A stretch of 46,980 nt of DNA, from the NCBI GenBank assembly GCA_019235885.1, contig JAFAKB010000002.1, forward strand, positions 1 to 46,980, in the 5' to 3' direction. Positions 1-46,980 of this stretch are shown piece by piece. The position numbers and the translations under genes are program-made. The stretch is from Candidatus Eremiobacterota bacterium. Lineage in GTDB: Bacteria > Vulcanimicrobiota > Vulcanimicrobiia > Vulcanimicrobiales > Vulcanimicrobiaceae. The notes under the pieces are model-generated. The model was not told the origin of the DNA. It did not search any database and was given only the letters and a program-made list of their open reading frames with translations. Positions within the stretch are counted from its first letter, which is position 1; every line of letters starts with the position of its first letter.

Positions 1-1
1 T

Positions 2-235
2 ACGCTGAACCGGCTGCTCGTCGCGCTCGAGTCGGAGCAGGGAGCACCGCCGTCGCTCAGCCGAACCAGCGCGAACGGCATGTACATTTACGACGTCACG
101 ACGACGTCGTCGACGCAGACCGGCACTCGCGGGTGCGACGGCGACACGGGCGTAACACTCGGGGCGTCAACCGTCGTGCAGACCGCCTTCCAAGTGCTCT
201 CGAACCGCCCCCTCGCAGCCGCGTACAAACCATAA
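2..235 (+). CDS. C-terminal end of an unidentified protein (partial)
   Basis: An open frame enters from the left window edge and ends at TAA 233-235, giving about 77 residues. The end reads as ordinary protein: Thr/Ser-rich, with one Cys-Asp-Gly-Asp stretch, closing in AAAYKP. It resembles the tail of a secreted or surface protein, but I recognise no domain. It ends 33 bp before the next gene on the same strand. The first in-frame ATG (82) would leave only about 50 residues, so the true start most likely lies outside the window. Confidence 0.5.
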   Translation, partial: TLNRLLVALESEQGAPPSLSRTSANGMYIYDVTTTSSTQTGTRGCDGDTGVTLGASTVVQTAFQVLSNRPLAAAYKP

Positions 236-268
236 CGCCTCGCTACGAACGCGGGTAGACTCGGGCCG

Positions 269-991
269 ATGGGGCGCATTCTCATTGGCACGAGCGGCTG
301 GACGTACAAGGACTGGCGCGGGCGGTTCTACCCGCAGAAGCTGCCGCAGCGCGAGTGGCTGGCGTACTACGCGCAGCGCTTCCCGACCGTCGAGCTGAAC
401 GTCACCACGTACCGGCTGCCGAAGGAGCACGATCTCGTGCGCTGGGCTGCCGTTCCGCCGGGATTCGTCTACACCGTCAAGCTCAGCCGGCTGATCACGC
501 ACCGCAAGCGCCCGGGCGAGCCGCGCGCGTTCGTCGACAACTACATGCGCGCGATTGCGCCGCTGGAGCCGCACGTCGCGAACGTGCTGGCGCAGTTTCC
601 GCCCTGGTTCGCGCGCGACGACGACGCGCTGCGCAACTTCCTCGGCACGCTGCCGCCGCACCACCGCTACGTCGTCGAGTTTCGCGATCCGTCCTGGTAC
701 GTCGAGGCGGTGTACGCGCTGCTGCGCGAGCGCGGGATCTCGCTGTGCCTGCACGACCTGCGCGGCAGCATCGCGCCGCTCGTCGTCACCGGCCCGGTGC
801 TGTACGTGCGCCTGCACGGACCGGTGCGCGCCTATGCGGGCTCGTACCGGCGCGCGAAGCTCGAGCAGTGGGCGGCGACGATTCGCGCGCTCGCGCCGCG
901 CGTCGACGCGACGTTCGTCTACTTCAACAACGACGAGAAAGCGTACGCGCCGAAGAACGCCGTGACGCTGCGCGAGCTGCTCGGCGTCTGA
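269..991 (+). CDS. DUF72 (YecE-like) domain protein
   Basis: 240 residues, the usual length for DUF72. The N-terminus has the family signature: IGTSGWTYKDWRGRFYP, then WLAYYAQRFPTVELN with TYRLP, which form the first strands of a TIM-barrel-like fold. Further hallmarks are VKLSRLITHRKR, LAQFPPWF, VEFRDPSWY near residue 145, LYVRLHGP near 180, and the closing VYFNNDEKAYAPKNA. The biochemical role of the family is unsettled; it has been linked only loosely to nucleic-acid or repair functions. The ATG at 269 sits directly before the conserved GRILIGTSGW start. The gene stands alone, with 33 bp before it and about 90 bp after it. Confidence 0.9.
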   Translation: MGRILIGTSGWTYKDWRGRFYPQKLPQREWLAYYAQRFPTVELNVTTYRLPKEHDLVRWAAVPPGFVYTVKLSRLITHRKRPGEPRAFVDNYMRAIAPLEPHVANVLAQFPPWFARDDDALRNFLGTLPPHHRYVVEFRDPSWYVEAVYALLRERGISLCLHDLRGSIAPLVVTGPVLYVRLHGPVRAYAGSYRRAKLEQWAATIRALAPRVDATFVYFNNDEKAYAPKNAVTLRELLGV

Positions 992-1080
992 CCGTCCGAG
1001 CACCTGAGAAGGGCTCGCACGTTTTGTGGACGGACAGGCAGGTGCTCCGATGCCGGGCGGCGGAGAGCCGCCTTCCCTTG

Positions 1081-1719
1081 GTGACCAAGCGCTATGTCGG
1101 CGTCGTCTTTGCGATGTTGATGGCCTGGCCGGTCGCCGGCTGCGCGGTGGCCGGGAACGCCGACCGGCCCGACCCGGCCGCTCTCGCCGCAGCGATCGAC
1201 GCATACCTGACCGACCACCCCGAGCCCGTTTGCACGGACCCGCTGTTCCTGCCGTACGACGAGCGGGCCGACGGCCGGGAAGACCCGGCGCTGCGCGGCG
1301 CGCGCCGTGAGGAGCTGCGCTGGCTCGACGGTCTCGCCGGGGCCGGTTTGCTCATCAAGGCCCGCACCACCGCGCGCGGGACGGCGATCTCCGGGCCGAC
1401 GCCGGTCGAGGAGTACGCGCTGAGCGCCGAGGGCCGGCGCGACGTGACCGACGCGCGCCTGGTCGACCTCGGCTCGCCGGCGCGCTTCTGCATCGCGCGC
1501 ACCCGGGTCGGAACGGTCGTCGGGATCACGCCGCGCAACGACAGCGGCGCGCAGAGCGCGCTCGTCCGGTACCGCCCCGCGCTCGCGCAACGCGCCGCGT
1601 GGACGACGAAAGCGCGCGCGAAGACGGCGCTGCCGTGGCTCATCGAGTGGGCGAGCGCGCAGCTCAGCGAACGCCGCGTGAAGCTGCGCCGAACCGCGAG
1701 CGGCTGGATCGTCCTGTAG
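1081..1719 (+). CDS. Putative lipoprotein of unknown function
   Basis: The frame is open from far upstream, but the coding signal starts near a GTG at 1081 that is preceded by a purine-rich GGAGAG. From there the protein has 212 residues. It begins with a short basic n-region (MTKRY), a hydrophobic stretch and a lipobox VAGC at about residues 18-21, so it is probably a lipid-anchored envelope protein. The mature part has scattered features (a Cys-Thr-Asp-Pro stretch near 42, a YALSAEGRRDV segment, a Trp-rich C-terminus) but no domain I can name. It converges with the next gene across only 9 bp. An ATG at 1114 is a less likely start because it would cut into the signal peptide. Confidence 0.6.
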   Translation: MTKRYVGVVFAMLMAWPVAGCAVAGNADRPDPAALAAAIDAYLTDHPEPVCTDPLFLPYDERADGREDPALRGARREELRWLDGLAGAGLLIKARTTARGTAISGPTPVEEYALSAEGRRDVTDARLVDLGSPARFCIARTRVGTVVGITPRNDSGAQSALVRYRPALAQRAAWTTKARAKTALPWLIEWASAQLSERRVKLRRTASGWIVL

Positions 1720-1728
1720 CGGCCGCGG

Positions 1729-2880
1729 CTAGCGGAGCGGCACGCCGAGCCTACTGCGTTCGCCGGCGGGCCACGAGCGCGCGCAACACCATGCGATCGC
1801 GCCGCCGGTCACGAGCAGGCACAGCGGGTTGAAGTTGAGCTGGCGTGAGGCGAAAAAGAGCGGTGCGATGAAGGCGGCGCCGAGCAACAGCCGCGTGCGC
1901 GCAGGCTCAGCGAGCCTCGCGGCAGCATAGGCGATCATCGGTAGTGCGAGGGCCGCGTCGTACGCCCACGCGTGCGGGCTGAGCGCCAGACCGATCAGCG
2001 CCGCGGCGCTTCCCGCTTCCGCCGATGAAGCTCTTCGCAATGCCGCTGCGGCGACGAGCGCGACGACGAACGCGATGCACGCCGCCGTCATGGCGCTCGT
2101 GCCGGTTCGAATGAGTACGCCGGGAAGGCTGATCGCGAAGGGCGCGTTCACGCTGAAGTCGCCGGCGGCGAACGTCGCGAGGAGATGCGCCCAGGTGGAC
2201 GGCCAGTCCCAGTCGCCGCCGGTCGCGGTGACGCTGATGCCGTACCACATCAGTGCCGTTGCGGCGATCGCGGCGAGCTCGCGCCAGCGCGAGCGCACGA
2301 TCAGCAGCGCGATCATCGGCAACGCGTACGTGGGCTTGTAGAGGAGCAGGCCGATCGGAAGCGCGGTCAGCGCCACGGAGTTGCGCGCCATCCCCGCGAT
2401 CGCGAACTGCGCGAGCAGCAGCCCGAAGGGCGCGTTCTGACCGATGATCGCGGCGGCGTAGACGACCGGCGACCACAGCGCGTACAGGCCGACCGCCGTT
2501 GCGCGGTCGAGGCCGTACGTGCGTGCCGCGATCAGCCCCGCAATTGCGGCGCACGCCAGCATCAGCACGCCGTTCACCACGAAGCTCGTCGCGAGCGGAA
2601 CGTGCGCGAACGGTGCGAGCGCCCAGGCGGCGCCGGGCAGATAGAAAAACGATTGCCACGCCGCGGGCGGCGCGAGCAATTCCGGCGTCCCGACACGCGC
2701 GCCCGCTGACGCGAAGACGCGCCAGTCGCCCGCCCCGTGGGCGATCGACCAGCCCGCGGCGCTCGCGATGAGGACGGCCAGCGTGCCGCTCCATGCCCAC
2801 AGCAGCGTTCGCGTCAGGACAGTGCGCCGGGGCGCGAGATCGCGGTAAGAGAATTGCGTTGCGAGCGGTGTGCTGGTCAC
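1729..2880 (-). CDS. GT87-like (DUF2029) polytopic membrane glycosyltransferase
   Basis: 383 residues with about ten hydrophobic segments. The pattern is that of GT87/DUF2029 mannosyltransferase-like proteins: an N-terminal membrane helix, a periplasmic loop with GDWRVFASAG, a central GQNAPFGLLL segment and LLLYKPTYALPM, which is the recurrent K-P motif of the family. The start GTG at 2880 overlaps the preceding stop as GTGA, so translation is probably coupled. This is the last gene of the minus-strand run that starts with the pilus secretin. It lacks the FYCAG motif seen in the other two GT87 genes of the run, so it is the most diverged. The sugar donor and acceptor cannot be read from sequence; a polyprenyl-phosphate sugar is the family expectation. 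Confidence 0.7.
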   Translation of the reverse strand: MTSTPLATQFSYRDLAPRRTVLTRTLLWAWSGTLAVLIASAAGWSIAHGAGDWRVFASAGARVGTPELLAPPAAWQSFFYLPGAAWALAPFAHVPLATSFVVNGVLMLACAAIAGLIAARTYGLDRATAVGLYALWSPVVYAAAIIGQNAPFGLLLAQFAIAGMARNSVALTALPIGLLLYKPTYALPMIALLIVRSRWRELAAIAATALMWYGISVTATGGDWDWPSTWAHLLATFAAGDFSVNAPFAISLPGVLIRTGTSAMTAACIAFVVALVAAAALRRASSAEAGSAAALIGLALSPHAWAYDAALALPMIAYAAARLAEPARTRLLLGAAFIAPLFFASRQLNFNPLCLLVTGGAIAWCCARSWPAGERSRLGVPLR

Positions 2881-3992
2881 GACACCGCCACCAGAACGGC
2901 CTCGCTCGCGGGCCGGCCCGCACGACCGGAGAAGAGCCGGCGGATGCGCGCGCGCAGCGGCTGTTCGACACCATGATGGAGCGCCCAGCTGAGCGCAAGC
3001 GTCATCCCGAGGGCGAGCGGAACGATCAGCGGGTGCCGATCGCCGATCGTATGGCGCAGCAGCGAGATCACCGCGAGGTGGCACAGATAAAACGCATAGC
3101 TCATCTCGCCGAGCCGCACCATCACCGGGTGCGAAAGCGCCCTGGAAATCAACCCGCGCCGGCACGCGAAGACGTACACGACCGCCGACCATGCCGGTAT
3201 GAGCCAGGCCGAGAACCGCAGCGACAACGGCAGCAGCGGAGAGACGTAGATGCAGACGGCCGCTCCCGCCAGCGCCAGGATCTCGATGCTCGTAGGGCGC
3301 AACGGCCACCGCACGGAGACGCCCACGCGGAGAAACGCGGTGCCGAGCAGCATTCCGAGCACGAAGTCGACCAGCCTTGCGGGCGGAAACACGTAGAGAC
3401 TCCAATCGTCGATCCGGGCCGGAATCGGGGCGACGACGGCGAGCAACAGCAGCCATACAGTGACGGCGAGGAGCAGAACGCGAGCGGCCGGCGCGCCCCG
3501 CGTTACGCGGAACATCGCCACCGCAACGAAGGGAAAGAGCACGTAGAAGAACGCTTCGACCGAAAGGCTCCAGGCCGGGCCGTTGATTCCGAAGTGGATT
3601 GCCGTCGCCGGCACCCAGCTCTGGAGCAGCGTCAGCTGAAAGACCACGGCCCGGATGCGCTCGCCGGACGGCTCGCCGTCCCAAGCGATGCCTCCCACGC
3701 TCGCCAACACTCCCAGCATGATCAGCGTCGATACGACGAGCAGCGGGTAGATGCGCGCGATGCGCGACACGTAAAACGCGGCCAGCGCCGAGCGACTCGG
3801 AGTGCCGTCGAAGACGTGGCGGTACGAATACGTCAGAATGAAACCGGAGAGGACAAAGAAGAAACCGACGCCCGCATAGCCGAACGAGAACGTGTAGGCG
3901 ACCGCCATCGCCGGCGGGACGTGCCACAGAAAGACGAGCAGCGCCGCGAAGAAGCGCAGCGAGGTCAGAGGCTTTAGGTCTTCGCGGTTCAC
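2877..3992 (-). CDS. Acyltransferase family 3 (OafA/NodX type) membrane protein
   Basis: 371 residues with about ten transmembrane segments. The N-terminus LTSLRFFAALLVFLWH holds the Arg and the catalytic-region His of acyltransferase-3 proteins, followed by GYAGVGFFFVLSGFIL and the RIARIYPL motif. Near residue 145 is FGINGPAWSLSVEAFFYVLFP, the W-S-L-S-E-F-Y-F-P signature. These enzymes move acetyl or other acyl groups onto surface sugars across the membrane. The GTG start at 3992 overlaps the upstream stop as GTGA. Sitting between two GT87-like genes, it probably acylates the same glycan or glycolipid they build. Confidence 0.88.
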   Translation of the reverse strand: MNREDLKPLTSLRFFAALLVFLWHVPPAMAVAYTFSFGYAGVGFFFVLSGFILTYSYRHVFDGTPSRSALAAFYVSRIARIYPLLVVSTLIMLGVLASVGGIAWDGEPSGERIRAVVFQLTLLQSWVPATAIHFGINGPAWSLSVEAFFYVLFPFVAVAMFRVTRGAPAARVLLLAVTVWLLLLAVVAPIPARIDDWSLYVFPPARLVDFVLGMLLGTAFLRVGVSVRWPLRPTSIEILALAGAAVCIYVSPLLPLSLRFSAWLIPAWSAVVYVFACRRGLISRALSHPVMVRLGEMSYAFYLCHLAVISLLRHTIGDRHPLIVPLALGMTLALSWALHHGVEQPLRARIRRLFSGRAGRPASEAVLVAVS

Positions 3993-5392
3993 GGGCAGGC
4001 CGGCGCGGTGCGCAACTCCGGCACCACGTCCCTGCGGCCTGCGCTCGCGAGCTCCACGGTAAGCGCGCACAGGACGATCAACGCGCCCCACATCGGCAGG
4101 CGAATCAGAAAGTCCGCCCCGTTCGCGGCGTGCGCGAGCATGAACTGCTCCCACGCGAGCTCGGCAAAGTCGCCCGCCGCCGGTGCTCCGAGCGCCACCG
4201 GGCCCGCATCCGTGACGAGCGTGCACAGAGCCACCGCGATCGAAAACAGGGCCCCGACCGCCAGCGCCGGCACGAGCGAGCGATGTCTCCAGTACACGAG
4301 AACGGTCGCGGCGACGACCGACAAGAGCGGACCCGGAAGACCACCGACGGCCTTCCAATGCGCTGCGAGACCCACGAGCGCGGCTGTCGCCCACGCCCGG
4401 CGCGGCGTCTTCGCCGCGATCAGCAACGCCGCCGGAAGAACGAAGATGAAGTCGGTCGCGTGGATGAACGTGCCGCCCAACACCGCGAACAGCGGCGGCA
4501 CGACGACCAGCGCAGCCGAATTCTCCAGCCGCGCTGCGACGACGCGCGCCACGAACACGCCGCCGAGCCCGACCACGGCGTACTGGACCGCGCCGGCATG
4601 GACCGCCGAAGACGCCGGCACCCCGAGCGCAGCGAGAATCGCGGTGAGGCTGAACTGGCCGGGGCCGTAGACTTCGCTGCGCGCGTGGAGCGGCAGCACC
4701 TCGGTGAAGTACTCGCGCACCACCGGCCAGGACACGGTCGCGATCGCGAGCGCTACGCCGGCTGCGCCCGTCGCGACAAGAACCAGCCGCGTCTTTTTGC
4801 GCCACAGAAACAGCGAAAGGCACACGCAGAGGCCGACGTGCGGCTCGACCATCATCGCCGATGCCGCCAGCGCGGCGAAGCGGTCGCGGTCCTGGCGTAC
4901 CAGAACGGCGGCGGCCGTCAAGGCACACGCGAGCACGAGCAGCGGCTGCCCCAGCATCACGACGACCCACGCGAACGGCGCGGTGGCGAAGAGCACCGCC
5001 ATGACCGGGATACGCGTCAGCCGGTGCAAGAGCACGACGGTGACGCCGAAGGCGCCGACCGAGACCACGTCGAGCAGATGCTGCGCCAAACGGAAGGGGA
5101 CCATCGCGACCACACGCAGCGCTCCCAGCACGTAGGGCGGCAACGGCGCCGGCATGACCGCGAGCTGCATCAAGAACGGTCCGGTCGCGACGCGGTGCTC
5201 GCACGCCGCGAGCGGCATGACGCGGTACGGGTCCGCCCCGTGCGCGACCGCCTCGCCGGCGCAGTAAAACGCTGCGAAGTCGCAAGCCCGTAGGCCCGCG
5301 TCGATCGCCAGCGGGATCGCGAGGTCGGCGATCAGGACCGTGAGCGCCAAAGCGCCGGCCCACCACGTCACCCGGCGTGCGAGACCGTTCAT
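3989..5392 (-). CDS. GT87 family glycosyltransferase (DUF2029), paralogue A
   Basis: 467 residues with about eleven membrane helices. After the first helix comes the periplasmic motif DFAAFYCAGEAVAHGADPY, then PLAACEHR, both typical of GT87 proteins; the Asp of this loop is the expected catalytic region. Further in are VVVMLGQPLLVL and the MMVEPHVGL segment (GQ and EPH motifs). The C-terminal loop ELAWEQFMLAHAANGADF matches the equivalent loop of the gene at 6825-8267, so the two are paralogues. The ATG start at 5392 overlaps the upstream stop as ATGA. It probably transfers a sugar from a polyprenyl carrier in the outer leaflet of the membrane; the acceptor is unknown. Confidence 0.8.
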   Translation of the reverse strand: MNGLARRVTWWAGALALTVLIADLAIPLAIDAGLRACDFAAFYCAGEAVAHGADPYRVMPLAACEHRVATGPFLMQLAVMPAPLPPYVLGALRVVAMVPFRLAQHLLDVVSVGAFGVTVVLLHRLTRIPVMAVLFATAPFAWVVVMLGQPLLVLACALTAAAVLVRQDRDRFAALAASAMMVEPHVGLCVCLSLFLWRKKTRLVLVATGAAGVALAIATVSWPVVREYFTEVLPLHARSEVYGPGQFSLTAILAALGVPASSAVHAGAVQYAVVGLGGVFVARVVAARLENSAALVVVPPLFAVLGGTFIHATDFIFVLPAALLIAAKTPRRAWATAALVGLAAHWKAVGGLPGPLLSVVAATVLVYWRHRSLVPALAVGALFSIAVALCTLVTDAGPVALGAPAAGDFAELAWEQFMLAHAANGADFLIRLPMWGALIVLCALTVELASAGRRDVVPELRTAPACP

Positions 5393-6828
5393 CGCGTTCG
5401 CGCGAGCAGCAGGGAACGCACGTACAGCCGAGTCAGACCGTTCGCCGCAAGAACGTGCCAAGCTCGAGAGCGCTCGGCGAGAAGGCTGTCGAGGGCGCCG
5501 TCGCGTCGGACCAGGACCGCATCGACGCGATACCGATCGAGCACAACGTCCCAGCCACGGTTCCCGCGCACGATGACGCGATAGTCGTGCCAGACGTCGG
5601 GCGGGTACGGATCGCACCGTCCGTCCATGAAGAACTGCGCCGGTTGGCCAAGAAGCAAGCTGCACCACGCGAAATCTTCGCACAGCACGCGCGGCGGTTC
5701 GTGCGCTTGCGCCAGCAGCGTGTGCACGGGGCTCAGCGGCAGCGCGTCACCGGCAGCCGGCGCGCCGCGCCACGAGATCGCCGTGATCGCGATGCCGCAG
5801 CACGCGACCGCGGCGAGCGTCGCCCACGCGCCGCCGCGCGCAGCCGGATGCGCGCGCACCGCGCCGGCGCGCGCTCGCGGCAGCGCGGCGAACGCGATCG
5901 GCGCGGCGACCAGCGCGAATACCGGGACGTTCCGCACCGCGCAGAACAGCAGCAGCGCGAATGCCAGCGCGAGCAGCCGGTCGCGCAGCGAGGCGCGCAC
6001 GCCGAACGCCGCCAGCACCAGCACCAGCGGCAGCGCGCCGGCGAGGAAGCCGGCGTTGCTGATGCTGGTCGCCGTCCACTCGTCGATCGAGTCGCGGATC
6101 GGGCTGGTCAGCAGCGCCCCCGCGTAGCGCGCCAGATCGACGCCGAGCGGCGTCGCGAGCGTCGCCGCGCCGCACGCTGCGGCGATCATCGTCGAACGGC
6201 GCACGGCCGCAGACCAGGCGCGGTCGCGCATCACCGCGGCCAGCGCGATCAATGCCGCGGTCGCCGGGGCGAGAAACGCGCTCGCGTGCAAGTTCGCCCA
6301 CACGGCGGTCGCGGGGACCGCCGCCCACGCCCACGGTCCTTCGATTTCCAGCAGCAGCACGACGACCGAGAGGCAAGCCCAGCCGAGGACTTGCGCGCGC
6401 ACGCCGAACGACTGCAGCATCGCGAACGCGCAGACGAGCACCGCGGCCGACGCGCCGGTCGGCGAGACGCCGCGGCGCGCGCAGCGCAGCACCACCGTCG
6501 TCAACACGAGCGCCGCGGCGAGCGCGCACAGCACCGGCAGCGCCCACCGCAGCGCATGATCGCCGGTCCACGCCAGCGCGGTCGAGAACAGCCACTCGTG
6601 CGGGGTCCACGGCGCGCCGTCGGCGGCGAACGTCTCGGGGCCGAGCGCGCGCGGGATCGCGTGCTCGCGCAGGATCCGCTCGCCGAGCCAGCGCTGCCAG
6701 AGCAGATCGCCGTCGCGCGCCGGAAAGCGCAGCGCGAGCGCCGTCAGCCAGCCGGTGACCGCGGCTACGCACGCCCACGGCAGCAGCGCGTTCGGATCGA
6801 CCCGGCGGCGCGGCGCGGCGCTCATCAC
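5389..6828 (-). CDS. Polytopic membrane protein, glycosyltransferase-like (GT-C type)
   Basis: 479 residues, with about ten hydrophobic segments and a soluble C-terminal domain of about 110 residues. The first periplasmic loop reads DGDLLWQRWLGERIL and then APWTPHEWLFS. The Asp and the His-Glu-Trp-Leu motif are typical of a family of GT-C-like membrane proteins often found near O-antigen or oligosaccharyl genes. The C-terminal part holds EDFAWCSLLLGQ and MDGRCDPYP, also usual for this family. A GTG at 6828 overlaps the previous stop as GTGA and is followed directly by an ATG (6825); either could serve. It lies between two GT87 paralogues, so it probably acts in the same glycan pathway. Confidence 0.65.
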   Translation of the reverse strand: MMSAAPRRRVDPNALLPWACVAAVTGWLTALALRFPARDGDLLWQRWLGERILREHAIPRALGPETFAADGAPWTPHEWLFSTALAWTGDHALRWALPVLCALAAALVLTTVVLRCARRGVSPTGASAAVLVCAFAMLQSFGVRAQVLGWACLSVVVLLLEIEGPWAWAAVPATAVWANLHASAFLAPATAALIALAAVMRDRAWSAAVRRSTMIAAACGAATLATPLGVDLARYAGALLTSPIRDSIDEWTATSISNAGFLAGALPLVLVLAAFGVRASLRDRLLALAFALLLFCAVRNVPVFALVAAPIAFAALPRARAGAVRAHPAARGGAWATLAAVACCGIAITAISWRGAPAAGDALPLSPVHTLLAQAHEPPRVLCEDFAWCSLLLGQPAQFFMDGRCDPYPPDVWHDYRVIVRGNRGWDVVLDRYRVDAVLVRRDGALDSLLAERSRAWHVLAANGLTRLYVRSLLLARTR

Positions 6829-8267
6829 CCGGGCTGCGTCGCGACGTCCCGCGCGCCGAACGCGACGCGCCGCGCCTCACCGGCGCCGGCGTACGCCGCG
6901 CTCGCGATCGCGAACAAGCCGCACGCCAGCCCGGCCATCGTCGGGATGCGCAGCCACTGCATCATCACTGAGGGCCGCATCAGCGCGGCGTGCGAGAAGT
7001 CGCCCCAGCTCAGCTCGGCCAGCGCGCCGGCCGGATACGCATGCGCGACGAAGTGCGTCGGCGCGGGTCCCAGCCCGAGCAGCGCCAGTACCAGCATCGA
7101 GAGCGCGATCGCCGCGGCGAGCAGCGTCAGCACCAAGCCGGCTCGCCGGCCGATCATCAGCGCCGCGGTCGAGCCGACCAGCAGCGGCGCGCAGCCCGAC
7201 AGCACGCTGGAGCTCATCACGTTCCACGGAATCATCGCCAAGGCGACGCCGGCCGCCGCCGCGACGCGCACGCGCTCGTACCGCACGAAGACGTACAGCA
7301 TCGCCGGCAGCGCGATCGCGAGCTGCTGATGGTGCACGTGCACGCCGCCGAAGACCGCGAACGCCGGCGGGATCACGATCGTCACCGCCGCGTCGCCGGT
7401 CAGCGCGCGCAACCGCTGCGCGACGGCGATTCCCGCGAGCACCATCACCGCGAACATCGCCTCGCCCCAGCGAATCGCGGCGTGCGCGTCGACGCCGGCC
7501 GACGTAAGGATCGAGGTGAGGCTGAACTGCCATTCGTAGCTGTTGGCGAGCGCGTGCGCCGGGACGACGTCGCGCACGTACGCCACGCTCACCGGCCACC
7601 CGACCGCGAACACGCACGCCGCGGCCAAGCCCGCGCCCCACGCGACCAGCGGCACGCGCATCCGCGGGAACGCGACGAACGCGGCCGCGATCGCCGCCAA
7701 CGCGACGTGCGGCTCGATGCTCGCCGCAGCCAGACACGCGGCCGCCGTCCACCAGCGCTCCTTGCGCACGAACAGCGCCGCGCCGGCGAGCGCCGCGAAG
7801 ACGAACGGCATCGGCTGGCCGACGTAGTACGAGACGCTCGCCGTGATCGCGGCGAGCGCGAGGTTCAGCACGGCGCTCGACGCGCCGGTGACGCGCTGCA
7901 GCGCCGCGACGGCGACGCCCATCGCGCCGATCGAGAGCAGCGCGAACGCGAGCGCGGCGAGCGGGAACGGCAGGCGCGAGAACGGGACGAACAGCAGCAG
8001 CGCGTACGGCGGAAGCGGCGCGGGCAGCGCGACCGGGCGCAGGAACTTCGGCTCGGCCGGCGGGCCGGCGGTCGCCTCGCACGTGCGCAGCGGCTCTTCG
8101 AGGTACGGGTTCGCGCCGTCCGCGATCGCCGCGCCCGCGCAGTAGAACGCGCGGAAGTCGCCCATCACGTAGGTCGGCTCGCCCAGCCCGTTGATCGCGA
8201 TCATCGCGGCGAAGATGAGCGGCGCGATCAGCCACGCCGCCCAGCGCCCCGCGCGCGCCGCCGTCAT
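6825..8267 (-). CDS. GT87 family glycosyltransferase (DUF2029), paralogue B
   Basis: 480 residues, polytopic. The motif GDFRAFYCAGAAIADGANPY with LRTCEAT directly parallels paralogue A at 3989-5392. YYVGQPMPFVFAAL and ASIEPHVALA give the GQ and EPH motifs; AYEWQ-like and FGGVHVHHQQLAIALP segments follow. The C-terminal loop ELSWGDFSHAALM matches the paralogue. The ATG start at 8267 overlaps the stop of the pilus secretin gene as ATGA, so this glycosyltransferase is made from the same transcript as the outer-membrane pilus channel. That coupling suggests glycosylation of pilin or of another Tad component, but no acceptor can be seen from the sequence. Confidence 0.8.
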   Translation of the reverse strand: MTAARAGRWAAWLIAPLIFAAMIAINGLGEPTYVMGDFRAFYCAGAAIADGANPYLEEPLRTCEATAGPPAEPKFLRPVALPAPLPPYALLLFVPFSRLPFPLAALAFALLSIGAMGVAVAALQRVTGASSAVLNLALAAITASVSYYVGQPMPFVFAALAGAALFVRKERWWTAAACLAAASIEPHVALAAIAAAFVAFPRMRVPLVAWGAGLAAACVFAVGWPVSVAYVRDVVPAHALANSYEWQFSLTSILTSAGVDAHAAIRWGEAMFAVMVLAGIAVAQRLRALTGDAAVTIVIPPAFAVFGGVHVHHQQLAIALPAMLYVFVRYERVRVAAAAGVALAMIPWNVMSSSVLSGCAPLLVGSTAALMIGRRAGLVLTLLAAAIALSMLVLALLGLGPAPTHFVAHAYPAGALAELSWGDFSHAALMRPSVMMQWLRIPTMAGLACGLFAIASAAYAGAGEARRVAFGARDVATQPG

Positions 8268-9703
8268 TTCGTGAGGATCTCCGGCGTCATCACGAACACG
8301 ACGTCGGTCTGCTGGTTCTGATAGCGCGTGGAGCGGAACAGCTTGCCGAGCACCGGGACGTCGCCGAGCACGGGAATCTTGTCGATCACGCGCTGCTCCT
8401 GACGGCGCAGCAGCCCGCCCATCACGATCGCTTCGCCGGCTTTGGTGACGACGTCGGTCGAGAGCTTGCTGGTCTTCAGCGCGGGTACGACGAAGCCGTT
8501 CAGCGAGACGCCGTCTTGGAAGTCGAGGTCCGAGACCTCCGGCGCGATCACCGTCTCGACGCCGCCCTCGGGCAGGATCGTCGGCGTCACCACCAGCTTC
8601 ACGCCGAACTCCTTGTACTGGATCGCGATCTGCTGCGGCCCGGCGGCGACGGGGATCGGGATCTGCCCGCCGACCAGAAAGTTCGCTTCGTGGCCGGGCA
8701 TCGTCACCATGTCGGGCGACGAGAGCAGTCGCGCGTGCGTGGTGTTCAGAATGAGGTTCAGCGTCGGCGCGAGCGTTATCGAGCGGAAGAATCCGCCGAT
8801 CGTGAAGGCGCGCCCGGCGTTGATGGGTCCCGGGCTGCTCCCGCTGCTGTACGGGCTCTCGACGACCGGGAACTGCGGCGGCGCGAGCGTGTAGGTGCCG
8901 TCCTGGTGGAAGATCGCCGACTGCAGGTTGAAGCCGAGCTGCTTGAGCGCGACGTCGTCGACCTCGAGCACGTACACCTTGACGTCGACCTGGCTGACCG
9001 TCGCGGTCTCGATGCGGTCGATCACCTTGCCGTCGATCGCGAGGTACGGGCCCGCCAGCGCGCGCACTTTGTGCAGCACGCCCTCCGCGGTCGTGCGGTC
9101 CTGCACCGAGCCGCTGACGATGAGGTTTCCTTTCACGTCGCGGTCGACGCGCACGCCGGCCGTCGCCGGCGAGGAGGCGAGCTCGTTCTGCAGCGGTCCG
9201 AGCGGCTTGGCGACCGTGACCGCGTTGACGAGGTTGAACTTCCCGGCGGCCGCGACCGGCTCGAAGTGCGAGACGACGTCGCCGAGATGGACGAGCGCCT
9301 CGCCGTTCGCGACGGTGCCGGTGAGCACGATCGAGTTGTCGAGCGCTTCGACCTTGACGTCGCGCTCGGTCACCGCGTTCGAGAGCATCTCGCGCAAGCT
9401 GTCCAAGCTCTGCTGCGTCACCGTGACGTCGTAGGTGTGCCGCCCGGCCGAGGTCCACACCAGCACCGTGGTCCGCCCGGCGGCGCGCCCGCTGACCACG
9501 ATCTCGGCGTTTCCGATCGCCAGCACGCCGGCGATCTTTCCGTCCCCTACCGCGACCCGCGTGAGGTGCGGCGTCTCGACGACGGTCGACTGTCCGGTGC
9601 GCACGGTGATCGGGATCATAGCGTCCGCGTTGACGCAGAGCGGCGCCGCAGTGACGGCGATCACTGCGGCCGCGGTAACGAGCGCGCGAAGCGTGTGTGG
9701 CAA
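8264..9703 (-). CDS. cpaC: Flp/Tad pilus outer-membrane secretin (RcpA/CpaC)
   Basis: 479 residues from a TTG at 9703. That start is preceded by a strong ribosome site (GGGAGAGG, 7 nt away) and gives a clean signal peptide (MPHTLRALV, then a hydrophobic run ending in NADA). A TTG seven codons upstream (9724) is possible but has no such site. Domains: an N-terminal secretin/pilus domain (RTGQSTVVETPHLTRVAVGD and VVSGRAAGRTTVLVW), a BON-like middle (residues about 105-220) and the secretin barrel (about 260-479). The barrel has GVKLVVTPTIL, GGLLRRQEQR, IPVLGDVPVLGKLF and the closing VVFVMTPEIL. It forms the outer-membrane pore for the pilus. It heads the minus-strand operon and is divergent from the pilin operon. 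Confidence 0.93.
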   Translation of the reverse strand: MPHTLRALVTAAAVIAVTAAPLCVNADAMIPITVRTGQSTVVETPHLTRVAVGDGKIAGVLAIGNAEIVVSGRAAGRTTVLVWTSAGRHTYDVTVTQQSLDSLREMLSNAVTERDVKVEALDNSIVLTGTVANGEALVHLGDVVSHFEPVAAAGKFNLVNAVTVAKPLGPLQNELASSPATAGVRVDRDVKGNLIVSGSVQDRTTAEGVLHKVRALAGPYLAIDGKVIDRIETATVSQVDVKVYVLEVDDVALKQLGFNLQSAIFHQDGTYTLAPPQFPVVESPYSSGSSPGPINAGRAFTIGGFFRSITLAPTLNLILNTTHARLLSSPDMVTMPGHEANFLVGGQIPIPVAAGPQQIAIQYKEFGVKLVVTPTILPEGGVETVIAPEVSDLDFQDGVSLNGFVVPALKTSKLSTDVVTKAGEAIVMGGLLRRQEQRVIDKIPVLGDVPVLGKLFRSTRYQNQQTDVVFVMTPEILTK

Positions 9704-9764
9704 AGCAAAATCCTCTCCCGGCAAACGGTCCGAGCCGGTTTTGATGAGTATGCCAGATGCTCGC

Positions 9765-9808
9765 GTTGACCGTGCGTTGACAGGGCGTTGTCAGTCCGTC
9801 AATTCTTC
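9765..9808. promoter_or_regulatory. Four 11-bp-spaced direct repeats in the divergent secretin/pilin promoter region
   Basis: GTTGAC occurs at 9765 and 9776, GTTGTC at 9787 and GTCAAT at 9798: four units at an exact 11-bp period. They lie in the 153-bp region between the secretin gene (minus) and the pilin operon (plus). An 11-bp direct repeat is the classical spacing for OmpR/PhoB and SARP-type winged-helix regulators, and a regulator with such a domain is encoded at 18107-19648. The second unit also forms TTGACA (9777-9782), usable as a -35 box for the plus strand. Binding is inferred. One more GTTGAC lies on the minus strand upstream of the regulator gene (19667-19672). Confidence 0.5.
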
Positions 9809-9856
9809 CGGAACGCTCTTTTCAAGGGTCCCTGCGGCGTGTACGATGCGGCCACG

Positions 9857-10285
9857 ATGCACATCAGCAGCCGTTCCACCGCCGCTCTTCTCGCCGTTAC
9901 GGCAGCGCTCTGCGCGCCGGCCGCGGCGCGGGCGGCGGATGCGCCTGCTGCACCGCTCATCACGCTGACTGCAGCGCGGGCGGTGGGAACCGAAGCGGTG
10001 ACGGTCTCCGGCACCGCTCCGACCGGCTCGACGTTGGATGTCTCGCTGTACGTTCGGTACTCGCGCGACCTTCCGACCGTGCTCGTGAGCCGCAGCGCCG
10101 TCGCGACCAAGGACGGACGCTATCAAGCCACGCTGCGAACCGCCCCGGCGTACTTTCGCGACGCGATCCTGACGGTCGTCGTTCGCGATCCCGCCACCGG
10201 TTCCGACGCTCGCGCGACGTTGAACGTCGCAGCCCCCAACGTACCGGCGCCGCCGGACGAAACCCCCGCTTCCGTGCAGCACTAG
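9857..10285 (+). CDS. Secreted protein of unknown function, first gene of the Tad operon
   Basis: 142 residues from the ATG at 9857. It has a signal peptide (MHISSRSTAALLAV..., cleavage after ARAADA). The mature part, about 115 residues, looks like a single beta-sandwich domain of the Ig or carbohydrate-binding style: alternating Thr/Val stretches (TVSGTAPTGSTLDVSLYVRY, VLTVVVRDPATG-like). I know no family for it. An upstream ATG/GTG in the same frame (9788) would add an unlikely N-terminus before the signal peptide. It ends 22 bp before the first pilin gene, so it is probably co-transcribed with it and is perhaps a pilus-associated periplasmic protein. Confidence 0.6.
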   Translation: MHISSRSTAALLAVTAALCAPAAARAADAPAAPLITLTAARAVGTEAVTVSGTAPTGSTLDVSLYVRYSRDLPTVLVSRSAVATKDGRYQATLRTAPAYFRDAILTVVVRDPATGSDARATLNVAAPNVPAPPDETPASVQH

Positions 10286-10307
10286 CACATCGTTAAGGAG
10301 AACATCC

Positions 10308-10469
10308 GTGAACAACATTCTTCGCTCCGTCATGCTCGACGAATCCGGCCAGGGTCTCGCCGAGTACGGTCTGATCCTCGGTCTCGTCGCCGTCCTCTGC
10401 ATCGGCGCCGTCACGTTCCTGAGCACCAACATCAAGGGCGTCCTCAGCGGCGCGGGCAACAGCATCTAA
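10308..10469 (+). CDS. Flp-type pilin 1
   Basis: 53 residues from a GTG at 10308 preceded by AAGGAGA (6-7 nt spacing). The short basic leader MNNILRSVMLDESG is followed by QGLAEYGLILGLVAVL. The Glu-Tyr at +5/+6 after the Gly is the Flp processing motif, so prepilin peptidase should cut between Gly14 and Gln15. The rest is one hydrophobic helix (about 20-40) and a short polar tail. Flp pilins polymerise into thin adhesive Tad pili. Having the strongest ribosome site of this cluster, it is probably the major subunit. Confidence 0.92.
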   Translation: MNNILRSVMLDESGQGLAEYGLILGLVAVLCIGAVTFLSTNIKGVLSGAGNSI

Positions 10470-10482
10470 AGGCTCTGCCCCA

Positions 10483-10623
10483 ATGCTGAACGTGGGATCG
10501 GGCGCGCTTTTCCCGGCTGCCGCCGTCGCGATCGGCCTCGTCGCAGCGCAGTGCGTCGCAAGCGCGCTTGCAGTGCACGACCGCATCACCGACGTCGCCG
10601 CCGCGATCTGGTCGGTGCTCTGA
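10483..10623 (+). CDS. Small hydrophobic protein between the two pilin genes
   Basis: 46 residues from ATG 10483 to TGA 10621-10623. The stop overlaps the ATG of the next pilin gene (TGATG), as real genes in this operon do. The sequence is a single hydrophobic segment (about residues 8-30, AAAVAIGLVAAQCVASALAV) followed by HDRITDVAAAIWSVL. It lacks the Gly and Glu-Tyr Flp motif, so it is not an ordinary pilin. It may be a small inner-membrane or pilin-like accessory protein, or just a coupling ORF. No SD is clear. Confidence 0.45.
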   Translation: MLNVGSGALFPAAAVAIGLVAAQCVASALAVHDRITDVAAAIWSVL

Positions 10624-10775
10624 TGCTGGTCATGCTCCGCGACGAGGGCGGCCAAGGACTCGCCGAGTACGGCGTCATCCTCGGTTTCGTCGCGGTGCTC
10701 TGCATCGGCGCCGTCGCATACTTCGGCTCGCAGCTGCTCGGGAAGTACAACGACATCGGAACGAGCTACCCATGA
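10623..10775 (+). CDS. Flp-type pilin 2
   Basis: 50 residues. MLVMLRDEGG is followed by QGLAEYGVILGFVAVLCIGA, nearly identical to pilin 1 around the cleavage site (Gly-Gln, with Glu-Tyr at +5/+6). The C-terminal part differs: AYFGSQLLGKYNDIGTSYP, more polar and aromatic. This is a paralogous second pilin, perhaps a minor or alternative subunit. It starts inside the stop of the small ORF and its own stop overlaps the CpaA start (ATGA), so it is translated together with its processing enzyme. Confidence 0.88.
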   Translation: MLVMLRDEGGQGLAEYGVILGFVAVLCIGAVAYFGSQLLGKYNDIGTSYP

Positions 10776-11272
10776 GCGCGGCGACGATCGTTCTGGTCGC
10801 CGCCACCTGCGCGGCGGCGGCGGTCGACGTTCGGACACGGAAGATTCCGAACGCGCTGACCGCCGCCACCGCGCTGCTCGCCCTCGCCGTCCACGTTCCC
10901 GAAGGCATCGCTCCCGTTCTCATCGCGCTCGCTACGATGGCCCTGGCGTTTCTCGCCGGGTCCGTCGCATTCTCCGCCGGCTGGTTCGGCGGCGGTGACG
11001 TCAAGCTGATCGCCGCGTGCTGCGGTGTGGTCGGCGGAATCGCCGCCCTCTCGCTGGTCCTCGACATCCTCGCCGCCGGCGCCGTGCTCGCGCTCGTCAC
11101 CGCGGCGTTTCGCGGGCGCCTCGTGGCGCTCGTGCGCAGCACCGTCGCCGTCGCCTCGCACGGCGCTCCGGTCGAAAAGAACACGCTGCCCTACGCGGTC
11201 GCGATCGCGGCCGGCAGCATCATGTACGCCGTCTCGGCCCTCGTCCCGGTTCTGAGGTTTGCTCCGTCATGA
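10772..11272 (+). CDS. cpaA: Prepilin peptidase, CpaA/TadV type (A24 family)
   Basis: 166 residues, polytopic. The two A24 aspartates are visible: Asp19 in AVDVRTRKIPN and Asp76 in FGGGDVKLIAA (the GxGD motif). It lacks the N-terminal methyltransferase domain of type IV PilD, as expected for Tad peptidases. It cuts the leader of the Flp pilins (Gly-Gln bond) at the inner membrane. The ATG at 10772 overlaps the pilin 2 stop as ATGA. A second A24 peptidase is encoded at the end of the same operon (15969-16586), which may serve the TadE-like proteins. Confidence 0.9.
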   Translation: MSAATIVLVAATCAAAAVDVRTRKIPNALTAATALLALAVHVPEGIAPVLIALATMALAFLAGSVAFSAGWFGGGDVKLIAACCGVVGGIAALSLVLDILAAGAVLALVTAAFRGRLVALVRSTVAVASHGAPVEKNTLPYAVAIAAGSIMYAVSALVPVLRFAPS

Positions 11273-12153
11273 AAAACGCTCGTCGCGTCCCGCTGTTCGT
11301 CGGTATTCTGCTCGCCCTCGGAACCGGCGTGCTGCTGCTCAACTACCTCAACTCGCTGCGCGCGTCGGTCACGACCGTCGAGATGCGCCACGTCTTCGTC
11401 GCCTCGCGCGACGTGCCGGCGCGCGCGCTGCTGAACGACTCGTTCGTCGCCGAGGCGACGCGCCCGGCGACCGAAGTGGACCAGGACGCGGTGACCGACC
11501 GCAAGCAGGTCGACGGCAAGTACTCGCTCATCACGATCCCGGCCGGCAGCGTGCTCACGCAGTCGAAGATCGGCGAAGGCGGCGCGGACGCGCTGCCGGC
11601 GCGGCTGCCGATCGGAATGCGTGCCGTCAGCATCTCGATCGACCGCGTGAAAGGCGTCGCCGGGCTCATTCAGCCGGGCGATCGCGTCGACGTGATCGCG
11701 GTTCCGCCGCGCGTCGGCTCCGAAGTTCCGAAAGCCTCGGCGATCCTGCGCGGCGCGCTCGTGCTCGCGATGGGCAACGCCGTCGAGACGACCAGCGCGA
11801 CGCCCAGCCCCGACAACCAGAACCTCACCACCGTCACGCTCGCGCTGACGCCGAAGCAAGTCGATCTGCTCGCGTCGGCCGACTTGAACACGACGCTGCG
11901 CCTCGCGCTGCGCCCGCCGAAAGAGTCGATCCGCGCGTATCCCGCCGAACCGCTCGCGCTCGGCGTCCCCGACAAACAGCCTGCGCAAGCGCCACCGCCG
12001 GCCGCCGCCGCGCCGCCGGCGACGGTCGTCGCGACCCCCGCGGTCGTCGCGACCGCGCCCAAGCCCGCGCCGCCCCCGCCGGCCGCGCAGCCGCTCGGCA
12101 CCGTGCCGGTGATCGAGCTCGACCGCACCGAGGCCGGCTCAGTACGTCAATGA
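11269..12153 (+). CDS. cpaB: Flp pilus assembly protein CpaB/RcpC (SAF domain)
   Basis: 294 residues from the ATG at 11269 (ATGA overlap). One N-terminal membrane helix (about 8-28) anchors it. A SAF/RcpC region follows: VFVASRDVPARALL, then VLTQSKIG, then IPIGMRAVSISIDRVKGVAGLIQPGDRVDV, the typical RcpC segment. Residues 230-285 are a Pro/Ala-rich tail. CpaB is a periplasmic protein that works with the secretin and may bind peptidoglycan. It lies between the peptidase and the ATPase gene, the standard Tad order, although the secretin itself has moved to the divergent operon. Confidence 0.9.
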   Translation: MKNARRVPLFVGILLALGTGVLLLNYLNSLRASVTTVEMRHVFVASRDVPARALLNDSFVAEATRPATEVDQDAVTDRKQVDGKYSLITIPAGSVLTQSKIGEGGADALPARLPIGMRAVSISIDRVKGVAGLIQPGDRVDVIAVPPRVGSEVPKASAILRGALVLAMGNAVETTSATPSPDNQNLTTVTLALTPKQVDLLASADLNTTLRLALRPPKESIRAYPAEPLALGVPDKQPAQAPPPAAAAPPATVVATPAVVATAPKPAPPPPAAQPLGTVPVIELDRTEAGSVRQ

Positions 12154-14276
12154 GCCTGCGCGTCTTCGTTGTCGTAGGCGCGAAGGGGGGCGTCGGCGCG
12201 TCGAGCATCGCGATGAAGCTCGCCGAGCAGTTGCCCTCGTTCGGCCCGCGCGTCGTCGTCGACGCCGATCTCGCCGGGCGGCGCACGCTGGCGGTGTGGT
12301 ACGACGTGGCGAAAGAGCTCGATCTCGGGCGCGCTCCCGGGACGCCGGCCGTCGTCGCGAAAGGCCAGCTCTCCGTGGTCGAGCTGGCGCGCTCGTACGA
12401 AGACGGCTTCGCGGTGCGGGCCGAAGCCGTCGACGCGTTCGCCGCGAAACTGCCCGACAACGCGCTCGTCGTCGTCGACGCGCCGCAGCCGTTCGCCGCG
12501 ACGGTTCGTCCGTTCGTGATCAGCGCCGCGAAGATCGTCGTGGTGAGCGAACCGACGCTGCTGGGCATCGGCTCGGCGCAGTCGATGCTCGCCGCGCTCG
12601 AGCGTTTCGGCGTCCCCGCCGAGCGGATCGGGTTCGTGCTGAACGACTTGCGCGGCACCGCCGAAGTGCGCGGCCGCGAGATCCAAGAGACGCTGCGCGT
12701 CCCGATCGCCGGTGAGCTGCCTTCGCCGCGCGACCGCGGCTGGGGCCGCGCGTTCGGGCGCTTCTGTGACGGGCTCGCGACGCTGCCGGCCGCCGAGCCG
12801 CTGACCGGCCTGCGCGCCTCGACCGCGAACCCGATCGGCGATCGCCGCTATGCGCCGCGTCCCGACGTCGAGCCGGCCCCGACGCCCGCGTTTCCCGGCA
12901 CCGCCGCCGCCAGCGGCGCAGCGACGGTGTTCGCCGCGCCGCCGATCCCCGGGATCGATCCGAAAGTCGGCGAGCGGCTCAAGAAAGAGCTGCACGCGCG
13001 GATGCTCACGAAGATCGACTTCTTGGCGGCGGCGCGCGCGCAGGGCGACGCGGCGAAGTTTGCCGAGCTGCGCGCGCAGGTCAACGCGATCGCCGACGAG
13101 TTTCTCGCCGGGCGCAACGACGTCACCTCGGCGGAGCAGGCCTCGCGGCTGCGGCACGAGGTCGTCGAAGAGGCGCTCGGGCTGGGTCCGCTCGAGAGCC
13201 TGCTGCACGAGCCCGACGTCACCGAGATCATGGTGAACGGGCACGCCAACGTCTACATCGAGCGCAGCGGCGCGATCGAGCAGACGCCGAAGCAGTTCGT
13301 CGACGACGGCCAGGTGCGGCTGGTGATCGAACGCATCATCGCGCCGCTCGGGCGGCGGCTGGACGAGTCGAGCCCGATGGTCGACGCGCGCCTCCCCGAC
13401 GGCTCGCGCGTCAACGCGATCATCGCGCCGCTCGCCGTCGACGGGCCGACGCTCACGATCCGCCGCTTCGGCACCAAGCGCTTCGGCGTCGACGACTTGA
13501 TCGCGGTCAACGCGATCACCGCGCCGGTCCTTGACTTCTTGCGCGCCGCCGTCGAGGCGCGGCTGAACATCGTCGTCAGCGGCGGCACCGGGGCCGGCAA
13601 GACGACGCTGCTGAACGCGCTCTCGAGCTTCATCCCCAAGCGCGACCGCATCGTCACCATCGAGGACGCGTGCGAGCTGAAGCTCGCGCAGCCGCACGTC
13701 GTGCGCCTGGAGGCGCGCCCGCCGAACCTCGAAGGGAAAGGCGCGATCACGATCCGCGACCTCGTGCGCAACGCGCTGCGCATGCGCCCCGACCGCATCG
13801 TCGTGGGCGAGTGCCGCAGCGGCGAGGCGCTCGACATGCTGCAGGCGATGAACACGGGCCACGACGGCTCGCTGACGACGATCCACGCCAATACCGCGCG
13901 TGACGCGCTCTCGCGCATCGAGACGATGGTCCTCATGGCGGGGTTCGATCTGCCGGTCCGCGCGATCCGCGAGCAAGTCTCCAGCGCCGTCGACATCGTG
14001 GTGCAGGTCGCGCGCTTGCGCGACGGCTCGCGCCGCGTCACCGGGATCAGTGAGGTCGTCGGGATGGAAGGCGACACGGTGACGATGCAGGAGCTCGTTC
14101 GCTACCGGCAGCGCGGCGTCGACGCGCAAGGGCGCGTGCTCGGCGAGTTCGAGCCGTGCAGCGTGCAGCCGGACTGCCTGACGCGCTTCGCCGAGCTCGG
14201 CATCAACTACGACCCGGTGACCTTCCAGATGCCGGTCCCGGCGGTGAAGCGCGCCGAGGCGTCGTGGCTGCGGTAG
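12150..14276 (+). CDS. Fused CpaE/TadZ-CpaF/TadA pilus localisation and assembly ATPase
   Basis: 708 residues in one open frame. Residues 1-220 are a MinD/ParA-like domain of TadZ/CpaE type. The deviant Walker A is GAKGGVGASS; the usual P-loop Lys is replaced by Ala, as is common in TadZ. LVVVDAP follows near 106-112. A Pro/Ala linker spans about 225-268. Residues 270-700 are a complete CpaF/TadA secretion ATPase: Walker A GGTGAGKT (478-485), the Asp box IVTIEDACEL, Walker B RPDRIVVGECRSGEA and the His box GSLTTIHANTARDAL. In most Tad loci these are two genes. The fusion ties polar positioning to the assembly motor. The ATG at 12150 overlaps the cpaB stop. Confidence 0.92.
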   Translation: MSLRVFVVVGAKGGVGASSIAMKLAEQLPSFGPRVVVDADLAGRRTLAVWYDVAKELDLGRAPGTPAVVAKGQLSVVELARSYEDGFAVRAEAVDAFAAKLPDNALVVVDAPQPFAATVRPFVISAAKIVVVSEPTLLGIGSAQSMLAALERFGVPAERIGFVLNDLRGTAEVRGREIQETLRVPIAGELPSPRDRGWGRAFGRFCDGLATLPAAEPLTGLRASTANPIGDRRYAPRPDVEPAPTPAFPGTAAASGAATVFAAPPIPGIDPKVGERLKKELHARMLTKIDFLAAARAQGDAAKFAELRAQVNAIADEFLAGRNDVTSAEQASRLRHEVVEEALGLGPLESLLHEPDVTEIMVNGHANVYIERSGAIEQTPKQFVDDGQVRLVIERIIAPLGRRLDESSPMVDARLPDGSRVNAIIAPLAVDGPTLTIRRFGTKRFGVDDLIAVNAITAPVLDFLRAAVEARLNIVVSGGTGAGKTTLLNALSSFIPKRDRIVTIEDACELKLAQPHVVRLEARPPNLEGKGAITIRDLVRNALRMRPDRIVVGECRSGEALDMLQAMNTGHDGSLTTIHANTARDALSRIETMVLMAGFDLPVRAIREQVSSAVDIVVQVARLRDGSRRVTGISEVVGMEGDTVTMQELVRYRQRGVDAQGRVLGEFEPCSVQPDCLTRFAELGINYDPVTFQMPVPAVKRAEASWLR

Positions 14277-15121
14277 CACCGATCGCGATCCTGCTCGGCG
14301 CGATCGGCGCGGTCGCGCTGCTGTTCAACTCGTTCTCGAACCCGTTCCAGGCGCACTTCGGCAAGTTCGGCGAGCGCTTCGCGACCGATCTCGAAGCGGC
14401 CGGGATGACGATGGAGCCGCAAAATTTCGCCTTCGTCCTCGTCGGCGTCGCGCTGGTGCCGTGGCTCGCGCTGCTCGTGCTGCTCCGTCCCGCGCCGCTC
14501 GCCGGCGTGCTGATGCTCGCCGCCTCGGCGCTGTTCGCGTACTTCGGCGGGCGCGCGTTTCTCAAACAGCGCCGCGTCAAGCGCATCGCACTGTTCACCG
14601 ACCAGCTCGAGGGCGCGCTGCGCACGCTCGCCGGCGGCGTCCGCGTCGGGCTCGGCATCCGCCAAGCGCTGACGATCACCAGCGAGCAGAGCCGCGAGCC
14701 GGCGAAGAGCGAGTTCATGCGCGTCGTCGGCCTGAGCAACTTGGGGTTGAGCATCTTGGATGCGTTCGACCAGCTCGCGCTGCGCATGACGAACACCGAG
14801 ACGGCGGTGCTGGCGCGCGTGGTGCGCGTGCAGTCGCAGACCGGCGGCGATCTGGGCACGGTGCTCGAAGGCCTGGCCGGCACGATCCGCGACCGCCGCC
14901 GGCTGCGCCGCCGCGTCCGCGCGGTGACGGCGCAAGGCCGCGCCACGGCGTGGCTGCTCGGCCTTCTCCCGCTCGGCGTCGGCGCGTTCGTCCTCACACA
15001 GGACGAGCTGCGCGACGCCATGCTCCAGACGCTCCCCGGGCACATCTTCTTGGCGGTGGCGCTGCTGCTGGATGCGGTTGCCGTCTTCGTGCTGGTTCGC
15101 ATGACGAGGATCGATCCGTGA
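14264..15121 (+). CDS. tadB: Tad inner-membrane platform protein TadB
   Basis: 285 residues. The start GTG at 14264 overlaps the end of the ATPase gene by 13 bases; it gives MAAVAPIAILLGAIGAV, the N-terminal helix. Three further membrane segments and a T2SF domain follow: FTDQLEGALRTLAGGVRVGLGI near 108-130, then LRMTNTETAVLARVVRVQSQTGGDLGTVLEGLAGTIRDR. The C-terminal pair of helices closes the protein. TadB and TadC form the inner-membrane platform on which CpaF drives pilin polymerisation. Confidence 0.9.
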   Translation: MAAVAPIAILLGAIGAVALLFNSFSNPFQAHFGKFGERFATDLEAAGMTMEPQNFAFVLVGVALVPWLALLVLLRPAPLAGVLMLAASALFAYFGGRAFLKQRRVKRIALFTDQLEGALRTLAGGVRVGLGIRQALTITSEQSREPAKSEFMRVVGLSNLGLSILDAFDQLALRMTNTETAVLARVVRVQSQTGGDLGTVLEGLAGTIRDRRRLRRRVRAVTAQGRATAWLLGLLPLGVGAFVLTQDELRDAMLQTLPGHIFLAVALLLDAVAVFVLVRMTRIDP

Positions 15122-15972
15122 TCGGCGTCTCGCCGTATGCGGTCGCGGGCTGCGGCGCGATCTCGGCGTTCATGATCGTCCTCTCGACCTTTCCGGCGCA
15201 GAGCCCGATGGCGCGCCGGATCAGGAAGATCGAAGCGATCCGTGAGAAGAGCGTCCCGGCCCGGCTCACGATCATCGAGCAGATCGTCACCAAGGAGCAG
15301 AGCTCCCGCTTGCAGCAGCGGCTGATCGAAGCCGGCTGGTACGGCGTCACCCCGCTGGCGATGACGATTCGCGGGGTCGGAGCGCTCGGCTTCGGCGTCG
15401 CGGTCTGCCTGATGTCGCTGATCCTCTTCAACGGCAACCTGCTCGGCGTGCTGGCCGGCCTGTTCGGCGCGCTGGTGGCGTGGCGCGTCCCGAGCATCAT
15501 GCTGTCGCGCGCAGTGAAGGCGCGTAAGGAAAGCGTTCAGCGCGAGTTGCCGGACTTTCTGGACTTCTTGGGCAGTACGGTGCAGGCGGGACTCGCGCTC
15601 AACGCCGCGCTGGTGCAGTCGGTCGATGCGACGCGCGGCCCGCTCAAGGAAGAGCTCACCTCGATGCTGGCCGAGATCCGGCTGGGGCGCCCGCGCGCCG
15701 ACGCGTTCAACGCGCTCGCCGACCGCGTCAACGAAGAGTCGACGACGACGATGGTGACCGCGCTCGTGCAAGCGGAGCGGCTCGGCTCGAACCTGAGCGA
15801 CGTGCTGATGGAGCTCGCGCGGGAGACGCGCGACCGCCGCTGGATGCGCGCCGAGGAGAAAGCCGCGCAGCTGCCGATCAAGATGATCCTGCCGATGGCG
15901 GCGTTCATGATCCCCTCGCTGTACTTGATGATCTTCGGGCCCGTCGTCGCGCGGCTGCTGATGAACCGATGA
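15118..15972 (+). CDS. tadC: Tad inner-membrane platform protein TadC
   Basis: 284 residues from the GTG at 15118 (GTGA overlap with tadB). One N-terminal helix, a helix pair near 80-120 and a C-terminal helix (about 262-280). T2SF region: RELPDFLDFLGSTVQAGLAL, the typical TadC motif, then LGRPRADAFNALADRVN, TMVTALVQAERLGSNLSDVL and the closing KMILPMAAFMIPSLYLMIFGP. It pairs with TadB. Order and overlaps indicate strict co-translation with its partner. Confidence 0.92.
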   Translation: MIGVSPYAVAGCGAISAFMIVLSTFPAQSPMARRIRKIEAIREKSVPARLTIIEQIVTKEQSSRLQQRLIEAGWYGVTPLAMTIRGVGALGFGVAVCLMSLILFNGNLLGVLAGLFGALVAWRVPSIMLSRAVKARKESVQRELPDFLDFLGSTVQAGLALNAALVQSVDATRGPLKEELTSMLAEIRLGRPRADAFNALADRVNEESTTTMVTALVQAERLGSNLSDVLMELARETRDRRWMRAEEKAAQLPIKMILPMAAFMIPSLYLMIFGPVVARLLMNR

Positions 15973-16586
15973 GCCTGGCCATCCTCGCGGCGCTCGCCGC
16001 ACTCGTCTTCGCGCTCGCCGGGTACGGCGGAACGCTGGTCGGCGACGCGCTGTGCGCGGGCTGCGTGCCGTTCGAGGACGGCCCGGCCCCGGTCTCGTTC
16101 CGCCGCGGGTGGTTCGCGCTCGCTGCCGGCTGTATCGGGTGCGCACTCGCGCTGCAGCACGAGCCGCCCGCCCAGCTGGCGTTCTCCGCGCTGCTGGTGC
16201 TCGCGCTCGCCGGCTGCACCGCGGCCGATCTGCGCTGCGGGATCCTCCCGGACATGCTGACCCTCCCACCGCTGGCGCTCATCGTCGGAATGGGCTACGC
16301 GCGGCACGACGTCGGTCCGGCGGTCGGCGGCGCGATCGTTTTCGCCCCGTTCGCCGTGGCCGCGCTCGTGACGCGCGGTCGTGGCATGGGCTGGGGCGAT
16401 GCGAAGCTCGCCGCGCTCGGAGGCGCGCTCCTCGGCGCGGCCGACGCGACGCTCGCCTTCATGTTCGCCGCCGTCGCCGCATACGTCGTCGCACGCTTGA
16501 CCGGCGGCCTGCGCACCGTGATCGCCTTCGGACCCTATCTCGCCACCTCCATTGCCGCATCACTCGCCCTCATGAGGACCCCCTGA
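15969..16586 (+). CDS. Second A24 prepilin peptidase
   Basis: 205 residues with five to six membrane segments. Catalytic aspartates: Asp87 in CTAADLRCGILPD and Asp144 in GRGMGWGDAKLAALGG. It belongs to the same family as the CpaA at 10772-11272 but is larger and diverged, with an extra N-terminal helix and Cys-rich segment (about residues 25-35) that looks like a reduced PilD N-domain. Two prepilin peptidases in one Tad operon suggest a split of work, for example Flp pilins against TadE/TadF pseudopilins. The ATG start overlaps the tadC stop (ATGA). Confidence 0.85.
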   Translation: MSLAILAALAALVFALAGYGGTLVGDALCAGCVPFEDGPAPVSFRRGWFALAAGCIGCALALQHEPPAQLAFSALLVLALAGCTAADLRCGILPDMLTLPPLALIVGMGYARHDVGPAVGGAIVFAPFAVAALVTRGRGMGWGDAKLAALGGALLGAADATLAFMFAAVAAYVVARLTGGLRTVIAFGPYLATSIAASLALMRTP

Positions 16587-16587
16587 C

Positions 16588-16935
16588 GTGCCGCTCCTGC
16601 GCAACAGCACCACTGGACAGATCGTCGCGACCCGCATCGACCGGCTCTCGTCGTTCCTGCAGCGCGCCGTGGGGTTACTCGTTCGCACGACGATTCGCCC
16701 CGACGAGGGCGTGTGGATCACGTCCTGCCGCGCGATCCACACGATCGGGATGCGCGTCGCGATCGACGTGATCTTCGTCGACGGCGAAGGCCATGTGATC
16801 CGCGCGGTTCACAACGTGCGCCCCAACCGCATCGCGCTGAGCTGCGCCGGCGCGAAGGCGGTCGTCGAGCTCGGCGGAGGCGCGCTCCGCGAAGTCGACG
16901 TCCTCCCCGGGGACCGCCTGGAGCTGGTCAGCTAA
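16588..16935 (+). CDS. DUF192 family protein
   Basis: 115 residues from the GTG at 16588, one base after the peptidase stop. DUF192 hallmarks: RAVGLLVRTTIRPDEGVWITSCRAIHTIGMRVAIDVIFVD, with the usual conserved His-Thr-x-Gly-Met followed by hydrophobic-Asp-hydrophobic-Phe, and later AKAVVELGGG and LPGDRLEL. DUF192 genes frequently end Tad operons in high-GC bacteria; the biochemical role is not known to me. There is no signal peptide, so it should be cytoplasmic. It is the last gene of the plus-strand operon and converges with the next gene across 11 bp. Confidence 0.88.
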   Translation: MPLLRNSTTGQIVATRIDRLSSFLQRAVGLLVRTTIRPDEGVWITSCRAIHTIGMRVAIDVIFVDGEGHVIRAVHNVRPNRIALSCAGAKAVVELGGGALREVDVLPGDRLELVS

Positions 16936-16946
16936 GCGATTCGCGG

Positions 16947-18110
16947 CTACGGCGCGGGTGCGGCGACGAGGGTGCGGATCACCGTCTCTTCGCCGCCGTT
17001 GTGCGTGTAGTGCACCGCGATCAGGTAATTCGCCGGCTTGCTCGCAGGCGGGAGCTGCAGCACGGCGTGCTTCGCGCCGGCGGCGATATCGCTCTCGGCG
17101 AGCGTCGTCCCGGTTTCGTCCTGCAGCTCGACGTGCATCGCGCTCGGCTGCGGCGCGACGCTGAGATGCAGCGGGCGTCCGGAGACGGCATGTCCGTCGA
17201 CGGCGACGAGCCCACCGTCGGCGACCGACGTGTCGATCGGGGTGATCCCTTCGGGCGCGACGTCGAGCCCGGCGGCCGATGGTGAAGGCGAGGGTGACGG
17301 CGCCGGCGTCTGCGCGGCGTTCGGCGGGACCGAGACGCTCGAGACGGCTTTCGACTTGCCGCGGTGCACGGTGATTTGCGCGGTCATGGGGAGCGCGCGG
17401 AACGCTTTCGGGACGCGCAGGCGGATCGTTCCGACGCGCGAGAACGCGCCGGAGGTGATGACCGTTCCGGCGTCGTCGAGCAGCGCGATCGTGCCGCGAT
17501 CGGCGACGGCAAGGTACGAAGCGAGGACCGTCTCACCGCCCGGCGCGTCGTCCCGGCGCGCCGAGAACGACAGAATTCGCGCCGGGTTCGCGAGCGCGAT
17601 CACGGGCGCGGCGTGGACCGGCGCCGCGGCGAGGGGCGGGGGCACGCGATTCGGCTCGCGCGCGGACGCGAACGGGATCGCGGCGCAGCTCAACGCGATG
17701 CCGACCACCAACAAACTCGCCCCCGCCTTCAGCGCGGAGAACGGCTTCGGTGCCGGCGGGCGCGGCGCTTCGACGCGCAGCATCACGTCGTCGCCGCAAA
17801 TCTCCAAGTACATCGCCTGATATGCACCGGTCCGCGGCGTCGTCACGGCGAAGCGCGCGTTCCCGACCGAACCGGGCGCGACTTCGACCGAACCGAGCTC
17901 ATCCACGTCGCCACCGCGCCGCACGCCGACCAGGCGCCCGGAGAGGGCGCCGTCGTGCGTTCCGAGCTTCAGCGTGTACCAGCTGCACCCATTACGGCGG
18001 TCGACGCGCTCGACGCGCACGTCGGCCGCGACGCCGCCCGAGGCGAACTGCAGCACGCTGCTCGCGCCGCGGCGGAGATCGCTGCGCCGGTACGGGACGA
18101 TCGCGTTCAT
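16947..18110 (-). CDS. Single-pass membrane protein with a periplasmic Ser/Pro-linked domain, unknown function
   Basis: 387 residues. The N-terminal 120 residues are soluble and beta-rich (GCSWYTLKLG, ARFAVTTPRTGAYQAMYLEICG). One transmembrane helix follows at about 128-150 (AGASLLVVGIALSCAAIPF). The extracytoplasmic part has a beta domain (about 165-245), a PSPSPSPS linker and a final domain ending YLIAVHYTHNGGEETVIRTL. No enzyme motif is seen. The ATG at 18110 overlaps the stop of the BTAD regulator gene (ATGA). A cytoplasmic domain, one helix and a sensor-like outer domain next to a regulator suggest signalling across the membrane, but this is inference. Confidence 0.6.
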   Translation of the reverse strand: MNAIVPYRRSDLRRGASSVLQFASGGVAADVRVERVDRRNGCSWYTLKLGTHDGALSGRLVGVRRGGDVDELGSVEVAPGSVGNARFAVTTPRTGAYQAMYLEICGDDVMLRVEAPRPPAPKPFSALKAGASLLVVGIALSCAAIPFASAREPNRVPPPLAAAPVHAAPVIALANPARILSFSARRDDAPGGETVLASYLAVADRGTIALLDDAGTVITSGAFSRVGTIRLRVPKAFRALPMTAQITVHRGKSKAVSSVSVPPNAAQTPAPSPSPSPSAAGLDVAPEGITPIDTSVADGGLVAVDGHAVSGRPLHLSVAPQPSAMHVELQDETGTTLAESDIAAGAKHAVLQLPPASKPANYLIAVHYTHNGGEETVIRTLVAAPAP

Positions 18111-19648
18111 GCCGTCGCGACCGCCGGCGGCGCCGACATGCACGCCAGCGCGCGGCGCCGCGCCTCTTCGCTGTTGCACGCGAGCAGCGACCGCGCCGCT
18201 TCGCGCGCGATCTCGAAATCGCCGGTCGCCGCGTGCAGTTCCGTCAGCCGCGTGAGCACTTCGACATAGAGCCCCTCGAAGCGAACGGCGACCTGTTCGA
18301 GGCACGGTTCGGGCGCTTCGGCGGCGAGGACCCGGTCCGCGTAGATCCGTTGCGCCACGCGGTAGTGGTGCTTCGCGCCTTCGAGCGCACCGCGCGCGTC
18401 GTCGAGCCGGCCCTGCTCGACGCGGTCGATGAAGCGGTGCGCGTCGACCGCGACGGCGCGCACGTTCACTCGCACCTCGCCGGCCGTCTCGAAATAGCGC
18501 TCCGGATCGACGGCCGGCGCCGTCTGCGCGATCGCGCGCCGGATTCGGCTGAGCGTGGTGCGGAGCCCTTGCGCGGCGACGGTATGGTTGATCCCGCCCC
18601 AGAACGCTTCGAGAAGCCGGTCCCGCGTGGTGCGGCATTCGGGCTGCAGGGCAACAAACGCGAAGACCTGTTGGTCGCGGCGCCGCGAGAAGATCACCGG
18701 GTGCCCGGCGATCTCGCAGCGGAAGCGCCCGAAGACGCTCACCGCCATCAGCGGCGGCATCGACATGGTCGTGCGGATGTCGCCTTCGGCGTTCTCGGTG
18801 ACGGGCGCCGCGAGCCGCGCGATGATTCGGTATGGCCGCAAGCCGGTGCGCGAGCGCACGATCGGAAGTCCGAGCTGGTCGAGCCGCGCGGTCTCCTGAT
18901 CGGTGGCGAGGATCCCCTTGCGGACCGCGTTGAAAAACACTTCGCACGCCGCGGCGTCGTCGAACCCTTCGCGCTCGACGAACTCGAGCAGCAGGTGGCC
19001 GTTGCGCTCGCGCCAGTGCGTGAAAGCGTCGCGCAGCGTGCGCCGGTTCTCCGACGCGTCGCGGATCAGCCACTCGCCGGCGAGCGGCCAGCCGTCGGTG
19101 TCGTGCAGCAGCTGCACGAGGTCGACGCGGTCGAACGCGACGCGGTACGCGGTCGCAAGCTCCGCGGCTTCTTCCGTCTCGAACGCCAGCAACTCGTCGG
19201 CGCAGACGCGCGCGAAGCCGCGCGCGATCAAGCTCTCCGCCCGGAGGCGCCGGCGCGAGCGGCCGACGAGAACAAGCTTGCGCTCGAGCTCGCCGGCGAG
19301 GATCGCGTCGACCAGCTCTTCGTAGACCGCCGCGGCGACGCGGTCGATCTCGTCGAGGACGACGGTCTCGTTCGCCGGCGAGGTGGCGATCAGCTCGAGG
19401 AGCCCTTCAGCGGTCGTCCGCGCCGGGACGCGAACGTACGCCGCGCGCCCGTCGCTTCGCGAAACGAACTGGCGCGCGGCGAACGTTTTCCCCGAGCCGA
19501 TCGGCCCGCACAGGATCCGCACGGCCGCATCGCCCGTCGCGTCGAGCCATTCGAGGACGCGACGGCGCTCGACCCCATTCGAAAGGGGCCGGCTGGATAC
19601 GGCAGTCGCAGATCGCGCACCGACCAAAACAGTCTCCATACTGTTCAC
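18107..19648 (-). CDS. ATPase-winged helix-BTAD transcriptional regulator
   Basis: 513 residues from a GTG at 19648; an ATG three codons later (19639) is an equally good start. Residues about 20-300 are an AAA/MalT-like ATPase: Walker A CGPIGSGKTF (about 47-56) and Walker B TVVLDEIDRV near 95. Residues about 305-385 form an OmpR-type winged helix (SVFGRFRCEIAG, RDQQVFAFVALQP, LSRIRRAI). The C-terminal 120 residues are a BTAD domain as in SARP activators (VDAHRFIDRVEQGRLDDA, VLTRLTELHAATGDFEIA). In usual SARPs the winged helix comes first, so the order is reversed here. Its place inside the Tad island makes it the likely pilus regulator. Confidence 0.82.
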   Translation of the reverse strand: MNSMETVLVGARSATAVSSRPLSNGVERRRVLEWLDATGDAAVRILCGPIGSGKTFAARQFVSRSDGRAAYVRVPARTTAEGLLELIATSPANETVVLDEIDRVAAAVYEELVDAILAGELERKLVLVGRSRRRLRAESLIARGFARVCADELLAFETEEAAELATAYRVAFDRVDLVQLLHDTDGWPLAGEWLIRDASENRRTLRDAFTHWRERNGHLLLEFVEREGFDDAAACEVFFNAVRKGILATDQETARLDQLGLPIVRSRTGLRPYRIIARLAAPVTENAEGDIRTTMSMPPLMAVSVFGRFRCEIAGHPVIFSRRRDQQVFAFVALQPECRTTRDRLLEAFWGGINHTVAAQGLRTTLSRIRRAIAQTAPAVDPERYFETAGEVRVNVRAVAVDAHRFIDRVEQGRLDDARGALEGAKHHYRVAQRIYADRVLAAEAPEPCLEQVAVRFEGLYVEVLTRLTELHAATGDFEIAREAARSLLACNSEEARRRALACMSAPPAVATA

Positions 19649-19847
19649 CGGGGTGCTTTACGAATCGTCAACTCCGGGGAGACTATGAAGCCGTTTGCCT
19701 TGGATTCCGGGCAATGTGGCGTCCGTCACCCCAAGGCTGTGCGCCGCGTCATGGCGCCCTGGTGGCTTCGCTCACAAGGAGCCGGCGGTCCTTGAGTGCT
19801 GCTGAAAGCGCCCGGTACACCGGCCGATACATTGAGGTAGACCCGAC
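19649..19847. other. 199-bp divergent intergenic region with RNA-like hairpins
   Basis: This region separates the regulator gene (minus) from the tadE operon (plus). It contains one GTTGAC on the minus strand (19667-19672), like the units of the 9765 repeats. A 6-bp perfect hairpin lies at 19775-19794 (CAAGGA/TCCTTG) and a smaller one near 19740-19756 (GCGCC/GGCGC). A 36-codon ORF (19685-19795) is possible but unconvincing. I could not match the segment to a known riboswitch consensus. It probably holds the promoters of both flanking units and perhaps a structured leader. Confidence 0.35.
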
Positions 19848-20369
19848 ATGGAAAGTCCACCGATGCCGAATCGACGCGGCAGCCACGGAGAGCGCGGGCA
19901 GGCCTTACCCTTGGCCGGCCGGGCGAAGTCACGCGCGTCGCGTGGGGAGGCAGGGGCCGCGCTGGTCGAGATGACGCTCGTCGCGCCGCTTCTCATCCTG
20001 CTCCTGATCGGCATCATCGAGGTCGCGCGCTACGCCACGTTCGCGATCATGGTGGGCAACGCCGCCCGGGCCGGCGTGCAGTACGGTGCGCAGAACATGG
20101 TGCTGGCGCTTGACAGCAACGGGATGGCGACTGCCGCCAAGAACGACGCACAGAACATCGCCGGCCTGCAAAACCCGTCCGCCGGCTACTTCTGCAAGTG
20201 CTCGGACGGCACGGCCTCGACGTGCCTGCCGACGGACTGCTCATCTTCACACCGGCTCGTCTACGTCCAAGTGACCGTGAGCGGGACGTTCAATTCGATG
20301 TTCCACTTCCCGAGCGTGCAAAACACGTTTCCGGTGAGCGCGACCGCCACGATGCGGGTCGCGCAATGA
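19848..20369 (+). CDS. TadE-like pseudopilin
   Basis: 173 residues from the ATG at 19848 (a second ATG at 19863 is possible). After a basic 38-residue N-terminus comes the TadE domain, GEAGAALVEMTLVAPLLILL and GIIEVARYATFAIMVGNAARAGVQYG: a Gly-Ala-Ala-Leu-Val-Glu cleavage-site region, a membrane helix, then the conserved N-A-A-R-A-G segment. The periplasmic part has four close cysteines (CKCSDGTASTCLPTDC), probably disulphide-linked, and ends in a beta domain. TadE proteins are minor pilins processed by prepilin peptidase. It starts an operon with a second TadE-like gene (ATGA overlap). Confidence 0.85.
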   Translation: MESPPMPNRRGSHGERGQALPLAGRAKSRASRGEAGAALVEMTLVAPLLILLLIGIIEVARYATFAIMVGNAARAGVQYGAQNMVLALDSNGMATAAKNDAQNIAGLQNPSAGYFCKCSDGTASTCLPTDCSSSHRLVYVQVTVSGTFNSMFHFPSVQNTFPVSATATMRVAQ

Positions 20370-20812
20370 GCGCTGCGCTCCCGTGCGGAGCGCACGAGCG
20401 CGGAAACACGCTCGCCGAGTTCGCCGTCGTCCTTACCACGCTGATGATGCTGATCTTCGGAATCGTCGACTTCGGCCGGGCGATGTACGTCTATCACCTC
20501 GTCGGCCACGCAGCGCGCGCCGGTGCGCGGTACGCGATCGTTCGCGGCTCCGCGTGCAGCGCGGCCGACTGCCCGGCGACGAACGCGAGCATCCAAACCT
20601 ACGTCCGCAGTTTGATGCCGGAGCTCAATGCGCCCGACGTGACCGTCACGGCGAACTGGTCGAGCAGCCCCGGCTGTGCGACCGGCGACAACGCCCCGGG
20701 CTGCCTGGTGAGCGTGAACGTGGTCTACGATCTGAAGCTCTTCGCGGTCCCGCTCCTGCCGGTCGCGCGCATACACATGAACAGCACCTCGCAGATGGTC
20801 ATCTCGCAGTAA
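20366..20812 (+). CDS. TadE/TadF-like pseudopilin
   Basis: 148 residues. The N-terminus HERGNTLAEFAVVLTTLMML leads into IFGIVDFGRAMYVYHLVGHAARAGARYAIVRG, the TadE family helix and N/H-A-A-R-A-G motif. Cysteines pair in the periplasmic part (Cys-Ser-Ala-Ala-Asp-Cys, and two more near 115-125). It overlaps the preceding tadE-like gene (ATGA) and converges with the TadG gene across 14 bp. It probably forms a tip or initiation complex with its neighbour. Confidence 0.85.
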   Translation: MSAALPCGAHERGNTLAEFAVVLTTLMMLIFGIVDFGRAMYVYHLVGHAARAGARYAIVRGSACSAADCPATNASIQTYVRSLMPELNAPDVTVTANWSSSPGCATGDNAPGCLVSVNVVYDLKLFAVPLLPVARIHMNSTSQMVISQ

Positions 20813-20826
20813 CGGAGCAGAGCCGT

Positions 20827-22017
20827 CTATTGCATCAAGACGGCCCGGCCGCCGCCGGGGAACGAGGCGTCCGGAACGTTGGTACCGGCGCCGTTGATCA
20901 CGACGGTGTCGCCGACGATGAAGAGCCAGGAGCTGAGCGTGCCGTTGATCGTGATCTGCGAGGACGGGAAGTAGATCATCCCGGCATATCCGGTACCGCC
21001 GCTGCCGTTGACGACGAACGGGCTCGAATCGGCAGGATTCTGGTAGAACAAGACCCCCTGCGTATTGCCCGAAGACGGCGCCGTCATATTCATCGTCGAT
21101 CCGTTGATCGTGAGCTGGCCGCCGTTGTTGTATAGCGTAACCCCGCTGCCGGAGACGTTCGAGACGCCGTTCGCAGTGAGGCCGTTGTCGAAATCGTACA
21201 CGCCGGGCTCAAACACGACGTTGGTGCAGCCGTTGATGATGACATTGCTGCAATAATGGCCGGGCCACAGCGTCGCGGTCGAAAGTCCGTTGTAGAGCGT
21301 CGGCGACATGCACGCTCCCGTGGTCGGAGGGTGCGCCTTGAGGTACGCGCAGCCGGTGGTGGTCGGACACGGGTCGCTCACCGCGAGCGCGTGCGCCGGG
21401 TGCGACGAGTAGTACGTGCTTCCGTTGTCGATGTGCGTGCCTGCGTAGCCGATCATCCAGGCCGTGACGGTCGCGCCGTTGATCGTCATGTTGTTGTTGG
21501 CGATGATCCCGCAACGCGGTGCGTTGACCGTCGAACCGTTGAAGAGCACCGAGGTGCTGGTCGTGCTCAGCCCGACGATGCAATCCCGATTGTAGCTGCT
21601 CACGCCGGCCACCGCGCGCGCGCTCACCCACTGGGAGTTCAATCCGAAGATCCGGGCGAAGAAGTTCGGATGGTTCGCCCCCACGATCACCTCTACCTCG
21701 CTCGTGTTCGCGTTGTACGGCCAATTGACTTGCACGTTCACGTTGACGCCGTCGTGGGTGAACCCGTTCAGCGTCGCGTCCTGCCGCGCCGCGGCGGTGA
21801 CGACGGAGAGGCTCTGGGGTGCGAGCTCGCTCGCGCCGGCGATGGCGGCGCTGTCGGCGGCCGTCTGTTGGATTCGCTGGTTGTACCGCCAGTACCCGAC
21901 GTCGATCGCAAGCGCGGCGACGCCCAAGAGCACGACGAGCGCCAGCCCCACGATGGGGAGCACTTGTCCGCGCGATCCGTGACCGGCGACCCGCTCGACG
22001 TTCGGTGAAAGCTTCAT
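20827..22017 (-). CDS. TadG-like pilus-associated protein with Asn/Gly-rich repeats
   Basis: 396 residues from ATG 22017, which has an AAAGGGAA site about 9 nt upstream; ATG 22041 is an alternative. The N-terminus has the TadG/TadE-like segment GSRGQVLPIVGLALVVLLGV, then DVGYWRYNQRIQQTAADSAAIAGASEL, the hallmark of Flp pilus assembly TadG proteins. From about residue 170 the sequence becomes repetitive, with recurring INGS/INGA/VNGS/INGT turns alternating with short beta stretches and few charges, as in right-handed beta-helix proteins. It lacks the von Willebrand A motif of classic TadG. It is probably envelope-anchored with an exposed, adhesin-like outer part. Confidence 0.8.
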   Translation of the reverse strand: MKLSPNVERVAGHGSRGQVLPIVGLALVVLLGVAALAIDVGYWRYNQRIQQTAADSAAIAGASELAPQSLSVVTAAARQDATLNGFTHDGVNVNVQVNWPYNANTSEVEVIVGANHPNFFARIFGLNSQWVSARAVAGVSSYNRDCIVGLSTTSTSVLFNGSTVNAPRCGIIANNNMTINGATVTAWMIGYAGTHIDNGSTYYSSHPAHALAVSDPCPTTTGCAYLKAHPPTTGACMSPTLYNGLSTATLWPGHYCSNVIINGCTNVVFEPGVYDFDNGLTANGVSNVSGSGVTLYNNGGQLTINGSTMNMTAPSSGNTQGVLFYQNPADSSPFVVNGSGGTGYAGMIYFPSSQITINGTLSSWLFIVGDTVVINGAGTNVPDASFPGGGRAVLMQ

Positions 22018-22064
22018 CCGGGTTTCCCTTTCACCGATCATCGGCCGCCCACCGGGCCGCATTG

Positions 22065-22079
22065 AGTCGCGACGCGACT
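22065..22079. promoter_or_regulatory. Perfect 15-bp palindrome upstream of the TadG-like gene
   Basis: AGTCGCG-A-CGCGACT, 7-bp arms around one base, lies 48 bp upstream of the TadG start in the 131-bp gap behind the AttH-like gene. The size fits a dimeric repressor operator. No clear -10/-35 pair was found next to it, so the role is inferred. Confidence 0.3.
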
Positions 22080-22148
22080 TCCAGCCCGAAGAGCGACCGC
22101 GGTCACGCATCCGATCGCCCGCCGTCTCCTCCGGAAGGCATTCCGCCG

Positions 22149-23456
22149 TTAGAAGGGCACCGCTCTCGCATACCCCGTCAACTCGACATACCCGACGCCG
22201 ACCGCGTTGCCGCGTGTCGCATCCCGCACGTCAACCGTCCCTTCCCAATACGAAACGCCGCCGGCAAGGTCGGCGAGTTCCTGATCCTCCACTGCCGGCA
22301 CGATCACGACATCAAGTCGCGCCGATGGAACCCGCACGCGCCATCCGCTCGGATAGACGGCGTCCGTATGTGGACTCTTCCACGTCCCCGTCGCCTCGAC
22401 GACAACGTCGTCACGCCCTAAGTACCGGACCCCGCCCCGCGCATCGACGAGCGACCCGCTCGACTCCGGCGTCAGCGAGCCGTCTTTCCGCCGAAGCCGA
22501 TACAGCATGATCTCCCGGCGATCGTCGAGCTGCACCGAAAACCAATCCCAGCCAACTTGATCGTTCTGCAGCTCGTCCGACCCAAACTCATGATCCATCC
22601 AAGATATCCCGTCAACGCGCAACCTCTCGCCTTCGTACGTCAGTACGCCACGCGTCCGCAACCGCGTCATCGAATAATAATGCGAAGCGCACGTAGCACA
22701 AGACCCCTTCACCGAAGCGCCATCCCGCCCGTGCACCGCAGGCTTCTTCTCAGCCTCCTGCGTGAGATCGACGCCGATCCGGTCGCCCTGCGCCGTCAAC
22801 CGAAACGGAGCGGTCCCGTGCAGTCTCCACGTCTCAACCGCAACATCGAGCCGTTTGTCGGAAGCGCGTCCCATTCCAAGCGCTTCCCGTGCAAACCGCT
22901 CTTCGTAAACAAACCGCTGGCCACTCTCATCCGTAACCGCAAGGTGAACGGGATACACCTGATTCCCCCGCCATCGTGATTGCCCAGCCGCCGGCGGCGG
23001 ATCCCCCGGCCGCAACCCAAACCGAAAAAACGTGAGCTCATATCCAAAGCGCCGCCCGTCGCGCGTTTTGAGGTGACCGGTGTAATACCACCACTCGCTC
23101 TGAAATCCGAAATGCGCCGCATGATCTCTCGGAAACGCGAAGCGCCACGGCGTGCGAGCATTTAAAAATCCAAGAGGTGTGAGCTTCGGCAGCCTGTTGC
23201 TCGTACGGGGCAACTCCACCATCCCGCTCCCACCCCTCACCGTGTCGGTTCCGCCACGATGTTCGCCTGAGCTCTTAGGCGGGGTCGTGGCGGGCGGTGC
23301 GGCGCGCACTTCTCCGTTGCGGGGCACTACGAGGGTGAGCGAAGCCAGGATGGCGAGAGCGAACCCGAGTGTAGCGAGAGCTCGCGCAGGAAGCGCGAGC
23401 CGAGCGTGCCCCGCAGCGGAGGAGTGCACGTCGCGCCGCTGCCCCCATCCCCTCAT
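22149..23456 (-). CDS. AttH-like secreted lipocalin-fold protein (CrtC/DUF2006 type)
   Basis: 435 residues from ATG 23456, whose ATG overlaps the permease stop (ATGA). A hydrophobic signal segment (ARALATLGFALAILASLTLV) lies near residues 25-50. The mature protein has the AttH/CrtC hallmarks: FGFQSEWWYYTGHL, FGYELTFFRFGL, then ISWMDHEFGSDEL and QVGWDWFSVQLDD, and MLYRLRRKDGS. Such proteins have a double lipocalin fold and are exported partners of AttEFGH-type ABC systems; the ligand is usually hydrophobic or unknown. A Cys-Ala-Thr-Cys pair lies near 225. DNA for residues about 10-50 lies inside a palindromic element (23303-23430), so the N-terminus may be recently altered. Confidence 0.85.
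   Translation of the reverse strand: MRGWGQRRDVHSSAAGHARLALPARALATLGFALAILASLTLVVPRNGEVRAAPPATTPPKSSGEHRGGTDTVRGGSGMVELPRTSNRLPKLTPLGFLNARTPWRFAFPRDHAAHFGFQSEWWYYTGHLKTRDGRRFGYELTFFRFGLRPGDPPPAAGQSRWRGNQVYPVHLAVTDESGQRFVYEERFAREALGMGRASDKRLDVAVETWRLHGTAPFRLTAQGDRIGVDLTQEAEKKPAVHGRDGASVKGSCATCASHYYSMTRLRTRGVLTYEGERLRVDGISWMDHEFGSDELQNDQVGWDWFSVQLDDRREIMLYRLRRKDGSLTPESSGSLVDARGGVRYLGRDDVVVEATGTWKSPHTDAVYPSGWRVRVPSARLDVVIVPAVEDQELADLAGGVSYWEGTVDVRDATRGNAVGVGYVELTGYARAVPF
23303..23430. repeat. Imperfect palindromic element, copy 1 (inside the AttH-like gene)
   Basis: Outer arms 23303-23327 and 23406-23430 pair over 25 nt with three mismatches. Inside are the core GCGAAGCCAGGATGGCGAGA (from about 23339) and an 8-bp hairpin GCTCGCGC/GCGCGAGC (about 23380-23400). 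The same plan (outer arms, core with CCAGGATGGCG, inner hairpin) recurs at 41061-41210 with different arm sequences. It covers codons of the signal peptide region of the AttH-like gene. Confidence 0.6.
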
Positions 23457-26023
23457 TCCGTCCGAACGACCTCCGAAGTCCGAACCCGAGCAGCGACCCC
23501 TGCCGGGTACACCCCCGCAACGACAGCAGCAAAGATGACCAGCACGACGGTCTTCCCCAAGAACCCCCAAGGCACATGCAGCTCGATGAGCCACCCAAAC
23601 GCCTGCCGATTAATCACGAAGATCAACAGCAAAGCCAACAACATCCCGACCGCCACCCCAAGGACCCCGCCCAGCAACCCAATCCCCGCCGCCTCCACGA
23701 ACACAACCCGCCGAACCCCGCCAGCCGTCACGCCAAGATACCTCAACACCCCAAACTCCCGCCGCCGCTCCAACACCAAAGCAAACAACGTCGACACGAC
23801 CCCCAACACCGCAATCGCAATCGCAATGACATCCAACGCATACGTAATCGCAAACGTCCGGTCGAACACGTCCACCACCAGCCCCCGCAGCTCGCGATTC
23901 GTCTCCACGTCGACCCGCAACGGCACCACCGCCCGCACCACCGCCGTCCGCAGCCGGCTCAAATCCACCCCCTCCGCCGCATAGATCGCAATAGAATTGA
24001 CCGAGTCGTCCCGAAACAGCCGCCGATACGTCCCCAAATCCATTAGCACGACCCCCGCATCGGAAGAGTAGTCGTTGTACACCGCCGCCACCCGAAACGT
24101 CCGCGCCCCGGCCGGCGTCGCCAACCCGACACGATCCCCGCGCCCCACGCGGAACTTCGTCGCAAACGGCTCCGACACGAGCACGTCGTCCTCAGCCGAA
24201 AGCTGCCGCCCGAGCGCTTCGGGATCGCCGACCCCGATCAACCGCAACCGCCGCCGCGCGACGACCGTCGCTAGATTCGTCGCGACGAGGTTCGTCAACC
24301 GCCCGCCGTACGGAATCTCGATCGCGCGCAGCGTCTCGACCCGCGCCACGCCGCGCACCGCGGCGATCCGCTCCGCGACGCCGGGCGAGAACCGCGCGTC
24401 GGTCGAGGCGTCGCCGAGGCCGAGCGGCCGCACGAATAGATCGGCGCGCAACGTGTCGTCCGCCCACGCGACGATCGTCGTGCGAAACGACGCGACCAGC
24501 ACCGCGACCGAGACCATCATCCCGATCGCGATCATCAGCGAGGCGACCGCAACGGCCGTGCGCAGCGGCGCACCGGCGAGATTCGCCGCGGCCAGCGCCA
24601 CCGCCGGCCGCCGCGCCGCAAGCGCCATCCCGGCCCGCGCCAGGACGTCGACCGCGAGCGGCGCCCACAGCGAGCCGCCGAAGATGATCAGCAATCCCGC
24701 CGCATAGCCGAACACCGGAACCCCGTCGAGCGCGGGCGCGCGCGTGCACGCCCACGCCGCCGCGAGCAGCAGCACGCCGACGAGCGCGGCGCGCGGCGCG
24801 AAGCGCGGCCGGTGGCGCTCGAACCCTTGCGCGCGCATCGTGATCGCGGGCGGCGTCGCCGCCGCGCCGAACGCCGGAAACGCCGCCGCTACGACCGAGG
24901 CGAGGACGCCGAGCGCGAACGCTTTCACGAACAGCACCGGATCGTACAGCACGCGATCCGCGTGCAAGCCCACGTACAGCGTGTCGACGGTGCGCGAGAC
25001 CGCCGCGACGGAGAACCTCGCCAAGAACGCGCCGACCGCGAGCCCGAGCAGCGAGCCGAGCACGCCGACCAGCGCGCCTTCGGCGACGAACGTCCGGAAC
25101 ACCGCGCCACGCGTCGCCCCGAGCGCGCGCACCGTGCCGATCTCCGGCCGCCGCTGCACGACCGAGATGGCGACGGTGTTGTAGATCAAGTACATGCCGA
25201 CCAGCAGCGCGACCCACGCCAGCGCTTCGAGGTTCAGGCGGAAGCTCTGCAGCATTCGCGCGATCTCGCCGGTGCGCGTCTTGGGCCGAATCGCGCGCGC
25301 GCCGGGCGGGATCACCGCCGCGACCGCGCGCTCGACCGCGGGCAAGCGCGCCGGATCGGCGATCACGTCGATGCGGTCGAGCAATCCGATCTTGCCGAAG
25401 ATCTCCTGCGCCGTCGCGACGTCGACGAACACGACGCTCGAGTCGACCCCCGGCGTGCCGCGCGGAATGATCCCCGCGACGCGCAGCGCGACCTCGCGGT
25501 CCCCGGCGATCGCATGCACCGTCTCGCCGCTGCGCCAGCGCAGACGCTCGGCGAGCGCCGCGCCGGCGAACGCACCGTGCCCGTTCACCAGCACCCACGG
25601 ATCGGCGTTCTCCTGCGAGACGCTCCCCGGCGAGGCCGCCGCGCCGACCGCGCCTCCGGGGAGCGGCCGCAGCAGATCGACGCCGAGCACGCGCAGGATC
25701 TCGCCGGAAGACGGATCGCCGGGGACGGCGCCGACCGTGAGCGCGTCTTCGATCGCGGGGCTCGCAGAGCGCACGCCCGGAACGCGCAGCACGCGCACGA
25801 TCGCGCGCTCGTCGAACCCGCGTCCCGCGCCGAGCACTTGCAGGTTGACCTTGCTCGACACGATGTCGACGCTCGAAGAGAACGACGCGATCGCGGTCGC
25901 GTTGGCGAGATCGATCGCCAGCCCGATCGACACGCCGAGCGCCACCGCGACCAGCGTGACGAGCGCCCGCAGCGCGTTCGCGCGCAACGGCCCGAGCACG
26001 AGCGCCAGAAAGAGCGCGCTCAA
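23453..26023 (-). CDS. Two-domain FtsX/LolC-type ABC transporter permease (AttFG-like)
   Basis: 856 residues from a TTG at 26023 that overlaps the upstream stop (TTGA). Topology is that of fused FtsX permeases: helix 1 (about 5-30), a large periplasmic domain (30-240), three helices with EALAWVALLVGMYLIYNTVA and the cytoplasmic motif RRPEIGTVRALGATRGAVFR. A second half begins at about 470 and repeats the plan, ending with RRREFGVLRYLGVTAGGVRR and four C-terminal helices. These permeases (MacB/LolCDE class) do not import; they move lipids or peptides from the membrane or periplasm. The ATPase partner is at 28086-28742, three genes upstream. Codon use shifts to G/T-ending codons in the last third. 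Confidence 0.9.
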   Translation of the reverse strand: MSALFLALVLGPLRANALRALVTLVAVALGVSIGLAIDLANATAIASFSSSVDIVSSKVNLQVLGAGRGFDERAIVRVLRVPGVRSASPAIEDALTVGAVPGDPSSGEILRVLGVDLLRPLPGGAVGAAASPGSVSQENADPWVLVNGHGAFAGAALAERLRWRSGETVHAIAGDREVALRVAGIIPRGTPGVDSSVVFVDVATAQEIFGKIGLLDRIDVIADPARLPAVERAVAAVIPPGARAIRPKTRTGEIARMLQSFRLNLEALAWVALLVGMYLIYNTVAISVVQRRPEIGTVRALGATRGAVFRTFVAEGALVGVLGSLLGLAVGAFLARFSVAAVSRTVDTLYVGLHADRVLYDPVLFVKAFALGVLASVVAAAFPAFGAAATPPAITMRAQGFERHRPRFAPRAALVGVLLLAAAWACTRAPALDGVPVFGYAAGLLIIFGGSLWAPLAVDVLARAGMALAARRPAVALAAANLAGAPLRTAVAVASLMIAIGMMVSVAVLVASFRTTIVAWADDTLRADLFVRPLGLGDASTDARFSPGVAERIAAVRGVARVETLRAIEIPYGGRLTNLVATNLATVVARRRLRLIGVGDPEALGRQLSAEDDVLVSEPFATKFRVGRGDRVGLATPAGARTFRVAAVYNDYSSDAGVVLMDLGTYRRLFRDDSVNSIAIYAAEGVDLSRLRTAVVRAVVPLRVDVETNRELRGLVVDVFDRTFAITYALDVIAIAIAVLGVVSTLFALVLERRREFGVLRYLGVTAGGVRRVVFVEAAGIGLLGGVLGVAVGMLLALLLIFVINRQAFGWLIELHVPWGFLGKTVVLVIFAAVVAGVYPAGVAARVRTSEVVRTE

Positions 26024-26442
26024 CGCAACAGCCGCATGACGTGCAACCGTCCACCGCGGCGCAAGCGGGCGAAGAGCGTCACAACCCCGCCTTCGCGCAC
26101 GACCGCGAATGAGCGTTCCGGATCGTGCGCGCGCGCCAACCGCGCGTCGGTCCGCGCGACCGGCTCGTTCAGCGAGCACGCAAAGGCGATCGCCTCGTCG
26201 CGATACTTCTGCGGACCGACACCGCCGCGCGGGCGCGCGAAGGCGCGGTACCGAGCGTCGAACGCCGCCCGGCCGAGCTGCGCGCAGGTGCGCGGCAACA
26301 GCGCGCGAGCTGCTGCGGCGCGCTTGCGCAGCGCGATCTCGGCCAGCCGCGTCACGCCGTCGCGCGAGACTCCCGGTACGTCGATCGGCACGTCGTCTCC
26401 CGCGACGACGGCACGCGCCAACGCACGCTGATAGTCGATCAT
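26020..26442 (-). CDS. MNIO partner protein (DUF2063/BufC-like N-domain), putative
   Basis: 140 residues from the ATG at 26442 (ATGA overlap with the DUF692 gene; its own stop overlaps the permease start). It has no signal or membrane helix. The segment IALRKRAAAARALLPRTCAQLGRAAFDARYRAFARP resembles the DUF2063 pattern (Arg-x-x-x-x, Leu-Pro-x-x-x-x-Leu-Gly-x-x-x-Phe). The rest (VVTLFARLRRGGRLHVMRLLR) is beta-rich and unlike the usual C-domain. DUF2063 proteins bind the leader of the precursor and partner DUF692 enzymes (TglI, BufC, MbnC). The gene position strongly suggests this role; the sequence match itself is weak, so treat the name as inference. Confidence 0.55.
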   Translation of the reverse strand: MIDYQRALARAVVAGDDVPIDVPGVSRDGVTRLAEIALRKRAAAARALLPRTCAQLGRAAFDARYRAFARPRGGVGPQKYRDEAIAFACSLNEPVARTDARLARAHDPERSFAVVREGGVVTLFARLRRGGRLHVMRLLR

Positions 26443-27320
26443 GCTGCCGCCACGTGCTGCGTCGATCCTGCCGCCGAAGCCGCACTGATAACCGTGCGGG
26501 CAACCGCGCGCGCGGCATCGAGCTCGCCCAGCAGCACGTCGAACGGCGGGAGCGCGGCTTCGCGCTCGATCAGCGTCAGCGGCAAAACGCACCGCCGGCA
26601 CAGCGCCTCGTACAGCCGCCACGTCGCGTCGGGAACCGGTCCGTCGTGCGAGTCGAGATACTCGCCGAGGACGCGCCGCCCGCCCGCGAGGTGCACCTCG
26701 ACGACGCGCTCGACCGGGACCGCTGCGATTAGCGCCTCGGCGTCGGTTCCCAGGTTCCAGCCGTCGGCGTGCAGATTCTCGACGTCGAGCACCAGCCCGC
26801 AGTCGGCCGCGTCGGCAACCGCGCGCAGAAACGCACCCGGCGCAAGCTGCGCTCCCGCGACCGCGAACGGCGCCGCCGGGTTCTCCAAGGCGAACGGCGC
26901 GTCCACGACGGCGCGAACGCGCGCGGCGTTGCGCGCCACGACTTCGACCGCTTCATACGTATGCGGCAGCGGTGCGAATGCGCCCAGCTCCACCGTGCCG
27001 ACGCGGGTGAAGGCGAGATGATCGCTCCACCAGCGCGGGCGCACGAACGCGACCAGCCGCGCGATGCGCTCGAGATAGCGTTCGTCGACGCCGTCCGCGC
27101 TGCCGATCGAGGTTCCGAGCGCGTGCACCGTGATCGGAAAGTGCGCGCGCAGCAGCTCGAGCTCGTCGCGCTGCTCCGCCGTCAAGTCCAGAAAATGTTC
27201 GGCGACGATCTCCAGCGCTTCGACGAGCGGCCGCGCCCTGAACAGTGCCGCGCGGTGTTCCACGCGATACAGCAAACCAAATGCCGGGCCGGTCATGCGC
27301 AGTACCTCGGGTTCGATCAT
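26439..27320 (-). CDS. DUF692 family multinuclear non-haem iron oxidase (MNIO)
   Basis: 293 residues, TIM-barrel, the length of MbnB/TglH/BufB-type enzymes. Family motifs in order: GLLYRVEHRAALF (15-27), ITVHALGTSIGS with His66, WWSDHLAFTRVG with Asp100-His101, ALENPAAPF with Glu146, LVLDVENLHADGWNL (177-190), VVEVHLAGG with His210, YLDSHDGPVPD with Asp223/His225, and LIERE with Glu252. These are the His/Asp/Glu positions that bind two or three irons in the family. Known members oxidise Cys or neighbouring residues in peptides. It overlaps both the TIGR04222-type gene (ATGA) and the partner gene (ATGA). The substrate is probably the Cys-rich tail of the preceding gene product (inference). An ATG at 27296 is a later alternative start. 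Confidence 0.88.
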   Translation of the reverse strand: MIEPEVLRMTGPAFGLLYRVEHRAALFRARPLVEALEIVAEHFLDLTAEQRDELELLRAHFPITVHALGTSIGSADGVDERYLERIARLVAFVRPRWWSDHLAFTRVGTVELGAFAPLPHTYEAVEVVARNAARVRAVVDAPFALENPAAPFAVAGAQLAPGAFLRAVADAADCGLVLDVENLHADGWNLGTDAEALIAAVPVERVVEVHLAGGRRVLGEYLDSHDGPVPDATWRLYEALCRRCVLPLTLIEREAALPPFDVLLGELDAARAVARTVISAASAAGSTQHVAAA

Positions 27321-27991
27321 CCGCCGCACCCGCCGCCGCCGCAACCGCCGCCGCTGCAGCTGCCGCCGCCACCGCTGCACCCGCCGTGACCGCCGCCGCC
27401 GTCGCCGTGACCGCCACCGCCGTGACCACCGTGACCGCCGCCGTCCTCGACCAACGTCGCGCCGCAACCACCGCCGTCGGAACCTGCGCTCGTCGCCGCG
27501 GCGACGGTCGCTGCGTGATACCGCGTTCCGTCGAGCGCGCGCGGACCGTGCAGCGCGAGCGCGAGCGCCGGGTCGAGCGCAACGATCTGCGCCGCCGGGT
27601 AGGCGAGCTGCGCGCTGCGCATCCATGCCTTACCGCGCGCCGTCTGCCGTCCCGTGAGCCAATTGAACGGCGACGATTCGCGCAGCAAGCCGGCCGCCAC
27701 CAATCGCCGCTCGAGGTCGCGCCGCACCTCTTGCGAGTGGTCCCGAACGCTGCGTCGCGCCGCCGACCAGGTGGGCGAGTTCGCCGCCGCGCCGATCAGC
27801 GCGACGGTGATGGGATCAGTTGAGACCGGTCCGGCTTGTGCGGGATCGAAGATCCGCAGCTTGCGGCCTTCGAGCGCCAGCGCGCCGGACTCGACCGCGC
27901 GCACGATCGCGACGTCGAGCGCCGTATCGAATCCCTTGCGAACGAACGCGACCTCGATCGGATCGATCGAGGCCGAAAGCGTGTGCTCCAT
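27317..27991 (-). CDS. TIGR04222-type protein with a Gly/Cys/His-rich tail, candidate modified-peptide precursor
   Basis: 224 residues from ATG 27991, with an excellent site GGAGGAA 4-5 nt upstream. Residues 1-165 match the TIGR04222 plan: IDPIEVAFVRKGFDTALDVA, ALEGRKLRI, then DLERRLVAAGLLRESSP and ALDPALALALHGPRAL. The family members I know are membrane proteins; no convincing helix is seen here. Residues 168-224 are almost only Gly, Cys, His, Ser and Asp: four His at 187-202 in GGGH-type repeats, and Cys at 176, 205, 212, 217 and 222. The protein has no Cys elsewhere, so all five lie in the tail. The stop overlaps the DUF692 gene (ATGA). It is the probable substrate of that enzyme, but this is untested. 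Confidence 0.8.
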   Translation of the reverse strand: MEHTLSASIDPIEVAFVRKGFDTALDVAIVRAVESGALALEGRKLRIFDPAQAGPVSTDPITVALIGAAANSPTWSAARRSVRDHSQEVRRDLERRLVAAGLLRESSPFNWLTGRQTARGKAWMRSAQLAYPAAQIVALDPALALALHGPRALDGTRYHAATVAAATSAGSDGGGCGATLVEDGGGHGGHGGGGHGDGGGGHGGCSGGGGSCSGGGCGGGGCGG

Positions 27992-28047
27992 TGGTTCCTC
28001 CGACTGCACCGTTCCGCAATCGCTTCATACTCATGGTTTACGTTTCC

Positions 28048-28078
28048 ACTGTACCACGACACCCGGGGGAAGTTGCAA
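28048..28078 (-). promoter_or_regulatory. Possible promoter for the TIGR04222-DUF692 genes
   Basis: The 94-bp gap between the ATPase gene and the TIGR04222-type gene is the only long gap in this operon. On the minus strand it holds TTGCAA (28073-28078) and TACAGT (28048-28053) with a 19-bp spacer, slightly long for sigma-70. Together with the strong ribosome site it suggests extra expression of the precursor. Evidence is weak. Confidence 0.25.
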
Positions 28079-28085
28079 GCCCCGG

Positions 28086-28742
28086 TCAGACGATCCGCCC
28101 GTCGCGCAGGGGGACGACGCGGTCGGAGAGTGCGGCGGCGTCCTCGCTGTGGGTCGCCACCAGCACGGCCTGCCCGCCGTCGGCGAGGGCGCGCAGCAGC
28201 GCGAGCACCGTCGCGCCGGTCTGCGAGTCGAGGTTTCCGGTCGGCTCGTCGGCGAGCAGGATCGCGGGCCGGTGCACGACGGCGCGCGCGATCGCGACGC
28301 GCTGCATCTGCCCGCCCGAGAGCTGCGCCGGATACGCGCGCGCCTTCTCCGCCAAACCGACGCTCGCGAGGGCCGCGCCGACGCGCGCTTCGATCTCCTG
28401 GCGCGGGACGCGCTGCAGCACGAGCGGCAGCGCGACGTTGTCGGCGACCCGCATCGCCGGCAGCAGGTTGAAGAACTGAAAGACCGTGCCGACGCGGTCG
28501 CGGCGCAGCAGCGTGAGCCGGTCGTCGTCGAGCTCGTGCGTCGCGCGGCCGTCGACGTAGACGGTGCCGCTGGTCGGCAGGTCGACGCATCCGACGAGGT
28601 TGAGCAGCGTCGACTTCCCGCAGCCGCTCGGCCCGACCAGCGCGACCATCTCGCCGCGCGCGACGTTCAGCGAGACGCCGTCGAGCGCGCGCACGGCGTC
28701 CTCGCCTGCGCCGTACGTCTTCGACACCTCGCGCACGAGCAC
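28086..28742 (-). CDS. LolD/MacB-type ABC transporter ATP-binding protein
   Basis: 218 residues from the GTG at 28742. Walker A GPSGCGKST, Q-loop region VFQFFNLLP, signature LSGGQMQRVAIARAVVH, Walker B ILLADEPTGNLDS and the H-loop VATHSED are all intact; SKTYGAGEDAVRALDG and the GTVFQFFNLLPAM segment mark the LolD/MacB class. It should energise the FtsX-type permease at 23453-26023. An alternative CTG start at 28766 would create the CTGA overlap pattern of this operon. It has a good site (GAGGAG) about 5 nt before it, whereas the GTG has none. Confidence 0.93.
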   Translation of the reverse strand: MLVREVSKTYGAGEDAVRALDGVSLNVARGEMVALVGPSGCGKSTLLNLVGCVDLPTSGTVYVDGRATHELDDDRLTLLRRDRVGTVFQFFNLLPAMRVADNVALPLVLQRVPRQEIEARVGAALASVGLAEKARAYPAQLSGGQMQRVAIARAVVHRPAILLADEPTGNLDSQTGATVLALLRALADGGQAVLVATHSEDAAALSDRVVPLRDGRIV

Positions 28743-28762
28743 CGGATTGGGCTCGTGCGCGC

Positions 28763-30022
28763 TCAGCGCTGCTCCTCGCCGGCGGCGCGAAAGACGAGCG
28801 CGGCGTTGATCCCGCCGAACCCCGCCGAGTTCGAGAGCACCGTGCGCACCGGGCGCTCGAGCCGTTCGCGCGTGACGGCGAGATTGCAGTCGGCGGGCTC
28901 GCTGTTGACGCTGCGCGGCACGACGCCGTTCGCGATCGCCGCCAGCGAGAGCGCCGCTTCCCACGCGCCGGTCGCGCCCAGCGCGTGCCCGTGCTGGCCT
29001 TTGGTCGCGGTGACCGGAACGCGCGCCGCGCGCTCGCCGAAGACGAGCTCCAGCGCGTGCGCCTCGGCCTTGTCCCCGGCCGGCGTCGCGCTGCCGTGCG
29101 CGTTCACCACGTCGACGTCGGCGGCGGCAACGCCCGCTTCGTCGAGCGCGCGCTGCATCGCGGCGGCGTTCATCGTCGCGTCGGGGCGCGGCGCCGACAT
29201 GTGGTGCGCGTCGTTCGTCAGCCCGTAGCCGGCGATCTCGCCGTAGATTCGCGCGCCGCGCGCCCGTGCGTCGTCGAGCCGCTCCAGCAGCAGCACGCCC
29301 GCGCCTTCCGCCATCACGAAACCGTCGCGCGCGCGGTCGAACGGGCGGCTCGCGTTCGCCGGATCGTCGTTGCGCGTCGACATCGCCTTGATGATCGTGA
29401 ACGCACCGTACACGAGCGGTGAGAGCGGCGCCTCGACCCCGCCGGCGAGCGCGGCGCGCGCGTCGCCGCGCGCGACCGCCCGAAACGCATCGCCGATCGC
29501 CACCGCGCCGGAGGCGCACGAGTTTCCGTTCGCGACCGTCGGCCCGCGCAAGTCGAACTCGATCGCGACGTTGCACGTCGCCGCGCCGCCGAAGACCGAG
29601 ATCGCCAGCAGCGGCTTCACCGCGTCGAGCCCGCGCCGGCGGAAGACGTCGTGCTGCTCGTCGGCGAACGCGAGCCCGCCGAGCGCCGAGCCGAGATAGA
29701 CGCCGACCTCGCTCGAATCGCCGTTCGGCCGGTATCCCGCGTCGTCCAGCGCGAGCCGCGACGCGGCGATCGAGAATTGCGAGAAGCGGTCGGTCCAGTG
29801 CAGCCGCTTGCCCGCGACGAAGTCGCGCGGCTCGAAGTCGTCGATCTGCGCCGCGATGCGCGAGCGGTAGCCGGCCGTTTCGAAGCGCGAGATCGGCGCG
29901 ATCGCGACGCGCTCGGAGAGCACGCCGTTCCAGAACTCGGCAAGCCCGATCCCGAGCGGGGTCACCACGCCGATCCCGGTCACGACGACGCGGTGGTGCG
30001 CGCCGTTCGCGCGGCCGTTCAC
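28763..30022 (-). CDS. FabF-type beta-ketoacyl-ACP synthase
   Basis: 419 residues from the GTG at 30022 (GTGA overlap with the SRPBCC gene). Thiolase fold with the complete active site: Cys169 in NGNSCASGAVAIG, His309 in NAHGSATPAGDKAE, Lys341 and His346 in TKGQHGHALGATG. Also RVVVTGIGVVTPLG at the N-terminus and SNSAGFGGINAALVF at the C-terminus. The active-site surroundings (NSC rather than TAC; HGSATPAGD rather than HGTSTPLND) differ from housekeeping FabF, so it probably makes a special product. No chain-length factor, acyl carrier protein or ketoreductase lies next to it in the window. Confidence 0.9.
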   Translation of the reverse strand: MNGRANGAHHRVVVTGIGVVTPLGIGLAEFWNGVLSERVAIAPISRFETAGYRSRIAAQIDDFEPRDFVAGKRLHWTDRFSQFSIAASRLALDDAGYRPNGDSSEVGVYLGSALGGLAFADEQHDVFRRRGLDAVKPLLAISVFGGAATCNVAIEFDLRGPTVANGNSCASGAVAIGDAFRAVARGDARAALAGGVEAPLSPLVYGAFTIIKAMSTRNDDPANASRPFDRARDGFVMAEGAGVLLLERLDDARARGARIYGEIAGYGLTNDAHHMSAPRPDATMNAAAMQRALDEAGVAAADVDVVNAHGSATPAGDKAEAHALELVFGERAARVPVTATKGQHGHALGATGAWEAALSLAAIANGVVPRSVNSEPADCNLAVTRERLERPVRTVLSNSAGFGGINAALVFRAAGEEQR

Positions 30023-30465
30023 GCGCGCGCCTCGGCGAGCGTCTTCATCCGCGCCAGCGTCTGCGCGGCGACGCCGTGGATGAAGTAGTCGCTCACCACG
30101 TGCCGGCCGAGCCACTCGGCGGCGAAGGGAAACGCGAACCGCAGGCGGTGCTCGATCGTCACCCGCGTTCCGCCGGCGAAGCGCTCGAAGAGCCACTCGA
30201 CGTCCATCCCGCGCGTCCAGCCGCGGACGTGCTTGAACGCGATGTGCGGCCCGGCCGGATCGTTCGTCTGCTCCGCGACCCAGCGCACCGGAAAGACGTC
30301 GCGCCACGCGCTCATCGCGACCAGCCGCGTCGGCCCGTTCTCCGCCAGCACGCGCACGTAGCGGTAATGCGGCAGTATCTGCGGCCAGCGCTCGGTCGCG
30401 GACGCAAGCGCGTACACTTTTTCCGCCGGCGCGGCGATCTCGAGGGTATTCCGAGTGACGGTCAC
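30019..30465 (-). CDS. SRPBCC (START-like, polyketide cyclase/aromatase-type) protein
   Basis: 148 residues, a typical size for a single SRPBCC domain. Opens with VTRNTLEIAAPAEKVYALASATERWPQILPHYRYVRVL, the usual first strand, helix and WPxxLPHY motif of polyketide cyclases. Then VRWVAEQTNDPAGPHIAFKHVRGWTRGMDVEW and the closing long helix ADYFIHGV-like region. It binds a hydrophobic ligand and may cyclise or aromatise the product of the adjacent ketosynthase. The GTG start at 30465 overlaps the stop of a 19-codon ORF; no SD is visible, but a hairpin lies 11 nt before it. Confidence 0.85.
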   Translation of the reverse strand: MTVTRNTLEIAAPAEKVYALASATERWPQILPHYRYVRVLAENGPTRLVAMSAWRDVFPVRWVAEQTNDPAGPHIAFKHVRGWTRGMDVEWLFERFAGGTRVTIEHRLRFAFPFAAEWLGRHVVSDYFIHGVAAQTLARMKTLAEARA

Positions 30466-30521
30466 CGCGCTACGTTTTCACGCGGTCGTGAAAGCGGCAT
30501 AAAATGCAGGCGCGCGCTCAT
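30462..30521 (-). other. 19-codon ORF and hairpin joining the oxidoreductase and SRPBCC genes
   Basis: ATG 30521 overlaps the oxidoreductase stop as ATGA, and the TGA at 30462-30464 overlaps the SRPBCC start as GTGA, so a short ORF (MSARLHFMPLSRPRENVAR) fits exactly between the two genes. Inside is a perfect 7-bp hairpin with a 4-nt loop (30476-30493). Codons here are AT-richer than the neighbours. It may be a coupling ORF or a control hairpin; a real peptide is doubtful. Confidence 0.3.
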
Positions 30522-31702
30522 GCGATCAGCCGGCCGAGAACGGCGGGCCGGAACGCGCGCTGCGGCGGCACGATCCCGGAGAGCGCGTCGAGCAGCGCGG
30601 CCCCCGCGTCCGGGAAACGAGCCAGCCGAACCGCCGCGCGCTCCGCCAGCGCCGGAACGTCGATCAAGAGCCCGATCGCTTTCGAGAGCCGCCGCCGCCA
30701 CGCGAGATCGCTCGCGCGCCAGCGCGCGTAGTCGTCGAAGGCGGAACGCTCGCTCGCCGCATCGCGCAACGCCGCGAGCAGCGCGGCGGCGGCGCGTTCC
30801 GCGCTGGTCAACGCGAGGAAGACGCCCTGCCCGGTGAAGGGGTCGAGGAAGCCGGCCGCGTCGCCGACCAGCAGCGCGCCGGCTTGCTGCGCACCGAGCA
30901 CCTCGTGCGCGAGCGGGCCGACCGAGACGCGCGGGCCGATTCGTTCGACGCCCTCGAAGGACCGAATCCCGCGCCCGAGCTCGGCGGCCGCGCCGTGAAT
31001 GCCCGCGTCGACGTCGGCCGACCACTGCGCGAGCCGGTCTTTCGGCACGACGACCATCACGTTGGCACGGTCCGGGCCGAGCGGGTTGATCGCGAAGTAC
31101 GCGCCGCCGCCGACGTACATCTCGACGTGCCCGTCGAGTCCCGCGAAGCCGGCATAGTGTCCACCGACCGCGTAACGCGCGGTGCGGCGCTGCGGTTTGG
31201 TCAGGCTCACGGTGCGGGCGATGACCGAGCCGACGCCGTCGGCACCGACCACGTAGCGCGCGAGGCGCTCGTGCGAACCCTCATCGCCGCGCACCACCAC
31301 GCCGACGCACTGTCCTTCGTCCACGACGATCTCTTCGACGCGCCCGCGTTCGAGCACCGCGCCGGCGCGAACCGCCGCGTCGAGCACGATCGCGTCCAGC
31401 ACCGCGCGCGCGCACGCCAGCGCGGCGCGCCGAAACGGCAGCGTCACCTCCGGCGCGCCGTCCGGCACCAGCCGCACGCCGCGCAGCGGCGCCGACCTCT
31501 CGCGCACCGCGCCCAGCACGCCGAGGCGGTCCAACGCTTCGACCGCACCGGCGTTGAGATACTCCCCGCACACCTTTCGCCGCGGAAACCGCGCGCGCTC
31601 GACGATGCGCACCGCGACGCCCTCGCGCGCCAGCAGCAACGCGGTCGCGCTCCCCGCCGGCCCGCCGCCTACGATGACGACGTCGTCGCGGCGCGCGTTC
31701 AT
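30518..31702 (-). CDS. FAD-dependent oxidoreductase, geranylgeranyl reductase family
   Basis: 394 residues from the ATG at 31702 (ATGA overlap with the methyltransferase). N-terminal Rossmann motif DVVIVGGGPAGSATALLLAREG, then RFPRRKVCGEYLNAGAVEAL, the C-G-E/D-x-L motif of the geranylgeranyl reductase/halogenase-like group. The middle has VVGADGVGSVIAR; the GD box is GALLVGDAAGFLDPFTGQGVFLAL. Members reduce isoprenoid double bonds or hydroxylate small molecules with FAD. Placed between a methyltransferase and the SRPBCC/ketosynthase pair, it probably tailors a lipid or polyketide-like product. Confidence 0.88.
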   Translation of the reverse strand: MNARRDDVVIVGGGPAGSATALLLAREGVAVRIVERARFPRRKVCGEYLNAGAVEALDRLGVLGAVRERSAPLRGVRLVPDGAPEVTLPFRRAALACARAVLDAIVLDAAVRAGAVLERGRVEEIVVDEGQCVGVVVRGDEGSHERLARYVVGADGVGSVIARTVSLTKPQRRTARYAVGGHYAGFAGLDGHVEMYVGGGAYFAINPLGPDRANVMVVVPKDRLAQWSADVDAGIHGAAAELGRGIRSFEGVERIGPRVSVGPLAHEVLGAQQAGALLVGDAAGFLDPFTGQGVFLALTSAERAAAALLAALRDAASERSAFDDYARWRASDLAWRRRLSKAIGLLIDVPALAERAAVRLARFPDAGAALLDALSGIVPPQRAFRPAVLGRLIA

Positions 31703-32376
31703 GCCGCCGGCTCGTCGGTGAGCGTCATGCGGAAGAACGGCTCGCGCCGCGCGCGCGGCGCGCGCCAGCCGGCTTCGCGCGCGAGGGCGAGCGCTTCGCC
31801 GGGCGTGTAGGCGCGGCGCACCGAGAGCGGCGCGTCGTGGCGGGTGAGGCGGTTGCGCGAGGTACGCGACCACAGCCACGTCGCCGCGAACGCGAGCGCC
31901 GAGCGGCGCAGATCGCACACCACCGGGCCCAGGCGCGCGACGCGGCGCAGCTCGCGCAGCAGCGCGCGCGCCTCTTCGGCGTCGAAGTGGTGCAGCGCGA
32001 GCGTGCACGTCGCGACGTCGAACGCGCCGTCGCCGAAGGGCAGCGCGCCGCCGTCGGCGCGCACGAACGCGAACTGCGCGCCCGCGCCGGTCTCGCGGCG
32101 CGCGATCTCCAGCATCTGCTCGCTGACGTCGAGGCAGGTCACGTGCACGCGCACGCCCCGGCGCGCGCCGTCGCGCACGAGCGCGAGCGCGACGTCGCCG
32201 GCGCCGCTGCCGACGTCCAGAACGGTGCGCGCCTCGAGCCGGCGCAGCGCGCGCACGACCGGCGCCGTGCCGCCGAAGTGCGCGTTCGCGAAAACCACGT
32301 CGCGCAGGTTCGCCTCGAGCTCGACGACGTCGTCGACGGGCTCGTCCATGAGCTCGCGGGCTATCGTGCGCCGCAC
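31699..32376 (-). CDS. Class I SAM-dependent methyltransferase
   Basis: 225 residues from a GTG at 32376, 5 nt after a GGAG site; ATG 32349 is a possible later start. Motif I VLDVGSGAGDVALALVRDG, motif II CLDVSEQMLEIAR, motif III region FVRADGGALPFGDGAFDVATCTLALHHF, then the LLRELRRVAR helix. This is the UbiE/methyltransferase-11 class, usual for small-molecule C or O methylation. The C-terminal part has the SVRRAYTPGEALALAREAGW pattern seen in methyltransferases next to FAD oxidoreductases in type III polyketide clusters. It is 18 bp downstream of the ferredoxin gene. Confidence 0.85.
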   Translation of the reverse strand: MRRTIARELMDEPVDDVVELEANLRDVVFANAHFGGTAPVVRALRRLEARTVLDVGSGAGDVALALVRDGARRGVRVHVTCLDVSEQMLEIARRETGAGAQFAFVRADGGALPFGDGAFDVATCTLALHHFDAEEARALLRELRRVARLGPVVCDLRRSALAFAATWLWSRTSRNRLTRHDAPLSVRRAYTPGEALALAREAGWRAPRARREPFFRMTLTDEPAA

Positions 32377-32394
32377 GCGAGCTCCGCCATCAGC

Positions 32395-32637
32395 TTACTT
32401 CTTGTACCACTCCGCGTTGATCTCGATGTAGTTCTTCCACTTTTCGGGGACGTCGGAGTCGGCGTAGATCGCTTCCACCGGACATGCCGAGACGCACGCG
32501 CCGCAGTCGATGCACACCTCGGGATCGATGAAGAGCATCTCGTCTTCCTCGTTGCCGTGAATGCAATCGACCGGACACACGTCCACGCACGACTTGTCCT
32601 TGGTGCCGATGCATGGTTCGGTGATGATGTAGGTCAT
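32395..32637 (-). CDS. fdxA: 7Fe ferredoxin (FdxA type)
   Basis: 80 residues from ATG 32637. Two Fe-S motifs: PCIGTKDKSCVDVCPVDCIH (3Fe-4S and part of the 4Fe-4S set), then VCIDCGACVSACPVEAIYAD (4Fe-4S). The C-terminus VPEKWKNYIEINAEWYKK is the standard FdxA tail. It is a small soluble electron carrier. Upstream of the ATG there is no SD (the sequence is CCTCCCC), so the mRNA may be leaderless or weakly translated. It is the first gene of the minus-strand run, 18 bp before the methyltransferase, so it may supply electrons to the oxidoreductase or to the DUF692 enzyme; that link is only inferred. Confidence 0.92.
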   Translation of the reverse strand: MTYIITEPCIGTKDKSCVDVCPVDCIHGNEEDEMLFIDPEVCIDCGACVSACPVEAIYADSDVPEKWKNYIEINAEWYKK

Positions 32638-32691
32638 CGCGGGGAGGGGTTGTGCGGGCGGCCGGTTCGCTCCTACCGGCAAAAGCCGGAA

Positions 32692-32721
32692 GCGCCCGTT
32701 CCCGGCGAAGGGGACGGGCGC
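32692..32721. terminator. GC-rich hairpin between the GlsB-like gene and fdxA
   Basis: GCGCCCGTTCCC (32692-32703) pairs with GGGGACGGGCGC (32710-32721), 12 bp with one G-T pair and a 6-nt loop. A second smaller hairpin CCGGC-AAAA-GCCGG lies at 32676-32689. They sit 26 bp beyond the GlsB-like stop and upstream of fdxA, all on the minus strand. No U-tract follows, so a Rho-independent terminator is plausible but not certain. Confidence 0.4.
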
Positions 32722-32746
32722 GCGGCGGCCTGGAGTCCGAGGCCGG

Positions 32747-33022
32747 TTAGTACGTCGGGGTGCGGCGGCCGGTGATGGCGCGCAGGATGAACAAGAGCAC
32801 CACCGCGCCGACGAACGCGACGACGATGCTCCACACGTTGAGGCCGGTGGCGCCGGTGTGGCCGAACGCGTTGAAGATCCACCCGCCGATGAACGCGCCG
32901 ATGAGCCCGATGATGATGTCGCCGATGATGCCGCCCGGGCCTTCGCCCGGCACGACGTATTTCGCGAGGAACCCGGCGATGAGACCGACGATCAGCCAGG
33001 CGAGAATTGTTCCGATGTCCAT
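32747..33022 (-). CDS. GlsB/YeaQ/YmgE family membrane protein
   Basis: 91 residues with three membrane segments. [18 protein letters not shown]-like start, then [21 protein letters not shown], the typical Gly-rich double motif of the transglycosylase-associated (YeaQ/GlsB) family. The family is linked to stress response; its biochemical role is not settled. ATG 33022 has a loose AAAGGG about 10 nt upstream. It is divergent from the SIMPL gene across 131 bp that include an 8-bp inverted repeat (33108-33139). Confidence 0.9.
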
Positions 33023-33107
33023 GTGTTGCTTGTACCCTTTCCCCGTCCCGTGGAAGTGAGCGGCCGTCGCCGCATGTGCCCCCGATACCTTCCCAAATCC
33101 AAAATTC

Positions 33108-33139
33108 CGAAACGGCGCACGCAGCGCTCGCCCGTTTCG
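33108..33139. promoter_or_regulatory. 8-bp inverted repeat upstream of the SIMPL gene
   Basis: CGAAACGG (33108-33115) and CCGTTTCG (33132-33139) are perfect complements separated by 16 bases, in the divergent gap between the GlsB-like gene and the SIMPL gene, 14 bp before the latter's ATG. It could be an operator or a leader hairpin over the ribosome site. I could not place a clear promoter beside it. Confidence 0.3.
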
Positions 33140-33153
33140 TTCTCGGAGCAACT

Positions 33154-33873
33154 ATGAACAGAATCACCGCCGCCGCGCTCCTGACCCTGCTCGCCGCCGC
33201 GGCGCCCGCGACCGCGCAAACGCCGGTTGCGCCGCGCCAGATTCCCGCCCAGATCACCGTCAGCGGCGAGGGCTCCGTCGACCGCGTGCCCGACCAGGCG
33301 ACCGTCTCGTTCGCGATCGTCACCAACGACGACGTCGCCGCCCGCGCGACCTCGGCGAACAACACCGCCTACAACGCCCTCGTCGCGCGGCTGCGCGGGC
33401 TGGGGATCGACGCCGCCGCGATCAAGACGACCTCGTACGACCTGAGCTACAACCAGCGCCCGCCGCAGCCGAACCCGCAGTTCCAGCAGCGGTACGGCTA
33501 CGTCGTCTCGCGCGGCGTCAGCGTCACGACGAACCGCACCGACCAAGCCGGGGCGATCGTCGACGCCGGCGTCGCGGCGGGGGTCAGCAACGTGAACGGG
33601 GTCGCGTTCGGCCTGCGCGACAGCCGCGGCGCCTATCGCGCGGCCCTGGCCGCGGCCTTCGCCGACGCGGAAGCGCAGGCGCAAGCGCTCGCGGCCGCGG
33701 CCCACCTGCGGATCGTGCGGGTCTTTTCCATCGGAGACGGCTCGTATGCGGTCCCGCGGCCGTTCGGTCCGATGACCGCGGCTTCGGCGCGGGCCGGCGT
33801 ACCGACCGAGATCCAACCCAGCGACCAGACGACCACCGCGACCGTCTCGGTCACCTTCCAAGTCGCACCCTAG
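33154..33873 (+). CDS. SIMPL (DUF541) domain periplasmic protein
   Basis: 239 residues from ATG 33154, with GGAG 5 nt upstream. The signal peptide ([22 protein letters not shown]) is cleaved after TAQ. The SIMPL domain is clear: [88 protein letters not shown] and the closing [10 protein letters not shown]. The family forms oligomers in the periplasm and is often linked to stress defence; the exact role is unclear. It stands 61 bp before the Clp-like gene and may share a transcript with it. Confidence 0.9.
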
Positions 33874-33934
33874 TGGGTTCGCGTCCGCTGGGCGGCCGAA
33901 ACCGGCCCCCGGCGGGGCGGGTAGGTGAAGGCAC

Positions 33935-35908
33935 ATGAAGACCGCGACCTGCGAGATCTGCCGGGCCAAGCCGGCCAGCACCCGCGATCTCGCCTTGCGG
34001 GGCGGCCGCTGGGTCGAGGCCGAGGTCTGCGAGGAGTGCGCCCGCAAGCGGCGGCGCGCTCCGCTCGCGATCCTGGGCGTCGCCGCCGCGGCAGCCGCGA
34101 TCTTCGGCGGCGCTGCCGTCGCGATCGACGCCGTCAACCGCCGCCGAGAGTCGGAGGCCGACCCGTCCGCGCCGCCGCCACCGGCGCCGCAGACGCTCGG
34201 CGATCTGAGCCGCGTCTTTCGCGGTCCTTCGACGCTCGGCCAGTACTCGCGCGACCTCACCGACGCCGCCAAGAAGAACGAGCTCGACCCGGTGATCGGC
34301 CGCGACGACGAGGTCGAGCGGGTCGTCTCGATCCTGGCCCGGCGCAGCAAGAACAATCCGGTGCTGATCGGTGAGCCCGGCGTCGGCAAGACCGCGATCG
34401 TCGAAGGGCTCGCGCAGCGGATCGCCCGCCGCGACGTCCCGCAAGCGCTGCGCGACAAGCGCGTGCTGGCGCTCTCGCTCGGCCCGCTGGTCGCCGGCAC
34501 GAAGTACCGCGGCGAGTTCGAGTCGCGCGTCAAGAAGATTCTCGACGAGGTGAAGCGCGCCGGCCGCGACATCATCCTGTTCATCGACGAGCTGCACACG
34601 CTCGTCGGCGCCGGCGCGGCGGAAGGCTCGCTCGATTTGAGCTCGATGATCAAGCCCGAGCTCGCGCGCGGCGAGCTGCAGTGCATCGGCGCGACGACGT
34701 TCGACGAGTACCGCAAGTACGTCGAATCGGATGCGGCGCTCGAGCGGCGCTTTCAGCCGGTGCAGGTCGACGAGCCGACGATCGAGCAGACCGTCGCGAT
34801 CCTGAAGGGTTTGCGGCCGAAGTACGCCGCGCACCACGGCGTGCAGATCGGCGACGACGCGCTCGAAGCCGCCGCGGCGCTCGCCGCGCGCTACATCGCC
34901 GACCGCTATCTTCCCGACAAAGCGATCGACGTCGTCGACGAAGCGGCGGCCGGCGCGGCGATGCGCGGCGAAGCGAACGTCGACGTCGAGCGCGTCGCCG
35001 CGGTCGTCTCGCGCTGGACGGGGATTCCGCAAGGGACGCTCACCGACGCGCAGCGCGCCGGACTGCTGGCGCTCGAAGAACAGCTCACCACGCGCGTCGT
35101 GGGCCAGGACGCGGCGGTGCGGTCCGTCTCAGAGGCGATCCGCCGCGCGCGCGCCGGCTTGAAAGACCCGCGCAAGCCGGTCGGCGGGTTCTTGTTCATC
35201 GGCCCCAGCGGGGTCGGCAAGACCGAGCTCGCGCGCGCGCTCGCGCACGCGCTGTTCGGGACCGACGACGCGCTCGTGCGGCTCGACCTCTCGGAGTACA
35301 CCGAGGCGCACACGATCTCGCGGCTGCTCGGCGCGCCGCCCGGCTATCAAGGCCACGACGAGCCGGGCCAGCTCACGGAGCCGATCCGCCGCCGGCCGTA
35401 CTCCGTCGTGCTCTTCGACGAGATCGAGAAGGCGCACCCGGACGTCGCCGCGATATTGCTGCAGATCCTCGACGACGGCCGTGTCACCGACGCGAAAGGC
35501 CGCACGATCGATTTCCGCCACGCGATCCTCGTGCTGACCTCGAACGTCGACCGCCAGGAGGTCGAAGCGACGCTGCGGCCGGAGCTGCTGGACCGCATCG
35601 ACGAGATCGTGGTGTTCAACGATCTCGGTCCGCGCGAGATCGAGCAGATCGTCGCGCTGCAGGTCGCGCTGCTCGCCGAACGGCTCGGCGCGCACGCGAT
35701 GCGGCTCGACCTCTCCGACCCGGCCCGAAGCTTTCTCGCCAAAGAGTCTTCCTCGCAGGGCAGCGGCGCGCGCTACGTCGCGCGCGCGATCGCCCGCCAC
35801 GTCACCACGCCGCTCTCCGAGGCGATCCTGCGCGGACGCCTCGCCGGCGGCCACACCGCGCGCGTCGACTACGACGGCCGCGCGATCACCGTCGAGGCTG
35901 CCGCATGA
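33935..35908 (+). CDS. Membrane-anchored double-AAA+ Clp-like ATPase with N-terminal Cys4 motif
   Basis: 657 residues. Residues 1-40 hold two CxxC pairs (Cys6/Cys9, Cys32/Cys35), a zinc-ribbon-like knuckle; 42-64 form a membrane helix. D1 begins near 100: Walker A GEPGVGKT (146-153), pore loop TKYRGEFE, Walker [10 protein letters not shown]2: Walker [10 protein letters not shown] (423-431), PPGYQGHDE pore loop, Walker [12 protein letters not shown], sensor 2 GSGARYV. Absent are the Clp N-repeats, the coiled M-domain (only about 20 residues between D1 and WTGIP) and the ClpP-docking loop: [22 protein letters not shown] is cut short where IGF/IGL belongs. It therefore looks like a membrane unfoldase that does not dock ClpP. 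Confidence 0.9.
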
Positions 35909-36495
35909 TCAGAGCTCTTCTTCTCTCGCTCGCGCTCACCGCCGCATCGAGCGGCAGCGCGCTCGCGCAGACGGTGCCGCTCGGGCCGCCGCCCGCGCCC
36001 GGCACGCCGACCGCGAACCTGGTGCTCGACGCGATGCTCGCCGCCGCGCGCGCCGCGTCGCTGAACCCCACCGCGGCGAAGTCTGCGTCGCTCAACGCGA
36101 ACGCGGCGATCCAGCGCTACAACATGGGCGACGTGAACGGTGCGCGCGCCGCCGCGATCCAGGCGCTGATCGAAGCGAACCGCCTGCCGCAGACGAACAT
36201 CCCGGTAATCGTCTCGACGATCCCGCAGACCAGCGCCCTGCAAACGCAGCCGTTCCCGCTCGCCGGCGGCAGCATCGCCGCGCTCGACGCGAACGCCTTC
36301 ATCGCCCAAGCCCGCGGCGCCGTCTTCGCCTGCACACAGCAGCGCTCGCCGAACACCACCGCCGCGACGCAGCATCTGAACGCCGCGACCGCCGACGAGA
36401 AAGCCGGCAAATACCAAGACGTGCGAACGGAAGCGAAAGCGGCGGTCGACCTGTGCGCCGCAGCGCAGTCGCAGCTCAACCAGCAGCAGCGCTGA
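35905..36495 (+). CDS. Secreted Asn/Ala/Gln-rich protein of unknown function
   Basis: 196 residues from ATG 35905 (ATGA overlap with the Clp-like gene). Signal peptide [22 protein letters not shown], cleaved after ALAQ. The mature part is helical and Ala-rich (AAARAASLNPTAAKSASLNANAAIQRYNMGD, HLNAATADEKAGKYQDVRTEAKAAVDLC), with two cysteines (near 146 and 185). The second half looks like a TPR-like or helical-bundle repeat. No family is known to me. Its tight overlap with the membrane unfoldase suggests a shared periplasmic or envelope task. Confidence 0.6.
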   Translation: MIRALLLSLALTAASSGSALAQTVPLGPPPAPGTPTANLVLDAMLAAARAASLNPTAAKSASLNANAAIQRYNMGDVNGARAAAIQALIEANRLPQTNIPVIVSTIPQTSALQTQPFPLAGGSIAALDANAFIAQARGAVFACTQQRSPNTTAATQHLNAATADEKAGKYQDVRTEAKAAVDLCAAAQSQLNQQQR

Positions 36496-36498
36496 GCG

Positions 36499-36993
36499 CT
36501 ACTTCACGACGTCTTTGATCGCGGTTTCGATCTCGGCGGGGCTCATCTCGCCGAGCCGGAACGTGCGCACGATCCCGTGGCGGTCGATGAAGACGTGGAC
36601 CGGCATCGCGACCGTGTCGTACTGTTTGCCGACGGAGCCGCTGTCGTCGATCGCGACCAGGCTGTACGGATTGTTGTACTTCTTCTGAAACGCCGCCGCC
36701 TGACCGGGTGCGTCGAGCTCGTCGACGCCGACGACCTGCAAGCCTCGCTTCGCGTACTGCGCGCGCAGCTTCCCGATCGAAGGTGCTTCGGAATTGCACG
36801 GCCCGCACCACGAGGCGAAGAAGTTCACGTAGACCGGCTTGCCCTTGAGCGCGTCGAGCGAGACGTTCTTCTTTCCGTCCGGCGCGGGCAGCGAAAACGG
36901 CGGCGCGGGCTTACCCGCCTGCGGGATCGCGAGCGCGACGGCGGAGGTCATAGCGAACGCCGCGACGGCGGCGAGAACGGTATGGATGCGCAC
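36499..36993 (-). CDS. TlpA/ResA-like thioredoxin-fold protein
   Basis: 164 residues from a GTG at 36993 (AGAGAAAG site). Signal peptide MRIHTVLAAVAAFAMTSAVALA, then GKPAPPFSLPAPDGKKNVSLDALKGKPVYVNFFASWCGPC: the redoxin start with the active-site CGPC motif. Later VVGVDELDAPGQAAAFQKKY and the cis-Pro region VAMPVHVFIDRHGIV. It reduces disulphides in the periplasm, often for cytochrome c or other exported Cys proteins. It converges with the preceding gene across 3 bp and stands alone on the minus strand. Confidence 0.9.
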   Translation of the reverse strand: MRIHTVLAAVAAFAMTSAVALAIPQAGKPAPPFSLPAPDGKKNVSLDALKGKPVYVNFFASWCGPCNSEAPSIGKLRAQYAKRGLQVVGVDELDAPGQAAAFQKKYNNPYSLVAIDDSGSVGKQYDTVAMPVHVFIDRHGIVRTFRLGEMSPAEIETAIKDVVK

Positions 36994-37069
36994 GCTTTCT
37001 CTAACGCCGTCGGCCGACCGGTGGTTCCGGCGAGAGGGAATCCGCCTTCACAAGCGTAGGCTCGTGGCG

Positions 37070-37834
37070 ATGCGCTCGCCCGGCCTGGTTTCCATGATGC
37101 TGGTTTTCGCGCTGTCCCTCGTCGCGCCGCCCCCGGCGAGCGCGGCGACCGTCGACACGCTGGCCGCGCTGGCCGGCAGATGGCACTGCACCGACAACCG
37201 CGGGAGCTCTACCGAGCGCTACTACGCGCTGTTTCCAACGAGCGCTGCGCGCGTTGATATCGCCCGCACGCTGTACGGCCGCGAAGACGCGGTCGAGCCG
37301 GACGGTTCGCCCAGCGAGTCCTTCGAACGGATCCAGCAGCGGAACGACGGCACCGCAAGCATCGAGTCGGTCGAAGGGACCGGCACCGCGCGATCGACGA
37401 GCACCGCACCGCTTAGCTTCGTCGGAAACGGCCCGTCCGGAAACATGACGCTCACCTACGCCATCGATAGCGAAGACATGCAGCGCACCGTGAGTGAAAG
37501 CAAGACTACCTCCAGCGAGCGCTGCACGCGCGTCGCGGAGAAGCGGTTCGACGCGTCGTGTGCGCAGCCTAACATGCCGGCGACCGTCCTTCACGCGGAA
37601 GAGCCGGAGTGGCCAAGCGGCGCTCTCGCGGGAATGCGCGGAATCGTGTACGTTGTCATCGTACTAGACGAGCGCTCCCGCATTCTTTGGACCGACATCG
37701 CGAAGTCGGATAATTCGGTCTTCGACGAGGAAGCCGCCCGCGCGGCGCGTCTGTCGAAGTACCGGACGGAGGTCAAGAACTGCAAGCCCGTCGCGGCCAG
37801 GTACGTCTTCAGCGTCTCCTTCGGCGGGCATTAG
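37070..37834 (+). CDS. Secreted protein with a TonB C-terminal domain
   Basis: 254 residues from ATG 37070 (GTG 37064 is an alternative). Signal peptide (MRSPGLVSMMLVFALSLVAPPPASA). The middle (about 30-160) is a lipocalin-like or DUF-type beta domain with LAGRWHCTDNRGSSTERYYAL. The last 85 residues are a TonB C-terminal fold: PATVLHAEEPEWPSGALAGMRGIVYVVIVLDERSRI, then TDIAKSDNSVFDEEAARAARLSKY and CKPVAARYVFSVSF. It has no N-terminal anchor beyond the signal, so it is probably periplasmic rather than a true energy transducer. It is convergent with ribF. Confidence 0.75.
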   Translation: MRSPGLVSMMLVFALSLVAPPPASAATVDTLAALAGRWHCTDNRGSSTERYYALFPTSAARVDIARTLYGREDAVEPDGSPSESFERIQQRNDGTASIESVEGTGTARSTSTAPLSFVGNGPSGNMTLTYAIDSEDMQRTVSESKTTSSERCTRVAEKRFDASCAQPNMPATVLHAEEPEWPSGALAGMRGIVYVVIVLDERSRILWTDIAKSDNSVFDEEAARAARLSKYRTEVKNCKPVAARYVFSVSFGGH

Positions 37835-37841
37835 CGCGCGT

Positions 37842-38762
37842 TCAGACGACGCTCGGGAATTTCACCGTCGCGGCGTCGTCGCGCATCTGCGCGATCAGCT
37901 CGTCCGCCGAGCCGAAGCGCCGCTGCTCGCGGACGAACCGAAACTCGCGCAGTGAGAGCTCTTCGCCGTAGAGCGCGCCGTTGAAGTCGAGCAGCCACGC
38001 CTCCACGGTGCGCGTCCGGCCGTCGAAGGTGGGGTTCGTCCCGATCGAGACCAAACCGAAATAGTCGCGCCCGTCGTGCCGCCCCGTCGCGCGGTAGACG
38101 CCGTCAGGTGGCAGCAACTTATTCGCCGGCACGACAACGTTCGCCGTCGGAAATCCTAGATCGTGCCCCCGCCCCGCGCCGAACGAGACGAGACCGCGCA
38201 CCGTGTACGGCGCGCCCAGCAACCGGTCCGCCGTCGCCATATCCCCGGCTTGGATCGCCGCGCGAATGCGGGTCGACGAGACCCGCTCGCCGTCGTCGAG
38301 CGTGTTCGGCACGCCGACCATCTCGCGCTCGCGCTCGTGCAGGTGCGTGCGCGCGAACGCGACGTCGCCGGCCCGCTTGTGCCCGAACCGAAAGTTCGCG
38401 CCGACGACCATCGCGCGCGCGTTCAATCGTCCGATCAGCGTGTCGTCGAGAAACTGCGCCGGCGAGAGCGAGGCGACCGACGCGTCGAACGTCAGGACGT
38501 ACGCTTCATCGATCCCGGCGCGCGCAAACGCGTTGACGCGCTCTTCGAGCGTCGCGATCATCGGCGGTTCCTGACCCGGCCGCAAGAAAGCCGTGGGATG
38601 GTCGCGGAACGTCAGCACCGCGGTGCGCTCCTTGGCGCGGCGCAGCCGCAGCGCCTCGCGCACGATCGCCTGATGCCCGCGGTGAAAGCCGTCGAAGAAC
38701 CCGATCGCGACGACGAACGAGCGCTCCGGCGGCCGCTCCGGCAGCGCGTGATGGATCTTCAC
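37842..38762 (-). CDS. ribF: Bifunctional riboflavin kinase/FMN adenylyltransferase
   Basis: 306 residues from the GTG at 38762 (GTGA overlap with truB). N-terminal adenylyltransferase: VVAIGFFDGFHRGHQAIV, the nucleotidyl-transfer G-x-F-D-x-x-H-x-G-H motif, then VVGANFRFGHKRAGD and RVSSTRIRAAI. C-terminal riboflavin kinase: GRGHDLGFPTANV, the P-T-A-N loop, then VSIGTNPTFDG and VEAWLLDFNGALYGEEL. It makes FMN and FAD from riboflavin and ATP. It is the last gene of the rimP-ribF block, a usual position behind truB. Confidence 0.95.
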   Translation of the reverse strand: MKIHHALPERPPERSFVVAIGFFDGFHRGHQAIVREALRLRRAKERTAVLTFRDHPTAFLRPGQEPPMIATLEERVNAFARAGIDEAYVLTFDASVASLSPAQFLDDTLIGRLNARAMVVGANFRFGHKRAGDVAFARTHLHEREREMVGVPNTLDDGERVSSTRIRAAIQAGDMATADRLLGAPYTVRGLVSFGAGRGHDLGFPTANVVVPANKLLPPDGVYRATGRHDGRDYFGLVSIGTNPTFDGRTRTVEAWLLDFNGALYGEELSLREFRFVREQRRFGSADELIAQMRDDAATVKFPSVV

Positions 38763-39625
38763 AAGAACACCTTGCGCGGCGCGAGCAGCGCGCCGACGGT
38801 CTCGCCGACGCCGACCAGCGCGCGCGCCGAGTCGCGCACGAAGACGTGCTTCTCCGCGGGCGGCTGCGCGAGCGGCACCATCCGCCCGGCCCGAAAATCG
38901 GTCGCCCCGCGGCCGTCGAGCACGACGGTCGGAATCGGGATGACGCGCTCCGGCGGAACGAGCGCCCCGCCCGGATCGCGCTCGACGTCTTCGAGCAGAC
39001 GGCTTTCCGAGAGCACGAACGGCCCTGACGCCTCGCGCAACAGCGCGCCCATGTGCCCCACCGTCCCGCACGCCGCCGCAAGATCCTCGCACAGCGTGCG
39101 CACGTACGTCCCTTCGCTGCACGCGATCCGCAGCCGAACGACGTTCTCCTCGCGCCCGAGCACGCGCAGCGCGTACACGGTGATCGTGCGCGCCGCGCGC
39201 TCGACGGTCTTCCCCGCCCGCGCCAGATCGTACAGCCGCTTCCCTTCGCTCATCACCGCGCTGTACATCGGCGGCACCTGCGAGATCGAGCCGAGAAACG
39301 CCGGAACCGCCCGCGCGAGCCGTTGGTCGACGTCACCCGGAACCTCGCGCTCGACCAGCGTTTCACCGGTCGCATCCCCGGTCGCGGTCGCGACGCCGAG
39401 CACGAGCGTGCACACATACCCTTTGCGCCGGTCCGCGATCAGCGGCAGCAGCCGCGTCGCCTTGCCGAGCGCCACCGGCAGCACGCCCGCCGCTTGCGGA
39501 TCGAGCGTCCCGAGATGCCCGATCGCAAGCTTCCCCGCGGGATCGCGATAAATTCTGCGCAACCGCGCGCCGAACTGCGTCGACGACGGGCCCGCCGGCT
39601 TGAACAGGTTCAGAAAACCGAGCAC
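38759..39625 (-). CDS. truB: tRNA pseudouridine-55 synthase TruB
   Basis: 288 residues from a GTG at 39625. The catalytic motif GHLGTLDPQAAGVLPVALGKATRL contains the active-site Asp (Asp42). Also GFLNLFKPAGPSSTQ at the start, the SISQVPPMYSAVMSEGKRLYDLARAG motif and RIACSEGTYVRTLCEDLAAACG. It makes pseudouridine at position 55 of the T loop in tRNA. A short PUA-like C-terminal part (about 225-288) follows. It lies 10 bp downstream of the phosphoesterase and overlaps ribF. Confidence 0.96.
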   Translation of the reverse strand: MLGFLNLFKPAGPSSTQFGARLRRIYRDPAGKLAIGHLGTLDPQAAGVLPVALGKATRLLPLIADRRKGYVCTLVLGVATATGDATGETLVEREVPGDVDQRLARAVPAFLGSISQVPPMYSAVMSEGKRLYDLARAGKTVERAARTITVYALRVLGREENVVRLRIACSEGTYVRTLCEDLAAACGTVGHMGALLREASGPFVLSESRLLEDVERDPGGALVPPERVIPIPTVVLDGRGATDFRAGRMVPLAQPPAEKHVFVRDSARALVGVGETVGALLAPRKVFL

Positions 39626-39635
39626 GACGCCCGGC

Positions 39636-40634
39636 TTATAAACCTTGCGCGCGCAGCGCTTCGTGCACCGCGACGATCGCCTGCTGCAGATCGCCTTCGT
39701 ACGTCAATCCCGAGGCCATGAAGTGTCCGCCGCCCTTGAGCCGAGCCGCCGCGGCCTGCACGTTGATCCGCCCGCTCGACCGCAAGCTGACACGCACCGC
39801 GCCCTCGTAGTCCTTGAACAGCGCCGCCGCTTCCACGCCTTCAACGGCGCGCAAGTGCTGCACGATCTCTTCGGTGTCCTCGCCGTCGGCGTTCGCCTCG
39901 CGCAGCATCGCTTCGTCGACGTAGGTCCAGCAGTACCGCCCGTCGTCCTGAAGGACGGCACGCTCCAGCGCCATCCCCAGCAGCTTCGTCGCCGCAAACC
40001 GCTTGTTCGCAAAGATCTCTTCGGTGATCAGCGGCTTGTCCGCGCCGAGCTCGATCATCTCCGCCGACATGCGCAGCACCGCCGCGGTCGTGTTGGTATG
40101 CATGAACGCGCCCGTGTCGGTCATGATCGTGGTGAGGATGCAGGTCGCGATGTCCGGCGTGATCGGCACCTCGAGCGCCCGGAGCAGCCGCAGCACGCAG
40201 GTCCCCGTCGACGCCTCGGTCGGGATGACGTAGTTGAGCGCCCCGAAGTGCGAGTTCCCGAGATGATGGTCGATGTCGAGCATGTTCGCGCGGTCGATCT
40301 TCGGCAGAAACTCCCCGGCCCGCGTGAAGTCCGACATGTCGCAGAACACCCACAGCGTATCCGCCGGCAGATCGCCCGGCACGTCGCGCGAAACATGCTG
40401 CGCATCCGGCAAAAACCGAAGATTCCGCGGCACCGGATCTTGCTGAAAATAACCGACGCGCTTCCCCAGCCCCTTCATCGCGAGCCCGAGCGCCAGCCCC
40501 GCGCCCAGCGTGTCCCCGTCTGGCTTCACGTGCGAGACGAACACGAACGACGAGCGCCGCCGCAGCTCCGCGACGACCGCCGCGGTCGAGTCCGACCGCT
40601 CGATCACCTGAGCGGCGCTCTCCACGCTACTCAT
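39636..40634 (-). CDS. nrnA: DHH-family phosphoesterase (NrnA type, oligoribonuclease/pAp phosphatase)
   Basis: 332 residues from ATG 40634, which overlaps the rbfA stop by 8 bases. DHH domain: SHVKPDGDTLGAGLAL (DxD metal motif), CDMSDFTRAG, and DIDHHLGNSHFG (the DHH motif). DHHA1 domain: RINVQAAAARLKGGGHFMASG with the GGGH substrate motif. Enzymes of this type cut 2-5-nt RNAs and dephosphorylate pAp in bacteria without Orn. The gene stands between rbfA and truB, its common place. Confidence 0.93.
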   Translation of the reverse strand: MSSVESAAQVIERSDSTAAVVAELRRRSSFVFVSHVKPDGDTLGAGLALGLAMKGLGKRVGYFQQDPVPRNLRFLPDAQHVSRDVPGDLPADTLWVFCDMSDFTRAGEFLPKIDRANMLDIDHHLGNSHFGALNYVIPTEASTGTCVLRLLRALEVPITPDIATCILTTIMTDTGAFMHTNTTAAVLRMSAEMIELGADKPLITEEIFANKRFAATKLLGMALERAVLQDDGRYCWTYVDEAMLREANADGEDTEEIVQHLRAVEGVEAAALFKDYEGAVRVSLRSSGRINVQAAAARLKGGGHFMASGLTYEGDLQQAIVAVHEALRAQGL

Positions 40635-40977
40635 CGATCACCTTCGCCCGCTCCAGCGTCTTGTGCAGCGCGATCGCCTTCTCGGTCGTGCGGTCCTCGA
40701 CGAATGTCAGCTCCGGAGTATACCGCAGCTCGACCGCATTCCCCAGCTCGCCCCGCAGGAACCGCGCCGCGCTCTGCAGCGCGTCCATGCTCTGCCGCGC
40801 GACGTGCCGATCGCCGATGATCGACACGAACACCTTGCAATGTTTCATGTCGCTGGAGATCTCGCACCGCACGACGGTAACGAACCCCAGCCGAGGATCC
40901 TTCAAATCCTCGCTGATGATCGTCGCCAAAGCGCGCTGGATCTCATGATCGATCCGAGCCTGCCGCTGTTGTTTCAC
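40627..40977 (-). CDS. rbfA: Ribosome-binding factor A
   Basis: 116 residues from a GTG at 40977 with GAGAG upstream. KH-like fold: RIDHEIQRALATIISEDLKDPRLGFVTVVRCEISSDMKHCKVFVSIIG, with the typical L-K-D-P-R-L-G-F-V-T-V motif, then AARFLRGELGNAVELRYTPELTFVEDRTTEKA. It binds the immature 30S subunit and helps 16S rRNA maturation. Separated from infB by 250 bp that carry two repeat structures, unlike the usual tight infB-rbfA pair. Confidence 0.96.
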   Translation of the reverse strand: MKQQRQARIDHEIQRALATIISEDLKDPRLGFVTVVRCEISSDMKHCKVFVSIIGDRHVARQSMDALQSAARFLRGELGNAVELRYTPELTFVEDRTTEKAIALHKTLERAKVIDE

Positions 40978-40987
40978 GATACTCTCT

Positions 40988-41012
40988 CACCCTTCGACAA
41001 GCTCAGGGTGAC
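40988..41012. repeat. Short dispersed-type palindrome between rbfA and infB
   Basis: TCACCCT at 40988-40994 and AGGGTGA at 41006-41012 flank TTCGACAAGCTC-like sequence, an imperfect palindrome of 25 bp. The motif CCTTCGACAAGCTCAGG is, from memory, common as an intergenic repeat in many bacterial genomes. It lies just upstream of rbfA. Confidence 0.5.
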
Positions 41013-41060
41013 AAAGTGTCCGCCTACGACGACATTGCGCCCTCGCACAACGTCGTGCTT

Positions 41061-41210
41061 GGCGTTCGGGGCGGGGACACTCCCTCGCCGGGGCGTCACA
41101 GAAATTCGCGGAGCCAGGATGGCGGGAGCGAATTTTGTGCGAGTAGCGATTTCCCAGGGATGGGAAATCGCGGGCGTCCCCGGAGAGGGAGTGTCCCCGC
41201 CCCGGACGCC
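41061..41210. repeat. Imperfect palindromic element, copy 2 (rbfA-infB gap)
   Basis: Outer arms 41061-41095 and 41175-41210 pair over about 35 nt with few mismatches. Inside are AAATTCGC (41102-41109) with GCGAATTT (41128-41135) flanking the core GCGGAGCCAGGATGGCGGGA, and a perfect 10-bp hairpin GCGATTTCCC/GGGAAATCGC (41146-41171). The plan and the core match copy 1 at 23303-23430, while the arm sequences differ but remain complementary. It fills most of the gap between infB and rbfA and has no ORF. Confidence 0.65.
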
Positions 41211-41227
41211 CGCCACAATCCCCCGCA

Positions 41228-44089
41228 TCAGGCCGGCTGAAGCTCCGGAGCAACGAGCTCCGAGGTATACGCCTCGATCACGTCCCCCTGTTTGAGATCG
41301 CCGTACCGAGCCACCTGAATCCCGCACTCGAAGTTCTCGGCCACTTCCCGGACGTCGTCCTTGAACCGCCGCAGAGACTCGATCTCCCCTTCGAACACGA
41401 CCGCCGAATCCCGCAGCACGCGCACCTTGGCGTTGCGCGTGATCTTCCCGGACTGCACGTAGCACCCGGCGATCGAGCCGACTTTCGAGACCTTGAAGAT
41501 CTCGCGCACTTCGGCCCGCCCAAGCACAATCTCGCGGAACTTCGGCGCCAGCATCCCGACCATCGCTTTCTTCAGGTCGTTTTCCACGTCGTAGATGACC
41601 TGATAGAATCGCAGATCGACTTGCTCGGACTCGGCAAGCCGTTTGACCGACTCGTCCGGCCGAATGTTGAACCCGATCAGCACCGCGTTCGAAGCCGAGG
41701 CGAGGTTGACGTCGTTCTCGGTGATCCCGCCGACGCCGGCCAGAATGACCCGCACGTCGACCTCGCCGGTGGACAACGATTCGACGCGGCCGCGAAGCGC
41801 CTCGACCGAGCCTTGTCCGTCGGCTTTGAGGATGAGGTTGAGCGTCTTCTGCCCGCCGTCCGCCGGCATGAGCATGAAGGTCTCGAGCGAGACTTTCGCC
41901 CCGCCGGTCGACGCCGCGATGCGCACGTCGCGCCGTTTGGTCTGGCGTTTCGCCGCCGCTTCACGCGCCGATTTCTCGTCGGAGACGACGGCCATGACGT
42001 CGCCCGCCGAGGGAACGTCGTTGAGCCCCATGATCTCCACCGGGATCGACGGCCCGGCCTTTTTGGTCTGTTTGCCCTTGTCGTCGATGAGCGCGCGAAT
42101 CTTCCCGTACGTCGGCCCGACCACGACGACGTCGCCGACGCGCAACGTGCCGTTCTGCACCAGCACGGTAGCGACGGGCCCGCGCCCACGGTCGAGCGCC
42201 GACTCGATGACGACGCCGTTCGCGCGCCGGTGCGGGTTCGCTTTGAGCTCTTTGACCTCGGCTTCGAGCAGCACCGTCTCGAGCAAGGTGTCGATTCCGT
42301 CGCCGCGGCGCGCGGAGACGGGGACCATCTCGACCTTGCCGCCCCACTCGACCGGCTGCAGACCTTCGTCGGTCAGCTGCTGCTTCACGCGGTCGGGCTG
42401 CGCGTCTTCCTTGTCGATCTTGTTGATCGCGACGACGATCGGAACGGCCGCCGCTTTGATGTGCGAGATCGCCTCTTTGGTCTGCGGCATCACGCCGTCG
42501 TCGGCGGCCACCACGAGGATCGCCACGTCGGTGACCTTCGCGCCGCGCGCGCGCATCGCCGTGAACGCTTCGTGACCCGGCGTGTCGATGAAGGTGACTT
42601 GCTTCCCGTCCTGCTGGACGGTGTACGCGCCGATCTTCTGGGTGATCCCGCCCGCCTCGCCGGCGGCGACGTTCGCTTGCCGGATGCGGTCGAGGAGCGA
42701 GGTCTTGCCGTGGTCGACGTGGCCGAGGACGGTGACGACGGGAGGCCGCGACTGCAGCATCTCCGGCTTGTCCTCTTCCTGCTCGACGACGACTTCTTCG
42801 CCCGCCTCTTTGACGATCGCGTTGAAGCCGAACTTGCGCGCGACGGCGATCGCCTGCTCCGAGGAAATGTTCTGGTTGATCGTCGCCATCGTGCCCATGC
42901 GGAAGAGCTCCTTGATGACGTCCGCCGCCGGGACGATCATCGAGGTCGCGAGCTCCTGCACCGTCAGGATGTCGGGGATCTCGACCGACTCCAGCTTCTT
43001 GCTCGGGTCGTCGTGGCGCTCGTCGAAGCCGCGCCCGCCCTTCTGGCGGCGCTGCTTCTCGAGCAGCATCTCTTTCTCGCGGTCCTTCTTGGCCTCGAGC
43101 TGCTCGCGCGTCGAGCGGCCGCGGCCGCCGCCGGGACGACCGCCGGGCGCGCCGGAAGACGGCGCCGGGCCACCGCCCTGCGGGGCGATCGGCGCGCCGG
43201 GACGCTGGCCGCCGCCGAACGGCCGCGGGCCGCCGGCGGCGCCGCCGGGGAGCGGACGGAAGGGACCGTTGCCGGCCGGACGCCGGCCCTGGCCGGGCGG
43301 AGCCGCAGCGCCGGGCTGAGCGGCCCGCGGCTGCTGGTACTGGCCGGGGCCGCCCTGCCCGGGACGCGGCGCGACACCGGGGCGGCCGGGAATTTGGCCG
43401 TTGCCCTGACCGGGCTGGTTCAACGGGCGCGCCGGCGGACGCGGCGGACGGACCGAAGCCTGCCCGGCCGGGACCGGACGCAGGGTCGGAATCGGCTCGT
43501 TCGGCGCTACCGGACGGCGCGGCGGCGGCCCCGGCTGACCCGGACGCGGCGCGACGCCGGGGCGCGGCCCCTCGCCACCCTCCGCCGGCGGCTGCTGGGC
43601 CCGTGCGGCGGGCTGCTCGGGCGCGGCCGGGCGCGCCCGTGACGGCGTGCTGGGGACCGGCCGCAGCTGCGGAACCGGCTCCTCGGGCGGCTTCGGCGGC
43701 GGGGTCTTCGCGGCAGGCGCCTGCGGCGCGGCGGGCTTCGGCGGCTCGGCGGCCGCGGCAGCCGGCGCGCCGTTCGAGGCAGCCGGTACAGCCGGCGAGA
43801 TGGGGGCCGCGGCCGGCGCGGCGGCGGCCGGTGCGGCGGGCGTCTCTGAAGGGGCGACGGGCGTGCGCGGAGGCGCCGCCTGGCCTGCGGGTGCGGCAGC
43901 CGGAGCCGGTTTGGCCGCCGCTTTGGCGCCTTTCAGCTGTGCGCGCAAAAGGTCGGCGACCTTCGGCTCGACGACGCTGAGTTGGTTCTTCGCCTCCAGC
44001 CCGAGCCGCCCGAAGAGGGCGAGCAGGTCTTTCGACGACATGCCGAGCTCTTTGGCGAGCTCGAAAATCCGTGGTTTGCCGGTTGCCAT
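41228..44089 (-). CDS. infB: Translation initiation factor IF-2
   Basis: 953 residues from ATG 44089, with GAAGGA 4-5 nt upstream. An N-terminal IF2N segment ([22 protein letters not shown]) leads to a 330-residue Pro/Gly/Ala-rich linker (about 60-390), long for the family. The G domain holds G1 GHVDHGKT (455-462), G2 region [10 protein letters not shown]3 [10 protein letters not shown]4 NKIDKED and G5 SARRGDG. Domains II, III and IV complete it, ending in [15 protein letters not shown]. It brings initiator tRNA to the 30S subunit. It lies downstream of ylxR after a 101-bp gap containing a hairpin (44109-44124). Confidence 0.97.
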
Positions 44090-44108
44090 GCAGTCCTTCA
44101 AAGATTAC

Positions 44109-44124
44109 GGTGCCCGAAGGCACC
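44109..44124 (-). terminator. UUCG hairpin before infB, possible attenuator
   Basis: On the minus strand GGTGCC-TTCG-GGCACC forms a perfect 6-bp stem with a stable UUCG loop, 19 nt before the infB ATG, in the ylxR-infB gap. A weak T-rich tail follows (GTAATCTTTG). It may attenuate transcription into infB or pause the ribosome; this is not proven. No clear promoter was found in the gap. Confidence 0.35.
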
Positions 44125-44190
44125 ATCCGCCGTTAAGTCATTCTACGTGAGCTCCGAGATCCGGAGGTGTGCCGGCGTGCCCGCCTGCCG

Positions 44191-44403
44191 TCACCATTGT
44201 AGCAGAGCTTCCATACTGAACCCCGGATAACGTTTGTTCTTTGCAACCCGTTCCGCACACTCGCGCGAGCACAGGTAGACGCCGCGGCCCTCGGAGCGCC
44301 TGCCCGTGTCGGCCACCCAGCGACCGTCACGGCGGGTGAAGCGGCGCAGCGCCGGCTGCGGCAACGCGGTCCGGCAGCCTACGCACGTGCGCTGCGGGCT
44401 CAT
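44191..44403 (-). CDS. ylxR: YlxR family RNA-binding/DUF448 protein
   Basis: 70 residues from ATG 44403 (ATGA overlap with nusA). [30 protein letters not shown] and GRRSEGRGVYLCSRECAERVAKNKR are the DUF448 hallmarks (R-x-C-x-x-C near the start, G-R-G-x-Y-x-C later). It binds RNA or acts as a nucleoid-associated regulator; its place between nusA and infB is the classical one. The C-terminus is short. Confidence 0.93.
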   Translation of the reverse strand: MSPQRTCVGCRTALPQPALRRFTRRDGRWVADTGRRSEGRGVYLCSRECAERVAKNKRYPGFSMEALLQW

Positions 44404-45623
44404 TCGTTCGTGAACATCTCCCGCTTGAACTCTTCGAGCCGGCGCAGCAGTTCGTCCTGATCGATCGCCGCCGCTTCGCCTTCCTCGCCTTCGGCCGCGA
44501 CGGCTTCCTCGGCCTCCACCGCCGCCTCTTCGGTGCCGGCCTGCGCCGCGCGCGCCTCGCGCTCCGCCGCATAACGCTCGCGCGCCTCGGCGGCCTCGGA
44601 GTCGCTGGTGATGTCGAGGCGCCAACCGGTGAGCCGCGCCGCGAGCCGGACGTTCTGGCCTTCGCGCCCGATCGCCAGCGAGAGCTGGTGGTCGGGGACG
44701 ATGACCAGCGCGATCCCCTCGTCCTCGTAGAGCTCGACGCCGAGGACCTTCGCCGGCGCCAGCGCGTTCGCGACGAACGCCGGCAGCTCCGACGCCCAGC
44801 GGATGACGTCGATCTTCTCGCCGCGCAGCTCGTCGGAGACGTTCGCGATGCGCGAGGACTTCGGGCCCAGGCACGCGCCGACTGCGTCGATCTCGGGCCG
44901 CTTCGAGGTGACCGCGACCTTCGTGCGCGCGCCGGGCTCGCGCGCGATCGCCATGATCTCGACGATGTCGTCCTGGATCTCGGGAACCTGGAACTCGATC
45001 AGCCGCTGCACGAGCCCTTCGGCGGCGCGCGAGAGCACGACCAGCGGACCCTTGTTCGTCTTGCGCACGTCGAGCACGTAGGCGCGAATGCGGTCGTTGA
45101 TGCGGTAGTTCTCGCGCGAGACCTGCTCGCTGAACGGGAGCAGCGCTTCGGTCTTGCGGTCGTCGAGCAGCACGTACATGTTCCGCTGCTCGTAGCGCTG
45201 CACGGTGCCGAGCACGATGTCGTGCAGCTTCGCCGAGTAGGTGTTGTAGACGGTGTCGCGCTCGGCCTCGCGGATGCGCTGCACGATCACCTGCTTCGCC
45301 GTCTGCGCCGCGATGCGGCCGAAGTCGCGCGGCGTGACGACCTCGTCGTAGAAGTCGCCCGGCTCGTAGCGCGCGCCGGCCTCGCCCTTGGCGATCTCCA
45401 GCTTCGGATCGGTCACTTCGCCGTCGGCGACGACGGTGCGCCGGTGATAGACCTGATAGTCGCCCGTCTGGCGGTCGATCGTCACGATCGCGTTCGCCTC
45501 GCCGCCGAAGTTCCGCTTGTAGGCCGAGATCAGCGCAGCCTCCAGCGCTTCGAGCAAGGACTCGAAGCTGATGTTGCGTTCGTTCTCGATCTCGCGGAGC
45601 GCCGCGATCATCTCTGCGTTCAT
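44400..45623 (-). CDS. nusA: Transcription termination/antitermination factor NusA
   Basis: 407 residues from ATG 45623 (ATGA overlap with rimP). N-terminal domain [34 protein letters not shown]1 domain with [18 protein letters not shown] and [24 protein letters not shown]1 ([29 protein letters not shown]) and KH2 ([21 protein letters not shown]). The last 60 residues are an acidic Glu/Ala-rich extension ([20 protein letters not shown]) ending in [12 protein letters not shown]. It binds RNA polymerase and nascent RNA. It is the second gene of the rimP operon. Confidence 0.97.
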
Positions 45624-46228
45624 CGGTTTTTCTCTCGCTGTTTCGCGCGCTGGAGGTCGGCGCGCACGTCGTACTCCAAGTTCGCCGACTTGATGACGGC
45701 GATCGGGATGGGCAGCTCGCCGCGCTCGCGCGCGAGGATGACGTTCGTTCCGCGCACGCCGTCGAGCTTGCCGCGATGGGTCTTGGCGTTCTCGATCGCG
45801 AGCGTGGTGACGATCTTCACGTCGCGGCCGGCGAAGCGGTCGTAGTCGGACGGCTTGGTCAAGGGCCGGTTCAGCCCCGCCGACTCGACCTCGAGCGTGT
45901 AGGGATCGGGAAACGCGTCGAGCGCGGCATTGATCCGCGCGGCAATTCGCTCGCAGGTCGCGACGTCGACGCCGCCGTCGCGGTCGACGGTGACGTGCAG
46001 CGCGCTCTGGTGCCGGTGCCGGTGCGCGCTCGCGCTGACGATCTCGACGTTGCGAAACTCCGGTTGATGCGGCAACGCATGCACGACCCGCTCAAAGGCT
46101 TCCGTAAAAAGGCTCTCCGCCCCCGGCTCCGACCCCCCCGCGCCGTGCGCGGGGCCCCCCATCCGACCTCGCAACGACTCGGGTGGCGCGGAACGATGCT
46201 GCTGCGCTCGGTCCATCACCAATCCCAT
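45620..46228 (-). CDS. rimP: Ribosome maturation factor RimP
   Basis: 202 residues from ATG 46228; other in-frame ATGs are at 46216 and 46162, and the last has a good GAGG site. The RimP core begins near residue 45: EAFERVVHALPHQPEFRNVEIVSA, then GVDVATCERIAARINAALDAFPDPYTLEVESAGLNRPLTKPSDYDRFAGR, the R-P-L-T motif of RimP. The C-terminal SH3-like part has GVRGTNVILA and IPIAVIKSANLEYDV. The N-terminus (about 40 residues) is low-complexity and includes a GC-rich palindrome, so it may be partly spurious. RimP matures the 30S subunit; it heads the nusA-infB operon. Confidence 0.93.
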   Translation of the reverse strand: MGLVMDRAQQHRSAPPESLRGRMGGPAHGAGGSEPGAESLFTEAFERVVHALPHQPEFRNVEIVSASAHRHRHQSALHVTVDRDGGVDVATCERIAARINAALDAFPDPYTLEVESAGLNRPLTKPSDYDRFAGRDVKIVTTLAIENAKTHRGKLDGVRGTNVILARERGELPIPIAVIKSANLEYDVRADLQRAKQREKNR

Positions 46229-46230
46229 CT

Positions 46231-46265
46231 TTCTTTCAACAAAGAAGCGCGGGCTTTGCCCACGC
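46231..46265 (-). promoter_or_regulatory. Two adjacent leader hairpins before rimP
   Basis: On the minus strand, GCGTGGGC-AAA-GCCCGCGC (46265 to 46247) is an 8-bp stem and TTCTTT-GTTG-AAAGAA (46246 to 46231) a 6-bp stem directly after it. The second ends 2 nt before ATG 46228 and its 3' arm contains the purine-rich stretch that would serve as ribosome site. Both lie in the expected 5' leader downstream of the promoter at 46290-46318. They may control rimP translation. Confidence 0.4.
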
Positions 46266-46289
46266 TCCCAGCGTCTACGTCCGTCGCCC

Positions 46290-46318
46290 ATCATACGACA
46301 AATTCGCATAGTTCGCAA
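46290..46318 (-). promoter_or_regulatory. Sigma-70-type promoter for the rimP-nusA-infB operon
   Basis: On the minus strand, TTGCGA (-35, 46313-46318) and TATGAT (-10, 46290-46295) are separated by exactly 17 bp, in the gap right after the preceding gene. TATGAT matches 5 of 6 consensus positions and TTGCGA 4 of 6. The transcript would start near 46283, giving a leader of about 55 nt to ATG 46228. Confidence 0.55.
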
Positions 46319-46322
46319 ACCC

Positions 46323-46980
46323 TCACAGGTGGCGCGGCACCGGCGTGGTGAGCGAGCCCGGCGCGATCCGCTCCATGCGCGGGTCGTTGCACGAGACGTC
46401 GACGTACTCCACGACCGGCTTGAGATCGGGCGGGCGGTCGGGCAAGGTAGGATGCGGGAAGCCGCCCGCCAGTGACGGAGGCGGCGTCGGCGGAGGCGGC
46501 TGCGGATGGTCGGTGATGCGGAACGCGCGGCAGACCTCGCGCCCGAAGACGTCCCTCTTCCGCTCGAACACGTAGGCGATCGAGTCGGCGTGGATCAGCG
46601 TTCGGGAGACGCGTATGAGCCCGAAGGTCGCGGCCAGGACCTCGGCGGGCGGCGCCAGCGCCTTCTCGTACGCCTCGACGGCCGCGTTTGGGTCGAGCGC
46701 CGGCGCGTAGTGCCCGGGGACGACGGGGTTGTGCGGGAGCAGCGCGCGCAGCTTGTCGTTGAGCGAGCTGGTGCTGCCGGATGAAGGCGCCGTGCTCGCC
46801 CCGGCGGCCGGGCGCCCCGGGGAAGCCGCGGCCGGCGCACCGCTCGTGGCGGGGCGGCCCGGCGCTGCGCCGCGAGCGCCGGAAGCCGGGCCCGCCGGGC
46901 CGGTCTTGCCGCCTCGGCCGCCTTGGCTCCCCGGCGTCGTGCCGGGTTTCGTCGCCGGCCGGCCGGGCGCCGCGGCGGCC
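46323..46980 (-). CDS. C-terminal part of a Gly/Pro/Ala-rich protein (partial)
   Basis: Open frame running off the right edge, at least 218 residues, ending at 46323. The visible N-terminal 65 residues are collagen-like or linker-like (GRPATKPGTTPGSQGGR, GPAGPASGARGAAPGRP). Then follows a folded part: NDKLRALLPHNPVVPGHYAPALDPNAAVEAYEKALAPP, then LIRVSRTLIHADSIAYVFERKRDVFG and REVCRAFRITDHP. A Pro-rich stretch follows, ending in VVEYVDVSCNDPRMERIAPGSL. I recognise no family. A secreted or envelope protein with a flexible low-complexity linker is likely; this gene converges with nothing and lies directly upstream of the rimP promoter. Confidence 0.55.
   Translation of the reverse strand, partial: AAAAPGRPATKPGTTPGSQGGRGGKTGPAGPASGARGAAPGRPATSGAPAAASPGRPAAGASTAPSSGSTSSLNDKLRALLPHNPVVPGHYAPALDPNAAVEAYEKALAPPAEVLAATFGLIRVSRTLIHADSIAYVFERKRDVFGREVCRAFRITDHPQPPPPTPPPSLAGGFPHPTLPDRPPDLKPVVEYVDVSCNDPRMERIAPGSLTTPVPRHL

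Follow-up and report, generated by a model that had tools for sequence, protein, structure and literature searches.

Gene cassette and host operon

The window, i.e. the whole stretch of 46,980 nucleotides that was analysed, comes from a soil-dwelling member of the candidate phylum Eremiobacterota (Vulcanimicrobiota). It contains a cassette of three genes, coding for a precursor, an MNIO and a short partner protein, which is located in a conserved ABC operon, with the ATPase gene on one side and the FtsX-type permease gene on the other. The features are as follows:

20827-22110, reverse strand: Tad-type (TadE/G-like) protein beside the ABC operon
22149-23192, reverse strand: CrtC/AttH-type lipocalin protein, final gene of the conserved ABC operon (provisional start)
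23453-26023, reverse strand: FtsX-type ABC permease (provisional start), elsewhere usually right after the ATPase when the cassette is absent
26020-26442, reverse strand: short partner of 140 aa, DUF2063-related (PME-type-2-like), its start overlapping the MNIO stop (ATGA)
26439-27320, reverse strand: MNIO (DUF692, PF05114), 293 aa
27317-27991, reverse strand: precursor, 224 aa, with a TM-less TIGR04222-type leader domain and a Cys/His/Gly tail
27320-27490 (27317-27490 including the stop codon), reverse strand: tail, residues 168-224 (57 residues), disordered
27491-27991, reverse strand: folded leader/recognition domain, residues 1-167, Cys-free (profile, alignment, AlphaFold2)
27653-27682, reverse strand: hairpin junction, residues ~104-113, where relatives carry a TM2-TM3 hairpin of ~50-60 residues (alignment)
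28086-28760, reverse strand: ABC transporter ATPase, FtsE/MacB/LolD type (provisional start)
28808-30022, reverse strand: ketosynthase (KS), conserved upstream neighbour in two genera
30019-30465, reverse strand: SRPBCC cyclase-like protein, conserved upstream neighbour in two genera

The precursor starts at the ATG at 27991, or is 230 residues long if the upstream GTG at 28009 serves as start. Its open frame tops out at 235 residues, at most five beyond the GTG form, so that no overlooked N-terminal helix fits upstream; the protein carries no signal peptide. Its stop codon (27317-27319) overlaps the MNIO start (ATGA, 27317-27320). A first-pass annotation of this DNA had described a Gly-dominated tail of 57 residues with five Cys and four His, an N-terminal part free of Cys and the lack of a clear membrane helix, and these descriptions were confirmed. 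The tail (SAGSDGGGCGATLVEDGGGHGGHGGGGHGDGGGGHGGCSGGGGSCSGGGCGGGGCGG) contains 34 Gly besides the five Cys (positions 176, 205, 212, 217 and 222) and four His (positions 187, 190, 195 and 202), residues 1-167 are devoid of Cys, and hydropathy over 19 residues peaks at 1.52, as compared to 2.06-2.70 in ten relatives. When all 54,741 open windows of 57 residues were considered in the six frames of the whole window, three displayed at least five Cys and at least 25 Gly; they overlap each other and all correspond to the precursor tail itself. The tail Gly codons are mixed (20 GGC, 11 GGT, two GGG and one GGA), and hence do not indicate a fresh DNA repeat. None of 20,000 base shuffles of the tail yielded at least 34 Gly and no stop.

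The link to DUF692 enzymes made in the first-pass annotation also proved sound since a genuine MNIO gene adjoins the precursor, with an ATGA overlap, a PF05114 match (E 4.1e-71) and nine iron ligands. These ligands (H66, H101, E146, D179, N182, H210, D223, H225 and E252), mapped with the set defined on TglH (PMC10880893), are invariant across seven Eremiobacterota MNIOs. The nearest curated model is that of the bufferin maturase BufB (equivalog NF050167), for which the enzyme scored 208.2 bits, under the cut-off of 310. The partner protein has no Pfam match of its own; DUF2063 was matched by two of its five aligned relatives (best 1.6e-4). Short PME-type-2 proteins have been described beside TIGR04222 genes (PMC12452194), and the 140-residue partner, judged by its sequence, would fit this description. 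A second, distant MNIO (~30% identity) was recorded elsewhere in the window genome (G000:C11:53868-54713, L044:5809-6735). Next to it come a protein weakly matching NGO1945_C (RRE-like) and a frame with a radical-SAM-like Cys motif, and an SCO1-like frame lies nearby; this locus is probably another RiPP cluster.

The gene order SRPBCC-KS-ATPase-precursor-MNIO-partner-permease-CrtC was identical in the window, in the congener G006 and in G017, which belongs to another genus. The G017 partner was recognised by alignment, and the G017 precursor is a regular TM-bearing TIGR04222 protein matched by the curated model. Among 30 permease loci fetched, the cassette was present in three (window genome, G006 and G017), whereas the ATPase directly preceded the permease, with no cassette, in 23; the remaining loci were three cut or differing ones and G032, a special case. 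In this third genus, the same operon slot was occupied by a TIGR04222 gene devoid of a Cys tail, with an MntP-type manganese-efflux gene after it (L102:4780-6034; PF02659 E 5e-30), and the genome gave no match to the window's MNIO. Cys tail and MNIO seem to have been lost together in the G032 lineage. The closest MNIO (79%) was found in G003, where the cassette does not adjoin the permease; the contig ends inside the tail (GDGSGSCSSSGCSSGCGGGCGGG), the leader being outside the visible sequence. With cassette-free permease loci on one side and cassettes located elsewhere on the other, the cassette is thus a module able to sit in or outside the ABC operon.

The view of ABC transporter and cassette as one functional unit was weakened, as most permease loci are cassette-free and some cassettes occur elsewhere. 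As to taxonomy, contig JANYGA010000243.1 (L146) is titled Rhodospirillales; its MNIO falls inside the Eremiobacterota MNIOs and it displays the same operon. It appears to be the G017 contig, from the window's own family, and its title is probably wrong.

Relationship of the leader domain to TIGR04222 proteins

The label "TIGR04222-type" used in the first-pass annotation was borne out by homology (lineage profile and alignment) but not by the curated NCBIfam TIGR04222 model, which gave no match to the precursor, nor to anything in the window's own genome at E 0.001. The same model matched 38 of the 39 other aligned family proteins at E<=1, as well as same-phylum proteins, several of which are encoded directly upstream of MNIO genes. 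It was replaced by a lineage profile built from ten same-phylum TIGR04222 proteins with tails removed. With this profile, the leader of the window protein scored 35.6 bits (E 3.7e-10, 1002 sequences searched) and the two congener fragments 17.6 and 16.8 bits; of 999 shuffled leaders, the best reached 11.3 bits. A genome-scale profile search, with the window protein among the seeds, gave E 8.9e-26 and 5.4e-11.

The match was composed of two blocks (residues 8-110 and 115-162) separated at the very site of the relatives' TM2-TM3 hairpin. Likewise, TM1 of the relatives is absent from the precursor in the alignment. The core motif DPxExAxxRxG ... RG ... AxALxGxxALxGT is present. TIGR04222 proteins are integral membrane proteins with a C-terminal Gly/Ser-rich tail in which Cys are interspersed; the precursor displays such a tail, but its lack of any segment above 1.52 in hydropathy sets it apart from membrane proteins. 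Profile and alignment have shown that the leader domain and the soluble part of TIGR04222 proteins are homologous. The tail has been kept, and TM1 and the TM2-TM3 hairpin have apparently been lost. DUF2207_C (PF20990) matched 31 of the 40 aligned family proteins at E<=0.1, the window precursor itself giving no DUF2207_C match. The window leader also displayed a weak resemblance to GPP34 (PF05719; E 0.0055, below the gathering score).

AlphaFold2, run on the precursor with a 40-row alignment, predicted most of residues 11-160 at pLDDT >90 and a disordered tail. Its model of the TM-bearing G017 relative showed the same succession of helices and strands, to which three helices are added: an N-terminal one, and a pair located after the helix that ends at 126 and before the one that starts at 194. 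As modelled, the hairpin would thus interrupt a compact soluble domain whose fold would stay whole without it. Foldseek comparison of the precursor model with the PDB found nothing below E 4.7, and PDB sequences searched with a profile of the leader alignment gave no significant match. With both searches devoid of matches, no structural relative of the leader is claimed.

Tail patterns, distribution and selection

A precursor-based scan of 84,980 named genomes for close relatives returned nothing, and the MNIO alignment was used as query instead. This second scan yielded 58 loci, from Eremiobacterota, Cyanobacteria, Planctomycetes, Acidobacteria, Verrucomicrobia, Armatimonadetes, Alphaproteobacteria and others. 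TIGR04222-type proteins encoded before these MNIOs displayed two or more strongly hydrophobic segments, or a recognisable hairpin. Among ~46 TIGR04222-type precursors beside related MNIOs, only those of the window and G006 were TM-less with several tail His. In the G006 assembly, which has the locus on a single contig (L034:5012-5768), the gene is distributed over more than one reading frame, due to either sequencing error or decay, and the window precursor is the only intact TM-less example seen. A profile search in 148 genomes of the phylum revealed no further TM-less case. Weak matches in three same-family genomes were unconfirmed by this search and were set aside, as were the other weak matches (E 0.002-0.007) that it gave instead. 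A distinct arrangement was observed in the Opitutia bacterium JABJCN010000015.1 (L159:4701-5136), where two very short frames preceding the MNIO display one membrane helix and a Gly/Cys tail, with no TIGR04222 domain, and form a mirror image of the window precursor.

The last 57 residues of 37 homologous tails contained 4-11 Cys, and 181 of the 213 consecutive Cys gaps measured 3-6 residues. Gaps of 1-2 residues were observed three times, as compared to ~66 in shuffles, and a C-(G/S)n-C-GG motif was found at the end of 36 of the 37 tails. His residues were rare (none in 29 tails, a single one in eight), against four in the window and three in G006, the one congener with its whole tail visible. 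The Cys gaps of the window tail (29, 7, 5 and 5) are unlike those of the family, only the terminal motif being retained. The first-pass annotation had proposed that conserved Cys and His spacing among homologues would support a function, and tails of random length and spacing would refute it. Our results were divided: Cys gaps are non-random and their pattern constrained, but the tails differ in length and in number of Cys, those outside the genus have next to no His, and Cys and His show no fixed geometry. The idea of a metal site with conserved Cys and His was rejected for His (0 or 1 elsewhere) and partly kept for Cys. Taken at the level of tail sequences, the Cys pattern of the family is apparently constrained, as expected for separate, repeated modification sites.

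In a 40-row MNIO tree, the enzymes of the window, G003 and G006 grouped as a clade (100/100), with the G017 MNIO as its sister (99/91). This clade lies within the Eremiobacterota MNIOs, nested among those that adjoin TM-bearing TIGR04222 proteins. Helix loss is the simplest reading because the surrounding relatives all have TM-bearing precursors. The stem of the clade is long (1.02 changes per column), and such a stem on the helix-losing lineage suggests that the enzyme adapted to a changed substrate. Pairwise dN/dS values were ~0.17-0.31 for the MNIO (window, G003 and G006), ~0.34 for the tail (window versus G006), 0.22 for the permease, 0.57 for the C-terminal half of the leader and ~0.43 for the partner. 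These ratios indicate that the MNIO is under purifying selection, the enzyme being kept and the leader drifting.

Topology, function and known systems

Positive charges (K+R) around the TMs were counted in 31 TM-bearing relatives. Their mean number was 0.29 before TM1 and 2.0 after it, 2.3 before TM2, 1.1 in the short loop of the hairpin, and 4.3 over the 15 residues that follow TM3. In 31 of 31 relatives, the count after TM3 exceeded that of the loop. The positive-inside rule would place both the domain and the stretch following TM3 in the cytosol. The hairpin brings the chain back to the same side, and the parts flanking it form one fold. The natural helix-less, signal-less version is most simply cytosolic as well. 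Domain and tail of this TIGR04222 subfamily therefore very likely face the cytosol, which argues against the published suggestion that both are periplasmic (PMC12452194). In some TM-bearing relatives, a fourth hydrophobic segment before the tail could carry the latter across the membrane; in the window precursor, the pre-tail stretch is polar (ALALALHGPRALDGTRY). Since domain, tail and enzyme have persisted without the helices, the latter are predicted to be dispensable for modification.

It appears fairly probable that the precursor is a cytosolic, TM-less, TIGR04222-type MNIO substrate whose tail Cys are oxidised, probably to a form that binds copper. The leader domain would act as a large leader by which the precursor docks, in the cytosol, on the complex of MNIO and partner. 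The MNIO would then oxidise several tail Cys, most likely to 5-thiooxazoles by analogy with bufferins, oxazolin and captophorins. Once modified, the tail may act as a soluble buffer in the cytosol by binding a soft metal, with copper as the most likely one, and its unusual His may serve as added metal ligands. The metal and the chemistry, both assigned by analogy, are the weakest steps of this scheme. Several points stand against the explanation, namely an MNIO below the BufB cut-off, the off-family Cys spacing of the window tail, His that are not conserved beyond the genus, the frame-break in the sole other TM-less copy and the published periplasmic view. A bolder reading is possible and is put forward tentatively: deletion of all membrane helices from a TIGR04222 precursor in an Eremiobacterota lineage, with enzyme, partner and tail retained and fast change of the MNIO on the same branch, might represent a natural topology experiment, in which modification would be cytosolic and membrane-independent and the product a soluble, intracellular, His-assisted, metal-binding protein. 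No description of such a protein as an MNIO product was found in the literature.

Alternatively, the modified tail could be a secreted product, cut from the soluble leader and exported by the ABC transporter of the host operon. This is unlikely, even though three genomes from two genera have the cassette between their ATPase and permease genes, a tail-less TIGR04222 gene occupies the same slot in a third genus and the soluble leader domain resembles what a cleaved leader would be. The ABC operon is cassette-free in 23 of 30 permease loci and the cassette occurs elsewhere in other genomes, so that neither needs the other; moreover, FtsX-type permeases with CrtC/AttH partners usually handle periplasmic or lipid substrates, and neither a peptidase gene nor a cleavage motif was seen. 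We give a similarly low probability to binding of Zn, Ni or Cu via unmodified Cys and His, as in Gly/His-rich metal proteins of the cytosol, the MNIO having another substrate or modifying one Cys only. His enrichment (4 in 57) confined to the two TM-less proteins is in its favour, and the tail-less TIGR04222 gene of G032, which adjoins an MntP gene and not an MNIO, hints at a metal theme. However, the precursor and MNIO genes share an ATGA overlap, the Cys tail is retained in TIGR04222-type precursors encoded next to related MNIOs, and it is gone in the one relative without MNIO (G032), so that tail and enzyme seem to go together.

Decay of the cassette in this genus, with helix loss, congener frame-breaks and the long MNIO stem all reflecting relaxed selection, was judged quite improbable. 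The MNIO is indeed missing from eight of ten other same-genus genomes, the congener precursor is frame-broken, the MNIO stem is long (1.02 changes per column), and the leader and the partner show higher rates (dN/dS ~0.4-0.6). Yet, dN/dS of the MNIO (0.17-0.31) is similar to that of the permease (0.22) and amounts to 0.34 for the tail, all iron ligands are kept, the Cys tail is visible in the window, G003 and G006, and the AlphaFold2 model of the leader is well folded. That the tail, very GC-rich, Gly-rich and predicted to be disordered, is a meaningless low-complexity extension is hardly credible: its Gly codons are mixed, nothing else in the six reading frames of the window resembles it, several phyla have homologous tails whose Cys gaps are non-random, and comparison with the congener points to purifying selection on it.

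The preferred reading, a cytosolic MNIO substrate with oxidised tail Cys, can be compared with known systems. Bufferins, oxazolin and captophorins are Sec-dependent Cys peptides, and BufB/HvfB-type MNIOs make 5-thiooxazoles. The window system shares with them multiple tail Cys and an MNIO whose best curated match is the bufferin maturase. It differs from bufferins by the absence of a signal peptide, by a large folded leader and by a Gly/His spacer replacing the bufferin motifs, and from bufferin systems by a short partner in place of the full DUF2063-RRE protein. Proteins of the SlyD/HypB type display Gly/His-rich cytosolic metal-binding tails. Here too, a disordered His/Cys/Gly tail is attached to a folded cytosolic domain, but the window tail is linked to an oxidative RiPP enzyme and the leader domain is not known to be akin to those of SlyD or HypB.

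TIGR04222 proteins represent ~40% of the >1,000 signal-less Cys-containing proteins encoded before MNIO genes and, being membrane proteins, are awkward to study (Antoine et al. 2025, PMC12452194). The window precursor appears to be a small natural soluble version, with enzyme and short partner in one compact cassette. Of the uncharacterised groups of putative signal-less MNIO substrates, TIGR04222 proteins form the largest, and the precursor gives a soluble entry point to it, amenable to direct expression and analysis. It would also show which TIGR04222 parts are dispensable, and it bears on topology. With the TIGR04222 membrane proteins beside MNIOs, it shares the homologous soluble domain, a Gly/Cys tail ending in CGG, a gene directly 5' of the MNIO, the absence of a signal peptide and, possibly, a short partner of PME-type-2 kind. 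In contrast to these relatives, which have two or more TMs, it displays neither TM helices nor a match to the curated model, and its tail has four His and fewer, wider-spaced Cys. TIGR04222 proteins beside MNIOs were already known, and the window precursor is a real and well-supported variant of them without membrane helices.
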